From the NCBI GenBank assembly GCA_946615865.1, contig CAMOIJ010000021.1:1-41421 (forward strand): a stretch of DNA of 41,421 nucleotides, written 5' to 3'. Position 1 is the first letter of the stretch. Each line of letters starts with the position of its first letter. The notes beneath the pieces are model-generated. The model was not told the origin of the DNA. It worked only from the letters and a program-made list of their open reading frames with translations, and made no database searches. This DNA is from an uncultured Lachnospiraceae bacterium (lineage in GTDB: Bacteria; Bacillota; Clostridia; Lachnospirales; Lachnospiraceae). Below, piece by piece: positions 1 through 41,421 of the stretch. The translations under genes were made by a program, and so were the position numbers.

Positions 1-3000
1 GGACGGGTACAACAACTATAGTTATGCATCGAACTTATTCGGGAGCAGCGGCCTGTCGTCACTGGAGACGATCTACGTCCTGCCCGAGTCGCTCGATGCC
101 TATAAGACTGCATACAGCAATATTCCCAGCAGGATCACGATTACCGCGGATACGCTTACAATACCTGTTTCCAAACTGAGCATTGTTTGTGCTGCAAGTA
201 GTTCTGCGGAGATATCCTGGAACCCTGCGATCAGTGAGAGTGTCATCGGCTACAGAGTGTACCGAGATGATACTCTGGTTTCTGATACAGAAAATACAAA
301 CTTTTATGAGAACGGTCTTGAAGAGGACACCACATATGAGTATTCGGTAGTCGGATATACAGAGGCAGGTGAAGAAACAGCGCCTGCCAGGATCAGTGTG
401 ACGACAAAAGGGCCGGATGTGATCAGTGTGAACTCTGAAAACGGGTATCATAAGGTCGGTCTGACCAAAAACAAGCTTGTGGCTGTTGTCGCGGATACGA
501 AGAACCTGAAGGATGCAGTAGGACGGTTTTACTATTTTGACAACTATGATAACAAGATGCCGATCAGCACAGAGATCGGGGAATACAGCCATATAAAAGA
601 CGGGCAGGTATCTTACAGTGCCAACTGGAATGTTTCCGCCTTGGAGGCGAATACCTATGAGGTGGTCTTTGAACTGACAGACAGAGACGGCAAGACTGCT
701 TCAGCCTCAGCGAATATTGAGGTAGAGAATTCTGTGCCCGAGGCTGTTTCGAGTCTGACGGCAGTTGGCGATACGAACCAGATCGTACTGTCCTGGTCGA
801 TGGCACACGAGATTGATACGCAGAAATACAATATCTACAGGAGAAGTGAGGAAGAGGACGAGTTCAAGCTGATCAAGAAGATCTTCAAGAGAGATATTCT
901 TTCCTATACGGATACGAAAGCTGACAAGCCTCAGAAATACTATTATTACATAACGACCGTTAACAGTCTGGGAACCGAAGGCGTTCCGTCGCAGACTGCT
1001 GTTGCTATACCCAGAACGGACACAGAGGCACCCAGAGTAGTTCAGCTGACCCCCGTAAACGGAAGCGTGATCGGAGGAAATGTTGAGTTCTATGCGAATG
1101 CGCAGGACAATGTAGCTGTTGTCAAAACAGAGATTTACCTCTCAACTGATGACGGCGAGAGCTGGGAACTTCTCAGTTCTACGAAGAACAACTACTCCAG
1201 GTGTACTCTCGATACCAAACTGATCGAGAGTGAGACGATCAAGGTAAAGGGAGTGGCGTATGACGCCGCAGAAAACCAAAGCACGGATTTGGTCTATGTA
1301 TATAGGATTGACAATATCGGACCTGAGAAGGTTACAGGTCTCTCCTATGAGAGTACAGCGACAACCATAACACTTAAGTGGAACGATGTTACAGATGAAG
1401 ATTTTGCCTTCTTCAGAGTTGAACAGCAGGTTGGAGAAGACGAGTTTGTTAAAGTTCAGGATGTCAACAAGACACTGGGCGTGAATATTTATGGCCTCCA
1501 GTCGGATACAGAGTATACCTACAGAGTCACGGCGTATGACCAGCTCGGAAACCGGGGAGAGGAATCGGATCTGATCACAGCGGCTACGCAGAGAGATACA
1601 CAGGAACCTGTAGTTACAGCGATTTTGCCCAGCGCGGATTATTATAATTCCAATATTCCTGTGAGGATCACTGCTAAGGACAATACGGCGATCAGCAGCA
1701 TGGTTGTTCAGTACTCAAGAGATGCGGTCACATGGACAGATTATGAGACCATTGAATTTAGCGGAAACAAGCAGACTGAAACTGCTTCTGTGACCTTTGA
1801 CATTGAGAGCATTGGTGAAGGAGCTATTTATATTCGAGGAGTTGCCGAGGATATTTACGGCAACACAGGAGACAGCTCACAGAATGCGCCGTATGTCCAG
1901 TACATTATTGATCTCACTGCGCCTTCAGCACCTTCAGGGGTGAACACAAATGCCATAACCGGTGCTATTGAGATCAAGTGGGATATGGGCACAGAGGAAG
2001 ACATCGACGATTACATTGTCTATCGCTCGACAGATGGGGAGAACTTTACCAAGCTTGCCGAGAAACTGTACTCTGTCAATTATTGGGATAGAAGTGCCGA
2101 GAAAGATCAGGTTTATTATTATAAGGTGGCGGTAAGAGACCAGGCCGGGAATATTAGTGAAGATTCGGAGGTCGTATCGATATCGCTCCCACTCGACACG
2201 GAGGAGCCGAAGATCCTGAGTTTTGTCCCGGAGAATGGCAGTCTGATCGGCCCTTCCAACAGAGAGTTTAAGCTGCTGGCTTCCGACAACTGGAGACTTT
2301 CCTCTGTACTGATCACATATACGGTGAATGATTTTGACCAGATCATCCTTTTGAACGTCAATGACATAAAGGATTACTATAAGCTTTTCACTGCTAATCT
2401 GCCGATCGAGTCGTTTAAAGACGGAGATGTTATTAAAGTAACCGCGACCGTGACAGATGCACAGGGATTGTCGGTTACTCAGAGTGATATTACATATACA
2501 GTCGATAAAACAGCACCCAGAGTCAGCAATGTGATGGCGGAGGGAAGCACCGACCACATTGCTGTCACCTGGAACGGAAACGAGGAGACAGATCTCGCCG
2601 GTTACAGGATCTACAGAAAAACGGCGAACGGGAATTATTCGTTAATTGCACAGAAAGCTGTGAACCCGGGGGCTTCCGCTTACTTCTATGAGGACTACAA
2701 CGCCCAGAGCAAAGAGACCTACTACTATAAGGTGGAGGCACTGGACAGAAGAGGAAACAGTTACAGCAAAGAGACAGAAGCAGCATGGCTGATCACTTTG
2801 CCGGAAGTAAAGGCGGCTCTGTCTGCGGAAGCGGTCATGGAACTTGACGTCGAATACTATTTTGACGGGACTGCGTCCTTTGCTGATCTTGGAATCGCGG
2901 AATATGAATTTGACTTTGGCGACGGAACGGTTGTAACCGGAACGTCTGCGAAGGTTGTGCACAAATATGTAACGACAGGAGAGTATAAGGTCAAACTGAC

Positions 3001-6000
3001 AGTAACTGACACAGAAGGCAGTAAGTCGGTCGCAGAGACTGACGTCAAGGTTGAGGAGGCAAGGCTTCTCGGTTCAGTCAGCGTGAAAGTAGTCGATGCT
3101 TCCGGAACGCCGATTGTTGGAATGCCTGTATATTTTGACATTGAGAACACATCGGAAAATGTCAGTTACACGAACGATAAGGGATTAGTCAGTTTCATCG
3201 CGAGCGCCGGCGCATATATGGTGGGCGCATATGGAGACGGCTATCTTCCTGTCAAGAGCGGCATCGCGGTCCGGGCAGGCACAGAGACAAATCTGACACT
3301 GACGATGGTCAACCAGCCAATCGTAACGGGAGAATTCGAAGTCAATCGAATGACGCTGGATGAGATCATTGCGGCCGGAATTGACGTTACGGATCCTGCC
3401 AATCAGCAGGTCGTTCGCATGATAATCCACTTGGAGTACGGGAACAAACCAATCACTATGAATGTGGTGACGAACGGAACCCAGATTTATTCCGGTGAGA
3501 CAACGATCGTAGAGACTTCTGAGGGAAGACGTCAGCTCACAGCAACAATGCTGCAGTTCGAAAGCAGTTCAAGCGGAAGTTCAGGGTCGGTTAACCTGCC
3601 GCCTTCATATTCCGTCGTTGCGATCATGGATATTCCGGTCGAAGCTTCGTACTTGAAGGAGTTCTTCGATGTCAAGCTTCACATTGTAAATAATGCGGAT
3701 CCGGAATTTGTACTTAGTCATAACACAGTTACGCTGAATATTCCTGACGGAATGTCGCTGGTGGATAGTCTGCAGACTTTGGATTCCAATACATTTTTCT
3801 TTGATCAGCTGGCAGGGCAGGAGCAGACTACGCTCGCCTGGATCCTCAGAGGTGACGAGGCAGGAGAGTATGACCTGACAGCGGACTACTCAGCAGTACT
3901 TGAACAGTTCAATCAGCCTGTAACCGCGGTGTTCAAAACAGAGAATCCGATCAAGGTTAACGGACTGGAGGCAATGAAGATCATTGCGGATATCAATACC
4001 AGAATCATTAACGGCGGACTCTATTTTGACCTGTCGCTGCAGAACGTTGGAACTGCGGAGATGTATCTCCCTAATATTAAGGTAGCCGACAGCGTATTGA
4101 TCGAGTACGAAAAGAGTGCAAACGCGTCAGAAGGAAACGATTTTACTCCGGCTGTTAAGCGAGTAAAGGCTATCGGAGCTGAGATCCGCAATTCCAGCGG
4201 ATATGTACAGACTCTCGACGCGCTTGATTACAGCGATCTGGAAGTCGGAAGTGCCAATTATGACGAGCAGATCAGGGAAAGAAATATAGAAGTTATGTCT
4301 CTTGCCGTCGGCGAAATGCTGACACGGAAATATGTCTGCTACGACAGCATAAGCTCAGATGATATTGCATATCTGGTTGAAGCAATCTACAAAGTGGCAG
4401 AAGACTATGGCATACAAGTTCAGATCAACCGCGTTGATATGGACCTTTATGACAATGAGAACGCTGATGAAAAGGCAGAATCTTTCTATACAGATGCCAC
4501 AAAGAGAGCGCTTTATGAGTACTTTACCGATTACGATAATGACAACTTCTACTACTATATGCAAGCGCTCAAAGATGATAATGACACATGGAAAAAGCTT
4601 GGAGAAGCTTTCTACCGCTCGACGGACTGTGTCCTTAATCTGAATTGGAATTTGTTTACAAACGAGGACGTCGAGGACATTACCAGGAAATATGTCGTTC
4701 AACTACTTGAAGACGAGGGATTCTCATCCACTGTGGAACAGAAAGTCGACGATAAATTCCTCAAGGTAACGAAGAGTGTACTCAGTACCTTTAAATCAGG
4801 TCTGCCGGATACAGAAGTCGAGAGAGGCTTCGCCGAACTTGTGGACACCTTGAGCAACGGAGAGACCGTCCGCAGCCTGGCAGGTACCTTGAAGAATGAA
4901 GGAAGTGATGCGTTTTATGACAGACTGATCGGTTACGCACTCAGCACGGAAGCAGGCGTTGTGATTGAATATGTTAAGAATCACTATTCCCGTGATGATG
5001 TTTCCGGCTGGCTTGGAGAAGCGATCTCAGGTGAGATTTCTGATATCAATACAGTGCTCGGCCATATCTCTACCGGAATCTCGGCGTGGAACAAGTCGGT
5101 TGAGCTGACGAACCAGCTGATGACGATCAGTGCAGCTCACTCAGAAGCGGAAGAACTATTTGCTATTCTGGAGAACCATCCTGAAATTAACGGTATAGTT
5201 TATGAGGAGATTAAGAAGGAACATGAAGGCCTTCTGAAAGGGTACGAGAAACAGTGCGATATCTTTGTTGAAGAGTTCATGAAAGCAGAAGCGACCGGTC
5301 AGCTCGCGGGCGGCTTTAGCAGTATAGTCAAAGTATTGGATAAGGCATACGGAATCAAGACACTAAAGACAGGCACAGTTATTTCTGCGATCAAACTTGG
5401 CTTTAACACGATGAACTATGTGTTCAATTGGAAGGAGAATGTGAGTGCTCTGCAAGAACTTCGAGTTTCTGCTGCACTGACACATGCCCTGAGATCTGAG
5501 ACGATACAGAGCCGGGTTTCGAATGACAGTGAACACTTCCTGGATTCTCTGAAATACCTTATCAAAATGAGAATAGAAGGAGAGAAAGCTTATATCGGTA
5601 TTGTTAAGGGAGAGAATAGAGAACAGGAAATCCTTGGTAAAATCAATGCGGAATGCGAAAACGCGAACTTCGAGAATCTTAACGAATACTACGACATGTT
5701 CCGCACACGGGCTATCAACTATCGCGACATCCTTTACAGCAATATAGTTACTGTCGATGGAATTCCGATCGCGCCTGTAGTTGATATTGATTACAGCGCG
5801 GAGACGATCAAGGAGGCGCTCGGAGCAAACTACGAGTACAGCTTCGACGGAGAGAACTGGACTGTCTGTGACGACCAGAGGTTGGCCCTGAATCCCGGAA
5901 CCATTGGAAGACATCTGTGGGTCAGAAGAAAAGAATCCTCTGAAAACCTGGCAGGCAACATTACCAAATTGTATGTTCCGCAGAGACCCAGAATGTCTAC

Positions 6001-7270
6001 AGATGTTACGGCAAAATATAAAACCGGCGTATACTATATTGACGGACTGGAAGGTGACTATGTCTATGCTTTGACTGACGTGAATAACGCAGATGCGGAG
6101 CTAGTTCAGAAAGTCACAGTGGACAGCGCTGAGACCGCACAAATCGCAAATGACCAGTACTATCCGTATATGGTGATCGCGAAAGACGCGTCGATGTTCA
6201 GCTTCAGGTCGTATTCACGAGTATTTGAAGTAGAGAAGGCCGTACTGCTCTCCACGAGCATGGACAGCGAAGCTGGTGAAGTAACAGGAGCCGGAGAATA
6301 CTGGATCGGAGAAACCGCGCACCTAAAGGCAACGCTCAATCCCGCATACAGATTTGAAGGCTGGTACAAAGACGGAATGCTTCTGTCAATGGAAGAGGAG
6401 ATCGACTATGAGGTTGAGGGCGACGCTTCGATAGAGGCACGAACCAAGATCAAACCGGTAATCACCAAGCAGCCGGAAGACGTAAGTGTCTATGCCGGTG
6501 AGAAGGGCATCTTCACAATCGAAGCAACAGGAGAGAACCTGCAGTACCAGTGGCAGAGAAGTACTAACGGCAAAAAGTGGGTCAACTGCGGATCCAGAGG
6601 ATGCAAGACCGATACGTTCGGCTTCACTATGGAGGACCGGTTTGACGGACGCTTGTATCGCTGCATGGTTACTGACGGAATAACAGAAATTTACAGTAAT
6701 GCTGTAAGACTTAATTTGTTGTCAGTGGAGATCACGCAGCAACCGGAAAACATCTCCGTATACGCAGGCGAAGAGACAACACTTACTGTAACAGCTACAG
6801 GAGATAACCTGAAATATCGCTGGCAGTGGAGCAAAAACGACAGTCCCTGGAAGAATTGCACATCGATCGGAAGTGATACAGATACTTTCACCTTCGTGAT
6901 GGAGCCAAGATTTGACGGACGCAAATACCGCTGTGTGATCACTCGAGGCAAGTCACAGATCTTCAGCGATGCAGTAGATCTTTCATTGAAGCCGCTGAGC
7001 ATCATAAATGCGCCTGAAGATGTGAAGGAATCAGCCGGCAAACAGGTTACCTTAAAAGTAGAGGCAGACGGACTGAACGTGCAGTACCAGTGGGAGCGCA
7101 GAAAGAGCGCAACCGGCAGCTGGAGAAGCTGCTTCTCGGAAGGCTGCGACACCGATACATTCAGTTTCGAACTCATGAGCTCTTACACCGGTCGCCAGTA
7201 TCGATGCAAGATTACGAACGGCTATGAGACGGTTTATACAGAGCCGATTAATATTGAAGTTGTTGAATGA
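1..7270 (+). CDS. Giant multidomain surface protein (FN3/PKD/Ig-like), 5' end outside window
   Basis: The reading frame is open from base 2, so the ATG at 257 is internal and the gene begins upstream of the window; about 2422 residues are visible. The first codons read like the end of a BspA-type LRR domain (LETIYVLPESLDAYKTAY). Then come several fibronectin type III-like modules (roughly 160-2800; repeated YRVYR/YYYKV and TAPS/TEEP linkers), a PKD-like domain near 2815-3056 (YEFDFGDGT), a carboxypeptidase-regulatory-like domain (about 3070-3310), a long helical section (about 4000-5950), an InlB B-repeat-like segment (about 6240-6450; FEGWYKDG) and three Ig-like domains (6456-7267; YQWQ...W..C...GRxYRC). 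The role is probably adhesion or matrix binding at the cell surface; this is inferred from domains only. No LPXTG motif or C-terminal membrane helix is seen. The same triple Ig ending occurs in the next gene. Confidence 0.88.
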   Translation, partial: DGYNNYSYASNLFGSSGLSSLETIYVLPESLDAYKTAYSNIPSRITITADTLTIPVSKLSIVCAASSSAEISWNPAISESVIGYRVYRDDTLVSDTENTNFYENGLEEDTTYEYSVVGYTEAGEETAPARISVTTKGPDVISVNSENGYHKVGLTKNKLVAVVADTKNLKDAVGRFYYFDNYDNKMPISTEIGEYSHIKDGQVSYSANWNVSALEANTYEVVFELTDRDGKTASASANIEVENSVPEAVSSLTAVGDTNQIVLSWSMAHEIDTQKYNIYRRSEEEDEFKLIKKIFKRDILSYTDTKADKPQKYYYYITTVNSLGTEGVPSQTAVAIPRTDTEAPRVVQLTPVNGSVIGGNVEFYANAQDNVAVVKTEIYLSTDDGESWELLSSTKNNYSRCTLDTKLIESETIKVKGVAYDAAENQSTDLVYVYRIDNIGPEKVTGLSYESTATTITLKWNDVTDEDFAFFRVEQQVGEDEFVKVQDVNKTLGVNIYGLQSDTEYTYRVTAYDQLGNRGEESDLITAATQRDTQEPVVTAILPSADYYNSNIPVRITAKDNTAISSMVVQYSRDAVTWTDYETIEFSGNKQTETASVTFDIESIGEGAIYIRGVAEDIYGNTGDSSQNAPYVQYIIDLTAPSAPSGVNTNAITGAIEIKWDMGTEEDIDDYIVYRSTDGENFTKLAEKLYSVNYWDRSAEKDQVYYYKVAVRDQAGNISEDSEVVSISLPLDTEEPKILSFVPENGSLIGPSNREFKLLASDNWRLSSVLITYTVNDFDQIILLNVNDIKDYYKLFTANLPIESFKDGDVIKVTATVTDAQGLSVTQSDITYTVDKTAPRVSNVMAEGSTDHIAVTWNGNEETDLAGYRIYRKTANGNYSLIAQKAVNPGASAYFYEDYNAQSKETYYYKVEALDRRGNSYSKETEAAWLITLPEVKAALSAEAVMELDVEYYFDGTASFADLGIAEYEFDFGDGTVVTGTSAKVVHKYVTTGEYKVKLTVTDTEGSKSVAETDVKVEEARLLGSVSVKVVDASGTPIVGMPVYFDIENTSENVSYTNDKGLVSFIASAGAYMVGAYGDGYLPVKSGIAVRAGTETNLTLTMVNQPIVTGEFEVNRMTLDEIIAAGIDVTDPANQQVVRMIIHLEYGNKPITMNVVTNGTQIYSGETTIVETSEGRRQLTATMLQFESSSSGSSGSVNLPPSYSVVAIMDIPVEASYLKEFFDVKLHIVNNADPEFVLSHNTVTLNIPDGMSLVDSLQTLDSNTFFFDQLAGQEQTTLAWILRGDEAGEYDLTADYSAVLEQFNQPVTAVFKTENPIKVNGLEAMKIIADINTRIINGGLYFDLSLQNVGTAEMYLPNIKVADSVLIEYEKSANASEGNDFTPAVKRVKAIGAEIRNSSGYVQTLDALDYSDLEVGSANYDEQIRERNIEVMSLAVGEMLTRKYVCYDSISSDDIAYLVEAIYKVAEDYGIQVQINRVDMDLYDNENADEKAESFYTDATKRALYEYFTDYDNDNFYYYMQALKDDNDTWKKLGEAFYRSTDCVLNLNWNLFTNEDVEDITRKYVVQLLEDEGFSSTVEQKVDDKFLKVTKSVLSTFKSGLPDTEVERGFAELVDTLSNGETVRSLAGTLKNEGSDAFYDRLIGYALSTEAGVVIEYVKNHYSRDDVSGWLGEAISGEISDINTVLGHISTGISAWNKSVELTNQLMTISAAHSEAEELFAILENHPEINGIVYEEIKKEHEGLLKGYEKQCDIFVEEFMKAEATGQLAGGFSSIVKVLDKAYGIKTLKTGTVISAIKLGFNTMNYVFNWKENVSALQELRVSAALTHALRSETIQSRVSNDSEHFLDSLKYLIKMRIEGEKAYIGIVKGENREQEILGKINAECENANFENLNEYYDMFRTRAINYRDILYSNIVTVDGIPIAPVVDIDYSAETIKEALGANYEYSFDGENWTVCDDQRLALNPGTIGRHLWVRRKESSENLAGNITKLYVPQRPRMSTDVTAKYKTGVYYIDGLEGDYVYALTDVNNADAELVQKVTVDSAETAQIANDQYYPYMVIAKDASMFSFRSYSRVFEVEKAVLLSTSMDSEAGEVTGAGEYWIGETAHLKATLNPAYRFEGWYKDGMLLSMEEEIDYEVEGDASIEARTKIKPVITKQPEDVSVYAGEKGIFTIEATGENLQYQWQRSTNGKKWVNCGSRGCKTDTFGFTMEDRFDGRLYRCMVTDGITEIYSNAVRLNLLSVEITQQPENISVYAGEETTLTVTATGDNLKYRWQWSKNDSPWKNCTSIGSDTDTFTFVMEPRFDGRKYRCVITRGKSQIFSDAVDLSLKPLSIINAPEDVKESAGKQVTLKVEADGLNVQYQWERRKSATGSWRSCFSEGCDTDTFSFELMSSYTGRQYRCKITNGYETVYTEPINIEVVE

Positions 7271-7302
7271 CAATTGATGTATTGATAAGTAACGACAGGA
7301 AA

Positions 7303-7340
7303 CAGTGCGCTGAACAGAGTATGTTCAGCGCATTGTTTTT
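7303..7340 (+). terminator. Strong factor-independent terminator
   Basis: An inverted repeat of about 14 bp (7303-7316 with 7322-7335, one G-T pair, loop GAGTA) is followed directly by five T. It lies 33 bases after the stop of the first giant surface gene, so the two surface genes are separate transcription units. The AT-rich stretch 7341-7463 must hold the promoter of the next gene, but I see no convincing -35/-10 pair there. Confidence 0.9.
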
Positions 7341-7475
7341 ATCTAGGGCGATTTATTATTCAATACATAATAAAAGTAAAAAAAGCAATATAAACATCAA
7401 AGTTGTGTGATAGAATTGTAATATATTTCGCGTTAGACTATTACTATTTTATTGAATTATTTTGAAAGGAAAGAC

Positions 7476-10400
7476 ATGAAAAGGAATGTAATCGCAATTC
7501 TTCTGAGTATCTCTTTGATTGCAGGATCATTTGGCGCGGTACCATCATATGCTGCGGAAGTAACAGCACAAGAAGAAATAACGGAAAATGAGCAGGGTGG
7601 GGCAAGTGTGCCCTCAGAAGATGAGTTATCAGCGTCAGGGGAAGAAGAGGCAGCCGCGATTGCTTCCTCTCAGAGTGCTGATGGACAGTCTGTTGAGAAT
7701 GAGCCTGTCGGAGGAGAAGAGCAGATTATATCCAATGAAATAGAGGAGCCAGGCAATGGAATCACTCAAGAATTGGATGAGAATGAAATTACAGAAGAAG
7801 GCCTTTCTGATGAAGAAGCTATAGGTGAAGAAGCCGGAAGCGCAGCGACAGATGTAGATACTGAAATAGCGGCTGTTGTTGAACCGACCGTAGAAAGTAC
7901 AAAGGGGAAAGAGGCAGCGCTGGAGGGAGAGGTAGTTGTAGACTCTGGTGAAAGTGGCGATTTATTGTGGGAATTAACAGGTGATGAAGCTGGAATGGTT
8001 TTAAGAATCAGCGGAAATGGCTATATGACTAGCTATCAAGAAGGATCAGCACCATGGGCGACATATAGACGTTTAATTGAAACGGTAATTGTTGAAGAGA
8101 ATGTAAAGTCAATAGGAAGTTACGCCTTTTATGGACTAAACAACATGACCAGTATAACTCTACCAAGTAGTATGAGGATGGGAATTGGCATGGAAGCGTT
8201 TGCTAGCTGTTCCAGTTTAACCAGCATTGATATACCGAACGGAATCGATAGTATAGGTTATGGGGCTTTTCATAATTGTTCTGGTTTAAAGAGTGTTTCG
8301 ATTCCGGATAGTGTGACTCGGATAGATGCCCATGCGTTTAGAAACTGTTCCAGTTTAAAAAATATATCGATTCCTAACAGTGTGACTACAATAAGTATGT
8401 ATGCGTTTTTTGATTGTGATAGTTTGGAAGAGATAGTTATTCCTGAGAATGTCACTGCGCTAAATGAAGCTGTGTTTTCAAATTGTGATAGTCTTACATC
8501 AGTAACAATTGAAGGAAGGTTGACAATAATAGGTGAAGGTGCTTTTGGCGCTTGTGTCAACCTAACTGATTTTACTATACCTGAGACTGTATCAATAATA
8601 AAACAAAAAGCTTTTTCCAGGTGCACTTCATTAGAGGAGATAACAATCCCTAAATATGTTGAAAGCGTGGGCTGGCAGGCTTTTTATGGTTGCATTAATC
8701 TAGAAGAAGTAATTATTCAACCAGGAGTTGAGCTAGTATATAATGGGGCATTTTCAAATTGTAGTAATTTGAAACACATATCAATACCAAACACTGTGAC
8801 ATCATTAGGGCAAGGTACCTTAAGGGATTGTACATCATTAACTGAAATAGTAATTCCTGAAAGTGTATCGACTTTAGAATTGGATTTGTTTAATGGCTGC
8901 AATGGTTTAAAAACAGTATCACTCCCAAATAGCATTGTTTCTATTCAGGATAATGTCTTTAAAGGTTGCAATAGTCTGGAACAAATTGTGATTCCTGAAG
9001 GTGTTACTAGTATAGGAAATGATGCTTTTTCGAATTGTCCACAATTATGTGTCATTGTGTATATTGGCAGTTTTGCTGAGAATTATGCTATAGAAAATAA
9101 TATTAGATACAGGGCTATATGTAAAAACCATTCTTGGGATGTTGAGTACTCAATTGACAAGGTACCGACATGTCTTGAGGAAGGGACAGAGTCAATACAT
9201 TGTTCTATATGTGGCGTTATAAAAGAAGGAACCGAAAGAACGCTTGATAAAACAGATCATAACTACGGTGATTGGAGAGTAGTAAATGAAGCAACCTGCA
9301 CTTCTGATGGTAGTAGAGAAAAAGAATGCATAATCTGTGAGGATAAGGTTACTGAAGTAATTCCTGCAACTGGACACGACTACAGCGAATGGAGGGTCTT
9401 GCAAGAACCAACGTGTATCAATGATGGGGTGAAATGTATTTGTTGTTCAATCTGCGGAGAGGAGCAAGACGGAGGCGAAACTGCTATCCCTGCATTAGGT
9501 CATATGTGGGAAGATCAATACACAGTGGATCAAGAAGCAACGTGTATTGATAATGGCTCTGAATCAATCCACTGCGCAGAGTGTGATGCGATCAATGAGG
9601 AAACAATCCGTGTGATATCGAAGAAAGAGCACGCATACGGAGACTGGACAGTAATAAAAGAAGCAACGTGTACAGAAGCAGGAAGCAAGGAGAAAGTGTG
9701 CGCGGACTGCGGAGATAAGGTAACAGAAGAGACCCCTGCGAAAGGCCACTCCTGGAAAGAAGAGTATACGGTTGACCAGGAAGCAACGTGCACGGAGGAA
9801 GGCTCTGAATCGATCCACTGCGCAGAGTGTGATGCGATCAATGATGAAACGATCCGTGTGATACCGAAGAAAGAGCATGCATACGGTGACTGGACAGTAA
9901 CAAAAGAAGCAACGTGTACAGAAGCAGGAAGCAGGGAGAAAGTGTGCGCGGACTGCGGTGAAACGGATACAGTCGAGATTCCTGCATTCGGCCATCTATA
10001 TGGAGAAGTCATTATCGAACCGACATGTACGACCGGAGGATATACGATTCATGTCTGCGGCCGCTGCGGCGACAGCTACATAGACCATGAAACCACCCCC
10101 ACAGGTCATTCCTTCACCGACTGGGTCGTTGATAACGATTCCACCTGCACAGAAGAAGGTATCCAGCACAGGGAATGCGAGGACTGCGGATATACTGAGA
10201 CCAAGGGGATCAATAAGAAAGAGCATTCTTTTGACACAGAGTACACTGTGGACAAGGAGCCGACCTGCACGGCGGACGGAAGCAAGTCCTACCACTGCAC
10301 ATCGGAAGGTTGCACAGCAACAACGGGCAGTGAAGTGATCCCGGCGACAGGACACGCTTACGGCGACTGGACGGTCACAAGGGAAGCAACGTGCACGGAG

Positions 10401-12551
10401 AGCGGCGAGATGGAGCGGACTTGTGCAGTCTGTGATGAGAGCGAAACAGTCGAATTTGGCGCCAGAGGCCATGTCTGGTTGAAGGTATATACAGTTGACC
10501 AGGAAGCAACCTGCACGGAGGAAGGCTCTGAATCGATCCACTGCGCAGAGTGTGATGCGATCAATGATGAAACGATCCGTGTGATACCGAAGAAAGAGCA
10601 TGCATACGGTGACTGGACAGTAACAAAAGAAGCAACGTGTACAGAAGCAGGAAGCAGGGAGAAAGTGTGCGCGGACTGCGGTGAAACGGATACAGTTGAG
10701 ATTCCTGCACTCGGTCATCTATATGGTGAAGTTGTTATCGAACCGACCTGTACAACAGGAGGACATACGACTCATGTCTGCGGCCGCTGCGGCGACAGCT
10801 ACATAGACCACGAAACCACCCCCACAGGCCATTCCTTCACCGACTGGGTCGTTGATAACGATTCCACCTGCACAGAGGAAGGCATCCAGCACAGAGAATG
10901 CGAGGCCTGCGGATATACTGAGACCAAGGGGATCAATAAGAAAGAGCATTCTTTTGATACAGAGTACACAGTGGACAAGGAACCGACCTGCACGGCGGAC
11001 GGAAGTAAGTCTTACCACTGCACATCAGAAGGGTGCACAGCGACAACGGGCAGCGAAGTGATCCCGGCGACAGGACACGCTTACGGCGACTGGACGGTCA
11101 CAAGGGAAGCAACGTGCACGGAGAGCGGCGAGATGGAGCGGACTTGTGCAGTCTGTGATGAGAGCGAAACAGTCGAATTTGGCGCCAGAGGCCATGTCTG
11201 GCTGAAAACACCTACTGTTGATCAGGAAGCGACCTGTACCGAAGCGGGATCCGAATCGATCCGCTGCGCGGTATGCGACGAGATCAAAGAGGGTTCAGTG
11301 CAGGCAATCCCGCCAAAGGGGCACAGGCTGATCCATTTCGAGGCTGTTGAACCGACATATGAGAGCGACGGCAACATTGAGTATTACAGGTGTGAGCAAT
11401 GCGATCATATTTTTGGAGATCAGAACTGTGATATTGAGATCTCGGCAAGTGACATTGTTATTCCGGCACTGGAGTGGATATCTGTCAATCAGGTCAGCCT
11501 GAATAAGAGCGAGATCACTATAAACCGCTATGTTAAAGAGCAGCTTGAAGTCACGGTATCTCCCGAAAACGCAACCAACAAGAGAGTGAACTGGGCATCT
11601 TCTGACGAGAACGTAGCTATAGTAGATGAGAATGGCGCAGTTACAGGCAACGGCTTTGGTGATGCAGTCATCACGGCAACAGCAGAAGATGGCGGTATCT
11701 CTGCGCAGTGCACGGTTCATGTCGTGAGCAGGGTCAAAATAGTGACACAGCCTGCCAACAAAGCTGCGGAGTCCGGTGAGACAGTAGCTTTCACAGTGGA
11801 GGCTGAAGGAAACGAACTGAGTTATCAGTGGCAGTGGAGCGCAGATGGGACAACATGGAAGAATTGCGCATCTGCCAGTTACAATGCCGCTACATTCACT
11901 TTCGTGATGAAAGAGAAGTACGCAGGACGCCAGTACCGCTGCATTGTTTCCGGAGAAGGTGAGATCATTACATCAGATGCGGCGCTTCTGAGCCTGAAAG
12001 AGGAGGAAAAGTTTAAAGTACAGCCGACAGATGCTGAGGCAGCAGACGGTGAGATGGCTTCATTCCATGTTGAATTTGAAGGAGACAGCCCCACCTATCG
12101 ATGGCAGTGGAGTGCAAATGGAACGGTATGGAAGAACTGCACGGGTTCCGGTTACAACACAGATACCTTCAGTTTTGTAATGAAGGAAAAATATGAAGGC
12201 TGGAAGTATCGTTGTGTAGTAAAGGATGGAACTGAAACATATACATCGAATGTTGCAACACTTAAACTCGGCAAGTCATTGAAGATAACACTGCAGCCTG
12301 AGGATGCAACCGTATCAGCCGGTCAGAGTGCTCTCTTCCATGTAGAAGCTGAAGGAAGCAGCCTGAGCTATCAGTGGCAGGTGAGCAGCACCGGAACAAC
12401 ATGGAAGAACTGCACGGGTGCAGGCTATAACACGGATACTTTCAGTTTCACAACAAAGAGCACTTTCTCTGGACGCAAATACCGCTGCAAGATTTCTGAT
12501 GGAACGAATACAATCATTTCAGACAGTGCAGAGCTGACCGTCACAGAGTAA
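7476..12551 (+). CDS. Secreted BspA-type LRR protein with Cys-rich repeats and Ig-like C-terminus
   Basis: The start is ATG 7476, preceded by GAAAGGAAA; it gives a clean signal peptide (MKRN, hydrophobic core, SYA-AE cleavage near residue 26) in a 1691-aa protein. An in-frame TTG lies 24 bases earlier but has no better ribosome site. Order: acidic Glu-rich stretch (about 28-150), BspA/LRR_5 repeats (about 205-540; IPNSVTSIGxxAFxxC pattern), Cys-rich repeats of the form EATCTEAGSxExxCxxCG...GH (about 550-1270), a Big_2-like domain (about 1331-1418; SSDENVAIVDENG) and three Ig-like domains (about 1420-1690). Within the Cys-rich region two 723-bp units are almost identical. There is no LPXTG, SLH or other known anchor. 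Adhesion or host-surface interaction is inferred. The LRR part is visibly more AT-rich than the Cys-rich part, suggesting modular assembly. Confidence 0.92.
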   Translation: MKRNVIAILLSISLIAGSFGAVPSYAAEVTAQEEITENEQGGASVPSEDELSASGEEEAAAIASSQSADGQSVENEPVGGEEQIISNEIEEPGNGITQELDENEITEEGLSDEEAIGEEAGSAATDVDTEIAAVVEPTVESTKGKEAALEGEVVVDSGESGDLLWELTGDEAGMVLRISGNGYMTSYQEGSAPWATYRRLIETVIVEENVKSIGSYAFYGLNNMTSITLPSSMRMGIGMEAFASCSSLTSIDIPNGIDSIGYGAFHNCSGLKSVSIPDSVTRIDAHAFRNCSSLKNISIPNSVTTISMYAFFDCDSLEEIVIPENVTALNEAVFSNCDSLTSVTIEGRLTIIGEGAFGACVNLTDFTIPETVSIIKQKAFSRCTSLEEITIPKYVESVGWQAFYGCINLEEVIIQPGVELVYNGAFSNCSNLKHISIPNTVTSLGQGTLRDCTSLTEIVIPESVSTLELDLFNGCNGLKTVSLPNSIVSIQDNVFKGCNSLEQIVIPEGVTSIGNDAFSNCPQLCVIVYIGSFAENYAIENNIRYRAICKNHSWDVEYSIDKVPTCLEEGTESIHCSICGVIKEGTERTLDKTDHNYGDWRVVNEATCTSDGSREKECIICEDKVTEVIPATGHDYSEWRVLQEPTCINDGVKCICCSICGEEQDGGETAIPALGHMWEDQYTVDQEATCIDNGSESIHCAECDAINEETIRVISKKEHAYGDWTVIKEATCTEAGSKEKVCADCGDKVTEETPAKGHSWKEEYTVDQEATCTEEGSESIHCAECDAINDETIRVIPKKEHAYGDWTVTKEATCTEAGSREKVCADCGETDTVEIPAFGHLYGEVIIEPTCTTGGYTIHVCGRCGDSYIDHETTPTGHSFTDWVVDNDSTCTEEGIQHRECEDCGYTETKGINKKEHSFDTEYTVDKEPTCTADGSKSYHCTSEGCTATTGSEVIPATGHAYGDWTVTREATCTESGEMERTCAVCDESETVEFGARGHVWLKVYTVDQEATCTEEGSESIHCAECDAINDETIRVIPKKEHAYGDWTVTKEATCTEAGSREKVCADCGETDTVEIPALGHLYGEVVIEPTCTTGGHTTHVCGRCGDSYIDHETTPTGHSFTDWVVDNDSTCTEEGIQHRECEACGYTETKGINKKEHSFDTEYTVDKEPTCTADGSKSYHCTSEGCTATTGSEVIPATGHAYGDWTVTREATCTESGEMERTCAVCDESETVEFGARGHVWLKTPTVDQEATCTEAGSESIRCAVCDEIKEGSVQAIPPKGHRLIHFEAVEPTYESDGNIEYYRCEQCDHIFGDQNCDIEISASDIVIPALEWISVNQVSLNKSEITINRYVKEQLEVTVSPENATNKRVNWASSDENVAIVDENGAVTGNGFGDAVITATAEDGGISAQCTVHVVSRVKIVTQPANKAAESGETVAFTVEAEGNELSYQWQWSADGTTWKNCASASYNAATFTFVMKEKYAGRQYRCIVSGEGEIITSDAALLSLKEEEKFKVQPTDAEAADGEMASFHVEFEGDSPTYRWQWSANGTVWKNCTGSGYNTDTFSFVMKEKYEGWKYRCVVKDGTETYTSNVATLKLGKSLKITLQPEDATVSAGQSALFHVEAEGSSLSYQWQVSSTGTTWKNCTGAGYNTDTFSFTTKSTFSGRKYRCKISDGTNTIISDSAELTVTE
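9774..11219 (+). repeat. Two tandem near-identical 723-bp repeat units
   Basis: Landmark GACCAGGAAGCAAC recurs at 9774 and 10497, and its variant GATCAGGAAGCGAC at 11220: exactly 723 bp (241 codons) apart each time. The units 9774-10496 and 10497-11219 differ by few bases, some of them synonymous, and a third unit breaks off after about 60 bases. Each unit holds about six of the Cys-containing subrepeats. Being a multiple of three, gain or loss of a unit keeps the frame. Confidence 0.92.
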
Positions 12552-12612
12552 TAGTGATCAGATTAGAAACTTGAAATCACCTATCACCTATACCTAGTAC
12601 CCACGTTCACGT

Positions 12613-12627
12613 TGGTGCCTGACACCA
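12613..12627. repeat. REP-like palindrome TGGTGCCTGACACCA
   Basis: A 15-base palindrome with five-base arms (TGGTG/CACCA) around CCTGA, in the gap between the surface gene and the XRE regulator, about 600 bases before a RAYT transposase remnant. Short palindromes of this kind are typical RAYT substrates; that link is inferred. No T-run that would make it a clear terminator directly follows. Confidence 0.5.
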
Positions 12628-12655
12628 TTAAATTTTATAAACGTAGTAATTTGTA

Positions 12656-12684
12656 TTGACGAATTTGGAGGCTTGTGCTATTGC
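12656..12684 (+). promoter_or_regulatory. Candidate extended -10 promoter for the XRE gene
   Basis: TTGACG (12656-12661) is followed after 17 bases by TATTGC (12679-12684), with TG one base upstream of the -10. The -35 is near consensus and the -10 is weak. The start codon is 48 bases further on. Confidence 0.45.
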
Positions 12685-12731
12685 TATAGTAAGTTCGTAT
12701 CTGTTTTAGATGAAAGAGGAGCAGGTGAGAA

Positions 12732-13088
12732 ATGACTATATCGGAGAGGATATTTGAACTGCTGGATAAGCGTGGGATGAGCCAGAAGGAGTTTTCAGAG
12801 AAGACGGGGATTGCCCAGAGCAGCATAAGTGACTGGAAGAGGAAGAAGACGAATCCTGTGAGCGAGAAGATTCTGATCATCTGCAACGTGCTGGATGTGA
12901 CGCCTTATGAGCTTCTGGGAGGTACTGACGGAGTCGGAAGCCGAAGCAACCCGTCCGATATGATACTGATCGACAAGAATTCGGAATATGGCAGCGCTAT
13001 AATGGATTTTCTTGCCCTGGATAGAGGAAATCAGGGAAGGCTGCTCGGATACCTGAAAGCGCTTACAGAAATGCGGCAGGACAGCTGA
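12732..13088 (+). CDS. XRE-family (Cro/cI-type) DNA-binding regulator
   Basis: 118 aa. Residues 1-63 form a standard HTH_XRE domain (ISERIFELLDKRGMSQKEFS, then SSISDWKRKKTNPVSEKI), ending in the usual DVTPYELLG. The C-terminal half (about 64-118) is a short helical tail with no recognised ligand domain, probably for dimerisation. The start is supported by AGGTGAG three bases upstream of the ATG. No obvious target gene lies in the same operon; the next locus is a broken transposase. A local or phage-like repressor role is possible but not shown. Confidence 0.88.
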   Translation: MTISERIFELLDKRGMSQKEFSEKTGIAQSSISDWKRKKTNPVSEKILIICNVLDVTPYELLGGTDGVGSRSNPSDMILIDKNSEYGSAIMDFLALDRGNQGRLLGYLKALTEMRQDS

Positions 13089-13206
13089 ACGGCAGAGAGT
13101 TGGAGAGATCTGTAGGTCTCTCCTTATAAATACAGCAGATATTCGCATAAACGATATAATTGCTATAAACAGCAGAGTTGAAGATGCACAGGGAAGAAAG
13201 AGGGGC

Positions 13207-13820
13207 AGAGAGACGAGAAAAAAGAGGGAATGGTATGAAGGGGCAAGTTACCACATCATGGGAAGAGGCAACCGGCATGGCGTGATCTATCGCGACAGGG
13301 ATGACTATGGCCTTTTCCTCAGGCTGTTGAAGGAAGTACAGAACAGGTACCCGTTTGTCCTTCAGGCATACTGCCTGATGACGAACCATTTTCATCTGGA
13401 ACTTACGACTGTGAACGACCCGATCTGGAAGATCATGCAGCCGGTGATGAACCATTACGCCCGGATGTTCAATCAGAAATATGGCTATGATGGACACCTG
13501 TTTGATTCCCGGTACACGTCCTGCCTGATAGAGGATGACAGGTATTTTCTGGAAGTCAGCAGGTATATACACTTGAACCCAGTCAAAGCTGCAATGGTTA
13601 GGGAACCGCTTGCATATGAATACAGCAGCTACCGGCATTATATGACTGATGGCAGCAGGAAGGGGAGATCGTGATAGATACATCCCGGGTGCTGGGGGCT
13701 TTTGGGACAGACCCGCGCGAACAGTACCGCATATTCGTGGAAGGGAAGATCTCCCATGCGGAACAAGAGATGCTGATTAAGAAAGAAATGAAGGAGAACG
13801 AGTTATGGCAGCCTTGGTAA
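13207..13820 (+). pseudogene. RAYT (REP-associated, IS200-like) transposase, frameshifted
   Basis: The largest open piece (13258-13674) contains the Y1_Tnp/RAYT core: HUH motif in MTNHFHLEL, then RYIHLNPVKAAM and YEYSSYRHY. Upstream of ATG 13258 the same frame still encodes family-typical sequence (TRKKREWYEGASYHI), but no ATG, GTG or TTG is available there, so the true start is lost or non-standard. At 13662-13665 a run of four G is followed by an out-of-frame continuation that reads as the normal RAYT C-terminus (VLGAFGTDPREQYRIFVEG ... ELWQPW, stop 13818-13820). One more G would restore it. RAYTs cut single-stranded DNA at REP palindromes; this copy looks inactive unless frameshifted translation occurs. 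A sequencing indel is the main alternative. Confidence 0.82.
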
Positions 13821-13877
13821 GGAGCGAGGGGCATAGCACTGAAATGAATCTAATTTATTAAGGCATTACAAAATGCA

Positions 13878-13907
13878 TTGCAAAATGCAGTTCAATTTAG
13901 TTATACT
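13878..13907 (+). promoter_or_regulatory. Promoter of the brnTA-like locus with direct repeats
   Basis: TTGCAA (13878-13883), an 18-base spacer and TATACT (13902-13907), about 18 bases before the toxin start and followed by a strong ribosome site (GAGGGGAG). The -35 box sits between two CAAAATGCA direct repeats (13869-13877 and 13881-13889), 12 bases apart, a plausible operator for the antitoxin; the operator role is inferred. Confidence 0.6.
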
Positions 13908-13924
13908 TTATTGAGGGGAGATAA

Positions 13925-14148
13925 ATGTACGAGTATTTTGAGTTTAATATAGAGGATGCCCAGTTTGAGTGGGATGAAGAGAAAGATCACTTAAACTTTA
14001 CTAAACATGGAATATACTTGGAAGAGTTGGAAAGGTGCTGTTTGTGGTATGCACATTAAGAAAAAAGAATACAGTACGAATAATATCTGCACGTACAGCA
14101 TCACTTCCGGAAAGAGAAAGGTATGAAGATGGTGAATGTGAGTTTTAA
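13925..14148 (+). pseudogene. BrnT-type toxin remnant, internal deletion and frameshift
   Basis: The ATG at 13925 has a good ribosome site and begins a BrnT N-terminus (FEWDEEKDHLNFTKHGIYLEE), but the frame stops at 14057-14059 after 44 residues. In the next frame the BrnT C-terminus follows (GKVLFVVCTLRKKNTVRIIS, then ARTASLPERERYE), ending at 14146-14148. The middle of the family, about 30 residues around the usual LDP and HSEDEERY region, is missing. BrnT is a RelE-fold ribonuclease toxin normally encoded just upstream of and overlapping brnA, as here. The deletion removes part of the catalytic fold, so I infer no toxin activity. Confidence 0.75.
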
Positions 14149-14431
14149 GGAATTAAATGCCGAATTGACCAGAGAGGAGCTTGAAGAGTTAGAAAACGCT
14201 GCGGCTCGTACTATTAAATACGATGAAGATAGTCCGGAAATGACAGAAGAAATGTTGAAGCAGTTTAAGCGGATGAAACAGAATAGCAGGACTAAGCAAA
14301 CTGCTTCAATACGTCTGTCAGAAAAGGCGCAGAGATTTTCCAAAGCATATGGAAAAGGCTATACATCTTTTCTCAGCCGCCTGATCGATGCAGCTCTTGA
14401 TGACGATACACTCGTTAAGAAATGCTTGTGA
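14123..14431 (+). CDS. BrnA-like antitoxin, intact but orphaned
   Basis: 102 aa; overlaps the toxin remnant by 26 bases, the usual brnTA arrangement. The N-terminal half is acidic and helical (ELTREELEELEN), and the C-terminal half is a ribbon-helix-helix-like DNA-binding part (TASIRLSEKAQRFSKAYG, then FLSRLIDAALDDD). ATG 14129, two codons later, is better spaced from AGAAAGG and may be the real start. BrnA neutralises BrnT and represses its own promoter. With BrnT broken, only DNA binding or neutralisation of a related toxin elsewhere would remain. The family call rests on position and general pattern more than on close sequence match. Confidence 0.65.
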   Translation: MKMVNVSFKELNAELTREELEELENAAARTIKYDEDSPEMTEEMLKQFKRMKQNSRTKQTASIRLSEKAQRFSKAYGKGYTSFLSRLIDAALDDDTLVKKCL

Positions 14432-14517
14432 CAATTATAAAGTAAAGAATAGTGTGCTTGGAGAGGATAGATAAGGTTACATCTTGATGTGGAGAATAAT
14501 GGCCTACAAGGAGAACT

Positions 14518-14717
14518 ATGATACCAATCATCGACATGCACTGTGACACAATTTACAAGATCTACGAGCTGCGGCGCAAGGGGCAAGACGTCGAACTTCG
14601 CAGCAATAATCTGCATATGGATTTGATGCGCTGTCAGCGGCGGGCTTTACGACCGAGGAGATTGAGGAGATCTTTTGGCGCAATGTGATGAGGGTGTATG
14701 CGAAGGTGCTGGGGTGA
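14518..14717 (+). pseudogene. Membrane dipeptidase (M19) copy with internal deletion
   Basis: Starts with a good ribosome site (AAGGAGA) and the same N-terminus as the intact gene at 24921 (IIDMHCDTIYKIYELRRKG), but after the DLMR codons it jumps to the C-terminal end (LSAAGFTTEEIEEIFWRNVM), out of frame; the N-terminal frame stops at 14686-14688. Compared with the intact copy, 811 bp are missing, and both deletion ends share the three bases GCG. The downstream sequence also matches that after the intact copy as far as the terminator, so this is one arm of a segmental duplication. Confidence 0.88.
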
Positions 14718-14850
14718 GCAGAGGAAGTGCCGGGGTGAGCAGCTGCAGGCGCTCTCATCTGTTCGATTTGCGAGCATTCGGGGGATGGCTTTGAGAGGAT
14801 CATGCGGCAGATAACTTAAAAGAATTGACAGTTTTCGCTCCGGTATGTCG

Positions 14851-14970
14851 CGATTTATGATATTCCGTTCGCTTTTTTGGGGCATATATGCGTGTGTGAG
14901 GACCCTTTATTCTTAACATTTGACCGAAAACATGATTTTAAACGTAGATTCGTATTATTAAACGATTAAG
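14851..14970 (+). repeat. Intergenic repeat element A, copy 1
   Basis: About 120 bp, shared with 25973-26095 and 30831-30952. Best conserved blocks: ATTCCGTTCGC, a T-run then GGGG, TATGCGTGTGTGAG, CCCTTTATTCTTAACATTTG, then ATTCGT and TTAAACG(A/G)TTAAG. No reading frame is conserved and no known family is recognised. The 14718-15197 gap, which has no gene, consists of this element, a terminator, a REP-like palindrome and a weak promoter. Confidence 0.82.
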
Positions 14971-15028
14971 TGAGCTTCAAAGAATTATCTCGATTAATGT
15001 TCAACGCAAATTCTCAATTAATGTGAAG

Positions 15029-15064
15029 AGCCGACCGCAGCGTATTTAACTGCGGCAGGCTTTT
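15029..15064 (+). terminator. Terminator after dipeptidase copy 1 / element A1
   Basis: Stem of AGCC..CCGCAG with CTGCGG..GGCT (15029-15040 with 15050-15061, two central mismatches), then TTT. The same type of hairpin, with the same CGTATTT loop core, follows element A2 at 26126. Confidence 0.75.
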
Positions 15065-15067
15065 AGT

Positions 15068-15084
15068 AAGGGGTCAGACCCCTT
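15068..15084. repeat. REP-like perfect palindrome AAGGGGTCAGACCCCTT
   Basis: Perfect eight-base arms around a single A. The same core (GGGGTCAGACCCC) recurs at 38980-38992, and degenerate forms lie at 26680-26697 and 31128-31142, all intergenic. Confidence 0.7.
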
Positions 15085-15112
15085 TGTGCCTCAGCTTATG
15101 ATATCATATAAT
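15084..15112 (+). promoter_or_regulatory. Possible promoter of the PHP gene
   Basis: A perfect TATAAT at 15107-15112, with a poor -35 (TTGTGC, 15084-15089) 17 bases upstream. Transcription would begin near 15119, which argues against the ATG at 15120 as start codon unless the mRNA is leaderless. Confidence 0.4.
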
Positions 15113-15197
15113 ATAAACCATGGCTGTACGCGATTTCGACATTGGGGCGGGTGCAATGATTCATGGCACCTGCAGTAGATTAAAAAATGGTGAACAA

Positions 15198-16169
15198 ATG
15201 AGAATTCTTGAGAACAGAGGAAATTGGTACAAAGGAAACCTCCACATGCATACGACGCTGTCTGACGGCGTCCTGGATCCTGTGGAGGCCATCAATATAT
15301 ATCGGGAAGCCGGCTATGATTTCATTGCCATCACCGATCACCGAAAGGTCGGGCATCTCTGGCAGGACGACAGTTTCCTGATCCTGCCCGGTGTCGAGTG
15401 GGATACCGGTGATGCCATTCACATGGCGGTTTACCATATTTTGGGAATCGGAATGGACAGAGAAACCGTTGACTTCTACCATGGTGCGCCTTACGAGGGC
15501 GCTCCGCTCGGAAATGCAAGAGCAGGACTGTGGGTCGGAAGCCGGACGGGCCGCAAGCGCTATCACCCCCACCCGCAGGCGGTCATCGAGGCGATCAGGG
15601 CAGCGGGCGGAATCGCGATCCTCGCGCACCCGGCCTGGTCCGTAATGTCGCCGGAGGAACTCTATGACCTTCACGGCTTAGCAGGAGCTGAAATCTTCAA
15701 CAGTGTCTCCGGCGTTCCTTTCAATCCCGGAAGGGACGAGGCGTCCTACTACTGGGATATCTGGGCAAAAAATGGACGGCTTATAGGTGCTTTTGCAAAC
15801 GATGATACGCACTATTACAGCGGTGAGCAGACGAAGGCGTTTACGATGGTGAACGCGCCTGCCCTTCACCGCGATGCCATTATGGAAGCTCTTCGCAAAG
15901 GGAATTTTTACGCGAGCTGCGGGCCGAGGTTCCACAGCATCGATTATGATCCGGAAGAGGGGCTTGTAACCGTGAAATGCTCCAAAGATGTGCAGACAGT
16001 CGTATTCAAATCCAATACACCTTGGCCGGACGATGCCTTCCGGGAAATTAATGGAAGCGGCGCTGCGTCCTATCGGATCATGCAGGCGGACCGGTTCGTC
16101 AGAATCGAGCTGGCCGACAGGCAGGGAAGAAAAGCGTGGTGCTCACCGTTCGCGGTTGGAAGGAGATAA
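15198..16169 (+). CDS. PHP-domain metal-dependent phosphoesterase
   Basis: 323 aa from ATG 15198 (MRILENRGNWYKGNLHMHTT), where PHP proteins of this type usually begin. Earlier in-frame ATGs at 15120 and 15156 would add up to 26 residues without family likeness. PHP metal-binding motifs are visible: HMHTTLSDG, AITDH, AILAHPAWS and FANDDTHYY. Such proteins hydrolyse phosphoesters with a trinuclear metal centre; the substrate cannot be read from sequence. The C-terminal part (about 225-323) is a beta-rich extension found in many PHP proteins of this subgroup. It is transcribed alone (its own terminator follows) and precedes the Wadjet operon; I see no direct functional link. Confidence 0.85.
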   Translation: MRILENRGNWYKGNLHMHTTLSDGVLDPVEAINIYREAGYDFIAITDHRKVGHLWQDDSFLILPGVEWDTGDAIHMAVYHILGIGMDRETVDFYHGAPYEGAPLGNARAGLWVGSRTGRKRYHPHPQAVIEAIRAAGGIAILAHPAWSVMSPEELYDLHGLAGAEIFNSVSGVPFNPGRDEASYYWDIWAKNGRLIGAFANDDTHYYSGEQTKAFTMVNAPALHRDAIMEALRKGNFYASCGPRFHSIDYDPEEGLVTVKCSKDVQTVVFKSNTPWPDDAFREINGSGAASYRIMQADRFVRIELADRQGRKAWCSPFAVGRR

Positions 16170-16195
16170 GATCATTGCATTGATCTCGTCTTTTT
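16164..16195 (+). terminator. Terminator of the PHP gene
   Basis: AGATCA (16169-16174) pairs with TGATCT (16181-16186), extended by AGA/TCT across a 2x2 internal loop, then a T-run. It overlaps the stop codon region. The rest of the gap to 16395 shows no gene and no convincing promoter. Confidence 0.65.
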
Positions 16196-16395
16196 AGGAA
16201 CAGTGCTTAATCTTTAAAAATAGTATGCAAGATACCTGAAGATAGTAAGGGAACCTGTTTATCATTGATAATGCGGAAGCGTTGAGGGCAATCTCGAAAC
16301 GGGAATAAGATACTGGATCCTGAGTCAGGTCAATGTATTATATAGTCAATCTATTGTTATGATGACTTTCGGAACACGGAAGAAGGCAGAGACAC

Positions 16396-17799
16396 ATGAA
16401 GTTATTCAGTAAAATACCGGGCAGGTTCTTTTCCGTGCTTGCTTCCGGGAACAAAGAGCTGTATGTGCAGGCACTGTTCGTGCTGCGGCAGGCGTTCAAA
16501 ACGGAGCTGGTCATACGGCGCGACGAGCTGACCGCAATGCTGATGGACGCGCTGGAGGCGGATATTCTGGAAGCGGATTTCAGCGAGGAGGCGGCGGAGG
16601 AGGGAGATCTTCGTGCGGGAGAGGCGAACAATCTTTCAGGGAAGGCGCGGCTTCTGCTAAGGCGCCTCCAGGAGACAGGCTGGATCGAGACGGAGTATGA
16701 GAGCGGCACCTTTCAGGAGAATATTACCATTCCGGATTATGCTATTTTGGTCATGAATCTGCTCTATGATCTGTCACAGGAGCGGGTGCGAGAGTACAAC
16801 AGCTACGTCTACGCGACCTATGCGTCGCTGGCCAACGCGGCGGAGAATCCGGAGTATATCTATCAGGCTCTGCAGGCGGCTTATCAAAATACAGTACGCC
16901 TGGTGGATGAGCTCAAGTCTCTTTTTAACAATATTCGGGCCTATTACAGGCGAATCCCGGGAGAAGATGATGTCAACATATTGCTCGCAGAGCATTTTGA
17001 CGAATATAAAGAGAAAGTATTTGATGCAGTGTATTATCCGCTCAAGACAATCGACTCGGTGCCGCGTTTTAAACATGCCATCATTTCGATACTGAATGAG
17101 TGGCTGATGAACGACGAGGTGCAGAATGCGATCTTGGAACAGGGCGTCGCGCGGCGCGTCTGGGATGGCGAAGAGAGCGGACGAGGGGAGATGCTGCGCA
17201 TCATCAATTATGTGATCGATACCTATGAGGGGATCGAAGAGATGATCGGAGAGATCGACCGCAAGCATGTGGAGTATACAAGAGCTTCCGTTGAACATAT
17301 CCGATATCTGATGAATGCGGACCGAGGGATTAAGGGAAAGCTGATCGAGCTCTTAAAGCATTCCGGGGATCAGGAAGTGATGGAGATGATGGCAGATTCG
17401 GTCGGCATCTACCGGCACAGGTTTTATGATGACAAGTCCCTTTATGCGGAAGTGAAGCGAACCCGGAGGGAGATGGGAGAGCCGCTGCCTCTTGCGGAGC
17501 CTGTCGAGGATGCAGCGGCGGTCCGCGCCTTCCTGGATGGGATTCGGAGCCGGTATTCAAACGCCAGGATCGACAGCTATGTGCGGGACTGTTTTGGCGG
17601 AAGGGACACCTATTCTACGGAGGAAGTGCCGGTAGATACGGCGGAGGACTTTGTGCTGTTCCTCATGAGCACCATACGGGGACAGGAAAGGAGTGCGTTC
17701 TTTACGGCAGAATTTCTCGAGGGGGATTTGCAAAAGAACGGCAGCAGTCTGCCCAGAGTATTATTCAGAAAGAAACGGAGACGAGATGCTGAAAGATAA
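16396..17799 (+). CDS. jetA: Wadjet anti-plasmid system protein JetA (kleisin-like, MksF role)
   Basis: 467 aa, the usual length of the DUF5716-type JetA. The opening KLFSKIPGRFFSVLASGNKE and the mostly helical body with a wHTH-like N-terminal part fit the family, and the three genes that follow confirm it. In Wadjet the JetA kleisin dimer bridges two JetC SMC-like motors, and JetB decorates the kleisin; the complex extrudes DNA loops and recognises small circular DNA. It is the first gene of jetABCD; the ribosome site GAAGAAGGCAGAG lies upstream of the ATG, and the 3' end overlaps jetB by 14 bases. I assign the type II variant from memory of the DUF5716 family, so the subtype is less sure than the system. 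Confidence 0.88.
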   Translation: MKLFSKIPGRFFSVLASGNKELYVQALFVLRQAFKTELVIRRDELTAMLMDALEADILEADFSEEAAEEGDLRAGEANNLSGKARLLLRRLQETGWIETEYESGTFQENITIPDYAILVMNLLYDLSQERVREYNSYVYATYASLANAAENPEYIYQALQAAYQNTVRLVDELKSLFNNIRAYYRRIPGEDDVNILLAEHFDEYKEKVFDAVYYPLKTIDSVPRFKHAIISILNEWLMNDEVQNAILEQGVARRVWDGEESGRGEMLRIINYVIDTYEGIEEMIGEIDRKHVEYTRASVEHIRYLMNADRGIKGKLIELLKHSGDQEVMEMMADSVGIYRHRFYDDKSLYAEVKRTRREMGEPLPLAEPVEDAAAVRAFLDGIRSRYSNARIDSYVRDCFGGRDTYSTEEVPVDTAEDFVLFLMSTIRGQERSAFFTAEFLEGDLQKNGSSLPRVLFRKKRRRDAER

Positions 17800-18466
17800 T
17801 TATGAGAAACTCAGCCTGGCAGAGAGGGAGACTTTCGCCAGGGTCACGAATCAGCTGCTGGCCCACAGTTTTCTTTTGTCCGACGAGTTTGATTACAAGG
17901 AAGGGATCAGCAAGGTCAACCGGGATTATATATTTCTGGAACGGAACTATGAGCTGTTTACCGAGTATCTGGAACTGGCGGGATTCGGACTTGTGAAGGA
18001 CAGCGGATACGGGGTGGTCAGCCTGACCAGTGGTTATGATGGAAGTCGGGTGCATTTTGACAAGTTGACAACAATCATGCTCTATGCGCTGCGGCTGATC
18101 TATGAGGAAGAGCGGGAGAAGCTGACGCTGTCAAAGGAGGTCGCGCTGACCGTAGGGGAGCTGGTTCATAAGCTGATCAATCTCGGGGCAATCGGCAAAA
18201 AGCCCGCGAATCTTGCCCTTGGAAGGTCGCTCAGAATGCTGAGCCAGTTCAGGATCCTTCGCAAATTGGAAGGGGCGTGGGACAGCGCAGATACGCGCAT
18301 CGTGATCCTGCCCACGGTCCTGTTTGCGGTTTCCGGCGAGCAGATCGCGAACATGGCAAGGCTCGTGGAGGAGAAGGACGATGATGCGGCGGCGTTTTCA
18401 GAGGAAGACGACGCTGTAGATCTTGCAGAAGAGGACGATGCGGCGGCGTTTGCAGAAGAGGAATGA
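17786..18466 (+). CDS. jetB: Wadjet protein JetB (KITE/MksE-like, DUF4194)
   Basis: 226 aa from ATG 17786 (MLKDNYEKLSLAERETFARV), placed after GGAGACGAG and overlapping jetA; an in-frame ATG at 17693 lies inside jetA and is unlikely. The body is a tandem winged-helix-like protein (RDYIFLERNYELFTEYLELA; VHFDKLTTIMLYALRLIYEE). JetB binds the JetA kleisin. Odd: the last 30 residues are an acidic low-complexity tail (EEDDAVDLAEEDDAAAFAEE) made of 27-bp tandem repeats. The repeat array continues past the stop codon (see separate entry), which suggests that the present stop is recent. The acidic tail is not a family hallmark. Confidence 0.88.
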   Translation: MLKDNYEKLSLAERETFARVTNQLLAHSFLLSDEFDYKEGISKVNRDYIFLERNYELFTEYLELAGFGLVKDSGYGVVSLTSGYDGSRVHFDKLTTIMLYALRLIYEEEREKLTLSKEVALTVGELVHKLINLGAIGKKPANLALGRSLRMLSQFRILRKLEGAWDSADTRIVILPTVLFAVSGEQIANMARLVEEKDDDAAAFSEEDDAVDLAEEDDAAAFAEEE

Positions 18467-18491
18467 CGCGGCGGTCTGCGCGGAGGAGGAA
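18380..18491 (+). repeat. 27-bp tandem repeats spanning the jetB stop
   Basis: Three 27-bp units encode DDAAAFSEE, DDAVDLAEE and DDAAAFAEE. A fourth, 28-base unit (from about 18461) carries one extra base, which throws the frame and creates the current TGA at 18464. In the shifted frame the fourth unit still reads DAAVCAEEE and ends at TGA 18492-18494, just before the probable jetC start. Confidence 0.75.
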
Positions 18492-18498
18492 TGACGAT

Positions 18499-21400
18499 TT
18501 GAAAAAACTGACCAGACTGCTCCTCATACATTGGTATACCTATGACCGGGAGCTGATTGAATTTGAAAATATCAATTTTTTGACCGGGAAAACAGCGGCG
18601 GGAAAGTCTACGATCATTGACGCGCTCCAGCTGGTCCTCCTCGGAGACACGAACGGGAATTTCTTCAACAAGGCGGCGAACGAGCGGTCGGTGCGAACGC
18701 TCAAGAGTTATCTGTACGGAGAAAACGGCGACGACGGAGAGACGGGTTTCCGGTATCTGAGGGCCGCGACCTTTACCAGCTATGTGGTGGTGGAATTCGA
18801 GGACACGGAGAAGCAGACGCGGTTTTTGCTCGGGCTGGCGGCGGACTGCTATGAGGATCTCCACTTCGACTACAAGTGGTTCACAGTGGACAAGATGGGC
18901 ATCCCCGAAAACTGCTTTACCAATCCCCGGACGAACACGCCCTACACGATCCCACAGCTCAAGCGCTATCTTCGGGACAGCAGAAAACACTTTGAGATCA
19001 TCGATACGAACCGCCGCTATCAGGAAATCATCATGGGCAAATACGGGGCGGTCAAGCGCAAGTATCTGGTCCTGCTCAAAAAAGCGGTCCCCTTTACGCC
19101 GATCACGGACATCGAAAAATTCATCACGGAGTCAATCTGTGATGTCAGGAACAATATTCAGATCGAGCAGATGCAGAGCGACATCCGCCAGTACAAGAAC
19201 CTGGAGGCCGATGCCGCGCGCACGCATGAAAAGGTGATCGCCCTTCGGGAGATTGAAACTCTGACAGAGGAGTACGAGGCGGATCGGGAGAGGTACCGCC
19301 TGCAGAGCTATATTATTCTGCGCGCACTAAGAGAGGAGGCCGAACAGGAGGCAGCCCGCATACAAGAAGGAATCCGGGAGCAGAGGGATATCCTCGAGGA
19401 GGCCGAGGCGCGGTATCAGAACGCGGAGAAGGAGATTTCCCGCCTGCGCAGAGAGATCGAGGAAATGGAGAGCGAGTATCACGGGTCGGACATCGCGCAG
19501 AAGCAGAAGCGGCTGGAGGAGGAGATCCGCTCTGTCAAAAAACAGATCGGCGAGTTGGAAGACGGCCTGCGCCGCGCGGCGGAGCGCATTGGAAGTTTCG
19601 GAGCGCACTGGCTCGCGAGTATGGACAGCATAGAACAGACGCAGTTCCCGGCAGACACGGAGAAAAGGGAGCTGGCGGGCAGGATGGCTGCGCTTGGGGC
19701 ACAAAGGACCGCGCTTGCGTCTGCGGCGGAAGAGCTGTCGGCGTTTGACATCAAAGGTGCGGCCAGGGAAATGGCTGCCTTAAGAGAGGAACTGGCAGGA
19801 CATGCGTTCGAGCTCAAGCTTCGGGCAAGACAGATCGCGGGCAGGATCGAGGAACTTTCCGGAAGGATACAGAACCTGAAGAAGGGCATTAAGCCGTATC
19901 CGTCCCGGGTGACGGCCCTCAAGAGCCGGCTGGAAGCGGAACTTTTCAAAAGACACGGGAAAGCGGTGGAGATCCCGATCTTTGCGGAACTTCTCGAGAT
20001 CCGCGATCCCGCCTGGCAGGATGCAATAGAGGGATATCTGGACAAGCAGAAATTCTATCTTCTTGTGCCGGATCAGCACTTTACCGAGGCAAACAAGATT
20101 TATAACCGGATCAAAAAGGAAGAGAAGATCTTCGACGCGGGACTGGTGGATCTTGGCCGGCTCAGACGGGAATATCGCGGCAAACCCGCTGTCAATTCCC
20201 TGGCCGAAGAAATTGAGACGGACAACAGAGACGCCCGCTTATATGCAGATTACCTTCTGGGCAATGTGATGAAATGTGAGGATCCTGGAGATTTTGCAAC
20301 GTGCAGGACCGGGATCACCAAAGAAGTCATGCTCTATAAGAACTATGTCAGCCGGCGGCTCAATCCGGCGCGATACGCCGACCCCTTTATCGGGAGAAGG
20401 TCGCTGGAGATCCAGCTGCAGAATCTGACCCGACAACTGGAGGAGGAAAAGCGTGAGCTGCAGAGCACTCAGAATGAGCATCGGCTGATCGACCGGGCTG
20501 CCAAAGAGAACGAAATGAGCGAATTCGAGGCGGAGCAGCTGGGCAAGGCTGTGGAGGAGGCCCACCGGATCCCTGCGCTTGCAGAGCGGCTTGACGAGGT
20601 ACAGTCGGAGTATGAGGAGCTGGATCTGACCTGGCTCTTCAGGCTCGGCGAGAAAATTGACGAAAAGAAAGAAGAGCGGGAGGCCAGAGAGAAGGAGAAA
20701 AGCAGCGCGCTGGAGACCCGCGCAGGGGCCAAAGTCCGCTTGGAGCAGCTGGAAAAAACGGATCTGGTGGCAGCGGAAGAGAAAATCAAGCAGGTGAAGG
20801 GGGAGATCGCCGGACAGTTCGCACAGAACTGGATCGAGGAGACCGCCGAGCCCCGTTTTCTTAAAGAACTCCATGCAGACGGGCGCTCGCGCCTGACGCT
20901 GCGGGAGAGCTTCACCCGTGCGCGAAATCAGACAGCCACCATCATGGAGGGACATTTACGGGAGCGCCGCAAAAAGCGCAGCGATTTCAATCAGGAATAC
21001 AGGATGCCTTATGATACGGAACGTGAGGATAATGATGAATACTCCGGAGAACTCCGCGTTCTCAGTGACATCCGCCTTCCGGAATACCTCAGCCGGATCG
21101 TGGATGCCAAAGAAAAGGCTTATAACCAGTTCCGGGACGATTTCATCGCGAAGCTGAAGTCCAACATTGAGTCTGTCCGGGCTCAGATCGAGGAACTCAA
21201 TTACTCGCTGAGGAACAGCGTTTTTGGAACGGACCGTTACCGGTTTACGATCGGTCCGAGGGCGGAATACCGCAATTACTACGACATGATCATGGATCCG
21301 CTCCTGATGGACACGGGCGGATGGAACATCGCCTCGCAGAGCTTCAATGAAAAGTATCAGAAGGAGATAGATTCTCTCTTTAAGACGCTGATTTTCAATG

Positions 21401-21870
21401 AGACCAATGTCACGGCCGAGCGCCGCGCCGAATACGAAAAGAGCGTGAAGAAATTCACTGATTACAAGACTTATCTGGTTTTTGACCTGATCGTCACGAA
21501 TGAACAGGGGGAAGAACAGCGCCTTTCCAAAACACTGCTCAAGAAGTCCGGCGGCGAGACGCAGATCCCCTTCTACATCGCTCTTTTGGCGTCCTTCTCC
21601 CAGGTGTGCAGGATCCGCAGCAAGGGTAAGAACAATACGATCCGCCTGATCATTCTAGATGAGGCGTTCAGCAAGATGGACGGCGAGCGGATCCGGGAGA
21701 GCATCGGCCTGCTCAAGCGCTTTGGGCTGCAGGCAATCTTTTCGGCGCCGCCCGAGAAAATACCGGATATTGCGCCGATCGTGGACCGGAATATCGCGGT
21801 TTATAAGTCGGGGCACCATTCATTTACGCGGAACTTTGACCCGGCGCAGATCGAAGAGGAGTTTCAATGA
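18499..21870 (+). CDS. jetC: Wadjet protein JetC (SMC/MukB-like ATPase)
   Basis: 1123 aa from TTG 18499. I prefer this start because GGAGGAGG (18482-18489) lies nine bases upstream and the product begins MKKLTRLLLIHWYTYDRELI, as JetC proteins do; the ATG at 18463, overlapping the jetB stop, would add 12 Arg-rich residues derived from the repeat array. Walker A is GKTAAGKS (residues 30-37). Two long coiled coils (about 250-400 and 640-800) surround a hinge-like domain (about 470-600; AWQDAIEGYLDKQKFYLLVP). The ABC signature is SGGETQIPFYIALLASF, and Walker B is IRLIILDEAFSKMDGER. All ATPase motifs are intact. It drives DNA loop extrusion with JetA and JetB, acting on chromosomal-size versus plasmid-size DNA discrimination. 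Confidence 0.92.
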   Translation: MKKLTRLLLIHWYTYDRELIEFENINFLTGKTAAGKSTIIDALQLVLLGDTNGNFFNKAANERSVRTLKSYLYGENGDDGETGFRYLRAATFTSYVVVEFEDTEKQTRFLLGLAADCYEDLHFDYKWFTVDKMGIPENCFTNPRTNTPYTIPQLKRYLRDSRKHFEIIDTNRRYQEIIMGKYGAVKRKYLVLLKKAVPFTPITDIEKFITESICDVRNNIQIEQMQSDIRQYKNLEADAARTHEKVIALREIETLTEEYEADRERYRLQSYIILRALREEAEQEAARIQEGIREQRDILEEAEARYQNAEKEISRLRREIEEMESEYHGSDIAQKQKRLEEEIRSVKKQIGELEDGLRRAAERIGSFGAHWLASMDSIEQTQFPADTEKRELAGRMAALGAQRTALASAAEELSAFDIKGAAREMAALREELAGHAFELKLRARQIAGRIEELSGRIQNLKKGIKPYPSRVTALKSRLEAELFKRHGKAVEIPIFAELLEIRDPAWQDAIEGYLDKQKFYLLVPDQHFTEANKIYNRIKKEEKIFDAGLVDLGRLRREYRGKPAVNSLAEEIETDNRDARLYADYLLGNVMKCEDPGDFATCRTGITKEVMLYKNYVSRRLNPARYADPFIGRRSLEIQLQNLTRQLEEEKRELQSTQNEHRLIDRAAKENEMSEFEAEQLGKAVEEAHRIPALAERLDEVQSEYEELDLTWLFRLGEKIDEKKEEREAREKEKSSALETRAGAKVRLEQLEKTDLVAAEEKIKQVKGEIAGQFAQNWIEETAEPRFLKELHADGRSRLTLRESFTRARNQTATIMEGHLRERRKKRSDFNQEYRMPYDTEREDNDEYSGELRVLSDIRLPEYLSRIVDAKEKAYNQFRDDFIAKLKSNIESVRAQIEELNYSLRNSVFGTDRYRFTIGPRAEYRNYYDMIMDPLLMDTGGWNIASQSFNEKYQKEIDSLFKTLIFNETNVTAERRAEYEKSVKKFTDYKTYLVFDLIVTNEQGEEQRLSKTLLKKSGGETQIPFYIALLASFSQVCRIRSKGKNNTIRLIILDEAFSKMDGERIRESIGLLKRFGLQAIFSAPPEKIPDIAPIVDRNIAVYKSGHHSFTRNFDPAQIEEEFQ

Positions 21871-23189
21871 GCCGATTCATGGAAAAGAAAATATTGGCTG
21901 TCCTTTTGGACAGCTATGAGCGGAGCAGGCTTTTCAGAGAAGGCGATTCTGCGCGGCGGATCCAGTTCCGTCCGATGGAGAGGGAAGAGTTTGCGGAGCT
22001 GGCAGAGCAGTCCGATGCGAGAAGGGAATTTCTGGATACGGCAGAGGAACTGGCGGCGGAAGGCCTGATCGAATATGATTGGGTCCGCTATGAGGAAGGG
22101 AACCTGATCGACAGAATCTTTCTGCGTACGGAAGAGGCGGCCGTCAGGCAGAGTTATCTGCGAATCGGCCGCGTTCGAAAGCAGGCGCAGCTGGACGTGC
22201 TGGAGAGTCAGGTGCAGGCCGCTCTTTTCAGGATCGAGGCTGCGTTTCAGAAGATTGAGGGAAAGGGAGATGAGAAGATCACCGCGTGGCTTAGGGCTGC
22301 GCTGGAAGAGATTCGGTGCAAAAGGAGGATCCCGCGCCTGTTTTTCAAAGGAGAAAAGGATCCGGAATCGGAGAAGACGGCCGAAGAGAAGAATAATCGG
22401 CTGCTGCAGTTTCTCGAGCTTCTTGCGGGGAATGAAGACGAACTTCTGGAGCGGGTGGTCAGCACCCGACTGTATGGGGACAGCAAGTACTTTGAGCGCG
22501 AGCTTCGGAGCAAGGTTCTGTCCGTTCTGCGCAGGATCGAGGAGGATGGCTATGCGGAGGAACTGAACGGGGAAGAGCTTCTTGGCAGGTACGGAATCGT
22601 CCGCTGGCCGGAGATCCTGGAATTTACCGGGCCGGTCGTGGCTATGCTGGACGGCGGGGACGGGAGTCTTAGAAAGATTGATTATCGGGATGAAGTTTAC
22701 GGCGCCTATATCAATTCCGATACCGTGAGGCATCTTACAGGCGTGCGGATGAATGGGGTGAGCAGGATTTTGACCATAGAGAATAAGGCCAATTATATTT
22801 CCTATATCAATGGGATGATGGCGGCGGATGAGCTGGTCATCTATCACGGGGGATGCTACAGCCCGATCAAGGGCCGGTGGTTGCGCCTGATCGCGGAGGA
22901 AGCGGAGAAGGGCAAGATCCAGGTATTCCACTGGAGCGATATTGATCTGGGGGGATTCCGGATTTTTGTTCGGCTTAGAGACGAGATATTCAGCAGCCTA
23001 AGGCCCTATAAAATGGATCTGGAGACCCTTGAAAAATACGGAGCCAGGTGTATGCCGATCGATGATCAAAACTATTTGGACACTTTAGCCGGGTTGGAGG
23101 CAAAGCCGGAGTATGAGGTTTTTTATGAAGTGATCCGAAAGATGAGCAGCGAAAAGATAAGACTGGAGCAGGAGGCGGAGATTGTATGA
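21867..23189 (+). CDS. jetD: Wadjet protein JetD (TOPRIM DNA-cleaving subunit, DUF2220)
   Basis: 440 aa; the ATG overlaps the jetC stop (ATGA), implying coupled translation. The N-terminal two thirds are helical (DUF3322-like arm); the C-terminal domain is the Toprim-like DUF2220, with the acidic triad visible as E305 in RILTIENKANY and D358/D360 in WSDIDLGGFRIF. In Wadjet the JetD dimer binds the stalled JetABC motor and cleaves small circular DNA. Length and catalytic residues look intact, so the operon appears functional. A terminator follows 70 bases later. Confidence 0.92.
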   Translation: MSRFMEKKILAVLLDSYERSRLFREGDSARRIQFRPMEREEFAELAEQSDARREFLDTAEELAAEGLIEYDWVRYEEGNLIDRIFLRTEEAAVRQSYLRIGRVRKQAQLDVLESQVQAALFRIEAAFQKIEGKGDEKITAWLRAALEEIRCKRRIPRLFFKGEKDPESEKTAEEKNNRLLQFLELLAGNEDELLERVVSTRLYGDSKYFERELRSKVLSVLRRIEEDGYAEELNGEELLGRYGIVRWPEILEFTGPVVAMLDGGDGSLRKIDYRDEVYGAYINSDTVRHLTGVRMNGVSRILTIENKANYISYINGMMAADELVIYHGGCYSPIKGRWLRLIAEEAEKGKIQVFHWSDIDLGGFRIFVRLRDEIFSSLRPYKMDLETLEKYGARCMPIDDQNYLDTLAGLEAKPEYEVFYEVIRKMSSEKIRLEQEAEIV

Positions 23190-23261
23190 TATTGGGGGCA
23201 GCCTGCCAGGAAATAATACTATACGGCGCATGCTGTATATGATACCGGGAAACAGGAGGGA

Positions 23262-23292
23262 AAGGAGCGCGACGGCGCTCCTTCCGTTTTAT
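23262..23292 (+). terminator. Terminator of the Wadjet operon
   Basis: Perfect nine-base stem AAGGAGCGC / GCGCTCCTT around GACG, then CCGTTTTAT. It sits between jetD and the transporter gene, closing jetABCD. A TATAAT at 23329-23334 lies ahead of the next gene, but its only -35 candidate (TTGCGT, 23298) is 25 bases away. Confidence 0.82.
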
Positions 23293-23371
23293 ACCACTTG
23301 CGTGTATCCTGTTCTGCGGGTTTGGGGTTATAATTCTCTCATGAGTTGTTCGGAACTGAGAGGTATTACGT

Positions 23372-24313
23372 ATGATCGCTATGCTGCGGCTTCAATTTAT
23401 CATATTCTCGCTGATCGGGATCGGGTTTGTGACCCGCAAAAAGGGGATCGTCAGCCGCGAAGGGCAAAGGAGCATCACGGATCTTGTGATCAACGTGGTA
23501 CTTCCCTGCAACATTGTCACGTCCTTTGTGCAGGAACTGCCGGACAGCGCGCTGAGGGACTGCGTGATGATCTTTCTGATCTCGGTGGGCATGGAGATCA
23601 TGTGCATGCTTTATGCCAGAATCGCCTACAGAAACGTGGAGGCGAACAGGCAGAAGTGCCTGACCTACGGAATTCTGGTTTCCAATGCGGGATTTCTGGG
23701 CAATCCGGTGGCGGAGGGCGTCTACGGCCCCATGGGGCTTATGCTGGCCAGCGTTTATCTGATTCCTGTCAGGGTGATCATGTGGTCCAAAGGAATCGCG
23801 ATCTTCAGCGGCGAGTCCGACCGCCGGCAGACTCTGCGCAAAGTAGTGACCCACCCCTGTGTCATTGCCTGTATGATCGGCATTGTGATCATGCTGGCAG
23901 ACCTTCTGGCGCATGTTTCGATCGTGCCGGAGTGGGTCTTTGACATGCTGCAGACCGTGGGCCGCTGCAACACGGGCCTTTCCATGATGGTGATCGGGAT
24001 GATCCTGTCCGACATCGACAGAAAGCAGCTTATGGACAAGCTTGTGATCCGATACACGCTGGAGCGCCTGATCCTTATTCCGGGAGTTCTGGGAATGATC
24101 CTTCTGGGCCTCTCCAGGCTCGGCATTGTCACCGGCCTTGCGCCCAATCTGGCTGTCCTTCTTGCGGCGATGCCCGCGCCCGCCACGACCAGCATGCTGT
24201 CGTCAAAATATAACTGCGCCCCGGACTTCGCCACCAAGATGGTCATCCTGTCGACACTATGCTCGATCCCGACCATTTTCCTGTGGGGACTGGTGCTGAA
24301 GGCGAGCGGGTGA
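23372..24313 (+). CDS. AEC-family (auxin efflux carrier-like) membrane transporter
   Basis: 313 aa with about ten hydrophobic helices in the two-times-five arrangement of the AEC/BART superfamily. Recognisable parts are GFVTRKKGIVSREGQRSIT after helix 1, the conserved DLVINVVLPCNIVTSF, GFLGNPVAEGVYG, and the C-terminal MPAPATTSMLSSKYNC with the bound-substrate break. Members export or import organic acids or amino acids (MleP, YfdV type); the substrate is not predictable. GAGAGG lies nine bases before the ATG. An overlapping 253-codon frame at 23182-23943 is a shadow. There is no evident link with Wadjet beyond position. Confidence 0.88.
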   Translation: MIAMLRLQFIIFSLIGIGFVTRKKGIVSREGQRSITDLVINVVLPCNIVTSFVQELPDSALRDCVMIFLISVGMEIMCMLYARIAYRNVEANRQKCLTYGILVSNAGFLGNPVAEGVYGPMGLMLASVYLIPVRVIMWSKGIAIFSGESDRRQTLRKVVTHPCVIACMIGIVIMLADLLAHVSIVPEWVFDMLQTVGRCNTGLSMMVIGMILSDIDRKQLMDKLVIRYTLERLILIPGVLGMILLGLSRLGIVTGLAPNLAVLLAAMPAPATTSMLSSKYNCAPDFATKMVILSTLCSIPTIFLWGLVLKASG

Positions 24314-24352
24314 GTGAGCCGGCGCAATGACCGAATCCGTGCAATCGTAAAC

Positions 24353-24380
24353 TTGACTAACTTTTTGTGTACTTTATAAT
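24353..24380 (+). promoter_or_regulatory. Near-consensus sigma-A promoter
   Basis: TTGACT (24353-24358), 16-base spacer, perfect TATAAT (24375-24380). Transcription should start near 24387 and read into the small broken gene at 24462. Confidence 0.78.
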
Positions 24381-24461
24381 ACAAGGTAAGGGATTAATTT
24401 CCTGGAGATACTTTTTAGGTAAGTCAGAAAAATGAAAACAGGAGACTGGGAGGTGAACGAA

Positions 24462-24666
24462 ATGCAAAATATTCTTGCGGCTTTATTCGAAAAAGAAAGT
24501 GAAGGCTTTCAGGCGATCACGGAGCTTCGTCAGAATCCGGTAGCGGACAAGTACGCGATCCTTCAGATGGGTCTTGTAAAGAGGGAAGGAGACAAAAGAG
24601 GCTATCAAAGAGACGGTAGCGGAGACAAAAGAGCTCATTAAAGAGAATGCAGAAGAGAACAAATAA
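24462..24666 (+). pseudogene. Small stress-type protein remnant, internally deleted
   Basis: ATG 24462 is preceded by a very good ribosome site (GGGAGGTGA); an in-frame ATG at 24432 is less likely. The N-terminus (MQNILAALFEKESEGFQAIT, then VADKYAILQMGLVKREG) resembles a Lachnospiraceae family of about 150-180 aa with a glycine-zipper centre. Here the glycine-rich centre is missing and the frame is shifted: the natural C-terminus (ETKEAIKETVAETKELIKEN) is read in another frame, ending at 24664-24666, while the N-terminal frame stops at 24641. I recognise the family by pattern only and know no function for it. Confidence 0.65.
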
Positions 24667-24721
24667 TTCAGCGTCGGAATTTCGCACACTGTATTTTGAC
24701 ATCCGGACATAATCTACAACA

Positions 24722-24766
24722 GGCGGGTCCCCCGGTTTTTTGAAACTGAGGGGCTCGCGTTTTATT
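24722..24766 (+). terminator. Probable terminator
   Basis: GCGGGTCCCC pairs imperfectly with GGGGCTCGC about 17 bases later, followed by GTTTTATT. It lies downstream of the small remnant. The rest of 24767-24910 shows no gene; the direct leader of the dipeptidase holds no promoter I trust. Confidence 0.5.
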
Positions 24767-24920
24767 AATCTGAGGACTTCGCGCCCCGCGGCAGGCGCAC
24801 GGCGGGAGTAAGGGGTCTGTGTAGTGGTATAGCTAAGTTGTAACGCCTATCCATGAGTACTTTATGAAGAGTGATAGGAGGGCCCGCTCTAAGAACTCTA
24901 AATAGTCTGCGAGGAGAAAT

Positions 24921-25931
24921 ATGATGCCAATTATTGATATGCACTGCGACACAATTTCCAAAATCTACGAGTTACGGCGCAAGGGAGAAGCCGTCGGACT
25001 CCGCAGGAATGATCTGCATCTGGATCTGATGCGGATGAAAGAGGCGGGGTATATGGCGCAATGTTTTGCCCTGTTCACGTATATGCCCTATACGCAGGAG
25101 AGGGGCGTGGACCCGGCTGAGTACGCGAAGGCCCTGTCGGATACGATGGACAGGGAACTGGAAGCGAATGCGGACCTGATCCGTCCGGCCTTGTCTGCGG
25201 CGGATATTGTCCGCAACTATCAGGAGGGGTTTCTGTCAGCGGTCAAAACCATTGAAGAGGGCGCTGTCTACAAAGGAAGCCCTGAAATGGTTCGATTCTT
25301 CTATGACCTCGGTGTGAGAAAGTCCACGCTTACATGGAATTTCGAGAATGAGCTGGCGTTTCCAAATCGAGCGGTCAAAGATGCGGAGACCGGAGACTAC
25401 CACGTCTTTCCGGAGACGGAGCGGGGACTCAAAAAGGCGGGGCAAGATGTCGTGCAGCTAATGGAGGAGCTGGGAATGCTGATCGATGTCAGCCATCTCG
25501 GTGACGCGGGGATTCTTGAGATCCTGGACACGGTGGGGCCTCATACGCCGGTGATCGCAAGCCATTCCAATGCGCGGGTGGTGACTGGTCATCCGCGCAA
25601 TCTTACGGATCAGATGCTGCGGGGGATCGCGGAGCATGGCGGCGTGACAGGAATTAACTTCTGCGCAGCGTTTCTGACAGAGGATGGGAATGGCGTGAGC
25701 CGCATCCATGATATGGTCAGGCACGTGCGGTACATTTACAATATTGCCGGTTGTGATGCCATTGGACTCGGGACGGATTTTGACGGGATTGACGATCAAT
25801 TGGAGATTAATGGTGCGGGTGAGATGCATAGGCTTGCTGACGCGCTGTCGGCGGCGGGTTTTACTTCGGGGGAGATTGAGAAGATCTTTTGGCGCAATGT
25901 GATGAGGGTGTATGCGGAAGTGCTGGGGTGA
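24921..25931 (+). CDS. Membrane (renal-type) dipeptidase, peptidase family M19
   Basis: 336 aa. Zinc ligands of the family are visible: H8 and D10 in DMHCDT, E112 in AVKTIEEG, His in LIDVSHLGD, His in IASHSNAR, and the Asp in GLGTDFDG. It hydrolyses dipeptides, including D-amino acid-containing ones in bacterial members. No signal peptide is visible, so I expect it in the cytosol. GAGGAGA precedes two successive ATGs; the second (24924) has better spacing. A deleted copy of the same gene lies at 14518, and the two share their downstream element A and terminator. Nothing in the operon context reveals a specific substrate. Confidence 0.92.
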   Translation: MMPIIDMHCDTISKIYELRRKGEAVGLRRNDLHLDLMRMKEAGYMAQCFALFTYMPYTQERGVDPAEYAKALSDTMDRELEANADLIRPALSAADIVRNYQEGFLSAVKTIEEGAVYKGSPEMVRFFYDLGVRKSTLTWNFENELAFPNRAVKDAETGDYHVFPETERGLKKAGQDVVQLMEELGMLIDVSHLGDAGILEILDTVGPHTPVIASHSNARVVTGHPRNLTDQMLRGIAEHGGVTGINFCAAFLTEDGNGVSRIHDMVRHVRYIYNIAGCDAIGLGTDFDGIDDQLEINGAGEMHRLADALSAAGFTSGEIEKIFWRNVMRVYAEVLG

Positions 25932-25972
25932 GCAGATGGCTTAAAAGAGTTTTCGTTTTTCGCTCCGTGAGG

Positions 25973-26095
25973 TCGCAATTTATGATATTCCGTTCGCTTT
26001 TTCGGGGCTTATATGCGTGTGTGAGAACCCTTTATTCTTAACATTTGACCGGAAACGCTATTTTGAACGAAGATTCGTATTATTAAACGATTAAG
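25973..26095 (+). repeat. Intergenic repeat element A, copy 2
   Basis: Closely matches copy 1 over its whole length, and the similarity continues upstream into the dipeptidase C-terminus and downstream into the terminator. Contains ACGAAGATTCGT, a short inverted repeat, near its right end. Confidence 0.85.
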
Positions 26096-26125
26096 CGAAG
26101 GGATAATCTATTTGATCAATGTGAC

Positions 26126-26168
26126 AAGCCGGCGGCAGCGTATTTGACTGCGGCCGGCTTGCCTCTTT
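26126..26168. terminator. Bidirectional terminator between dipeptidase and Rpn remnant
   Basis: AAGCCGGCGGCAG (26126-26138) pairs with CTGCGGCCGGCTT (26148-26160) with one mismatch; a T-rich stretch follows (GCCTCTTTT). It serves the plus-strand dipeptidase and possibly the convergent minus-strand remnant that ends at 26173. Confidence 0.78.
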
Positions 26169-26172
26169 TGCC

Positions 26173-26637
26173 CTAAGCGATTCCGTATTTCTTATACAAT
26201 TCCTTACGTTCCTCAGACGAAGCGTTCAAGGCCTTATAATAATCTTCACTTCCGGGCGTGAGCTTTTTGAGCAGGGAGATAATCATGTCTTCGCCTTTCA
26301 CCATGCCCTCGGCTCTGCCTTTCGCCATGCCCTCGGCTCTGCCTTTTTCCACGCCTCTGGCTTCCACTCTGTCTAGCATTTCACACATATTTTGGGGCTT
26401 GCCTCCTTCCGAATTAAGTGTAAGTTCATATCTGTCGTCGTCAGTCAGTAGAGACATCAACTTCAGGATCTCATCTGTATGTACAAACTCGGTTTTATCT
26501 CTGAGCGGATCCTGGCATGCTTCCCTGCGGGTTATGAAATTCTTAAATGCAGGGACTATTCCGGTGAATACCGGCTCGAATAGAACATAAGCCGTGAAAA
26601 GGGATGCGGCGAAGACGTCGCCGCGAAATGCCTGCAA
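26173..26637 (-). pseudogene. Rpn/PD-(D/E)XK transposase-family protein, C-terminal remnant
   Basis: 154 codons with only a TTG at the 5' end. The C-terminal half matches the tail of Rpn-like PD-(D/E)XK proteins common in Lachnospiraceae (KTEFVHTDEILKLMSLLT, then KPQNMCEMLDRVEARG), ending in the typical Gly-Arg-Ala-Glu repeats (KGRAEGMAKGRAEGMVKG, encoded by about 24-base repeats) and a helical end. The N-terminal nuclease core of the full-length family (about 300 aa) is absent, so I call it truncated. Rpn proteins are linked to recombination and, in some cases, phage defence. No ribosome site precedes the TTG. Confidence 0.65.
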
Positions 26638-26679
26638 TTCATAGAAGTATTATAGGACTGAGGTAAAAGGCAGTCAAGT

Positions 26680-26697
26680 AAGGGGGCTGCTCCCTTT
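26680..26697. repeat. Degenerate REP-like palindrome
   Basis: AAGGG..GGCTGCT..CCCTTT, similar in outline to the perfect palindrome at 15068 but with a diverged centre. Confidence 0.4.
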
Positions 26698-26707
26698 GCT
26701 TACCCAG

Positions 26708-26842
26708 GATGCATAAAAACTGCATACTCATGCATACGGATCCTCTCCAAAAGCAAATATAAAGAATAAAGGGTAAAACAAGAGGGGGATACGCCGTCAA
26801 AATACTGTATAATTACAAGTGAATATGCAGATTTTATACATT
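26708..26842 (+). repeat. Intergenic repeat element B, copy 1 (upstream of the kinase)
   Basis: About 135 bp shared with 30968-31103. It begins with three TGCATA motifs (ATGCATAAAAACTGCATACT, then CATGCATAC), which resemble ArgR-box palindromes, and ends with another such half-palindrome (TATGCAGATTTTATACAT). A TATAAT (26808-26813) lies between them and could serve the kinase gene; no -35 is evident. The gap 26638-26982 holds this element, a palindrome and GC-rich tandem repeats. Confidence 0.75.
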
Positions 26843-26890
26843 ATGGGCGGCGCTCGGCCGCTATACATTTTGGGCGGCGCGCTGCCGCAC

Positions 26891-26944
26891 CGCACGGGAG
26901 ATAGCAACCGCGCGGGAGGTAGCAACCGCGCGGGAGGCTGCAAC
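26891..26944 (+). repeat. Three 18-bp GC-rich tandem repeats
   Basis: Units at 26891, 26909 and 26927 (CGCGCGGGAGGTAGCAAC with one or two changes). Just upstream a second, about 27-base GC-rich unit (TACATT(A/T)TGGGCGGCG) occurs twice. They lie in the leader of the kinase gene, 40-90 bases before its ATG. Confidence 0.8.
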
Positions 26945-26982
26945 AAAGCAGGTGAAAGGTCTGGTGACTCGGGGAGGTAATT

Positions 26983-29900
26983 ATGGAATTATCGTCAAAC
27001 AGCTTAAGCAATGAGATCAGCAAGGGATCCGTGAACGAAGCGCTGTCCATGCGCCGCGCGACTATGGAGGACGCCTTAAGCCGGTCAGCATCCGGAAGAA
27101 GACCGGATGCAATCTCCGACGAGGAGATCCATAATGGCGATCCGATCCTGAATACGTACAAGGTGACTTCCGACGCGATCCATGGCGGCATGGGGAGTGT
27201 CTGGCGGGTGCATCATAACGGCTGGGACGTGGATCTGGCCATGAAGCGCCCGCAGCCGAAGTACTTTGCCGAGGGAAGTGACGACAGCAAAGAGGAGTTC
27301 ATTGCGGAATGTGAGAACTGGATCAACCTGGGCCTTCACCCCGGCATTGTCAGTTGCTACTATGTGCGCGATATCAGCGGCGTTCCGTCCATTTTCTCGG
27401 AGTGGATGGACGGCGGCAGTCTCAGGGATCGGATCCGCGACGGCTCGCTCTACGAGGGCACGGAGCAGGAGGTGCAGGAGCGGATCCTGCGCATTGCCAT
27501 TCAGACTGCGAGGGGCCTTCGGTATTCCCACGAACAGGGGCTGGTCCATCAGGATGTAAAGCCGGGCAATGTTTTGCTGTCAAAAGAGTGGGACGCCAAG
27601 GTCTCCGACTTCGGCCTGGCCAAAGCACAGAGCCGGCTGCGTGACGGCGGCAAACCGCTTTCTTTCGGGGGTACTGTGGAATACTGCCCGCGAGAACAGG
27701 CGGAAGGCGGAGAGCCGGAAAGATGGATGGATCTGTACGCCTTCGCGCTGACGGTCATAGAGATGTTTGCGGGCGGCCGGTCATGGAAAACCGGCGCGGA
27801 AGCCGGGGAGCAGGCGGCAGAGATCCTGGGAAACTGTCGGGTGTCCTGCCCGGCGGATCTGGCGGAGGCGCTTGTGGCGTGGCTGCGCCACCCGGCCGGC
27901 GAGAATGCATCCGAGAGCAATGCATTCGGGCCCAACGCATCCGAGGGCAATGCCGGAGAGAATACGGCCGGTGATGTTTTATTTGGTGAAGTTGAACGGG
28001 TTCTGCTCAAGGTTTACCGGGATGTGACCGGCATGGAGTATCCGGATGACCGGACTTCTTCTGCCGACGCTACGTCGGACTCGCTCAACAACTATGCGCT
28101 GAGCTTTTTGGACCTGGGCTTTCCTGAGCACGCGGAGCAGCTTCTCGAGGAAGCAGTGCACAGGCAGAACAACGCGCGCAATCCGGTGTTCAATTATGCG
28201 CTGCTGCGCTGGCGGAGCGGAGAGATCACGGATGCGGAGTGTGTCGATTTTTTGACAGAGCATCTCGGGGACAGGGATGACAGCATTTCGGAGATCAAGC
28301 GGGAGCGCGGGTACGAAGACGGCTTGTGCCGGGTCACAACGGATACGTCTGTGTCCACTTACAATCTTAAGTCTCTTATGAAGCCCATGACGTTCGACGT
28401 CAGAGCGGCAAAACATGGAAACTATCTCGGCGTTCTCAGAGCCAGGGACTGGTCGGATCCCAATAATCTTTTTTCGGTCTTTTCCTGCGATGAAAACGGG
28501 ATCGCGGACAGCGAGATCATGCAGACGGAGACCGGGAATGCTTCGACATGCTTCAGCGTGATCGATGATTCGGTGCTTGTTTTTACAAACGAGGGCGTGC
28601 TGTTCTATCATTTTGGCGTTGGTGCGCCGTATCACACGATTCAGGAGAACGGCGCATACTGGAACAAGCATATCGTAGAGACGGATGATTCGCGGATCAT
28701 CGTCCTGACCAAAGAAAAGAATGGAAGCGGAGGCGGAAAGTATCGCTATTGCGTCGAGTTTTACGGGAATCTCGCTCAGCTGGTGGAAGGACGGGAGAGC
28801 CGGAGAACGGAAATTGAGATCTCTGATGAAATCGACAATGTGTATTGGATTACCGGAAAGCTCTTTCTCATCGGGTTCGACAGTGTCATCGTGTTGGACG
28901 GGCAGTTGAAAGAACTGGCGGATATCCCGATTCCGTCCATTGTTCAGGCAATTCTGAAGAATGATAAAGTGTATATTATGACAGGTAATGCGACCCTGTC
29001 ACTGGATACGGTAACACTTGAGAAGGAAACGATTGCCGCGAGTAGAAACTATGCCAATGGGAGAGGTGATGTGTCTTCGGATGGGAAACATGTCATCACA
29101 TTTGAAAATAGTCATATCAAGATTTATGATACGGAGCTGCACCGGTGCGTCGCGGACTGGCACGAGGACCGGTTCCGCGAGTGGGAAAAGGTCGTTGTGT
29201 TCGCCGGCAGCGCGGATACTTTTACACTGCATGTCAAGAACAAAGTCTATGATCAGTCCATTCATGGCCATCACCCGGAGTACATCTATGAAACATACAG
29301 GATTCCGGCTCCGGGAGAACCGTGCGCATGGAACCTTTCAAGGATCCAGAGCTTTTCTGAGCGCCTGGAAGCGGAGAAAGCATTCCGCAAGCTGCTCGGC
29401 GACGCCCATGACGCATTGGATGCCGGGAACATTCCTGCCTGCCTCCGCCTGTTGGAAGCGGGCTACGAGATGAAGGGATTCGAGCAAAACAGTGAACTCC
29501 GAAAGCTCAGTGAGACCGCCGGAAAGGGCAGGGATATTATCGGGATTCGGTATATACAGAAGGTGGTTTCCGCGTATGAACTTGCTTGTGGGGAAGAGGC
29601 TGTTGGGTTGACCGGGAACGGGAGAGTACTTACGTATTGCGGGGCGGAAGTCGCTCGGCAGCCGGGCGGCAGTCAGCGGCCGGAAGGCGATTGTCGGGCG
29701 GAGTACCGTCTGGTCGATTGGGAGACCGGGGAGATCCGGGCGGTTTATCCCGCTGCGGCCAACTCAGTGTTTGCCTGTGTCAGCAGGGATGGTTCTCTCG
29801 CCGCGGCGTTTGAGGATATCACTCAAGAAAGCTTTACTGTTCTTAAGATGTGTCTGGCGGACGGTGGTTCTGAGAGAGTTGTGGTTCCTGTCCATGCGGA

Positions 29901-30765
29901 GCCTGATCAGTTGCATGCCGCAACGGACGGAGAAAGGATTCTCATTTTTACAGGGCATCATTGCGTTCTGATTGGCAGAGGAGGCGAGTATCGGATAGCG
30001 GGAGCTGAGTCGGAATCCATGGCGTTTGGGTGTTTTTCGCCTGATGGGAGATATTTTGCCAGAGCCGGGATATCATCATACTCCAGCGGAAGCGAAGTCA
30101 TGGGACAGGGAGTGACGGTTATTCGGACCGAAGGCCTGCCGGAGGACCGCACAGTAGTATATAGCGCCGAGGCGTACGGACTGTCGGGATTGGATGTCAA
30201 TGACGAGGGGATGGCGCTGGTGTTTGCCATTGTGTTCTTCCCTGATGCGGCAGGGTTTGCGGTGCGGAGCGCCGGAATTGCTGGGGAAAGCAAATTCGAA
30301 GCGTCTTCATTTACGCCGGACGGCAGCGGGTTTGTGGCGGTCGGCGACGACGGGTCGCTTGCGCTGTTCTCGCCGCGATCGGATGACGACTATCTTATTG
30401 AGGTTCAGGACTCTGATCCGAGAAAAGGTCTTGTGTACGAAAGGCCGGTCAAATCTATGCGGATTCAGCCTTATGAGAGGGTTTCCGGAGCGTCAGCCAT
30501 TTCAACAGACGGAAGAATTCTGTTTAATGGAAACGGCACGGCTTTTCTCGACGCCGGCGGTGATCTCTGGGTGATCGATTATAGATATTCGTCGGATGAG
30601 CGTCGGCCGTTCCTCAGGCCGTCTTATGGAAAGATGACTCAGACCGACGAGTACCAGAGGGAGATCAGCAAGGCGGCGCGGCCTGAACTGTTCGCTCCTG
30701 ATAATAAGAGTAAGCGGGAAGGGAAGAAGGGGATTCTGGAGAGGCTGTTTGGATGGATGAGGTGA
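26983..30765 (+). CDS. Hanks-type Ser/Thr kinase with TPR-like and beta-propeller-like C-terminus
   Basis: 1260 aa, GGGGAGGT before the ATG. The kinase domain spans about residues 58-310: glycine loop GGMGSVWRV, Lys88 in LAMKRP, Glu109, catalytic loop HQDVKPGN (D191) and DFG at 209-211. All catalytic residues are present; the usual Arg of HRD is Gln (non-RD kinase), implying little dependence on activation-loop phosphorylation. An Asn/Ala/Ser/Glu-rich linker follows (about 308-330), then a TPR-like pair (about 368-420; LDLGFPEHAEQLLEEA), then about 780 residues of WD40/quinoprotein-like beta repeats (SPDGRYFARAG, TPDGSGFVAVGDDGSLALFS). There is no transmembrane segment, so it acts in the cytosol. 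Targets unknown; neither neighbouring gene encodes a PP2C phosphatase. Confidence 0.9.
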   Translation: MELSSNSLSNEISKGSVNEALSMRRATMEDALSRSASGRRPDAISDEEIHNGDPILNTYKVTSDAIHGGMGSVWRVHHNGWDVDLAMKRPQPKYFAEGSDDSKEEFIAECENWINLGLHPGIVSCYYVRDISGVPSIFSEWMDGGSLRDRIRDGSLYEGTEQEVQERILRIAIQTARGLRYSHEQGLVHQDVKPGNVLLSKEWDAKVSDFGLAKAQSRLRDGGKPLSFGGTVEYCPREQAEGGEPERWMDLYAFALTVIEMFAGGRSWKTGAEAGEQAAEILGNCRVSCPADLAEALVAWLRHPAGENASESNAFGPNASEGNAGENTAGDVLFGEVERVLLKVYRDVTGMEYPDDRTSSADATSDSLNNYALSFLDLGFPEHAEQLLEEAVHRQNNARNPVFNYALLRWRSGEITDAECVDFLTEHLGDRDDSISEIKRERGYEDGLCRVTTDTSVSTYNLKSLMKPMTFDVRAAKHGNYLGVLRARDWSDPNNLFSVFSCDENGIADSEIMQTETGNASTCFSVIDDSVLVFTNEGVLFYHFGVGAPYHTIQENGAYWNKHIVETDDSRIIVLTKEKNGSGGGKYRYCVEFYGNLAQLVEGRESRRTEIEISDEIDNVYWITGKLFLIGFDSVIVLDGQLKELADIPIPSIVQAILKNDKVYIMTGNATLSLDTVTLEKETIAASRNYANGRGDVSSDGKHVITFENSHIKIYDTELHRCVADWHEDRFREWEKVVVFAGSADTFTLHVKNKVYDQSIHGHHPEYIYETYRIPAPGEPCAWNLSRIQSFSERLEAEKAFRKLLGDAHDALDAGNIPACLRLLEAGYEMKGFEQNSELRKLSETAGKGRDIIGIRYIQKVVSAYELACGEEAVGLTGNGRVLTYCGAEVARQPGGSQRPEGDCRAEYRLVDWETGEIRAVYPAAANSVFACVSRDGSLAAAFEDITQESFTVLKMCLADGGSERVVVPVHAEPDQLHAATDGERILIFTGHHCVLIGRGGEYRIAGAESESMAFGCFSPDGRYFARAGISSYSSGSEVMGQGVTVIRTEGLPEDRTVVYSAEAYGLSGLDVNDEGMALVFAIVFFPDAAGFAVRSAGIAGESKFEASSFTPDGSGFVAVGDDGSLALFSPRSDDDYLIEVQDSDPRKGLVYERPVKSMRIQPYERVSGASAISTDGRILFNGNGTAFLDAGGDLWVIDYRYSSDERRPFLRPSYGKMTQTDEYQREISKAARPELFAPDNKSKREGKKGILERLFGWMR

Positions 30766-30830
30766 CTTGTTTAGAAAGTTGCTTAGTCTCATTGAACTTA
30801 ACAGAAAGGTGCTTTTTCGTAAGCGGACTT

Positions 30831-30952
30831 GCCAAAATATGAAATTCCGTTCGCATTTTTGGGGTCTTTATGCGTGTGTGAGAACCCTTTATTCTTAACA
30901 TTTGACCCAAAACGCGATTTTGGACGAGAATTCGTTATCTTAAACGGTTAAG
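30831..30952 (+). repeat. Intergenic repeat element A, copy 3
   Basis: Follows the kinase gene. It shares ATTCCGTTCGC, TATGCGTGTGTGAGAACCC, TTATTCTTAACATTTGACC and AAACGGTTAAG with copies 1 and 2, but no dipeptidase sequence precedes it and no matching terminator follows, so A is a unit of its own. Only 15 bases separate it from element B copy 2. Confidence 0.82.
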
Positions 30953-30967
30953 GAGTGGGGGCGGCTC

Positions 30968-31103
30968 GAATGCATAAAAAATGCATACTCATGCATACAG
31001 ATCATCTCCATAAACGAATATAAAGAAAAAAGGGAAAAACAAGAGGGGTATATGCCGTTAAAATACTGTATATTTGCAGGAAATTATGCAGCTTTTATGC
31101 ATT
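30968..31103 (+). repeat. Intergenic repeat element B, copy 2
   Basis: Matches copy 1 from the triple TGCATA block through AATATAAAGAA, ACAAGAGGGG, AAAATACTGTATA to the closing TTTTATGCAT. No plus-strand gene follows within 1.6 kb, so it cannot be a present promoter for one. The gap 30766-31243 holds A3, B2, a palindrome and a terminator. Confidence 0.75.
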
Positions 31104-31127
31104 TTGCAAAGATGGGGGCGAAAAGAT

Positions 31128-31142
31128 AGGGGGCAGATCCCT
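31128..31142. repeat. Degenerate REP-like palindrome
   Basis: AGGGGGCAGATCCCT, a variant of AGGGGTCAGACCCCT seen at 15069 and 38979. A further partial variant (GAGGGGGCAGAT) lies at 31202. Confidence 0.4.
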
Positions 31143-31163
31143 CACAAGTGCTCTTGCCAAGTC

Positions 31164-31195
31164 AGAAAAGCCACGGGGCGTCCCGCGGCTTTTCT
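31164..31195. terminator. Bidirectional terminator
   Basis: Stem AGAAAAGCC.CGGG with CCCG.GGCTTTTCT (31164-31177 with 31182-31195, one mismatch, GCGT loop). The A-run and T-run inside the stem let it work on both strands; it can end the minus-strand MATE/ATPase gene. Confidence 0.82.
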
Positions 31196-31243
31196 CTAAG
31201 GTGAGGGGGCAGATTTCCTTTCTTAAAGGGCGACCCCTTTAGA

Positions 31244-32632
31244 CTATATTTTGACCAAAATGTTGTTTAGTTTCAGCACGCAGGTGTACTGGATCTCGCG
31301 AGCGAGGTTGGCGATCATGCGGAGGCCGATGTGGTAGGTGGGGTCTTCGTCGGAGAGGAGGCGGAGCTGCTTGAGCGGGTCGAAGATCAGGCAGTCGTTG
31401 CGGAAGCGGACGTAGTAGCGGTCGCCTTTTTTGAGGACGCGGACTTCGATGCAGTGGGGCTTGCCGTCGGTGAAGCCGTGCTGGATCATGTTGCCTGCCA
31501 GTTCTTCGACGCTCAGGGCGAGGTGGTTTCGCCGGGTGGTGTCGCAGCCGTGTTCGTCGCAGAACTGCCACACGGTGTCGGTCAGGTTCATCACGTCGTC
31601 CATTCGGGTGATTGTGACGTCGAGTTTGTCCTGCTCGAGCACATCGAAGGTGTCGGGGAGCAGGAGGACACGGTTCCACAGGCCTTCGCGGTGGATTTTG
31701 AGCCGGCGGCTTTCGACGGCCACAACGATGCCGTAGTAGCACATCACGAGAAGCTGGGAAATGGGATAGGCCAGCCAGACGGCGTTGGCTCCGAAGGTCG
31801 GCATCATGGCTGCGGCCGAGAGGATCAGGAAGCCGGACTCACAGATAAATCCCGAAATGGACGCCAGGCGGCTCTTGCCGATGCCCTGGAAGTAGTTGAG
31901 GTAGATTAGGTTGAGGCCGTTGATGGGCATTCCGATGGCGTAGCAGCGCACCGCGGTGACTGCCAGACGAAGGGCTTCGGGGTTTCCTTTGATATACAGG
32001 GAGGCAAACTGAGGTGCCAAAATCCAGATCAGCGCAGCGATTCCCGCCGTTATGATGACGGTGGCCTGTACGGAAGTGAAGAGCAGGCGCTTCATCATGG
32101 GGCGGTCTTCTTCGCCGACCAGGATTCCTGCCAGGAGCGCCACGGTGTCAGCCATTCCTATGGTGACGGGATTAAAGAAGGAATCCGCCTGTCTGTGCAC
32201 TGAGTAGGCGGCAATGGCCGCGGAAGATGCGATGAGGGTCAGCATTCTGTTCATGAAGATGCAGCGGACGGTGTTTCCAAGGCGGCAGACGCCGGAGGGC
32301 ATTCCTTTGCCAAGTATCTCGGCAGACTCTTTCCAGGGAAGGTCTCTGAATGTAAAGCGGAGGAAAGCCTCCTTTTTGCGGAAGTGGGTGAGCAGGACGG
32401 CGAGCGCGACATAGTAACTGGCGCTGGTGGCGACGCCCATCTCAAAAGTTCCTCCGTGGAAGATCAGGACTGCCGCCAGGTCCATCACGATGTCTGAGAT
32501 GGTCAGTGCGATGGAGCTAAAGACCGGCAGGTTTCTGTCGTTGTCCAGGGGCATGAAGCCGTTGAGCACCCGAACCAAGTTCATTGCGGGCAGGCAAATT
32601 GTGATACAGTGGATTAGCAGAGCTGTGGACAT
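31244..32632 (-). CDS. MATE-type membrane protein fused to RsbW-like ATPase, N-terminally short
   Basis: 462 aa. Residues 1-330 are the later part of a MATE (MOP superfamily) transporter: the first segment (LVRVLNGFMPLDNDRNLPVF) corresponds to helix 4 onward, so about three N-terminal helices are missing compared with the family. Residues about 335-462 are a HATPase_c_2 domain with N-box LSVEELAGNMIQHGF and G-box HIGLRMIANLA, the type found in anti-sigma factor kinases such as RsbW and SpoIIAB. The fusion suggests a membrane-linked partner-switching kinase. The start ATG lies inside a 17-bp tandem repeat and has no ribosome site, so the gene may be 5'-truncated by the event that left the repeat. 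Confidence 0.8.
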   Translation of the reverse strand: MSTALLIHCITICLPAMNLVRVLNGFMPLDNDRNLPVFSSIALTISDIVMDLAAVLIFHGGTFEMGVATSASYYVALAVLLTHFRKKEAFLRFTFRDLPWKESAEILGKGMPSGVCRLGNTVRCIFMNRMLTLIASSAAIAAYSVHRQADSFFNPVTIGMADTVALLAGILVGEEDRPMMKRLLFTSVQATVIITAGIAALIWILAPQFASLYIKGNPEALRLAVTAVRCYAIGMPINGLNLIYLNYFQGIGKSRLASISGFICESGFLILSAAAMMPTFGANAVWLAYPISQLLVMCYYGIVVAVESRRLKIHREGLWNRVLLLPDTFDVLEQDKLDVTITRMDDVMNLTDTVWQFCDEHGCDTTRRNHLALSVEELAGNMIQHGFTDGKPHCIEVRVLKKGDRYYVRFRNDCLIFDPLKQLRLLSDEDPTYHIGLRMIANLAREIQYTCVLKLNNILVKI

Positions 32633-32696
32633 AAAGTCTTATTGGTCATAAAATCTTATTGGCCATTGAATCTTATTGGGCATAGAATCTTATAAA
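32630..32696 (-). repeat. 17-bp tandem repeat carrying start codons
   Basis: TCTTATTGG recurs at 32637, 32654 and 32671, with a partial fourth at 32688: exact 17-base period. On the minus strand each unit contains ATGNCC, putting ATGs at 32683, 32666, 32649 and 32632 (the last is the start of the MATE/ATPase gene). Because 17 is not a multiple of three, the ATGs fall in different frames and open three short upstream frames of 6-14 codons. Confidence 0.85.
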
Positions 32697-32702
32697 TATA
32701 AT
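32676..32702 (+). promoter_or_regulatory. Possible promoter of the SGNH-like gene
   Basis: TATAAT at 32697-32702 with TTGGGC 15 bases upstream; the -35 is part of the 17-bp repeats. A start near 32709 would give a 22-base leader. Confidence 0.35.
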
Positions 32703-32730
32703 TGAAACATAATTGGCTGAGGGAACGAAA

Positions 32731-33711
32731 GTGAGACATTTTACATCAGTAGCCTGTTTTATTTGTTTTTTTATGATAGTGTTGTCGCTGTTTGACTTCT
32801 GTCACAGAGACGAAGTTTTGATCAGGGAGGGGCTGATTTCCAACCGGGACCTGGTCATAGCGCAGCTAGACACGGAGGAGCCTGATCAGATCGACGTTCT
32901 GTGTGTTGGAAACAGTTTGGGGTTCTGCAGCATCAACCCGATGGAGTTATACAGGAATACCGGAATCACTTCCTATGTCGCGAGTAATGCGATGCAGACG
33001 CCGGTGGAGACTTATTATGTGATACGAAAGGCGCTTAGGCGGCATCCGATCAAGGTCATCTTATGGGAGGCAGACAATATCGCCAGGGTAGACAATGATC
33101 TTATTATGGGGGCTTCGGCTCTGCTTGCCGAGGACCTCAGATATCATCATCCTTTTCTGCGATACCACAAAGCCTGGCTCAACAAGGTAAACGACTTCAT
33201 CCCAAGGCCCAATTTCAAGGGCTATGTCATCAATGAAGTGGTAAAACCCTATACAGGAGGGGAGTATTACAAGCAAGATGACACAAGCGTGGAAGAAATA
33301 AGCGCGGAAGGGCATTACTATTTTGACAAAATAAAGAAGCTGTGCGATGAAAAAAACATAAAGCTCGTGCTGTACAGCAATCCGTCTCCGGTTTGTTATG
33401 AACCTGCGGGCCATAACGGGATCATACAGTTCGCAAAAGAGAAAGGCCTGGATTACCTGGATGGGGACGCAGACCTTGCGCAGATCGGGATCGACTGGAG
33501 TACGGATATTTATGATGAGGGCGACCATCTGAATCTGGAAGGGGCGAAAAAGATGACCGGGTACGTCGCCCGTTACCTTATCAAAGAGCATGAACTTGCG
33601 GACCACCGGAATGATCCGGCCTATGAATCATGGAATGAGCTTTACTTGGCTTATGAGAAAGAGGCCGTAAGGATGAAGGGAACTGCATATTACAGGCTGG
33701 AGGAACAATGA
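32731..33711 (+). CDS. Membrane-anchored SGNH-hydrolase-like (DltD/AlgX-type) protein
   Basis: 326 aa from GTG 32731, with GAGGG seven bases upstream; an in-frame TTG at 32713 lacks a site. One N-terminal hydrophobic segment (FICFFMIVLSLF) anchors an extracellular domain. Block I is VLCVGNSLGFCSINP, with Ser in the nucleophile position, and the C-terminal catalytic block is DEGDHLNLEGAKKM (Asp and His). Such proteins are often acyl-transfer or esterase partners of MBOAT O-acyltransferases in cell-surface polymer modification. No MBOAT gene is near, so the substrate is unknown. The stop overlaps the next ATG (ATGA), so the two are co-translated. Confidence 0.75.
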   Translation: MRHFTSVACFICFFMIVLSLFDFCHRDEVLIREGLISNRDLVIAQLDTEEPDQIDVLCVGNSLGFCSINPMELYRNTGITSYVASNAMQTPVETYYVIRKALRRHPIKVILWEADNIARVDNDLIMGASALLAEDLRYHHPFLRYHKAWLNKVNDFIPRPNFKGYVINEVVKPYTGGEYYKQDDTSVEEISAEGHYYFDKIKKLCDEKNIKLVLYSNPSPVCYEPAGHNGIIQFAKEKGLDYLDGDADLAQIGIDWSTDIYDEGDHLNLEGAKKMTGYVARYLIKEHELADHRNDPAYESWNELYLAYEKEAVRMKGTAYYRLEEQ

Positions 33712-35242
33712 CCAAAAAAGAATCAATCTTCATCCTGTTTTCAATTACATTATGCTGGTCGTCCTCCTACATCTTTATCAAGGACATCCCGCAGAGTTTC
33801 TCGGTCTACGCGTATCTGGCACTGACGAGCGGCGTCGTCGGCGAGCGTGTATGCTTCGATGGAGATCATTATTGTGCCGCTCATCCTGATCTTGAGGAAG
33901 CAGTATCCGACTCGCAACAATGTGGTCGGAATCTTCATTATTTTGATAGGGATCCTGACGTCGAACTGGGGAACCATGGGAGGCGCGGGGCTGGTTGGGG
34001 CCCTGTATATTTTGGGATCGGCGGCGACAATGTCAATGTACACGGTGCTTGCCACGGAGTACACGAAGGAGTCGGACCCGTCGCTGCTGACGGTCCTGCA
34101 GATGCTTGTGTCGGCGGCGTTCGGCTTTGTGCTGTGGATGGCGACGGACGCGAGTTCGCTCTTTACGATCGAGTGGTCGCAGGTGACGTTGTCCTACATC
34201 TTCCTGATCGCGTTCTTCTCGAAGTGCTACGCATATCTGATGCTTATGTACGCGGACAAGTATGCGGACGCCGTGAGCGTTACGATCGTGGCTTCGACGG
34301 AGCCGGTTGTGACTTTGGTTGCGGCAGTGTTACTGCCCGAATCGATGGGCGGCGTCGAACAGTTCTCTGCCAAAGCAGTGATCGGCGCATTGATCATCTC
34401 TCTGGGCGCGATCGTCGCAGGCACGAATTTCTTGTCCAAAAAGGAAACAGCCCGAGCGGATGAAGATATAGAATCTCTCCTGGAGGAGCAGGCGGAGGCA
34501 GATGAAGAGATCGGAGAGGATATGGGCTTTGAGATGACGGTCAGGGTGCTGGAAGGCATTGAAGCTGCCCAGGCTCAGGACAAGGAAGCGGAGGCAAGGC
34601 TTCCTTCCCTGCCGGATCCCAAGGTGGTTTTTTTGCTGGTCGCATTGATGTTCGCCATCCTGTCCGCATCCATAAACGTAATGACTTTTGCGGGCGGCTA
34701 CTCGCAGATAAGACCGGTCAACTCGATTCCGGCGCCGGTGGGAATGGTCTTCGGACCGGTCGGCGCGCTCGGCTGCGCCATAGGAAACCTGTTGGGAGAC
34801 ATGGTCCGGATCAGTACCTTGCAGGGAACAGTGGTTCTCGGATTTATCGCGAACTTCCTGTCCGCCTATATACCTTATAAGGTATATAGAGCGATCGCCG
34901 GCGACATGGTCAATGTACATACCTGGAAGAAGATTGGCCTGTTCGCATGGTCGGCAGTGCTCAGCTGCCTGGCCTGCGCGCTGTTCCTGGGATTCGGCCT
35001 GGAAGTTGTTTTCGGGCAGTATTATGAGGGTATTGTAACAGGCATATTCATTAACAATTTAACGTTCACTATGGCGCTGGGCTTCCCCGTGCTCATTGTG
35101 TTGACGTCGAGCGACTTCGGCCTTGGAGCGTGGGTTACCTTGCAGCTTCGCAGGGAATCCTTTGCTGATGATTATGGGCGCCCTGACCCTGGGCTGCATT
35201 ATTGTCACCTGCCTGATGCAGGGGAGAGAAGCAGACGTTTGA
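33708..35242 (+). pseudogene. EamA (DMT) transporter fused to ECF S-component-like domain, broken twice
   Basis: Three frames are needed. 33708-33832 gives a normal EamA start (ITLCWSSSYIFIKDIPQSFS, YAYLALTSGV). From about 33833 another frame continues with SVYASMEIIIVPLILILRKQ and the rest of the EamA half (TEPVVTLVAAVLLPE); about 65 residues between them are missing. An acidic linker (about 34450-34610) joins a second membrane domain resembling ECF S-components of the QueT kind (GMVFGPVGALGCAIGNLLGD). Near 35150 the frame changes again; the natural hydrophobic end (MIMGALTLGCIIVTCLMQG) stops at 35240-35242. Its stop abuts the stop of the convergent gene. The EamA-ECF fusion itself is continuous in one open frame of over 1200 bases. 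Confidence 0.72.
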
Positions 35243-36706
35243 TCAATATCCTAATTTCTGGAAATACTTGACGAGGTTATGTTTTGCCCTGCTCGTGTTC
35301 ACATGCTTGAACCATGTGATATCGGGCAGGATTTTTTCGTTGGAGACAACTGTGATCAGGTCACCTTCGCTGAGGCGGGTGTTCTTGGGGAGCCTGGTCT
35401 TGGACTCGTCGACCATGGCGTACTCGAAATGGAGCCCCAGGTCGGTGTGGACATAGAAGGCGAAGTCCAGCACAGTGGCACCCTTGTCGATGTCCATGGC
35501 GGAGCCGTCGCGGCGGAAGACTTTGATCTTCTCGTTGTAAGTGTCCTGCGGCTCGATCTCGTTGACGTTGTGAATGGCAAAATCGGAGTCCGGATCCACG
35601 ATGCTGCCGTAGAGGAAGCGAAGGTACTCCAGCTCGGTCCGCACGAAGAGGCGGTAGAGGTTGTCCGTCTCGTCGGCGAGCAGGAAGTATCCGGTATCCT
35701 TGTTGGTGGTGAAACAGTACTTGACCAGGTAGAAGCCCTTCGACGAGAGGGCCCTGTCAAAATAGTGAAAGAACACATCATATGGGTGCAAACCGGACTT
35801 CTCTTCGCCGAGTTCATCGCTCACGATCAGTGTCACGTCGTAGAGTTCGATGTTGTATTTGGTGAGGAGCGAAGACCAGTCTTCCCTGAGATTCTTGGCG
35901 TCGCGGCTGATCTGGCGGTAAATGCTGATCTTAGAGCGCTCGCTGTGGATCAGGTCCACGATGTAGCGGCGGTAGCGGCTGAGCGCCGCGCTGCTGTAAT
36001 CCGAGCTGAAGATTTGTTCCAGTGTATTGAGAGATTCCTTGCAGGCATTACTGTTAGTCTCCAGCAGATGGCTGTACTGCCCCTCGATGTTGTCATACAT
36101 GGCGGGGTGCTCTATTTTGAAACAGAGCTCTTCCAGAACATCGGCCAGGTGGTCCGCCTTAGCAAGCCTTGCCATGGGAATGATGATCGCCTTGGTGTGT
36201 TCAGCCTTGGGGATGCGCTTCTCCTCCTTCACGCCGGAGAGGGTATTGAGGTTGTCGATCCGGTCGGCGATCTTGACCAGAAGGGCCTTGCTGTTCATCT
36301 TGCGCTGCAGCTTGGCGTCCGAAAGCATATCCTTCTGCGCCTTTGTCAGGGTGTGATTGGCTGCGTCAAAGTCTTTGTCGCTCAGAGCTGTCACTGCGTC
36401 TACGATGTCCGCGACGCTCGAATCGAACTGCTTCTCGATGTCTTCGAGCGTAACGTCGCAATCCTCGACTACGTCATGGAGCAGCGCCGCCATTATCACA
36501 TCGCTCTCAGCTCCCCATTCAGCTACAGAACGCGCTGCGCGAAGCACGTGATTGATATAAGGCTCGCCCGAACCACGGTTCACTCCCGAATGCTTTTCCT
36601 CAGCAAAGTGGTAAGCGCGCTTGATGCCGTTCTTATTCCCCACTTTGTGATTCTTGCTGTAAATGTTCATGATATCGCTAAATTCAACTTTCAGTTCATA
36701 TGCCAT
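35243..36706 (-). CDS. RelA/SpoT-like HD-TGS protein with degenerate synthetase region
   Basis: 487 aa from the ATG at 36706, which has an excellent site (AAAGGAGG); upstream frame to 36781 overlaps the previous gene. Residues about 28-185 are the RelA-type HD hydrolase: H53 in GEPYINHV, H77-D78 in AALLHDVVED, D148 in KIADRIDNL. Residues about 395-487 are a TGS domain (FRRDGSAMDIDKGATVLDFA). The part between (about 265-390) follows the synthetase topology loosely (SKISIYRQISRD; NIELYDVTLIVSD; YRLFVRTELEYL) but lacks the usual ATP- and GTP-binding signatures. The helical, zinc-finger and ACT regions of Rel are absent. A (p)ppGpp hydrolase or nucleotide sensor role is inferred. It is the second gene of an operon with the XRE regulator (29-base gap). 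Confidence 0.82.
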   Translation of the reverse strand: MAYELKVEFSDIMNIYSKNHKVGNKNGIKRAYHFAEEKHSGVNRGSGEPYINHVLRAARSVAEWGAESDVIMAALLHDVVEDCDVTLEDIEKQFDSSVADIVDAVTALSDKDFDAANHTLTKAQKDMLSDAKLQRKMNSKALLVKIADRIDNLNTLSGVKEEKRIPKAEHTKAIIIPMARLAKADHLADVLEELCFKIEHPAMYDNIEGQYSHLLETNSNACKESLNTLEQIFSSDYSSAALSRYRRYIVDLIHSERSKISIYRQISRDAKNLREDWSSLLTKYNIELYDVTLIVSDELGEEKSGLHPYDVFFHYFDRALSSKGFYLVKYCFTTNKDTGYFLLADETDNLYRLFVRTELEYLRFLYGSIVDPDSDFAIHNVNEIEPQDTYNEKIKVFRRDGSAMDIDKGATVLDFAFYVHTDLGLHFEYAMVDESKTRLPKNTRLSEGDLITVVSNEKILPDITWFKHVNTSRAKHNLVKYFQKLGY

Positions 36707-36735
36707 GGGTGCCTCCTTTCCGCGCCGGGCGATCT

Positions 36736-37887
36736 TTAGTCTGAACTCTTCACGGAAGCGGCCTTGATGGCGTGATACCACTGGTCGTCGTCTGTCGTCC
36801 CTGAGATCTTCCCATATCTGAACATATTCCGCTCCAAGCTCTTCTTAACAAACCGTTCTAAAGTCGATCTGACCATAACTGCCTTCTGGTACTCTGAAAA
36901 TCTCTCATTTAACACTCCGTCCGGCTCCGCGTACAGCGCCTTGAAGTTCATGATCATCTCATCCACCATCTCCGGGTCCGCCTCGAAATCCGGGTAATCA
37001 AGCAGGAGATTGTGATGGATCTCCTCCTCTGACATGGTGAGAGGGTATCTCGAAATTCCCATAAACTGGATCACCGGCGTGTGCTCGCGCCCCTTGGATA
37101 CTGAGTTGATCGTTCCGATGCCTCCGATATACTCGGGCTTATTGTTGTCGATCCTGTGGAAGATCAGCAGCGCTTTGTCTGTGCTGGCGTGGCTCATACT
37201 GACAAAAGCATGGAACTGGGAGAGTGTGAAATCTCCGAAATAGGCTCTGCTCTCGTAGTTTTCGCCGATGTGCCGGATGACTTCCTCAGGGTTTTTCATT
37301 TGGTCCAGCTCTGTTTTGACCCGGGTGACTTCGCTTCTGTCATTGATCCCGAGAATAGCCGCGCAGCCGAATTCCGGCACGTCCAGGGAAGTGGGATTCT
37401 CATATATGTAGAGAACGCCGTAATGAAGGGAATCCCTGGGCGGCAGCAGGTCCCGTCCCTTCGACTTGCTCGTGTCAAAATAGTACATGTAGTAAGCTGC
37501 ACAGTACTTGAGGAAGGTTTCCATCTTCTCCTTGTCTATTCCCGCGCTCCTCGGAGTTACTGTGACGGCAGAAGGAGTGATGCTCTTAGTAAGGAAATCG
37601 TCGATGGAGATGTCAAAGTGTTTCTTGAGCCTGAGCAGGTGCTCTGTGCCCAGGATCCTCCGGCCTTTACAGTAGTCGGTCATCGAGGCGGGCGCCACGC
37701 AGAGCAGGTCTGCCAGGTCTTTCTGCGTTATACCTTGCTGTGCGATCAGCTTCTTAAGGTTGGAAGATACAATCTCTGCCAGGTCCTGGTTGTTCGCTGC
37801 CGCCGCAGATCTTCCGGTGGTTCCATTGGTGCCGCCGGCTCCGGAAGTCCCGGAGATTCCAGTCCCGTTTTTCTCACTTGCAGTCAT
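36736..37887 (-). CDS. XRE regulator with large uncharacterised C-terminal domain
   Basis: 383 aa; AAAGGAGG before the ATG. Residues 1-33 are Gly/Thr/Ser/Ala-rich and probably disordered. Residues about 37-98 are an HTH_XRE domain (LKKLIAQQGITQKDLADLLC, SMTDYCKGRRI). The remaining 270 residues (KMETFLKYCAAYYMYYFDTS; FGDFTLSQFHAFVSMSHAST; a helical end) match no domain I recognise; the alternating beta strands suggest a sensor fold. It precedes the HD-TGS gene by 29 bases and is transcribed from a near-consensus promoter, so I infer that it controls or works with that protein. Confidence 0.82.
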   Translation of the reverse strand: MTASEKNGTGISGTSGAGGTNGTTGRSAAAANNQDLAEIVSSNLKKLIAQQGITQKDLADLLCVAPASMTDYCKGRRILGTEHLLRLKKHFDISIDDFLTKSITPSAVTVTPRSAGIDKEKMETFLKYCAAYYMYYFDTSKSKGRDLLPPRDSLHYGVLYIYENPTSLDVPEFGCAAILGINDRSEVTRVKTELDQMKNPEEVIRHIGENYESRAYFGDFTLSQFHAFVSMSHASTDKALLIFHRIDNNKPEYIGGIGTINSVSKGREHTPVIQFMGISRYPLTMSEEEIHHNLLLDYPDFEADPEMVDEMIMNFKALYAEPDGVLNERFSEYQKAVMVRSTLERFVKKSLERNMFRYGKISGTTDDDQWYHAIKAASVKSSD

Positions 37888-37920
37888 TTATATTCGCCTC
37901 CTTTGTTTGATGATTGACCA

Positions 37921-37949
37921 ATTATAGTGGAAATTAACTGATAATTCAA
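37921..37949 (-). promoter_or_regulatory. Sigma-A promoter of the XRE/HD-TGS operon
   Basis: On the minus strand TTGAAT (37949-37944), a 17-base spacer and perfect TATAAT (37926-37921), 33 bases before the start codon. The 307-base divergent region 37888-38194 has no gene. Its AATTATAG octamer occurs at 37920 (the -10 region), 38037 and 38071. Confidence 0.78.
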
Positions 37950-38115
37950 GAAAATGATGAAAAAGAGATATGGAATTACTGAATTTGAGAAAATATGGCT
38001 TGGGTTTTGTTTTGCTTAACGAGTTAAATTTGGCTGAATTATAGATATAATCTGACAATTCGGGATTACAAATTATAGAATTTTCCATATGCGAATTATG
38101 TTCAGCTTTTTCAGA

Positions 38116-38145
38116 TTGTCAAGAGCTGGGACAGGAGAGTATTCT
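38116..38145 (+). promoter_or_regulatory. Candidate promoter of the M50/LRR operon
   Basis: TTGTCA (38116-38121), an 18-base spacer and TATTCT (38140-38145). A strong ribosome site (AAGGAGGTGA) follows before the ATG at 38195. Confidence 0.5.
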
Positions 38146-38194
38146 ATTGAAACTAAACTCTCAAAGACCACAGCAGTAAGGAGGTGAAGCTGAT

Positions 38195-38980
38195 ATGTAT
38201 CCCATTCTATGCGAAGACGGGAAAGTGTACTATGGACTGACTCTATTGACATTCGGGAAAGGAGTCCGAAAAGCGAGACCGCTGTGCAGGCTGCTCAACG
38301 CGGCGCTTCCGGCCGGCTCTGTTTTGACTTTCCTCATCGGCGCAGCATTACTTTTCTGGCAAAACAGCGACCGTGTCCCGGTGGACAACTACAGCCTGCT
38401 TCTGTTCTACGCTCTGGTAATCGTGTCCATGTTCATGCACGAGGCTGCGCACCTGATCGCTGCCGTGGCGTATGGCTACCCGGTGTCAGAAGCGGGCGTC
38501 ATTTTCTATCTGAAAATCCTCCCGGCCTGCCTCTATGTGGGACACGGCCGGAAGAAAAATGCCACCAAAGGCGAAGAGATCCAGCTGGCACTGGCAGGGA
38601 TCGAGGCGAATCTTCTCGCCGCAGGTCTGTTCTTGCTTGTCGCCGCGCTGTGGGAAGATCTCAGCATGACTTTCTTCGCAGCAGCGGTCTCCAACATCTT
38701 CATCATCATATCCAATCTTGTGCCCGCCAAAGGAATGGAAGACGACGGAGAGGTCGCACTGAATTGCCTGTTCGAAGTAAAGAGCATCTATACAGTTGCC
38801 AGAAAGTGTATGAGAAGCAAAAAGCGACGCCGCAGGCTAATCCGCTCCGCAGGACTGTCCGGTATAGCTTGCATCGCGCTTTTCCGTCTCATCCTCTTCA
38901 CAAATGAAAAGTATATCCTGTGGGCCGGATTCATCATTTTCAGCCCGATGGTGTTCATAATGCTGTATTGCAATGCATAG
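38195..38980 (+). CDS. M50-like membrane zinc metalloprotease
   Basis: 261 aa with about five or six hydrophobic segments. The zinc motif HEAAH (H82, E83, H86) lies in a membrane helix after FYALVIVSMFM, and the third ligand motif of site-2 protease-like enzymes is visible as NLVPAKGMEDDG (N174, P177, D184). Such enzymes cut within membranes, in regulated proteolysis of anti-sigma factors or in maturation of small secreted peptides. A basic cytosolic patch (MRSKKRRRRL) precedes the last helices. It forms an operon with a membrane-anchored LRR protein (26-base gap). Its substrate is not evident. Confidence 0.82.
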   Translation: MYPILCEDGKVYYGLTLLTFGKGVRKARPLCRLLNAALPAGSVLTFLIGAALLFWQNSDRVPVDNYSLLLFYALVIVSMFMHEAAHLIAAVAYGYPVSEAGVIFYLKILPACLYVGHGRKKNATKGEEIQLALAGIEANLLAAGLFLLVAALWEDLSMTFFAAAVSNIFIIISNLVPAKGMEDDGEVALNCLFEVKSIYTVARKCMRSKKRRRRLIRSAGLSGIACIALFRLILFTNEKYILWAGFIIFSPMVFIMLYCNA

Positions 38981-38992
38981 GGGTCAGACCCC
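38979..38992. repeat. REP-like palindrome AGGGGTCAGACCCC
   Basis: Begins on the middle base of the stop codon of the M50-like gene and fills half of the gap to the LRR gene. Same core as the perfect palindrome at 15068. In the mRNA it would form a small hairpin just ahead of the LRR ribosome site. Confidence 0.7.
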
Positions 38993-39006
38993 GGAAGGAG
39001 GTTACA

Positions 39007-39822
39007 ATGAAAACAAGGACTATCATGGCAGCTGTTATTGCAGCGATCCTCATCGTGATCTGCGGCGGATCCGCAATTCATTATTTGCTGGACAACATGC
39101 CCGTCGTCTTTAACGATCCCGCGCTTGAACTGGCTGTTCGCACCGGCCTCGGGATCTCAGACCGCCCGATCACCCGCAAAGAAGCCCGGGAAGTCGTCTC
39201 CCTGGACCCCTCCCTCATGGAGGGATACACCAAAGAAATCACAGATCTAAGAGGCCTTTCTGCTTTTTCCAATCTCAAAAAACTGAATCTCGCCAACAAC
39301 ATGATTACAGACATCAGCGAACTCAGTAAGCTCAAAGAATTGAAGATCCTACACCTTGTTGGCAACCAGATCAGCGACGTCGCAGCCCTGTCATCCCTCA
39401 CCAACCTCGAGTTCCTCGACCTTGAGGGCAACAAAATTTCAGACATCAGCGCCCTCAAGCGCCTCACCAAACTCACCGTCCTGGACCTCCGCAATAACCA
39501 CATTTCAGACATCAGCAGCCTTTCAGCCATGAAGGATATGAGATGCCTCTACCTCGGCAACAACGAGATCACCGACATCACACCCCTGCAATCGCTGGTG
39601 AAACTGACTTACCTGAGCGTGGGCGGGAACGAGATCTCAGACATCGAACCGATCTCAGACATGAAAACCCTCGACCACCTTCTGGTCAGCAACAACCGGA
39701 TCAGCGACATCAGCGTACTCCAGAACCTTCCCGGCCTCGAATACCTGGACGTTCAGGGGAACCCGATTGACCCAGGTTTTACGCTCGACGACGTGGCTGA
39801 AAGTTGTACGGTGATCCAGTGA
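39007..39822 (+). CDS. Membrane-anchored leucine-rich repeat protein (internalin-type repeats)
   Basis: 271 aa from ATG 39007 (GGAAGGAGG upstream); an in-frame ATG at 38920 overlaps the protease gene and is unlikely. An N-terminal hydrophobic segment (IMAAVIAAILIVICGG) acts as signal anchor. A short helical cap (FNDPALELAVRTGL) is followed by about eight 22-residue LRRs (LxxLxxLxLxxNxISDIS), as in internalins. There is no cell-wall sorting signal. The LRR face probably binds a protein; the operon with an M50-like protease suggests it could be a partner or substrate, which is inference. Confidence 0.88.
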   Translation: MKTRTIMAAVIAAILIVICGGSAIHYLLDNMPVVFNDPALELAVRTGLGISDRPITRKEAREVVSLDPSLMEGYTKEITDLRGLSAFSNLKKLNLANNMITDISELSKLKELKILHLVGNQISDVAALSSLTNLEFLDLEGNKISDISALKRLTKLTVLDLRNNHISDISSLSAMKDMRCLYLGNNEITDITPLQSLVKLTYLSVGGNEISDIEPISDMKTLDHLLVSNNRISDISVLQNLPGLEYLDVQGNPIDPGFTLDDVAESCTVIQ

Positions 39823-39848
39823 ATTGCTCGATGGGAACGGAAATAGAG

Positions 39849-39942
39849 CTTTGCGCGCTTTATTGAGGATGAGCTCTCTGAGACAGACGCCGAGAAGCTC
39901 GCAGAGACAGCTGCCAACAACGGCCAGTGGAGAGAGATGTAA
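39849..39942 (+). other. Possible gene remnant
   Basis: One frame reads SFARFIEDELSETDAEKLAE then TAANNGQWREM and stops at 39940-39942, protein-like in composition but preceded by a stop and without a start or ribosome site. It may be the last 30 residues of a lost gene. Confidence 0.3.
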
Positions 39943-39993
39943 TCTCAGCCCAGTTGAGAGTTAAAATAGAGAATTAAAGTTAAAATGGAAAAA

Positions 39994-40025
39994 TCGGTCC
40001 GGCATATTTGCCGGGCCGACTTTTA
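39994..40025. terminator. Bidirectional terminator
   Basis: Ten-base stem TCGGTCCGGC / GCCGGGCCGA (one G-T pair, loop ATATTT) with an A-run before and CTTTTA after. It ends the LRR transcript and lies 70 bases beyond the stop of the convergent small gene. Confidence 0.85.
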
Positions 40026-40096
40026 TGTTAAGGCGTCGTTGGGCGGGTTCATTCCGAACCTCCGGAGCCATGGTTTTCTTAGAGGCTTTGGCTGGT

Positions 40097-40312
40097 TCAC
40101 TCGGAACCTGCGGAACCGCGATCCTCTTTGGAGAAATCGCCCACGAAGAAGTAGCCGACATCGAAGAAGAGGGCGATGATCAGCACCGGGACGAGAGCCT
40201 GCCAGAAGAACAGCATCAGCAGCGCGAACATGAGGGTGGGAATTTCGATGATGGTCTTGTCGTTTCTTGTGACGACGAAAGTGGTTTCTTTGATAAAACG
40301 GATGAATTTCAT
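40097..40312 (-). CDS. Small DUF4342-like membrane protein
   Basis: 71 aa from ATG 40312, with GGAGG seven bases upstream (an in-frame TTG six bases earlier is unlikely). A short basic N-terminus (KFIRFIKETTFVVTRNDKTI) is followed by IEIP and one or two hydrophobic segments (LMFALLMLFFWQALVPVLII), then an acidic tail. This resembles the membrane part of DUF4342 proteins, whose function is unknown. No partner gene is in the same direction nearby. Confidence 0.7.
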   Translation of the reverse strand: MKFIRFIKETTFVVTRNDKTIIEIPTLMFALLMLFFWQALVPVLIIALFFDVGYFFVGDFSKEDRGSAGSE

Positions 40313-40504
40313 GATCAAACCTCCATATTAAACGTTTTCAGTAGTTTTTGTTTATCTGATGGTAAAAGGATACCGCCGGAATATGAAAAAATCTTGAGAG
40401 ATAGATTAAAACAACATTAAAAATACTAAGGTCTGCAGTTGCAATAAATGATAGAATACTAATCAGGACGCAGGGGTAAGAACCCTTATCAGAGGAGAAT
40501 TCAG

Positions 40505-41421
40505 ATGAAAACGCGGTTAGGGGCATTCTTTGAGCGGATGAGTAAGATATACGAAGAGGATGGGCTGTTCCATGACACGGAGGTGCAGGCCAATGAGCTG
40601 ATCGTGCGGGTTTTGATCGCAAATGCGATCATTATTGTGCTCATCCTGGCCGCTGTGATCGCGGGGGTGTTCCCTGTGTCGGGGCTGATTTTGCCGAGGC
40701 TGGGTACAGCGCTGGTGGAGATCCTGATTTTGGGGGCTATATCCTACAAGGTAAAGCAGGACGCCTGGTGGCTCAAATATGTGCTGCTGCTGGGGCTTAT
40801 GACTGTCTATGCGCAGCTTGACTCATTGCTCACGCACAAGGTGGCGATCCTGATGGTGATTCCTGTGCTGTGCTCGAGCCGTTATTTTTCAAGGATACTG
40901 ACCATCGCGATGTCGGGGCTGTCAACGGTGGTGTTTTTTGTGTCGGGCTTTCTGGGGGCATATTTTGGCTGGATCAATATGAACGACGTGAGGCTCCCGG
41001 TAGGCACTACTTTTACAGACAAGGGGATCTGGCTGGGGAGCGGCATTGAGGAGACGCTGGACCGCGCACAGTACGCACGCGACACGCTGCTTTTCAGTTA
41101 TGTGCCTAAGCTGTTGATGTTTTCCATCGCGGCGGTGGTCGCTGCGGAGATAGCAAGGCGCGGGCGTGAGATGGTCCATGAGCAGAAAGAGCTGAGTGAG
41201 AGCAGCGCGAGGCTGGAGACAGAGCTGAAGATGGCGGAGCAGATCCAGGAGGGAGTGCTGCCGAACATTTATCCGCCTTTTCCGGACCGGAGGGAGTTTG
41301 ACATTTACGCGACCATGAACGCGGCGAGGGAGGTCGGAGGCGACTTCTATGACTTCTTCCTGGTGGATGATGACCACCTGGCGCTGGTCGTGGCTGACGT
41401 GAGCGGCAAAGGAGTGCCGGC
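40505..41421 (+). CDS. SpoIIE/RsbU-type PP2C phosphatase with membrane N-terminus, 3' end outside window
   Basis: The frame is open from ATG 40505 (AGAGGAGA seven bases upstream) to the window edge, 305 codons. Residues about 35-215 hold five or six hydrophobic segments (VLIANAIIIVLILAAVIAGV, YVPKLLMFSIAAVV). A short coiled coil (about 218-250; ELSESSARLETELKMAEQIQ) leads into the PP2C domain with the metal-binding starts EVGGDFYDFF and VVADVSGKGVPA. Such phosphatases dephosphorylate anti-anti-sigma factors (STAS proteins) in partner switching. The RsbW-like ATPase domain at 31244 is the matching kind of kinase, but no STAS gene is in the window, so pairing is only a possibility. Confidence 0.9.
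   Translation, partial: MKTRLGAFFERMSKIYEEDGLFHDTEVQANELIVRVLIANAIIIVLILAAVIAGVFPVSGLILPRLGTALVEILILGAISYKVKQDAWWLKYVLLLGLMTVYAQLDSLLTHKVAILMVIPVLCSSRYFSRILTIAMSGLSTVVFFVSGFLGAYFGWINMNDVRLPVGTTFTDKGIWLGSGIEETLDRAQYARDTLLFSYVPKLLMFSIAAVVAAEIARRGREMVHEQKELSESSARLETELKMAEQIQEGVLPNIYPPFPDRREFDIYATMNAAREVGGDFYDFFLVDDDHLALVVADVSGKGVP

Follow-up and report, generated by a model that had tools for sequence, protein, structure and literature searches.

To our knowledge, none of the known long RSH enzymes is coupled directly to a transcription factor. In the window analysed here (41,421 nucleotides from an uncultured Lachnospiraceae bacterium), the gene for an XRE regulator is followed, on the same strand, by that of an HD-TGS protein whose best PDB sequence match is 7qpr, listed as 'ACT domain protein' (E 7.3e-40). 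We take 7qpr to be SpoTAb, the hydrolase-only SpoT of Acinetobacter baumannii: it carries Ser407 at the position aligned with His420 of the window's protein, which is consistent with the S407 of PMC9974481. SpoTAb resembles the HD-TGS protein as a long RSH with an active HD domain (an activity that is predicted here), a non-functional synthetase position and a TGS domain. Published work on SpoTAb describes the TGS and the connecting Core as keeping the HD domain of SpoTAb active, and the TGS histidine, replaced by S407 in SpoTAb, as recognising the tRNA CCA end (PMC9974481). SpoTAb has lost the CCA-binding histidine, whereas the HD-TGS protein keeps His420. SpoTAb also has HEL, ZFD and RRM domains, a tail that is absent from the window's protein, and a pseudo-SYNTH domain that is visible in its crystal structure. 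The excerpts from PMC9974481 mention no XRE partner for SpoTAb; here an XRE gene lies upstream and a full Rel is also found in the genome.

RshC, from Bacilli, is a long RSH subgroup in which some members have no ACT domain (Atkinson et al. 2011, PMC3153485); the excerpted text mentions neither synthetase loss nor an XRE partner, and the comparison is by description only. The small alarmone hydrolases (MESH1, Lmo0812, CG11900 and others) share the HD pyrophosphohydrolase sequence (PDB 5vxa, 4yf1, 3nqw), but the matched chains are HD-only, of about 180-190 residues, while the HD-TGS protein adds a middle region and a TGS domain. The genome's own canonical Rel (L042, 768 aa, on contig C19) has HD and TGS domains of the same families and is 36% identical to the HD-TGS protein over residues 9-208 of the latter. 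However, it also carries the RelA_SpoT synthetase, AH/RIS and ACT domains, none of which occurs in the 487 aa of the HD-TGS protein. The pair differs from toxSAS toxin-antitoxin systems in that neither protein has a PF04607 synthetase.

Gene layout and the XRE regulator

The XRE gene (36736..37887, minus strand, 383 aa) comes first and the HD-TGS gene (35243..36706, minus strand, 487 aa) second, where the sequence-only reading had placed them. They are separated by 29 bases (36707..36735, minus strand), with an AAGGAGG ribosome-binding site ahead of the ATG start codon of the HD-TGS gene. The mechanically called reading frame opens upstream, at GTG 36781, and overlaps the XRE gene. The two genes probably form an operon. 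The near-consensus promoter reported earlier was recovered as a putative promoter of the XRE gene (37921..37949, minus strand) reading TTGAAT-17-TATAAT, with 10/12 consensus bases. A second candidate, TTGACA-16-CATAAT (38122-38095, 11/12 consensus bases), lies farther upstream, and the scan gave 6 promoter-like sites for a shuffle mean of 2.3 (sd 1.5).

Pfam assigns HTH_3 alone to the XRE protein (residues 44-98, E 3.2e-8), which thus has the Cro/CI-type HTH for DNA binding that marks XRE regulators. Its C-terminal remainder matches no Pfam family above the curated cut-off, in agreement with the earlier description of a large domain of no assigned family. In the predicted structure, residues 1-31 are of low confidence, a beta-barrel-like domain extends over residues ~120-282 and the C-terminus (287-377) is helical. 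The list given by the fold search was taken up mostly by matches to the HTH. XRE-cupin type regulators combine an XRE-type HTH with a ligand-binding barrel C-domain. The protein resembles them in having an N-terminal HTH_3 followed by a predicted beta-rich, barrel-like domain, but shows no Pfam match over the C-domain. This domain may bind a small ligand or the HD-TGS partner.

Operators were searched for in 38 dereplicated upstream regions (of 49), using 100 shuffles. The observed count was 14 for AATTCGA (shuffle mean 3.5, maximum 8), 7 for TTTTTCAG (mean 1.2, maximum 3), 4 for GAATTNTCAG (mean 0.2, maximum 1), 11 for TTCGAA (mean 5.3, maximum 10), 15 for ATTCGA (mean 8.6, maximum 16) and 9 for ATTCGAA (mean 3.2, maximum 9). 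Since the patterns were picked after inspecting the data, these motifs are to be read as suggestive.

HD and TGS domains of the second protein

The HD-TGS protein is composed of an HD domain (residues ~20-180), connecting helices (~180-215), a middle region (210-392), a TGS domain (~393-460) and a short tail, the C-terminus lying about 30 residues beyond the TGS. Pfam HD_4 matches residues 31-179 (36170..36616, minus strand, E 1.5e-24) and Pfam TGS (PF02824) residues 394-454 (35345..35527, minus strand, E 1e-10). The TGS domain was found in 20/20 members scanned, and a second TGS-like repeat can be read by eye in two members (L092 and G448). The Pfam scan gave no RelA_SpoT synthetase, ACT or AH_RIS family in the window's protein, and neither this protein nor five other members carry the C-terminal AH/RIS (HEL/ZFD) and ACT/RRM domains according to Pfam. 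The RelA-type HD, the TGS and the loss of the usual C-terminus had thus been correctly recognised from the sequence alone. The best stretch of the TIGR00691 match covers residues 31-230 (E 7.6e-62), with a score of 209.6 bits that is below the cut-off of 499.2. In a full-length profile alignment, the protein matches 52 canonical Rel proteins (from 55 loci processed) over 434 columns (E 3.9e-58) and is thus RSH-derived. The gene would descend from a long RSH of the Rel type, having retained the 3'-pyrophosphohydrolase HD and the TGS and been truncated just past the TGS.

In the window's HD domain, the catalytic residues R44, H53, H77-D78, E81-D82, D148 and N152 are all present. Among 41 family members, H53 is conserved in 41, H77 and D78 in 40 each, E81, D148 and N152 in 39 each and D82 in 37. 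The TGS His420, which aligns with position 432 of E. coli RelA, is kept in 39 of the 41. These counts leave aside identical copies, fragments under 440 aa (L067, L091), two loci with the XRE gene at a contig end (L071, L094), a fragment with an internal stop (G008) and a split frame (G448). L088/L051 has no HD-TGS row, presumably because another frame was taken; its gene enters the count as L011.

The HD motif is lost in L092 and G448 (L146) and altered in L021 and L022, and all four retain the XRE partner, suggesting that hydrolysis is dispensable in some members. The distant members with a damaged or lost HD also still carry the middle region and the TGS. Together with the retention of the TGS histidine in most members and the very strong co-divergence of the two proteins (see below), this would suit a pure receptor, in which the HD-TGS protein mainly binds alarmone and/or uncharged tRNA and, in the role of co-repressor or anti-repressor, signals this to XRE, while hydrolysis does no more than reset it. 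The pair would then be a stringent-response-gated transcription switch. We regard this as possible but somewhat unlikely, because most members by far retain the HD residues, which is not obviously needed for binding alone, and the upstream motifs, from a search confined to the operon's own upstream region, are weakly supported. The HD-TGS protein probably destroys alarm nucleotides, and it shows no sign of an ability to synthesise them. A hydrolase-only nucleotide switch, as envisaged from the sequence alone, is plausible.

The middle region

The middle region (residues 210-392; 35531..36079, minus strand) lies at the synthetase position. It has no curated Pfam match. The RelA_SpoT synthetase profile PF04607 matches 0/20 family members even with E values of up to 10 allowed; it does match the canonical Rel of this genome, at 6.2e-45. 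A PDB profile search with the middle region also gave no match up to E 10. Compared in isolation with the synthetase of 52 diverse Rel proteins, it scores 13.6, a value reached by 58 of 100 shuffled profiles and lower than its score against the unrelated Rel C-terminus (17.5). Against 19 close Rel proteins the local score is 20.2 and is equalled in 3/60 block shuffles, but it stems from the helices that follow the HD domain (window residues ~191-217) rather than from the core of the synthetase. Globally, 50/60 shuffles score as high or higher. The full-length Rel alignment, anchored by HD and TGS, crosses the middle region in register, mostly with low per-column confidence, which is high only around SIYRQI. 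In this low-confidence register, and in the full-length alignment only, the invariant R352 would line up with Rel Glu354 or lie adjacent to it.

These comparisons do not support homology of the middle region to the synthetase: Pfam and PDB gave no match, and the region taken alone aligns with diverse Rel proteins at chance level. It had been proposed that the region lacks an intact synthetase while keeping its outline. The first part stands; the second is weaker than proposed, since the isolated region aligns at chance level and the 'outline' comes down to position and a few motifs. The middle region is under purifying selection, with dN/dS values of 0.08-0.27 in 6/6 pairs, clearly above the HD value in three of them. 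It may have replaced the synthetase or have diverged from it beyond recognition.

The homology of HD and TGS to Rel could also be that of a decaying Rel duplicate, the middle region being a synthetase relic of no special function. This is hardly credible in view of the selection on the middle region (even with values above those of HD in three pairs), of the same architecture and fixed partner across dozens of loci, and of the co-divergence of the two proteins.

Pairing, distribution and possible role

The HD-TGS gene is immediately downstream in 19/19 relatives with the XRE gene. At loci retrieved by XRE alone it adjoins downstream in 33/35, and the remaining two end with the contig. A genome-context survey had been suggested from the sequence alone, and it found the pair conserved as neighbours. 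In one genome (G044) HD-TGS occurs with no XRE detected, either adjacent or elsewhere in the genome (E up to 1e-8). The two proteins diverge in step: their distances correlate with r 0.97 (18 genomes) and 0.957 once the Rel signal is removed. This is far closer than either tracks canonical Rel (r 0.56 for HD-TGS against Rel; both pass a permutation test). Of the 19 genomes that carry the gene pair, the co-divergence test took in 18, without G010, whose Rel is divided between two contigs.

Canonical Rel is present in 26/26 genomes examined, and the module is thus accessory. Its occurrence is patchy (21/195 relatives) and its carriers are gut and rumen bacteria. A middle-TGS profile matches 3/392 genomes sampled over the order and 1/398 sampled over the phylum, the single phylum match being the genome of the window itself, which marks the family as narrow. 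Apart from the pair itself, no conserved neighbours were found; the M50-like and EamA-like genes on its flanks were detected in 1/61 genomes (the window's own) at the E limits used. Many carrier genomes have short synthetase-domain genes on other contigs, which are not typed as toxSAS.

Such genes, the patchy distribution and the joining of HD to a TGS with the CCA-binding histidine would agree with tRNA 3'-end repair. In this case the TGS would deliver the CCA end to the HD domain for removal of a pyrophosphate placed by toxSAS, and the module would amount to a hydrolase that provides immunity or acts like an antitoxin. We consider this doubtful: the pair has no other conserved neighbour, HD-dead members exist, and canonical Rel, which has the same two domains, plays no part in tRNA 3'-end repair that we know of.

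A defence role, including abortive infection, had also been envisaged. With PADLOC 2.0.0, the HD-TGS protein matches 0 families and the matches of XRE are confined to residues 29-124, an HTH-level likeness to the RmrA and CapH models. None of 10 sampled neighbour proteins matches; the PADLOC and Pfam neighbour scans covered 10 proteins each, a small share of all neighbours. Most of the neighbours seen have metabolic or housekeeping functions. Phage and plasmid collections were queried with XRE and with middle-TGS. XRE has no match in 50,697 phage and 72,556 plasmid records. The middle-TGS query matches 10 phage and 18 plasmid records, 0 of them covering 80% of the query, and among the matches listed (10/10 phage, 10/18 plasmid) only the TGS part (query 176-301) is covered; several of these are annotated as RelA/SpoT-type and several are unannotated. 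HD-type phage families resemble the HD domain (phrog_990, E 1.5e-30), and viral-contig scans gave no relative of XRE or HD-TGS. A mobile or viral origin is thus unsupported, XRE being without phage or plasmid match and the listed middle-TGS matches being limited to the TGS.

These searches also leave the defence proposal unsupported. A toxin-antitoxin or abortive infection system would have XRE as antitoxin and autorepressor and HD-TGS as a toxin, draining for example alarmone or another nucleotide, that is freed on phage attack. The position of the XRE gene at the head of a two-gene operon, the patchy occurrence, a co-inheritance that tracks Rel loosely and the likeness of the XRE HTH to defence models would fit. 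It is nevertheless improbable given the PADLOC results for both proteins and the sampled neighbours, the metabolic or housekeeping character of most neighbours, and the phage and plasmid results.

The reading that we favour, with about even confidence, is that the pair constitutes a two-gene module, an accessory, regulator-coupled hydrolase and receptor of alarmone (3'-pyrophosphate), as a variant of the RSH theme. XRE would be the transcription factor controlling the operon, and the HD-TGS protein, in its accessory role, would hydrolyse (p)ppGpp or related 3'-pyrophosphates and act as their receptor. Sensing by the TGS and the middle region would set the state of the protein, the leading candidate signal being the 3' end of uncharged tRNA. 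Both proteins would act as one unit, and XRE would in turn respond to the hydrolase and its state. A bolder version, which we judge unlikely, is that XRE is bound to this synthetase-free Rel derivative, which reads uncharged tRNA and alarmone independently of the ribosome and responds by switching genes or erasing 3'-pyrophosphates. In this version, a new domain, the middle region, would have taken the synthetase's place, and the pair would be a new class of stringent-response device.

If the favoured reading is true, the module would give these bacteria a second means of reading the stringent signal or of cancelling it, linked directly to a transcription factor. It would also be a natural case for studying the Rel TGS without the synthetase or ribosome-binding parts. 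Whether the protein is an enzyme or a receptor can be tested directly by comparing members whose HD site is damaged with the others. Finally, the module could help to explain the tuning of growth in rumen and gut Lachnospiraceae.

Organization and conservation of the gene pair

The XRE gene (36736-37887, minus strand, 383 aa) is the first of the operon. The ATG of the HD-TGS gene (35243-36706, minus strand, 487 aa) lies 29 bases past it, with a good ribosome-binding site. The sequence-only reading of this layout is borne out in several respects. A sigma-70-type promoter matching 10 of 12 consensus bases (37949-37921, minus strand) precedes the XRE gene, and Pfam finds HTH_3 and no family above cut-off in the rest of the XRE protein. 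The RelA-type HD and TGS domains of the second protein are recognized (HD_4, residues 31-179; TGS, 394-454) without any synthetase, AH/RIS or ACT family, in agreement with the proposed absence of the usual C-terminus. The NCBIfam RelA/SpoT model gives E 7.6e-62, yet far under its curated cut-off. The motif AATTCGA, picked after viewing the data, occurs upstream of the XRE gene in 14 of 38 dereplicated loci (mean 3.5, maximum 8 in 100 shuffles) and is a possible operator.

HD-TGS proteins were identified in 21 of 195 relatives (E up to 1e-30) and XRE proteins in 19 (E up to 1e-8), all within those 21. The two HD-TGS carriers without an XRE match are G008, whose gene is a fragment with an internal stop, and G044, whose gene is of the long type (L055:9484-11310, plus strand) and has no detectable XRE gene beside it or elsewhere in the genome. 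An independent scan with the XRE alignment returned 35 named loci, 10 of whose contigs, to judge by their lengths, were already in the 195-relative search, so that the two sets overlap. HD-TGS lies downstream in 32 of these loci by profile; the relatives search adds L088, whose contig is that of G047. The pairing is therefore kept in other genomes: by coordinates, XRE is directly upstream on the same strand in 19/19 relatives that have it, and the pair is found at 33/35 scanned loci, the contig ending inside or just past XRE in the other two (L071 and L094). Genome G448 carries the pair as well, its HD-TGS gene being broken. In the window, a 118-aa ORF (12732-13088, plus strand) gives a weak match to the profile of the XRE family (E 4.6e-6), probably through an HTH.

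The 35 loci are labelled Lachnospiraceae (23), Clostridia (3), Eubacteriales (2), Prevotellaceae (2), Blautia, Lachnoclostridium, Sarcina, Saccharofermentans and Oscillospiraceae, and rumen or gut is named as the sample source for several. The Prevotellaceae-labelled contigs (L076 and L091, from two drafts; XRE 48% and 66% identical to that of the window) are possibly misbinned.

HD, middle and TGS regions

The hydrolase residues of the HD domain show near-complete conservation among 41 family members (H53 in 41, H77 and D78 in 40, E81, D148 and N152 in 39, D82 in 37). D82 is absent from L078, and the motif is partly altered in L021 and L022. It is lost in L092 (9091-10872, plus strand; Oscillospiraceae label) and degenerate in G448 (L146:2637-4336, plus strand), where two overlapping frames together make up the gene. 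These two distant members are related to each other and group together in the midpoint-rooted tree (support 0.98), while L022 belongs to a supported clade, next to intact relatives, and L021 stands alone on a long branch. To judge from this placement, HD damage seems to have arisen more than once. All four keep their XRE partner, which directly adjoins the gene in L092 and G448.

The outline of a (p)ppGpp synthetase previously attributed to the middle region is less firm than proposed. Full-length profiles, anchored by HD and TGS, align with Rel over 434 columns (E 3.9e-58), placing SIYRQI under SIYKKM, LYDV under IYDL and RLFVRT near EIQIRT, with high confidence only around SIYRQI. However, none of 20 members matches the RelA_SpoT family, no PDB sequence matches the middle-region profile, and the isolated region aligns with 52 Rel synthetases no better than block-shuffled versions do, 58 of 100 of which score as well, and worse than with the Rel C-terminus. 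Its position and these motifs make descent from a synthetase plausible, while another domain may instead have taken its place. The region is not a relic: its dN/dS is 0.08-0.27 in 6/6 pairs (HD, 0.03-0.16), clearly above HD in three, the ratio being rough in two pairs with synonymous distances near or >1.

His420 of the TGS domain corresponds in the alignment to E. coli RelA position 432 and to Ser407 of PDB 7qpr. This His is present in 39/41 members and is Asp in L069 and L078. According to PMC9974481, Rel and RelA use it to recognize the 3' CCA end of tRNA, and SpoTAb, the hydrolase-only SpoT of A. baumannii, has lost it (S407), a difference from the HD-TGS family, which keeps it. Members of 608-639 aa carry a second TGS-like repeat after the first; Pfam marks TGS twice in L014 and L020 and once in L016 and L022, and a second repeat was read by eye in L092 and G448.

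Co-divergence and genomic context

Across 18 genomes in which HD-TGS, XRE and Rel all occur, the pairwise distances of the first two are strongly correlated (r 0.97; 0.957 with the Rel signal taken out). Those of HD-TGS and Rel give r 0.56. Both values exceed all 2000 permutations, indicating that common ancestry with Rel contributes too. Very different versions of the pair can occur in close relatives with 90% identical Rel (G000 and G007: HD-TGS 29% and XRE 23% identical), which suggests that the pair may be exchanged or replaced as a unit and hints that the two proteins might touch each other.

Across the family the pair has no conserved neighbour besides itself. Pfam names EamA, MatE, M50, LRR proteins, acetyltransferase, Ldh_2, RlaP, Sir2 and ATP-grasp among the surrounding genes, and histidyl- and aspartyl-tRNA synthetases were recognized by eye. 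One clade of 8 loci (L081, L082, L085, L086, L087, L089, L090 and L093; module at about 7.9-10.7 kb) has a common chromosomal neighbourhood, where the pair lies near genes taken to be hisS and aspS, as well as Sir2 and two genes for RimK-like ATP-grasp proteins. In many Firmicutes, rel has hisS and aspS as neighbours.

In the window, an M50-like membrane peptidase (38195-38980) and a leucine-rich-repeat protein (38920-39822), both on the plus strand, lie upstream of the module; of the 61 genomes searched, only the window's own has a match to the former (E up to 1e-20). An EamA-type transporter (33708-35271, plus strand) spans two overlapping frames (33708-34463 and 33847-35271) and looks frame-shifted, by mutation or assembly. 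One minus-strand frame (31244-32632) joins MatE (121-264) to HATPase_c_2 (349-449), a combination that looks unusual, and a 1260-aa protein (26983-30765, plus strand) carries a serine/threonine protein kinase domain at its N-terminus, its long C-terminal part giving no more than a weak match to WD40.

The defence role earlier considered finds no support in the searches made: no PADLOC model matches the HD-TGS protein or any of ten neighbours sampled at five loci, and XRE is matched only around the HTH. No copies came up in searches of phage, plasmid and viral sequences (phage and plasmid queries: XRE and middle-TGS); in the matches listed, the middle-TGS query was covered only over its TGS part. 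An anti-phage function is conceivable, but nothing here points to it.

Relation to Rel and significance

The window's genome (draft, 2.68 Mb, 106 contigs, 88% complete) also encodes an ordinary Rel of 768 aa that includes the synthetase, AH/RIS and ACT domains. Canonical Rel is present in 26/26 genomes searched, 4 of them lacking an HD-TGS match and 22 having one (as a fragment in one case); in G010 this Rel is divided between two contigs. The module is therefore additional to Rel and no substitute for it.

In the 2011 RSH survey (PMC3153485), Clostridia have Rel and often small synthetases, and RshC of Bacilli sometimes lacks ACT. Titles and abstract openings of open-access literature on hydrolase-only or truncated RSH with TGS, toxSAS and HTH partners yielded no description of the pair. 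Hydrolase-only RSH proteins are already known. XRE and HD-TGS constitute a genuine two-gene module, common to dozens of gut and rumen genomes and pairing a dedicated XRE regulator with a Rel derivative that has no recognizable synthetase. Its interest lies in the fixed transcription-factor partner, the absent tail, the preservation of the CCA histidine and the loss of the HD site in some members.
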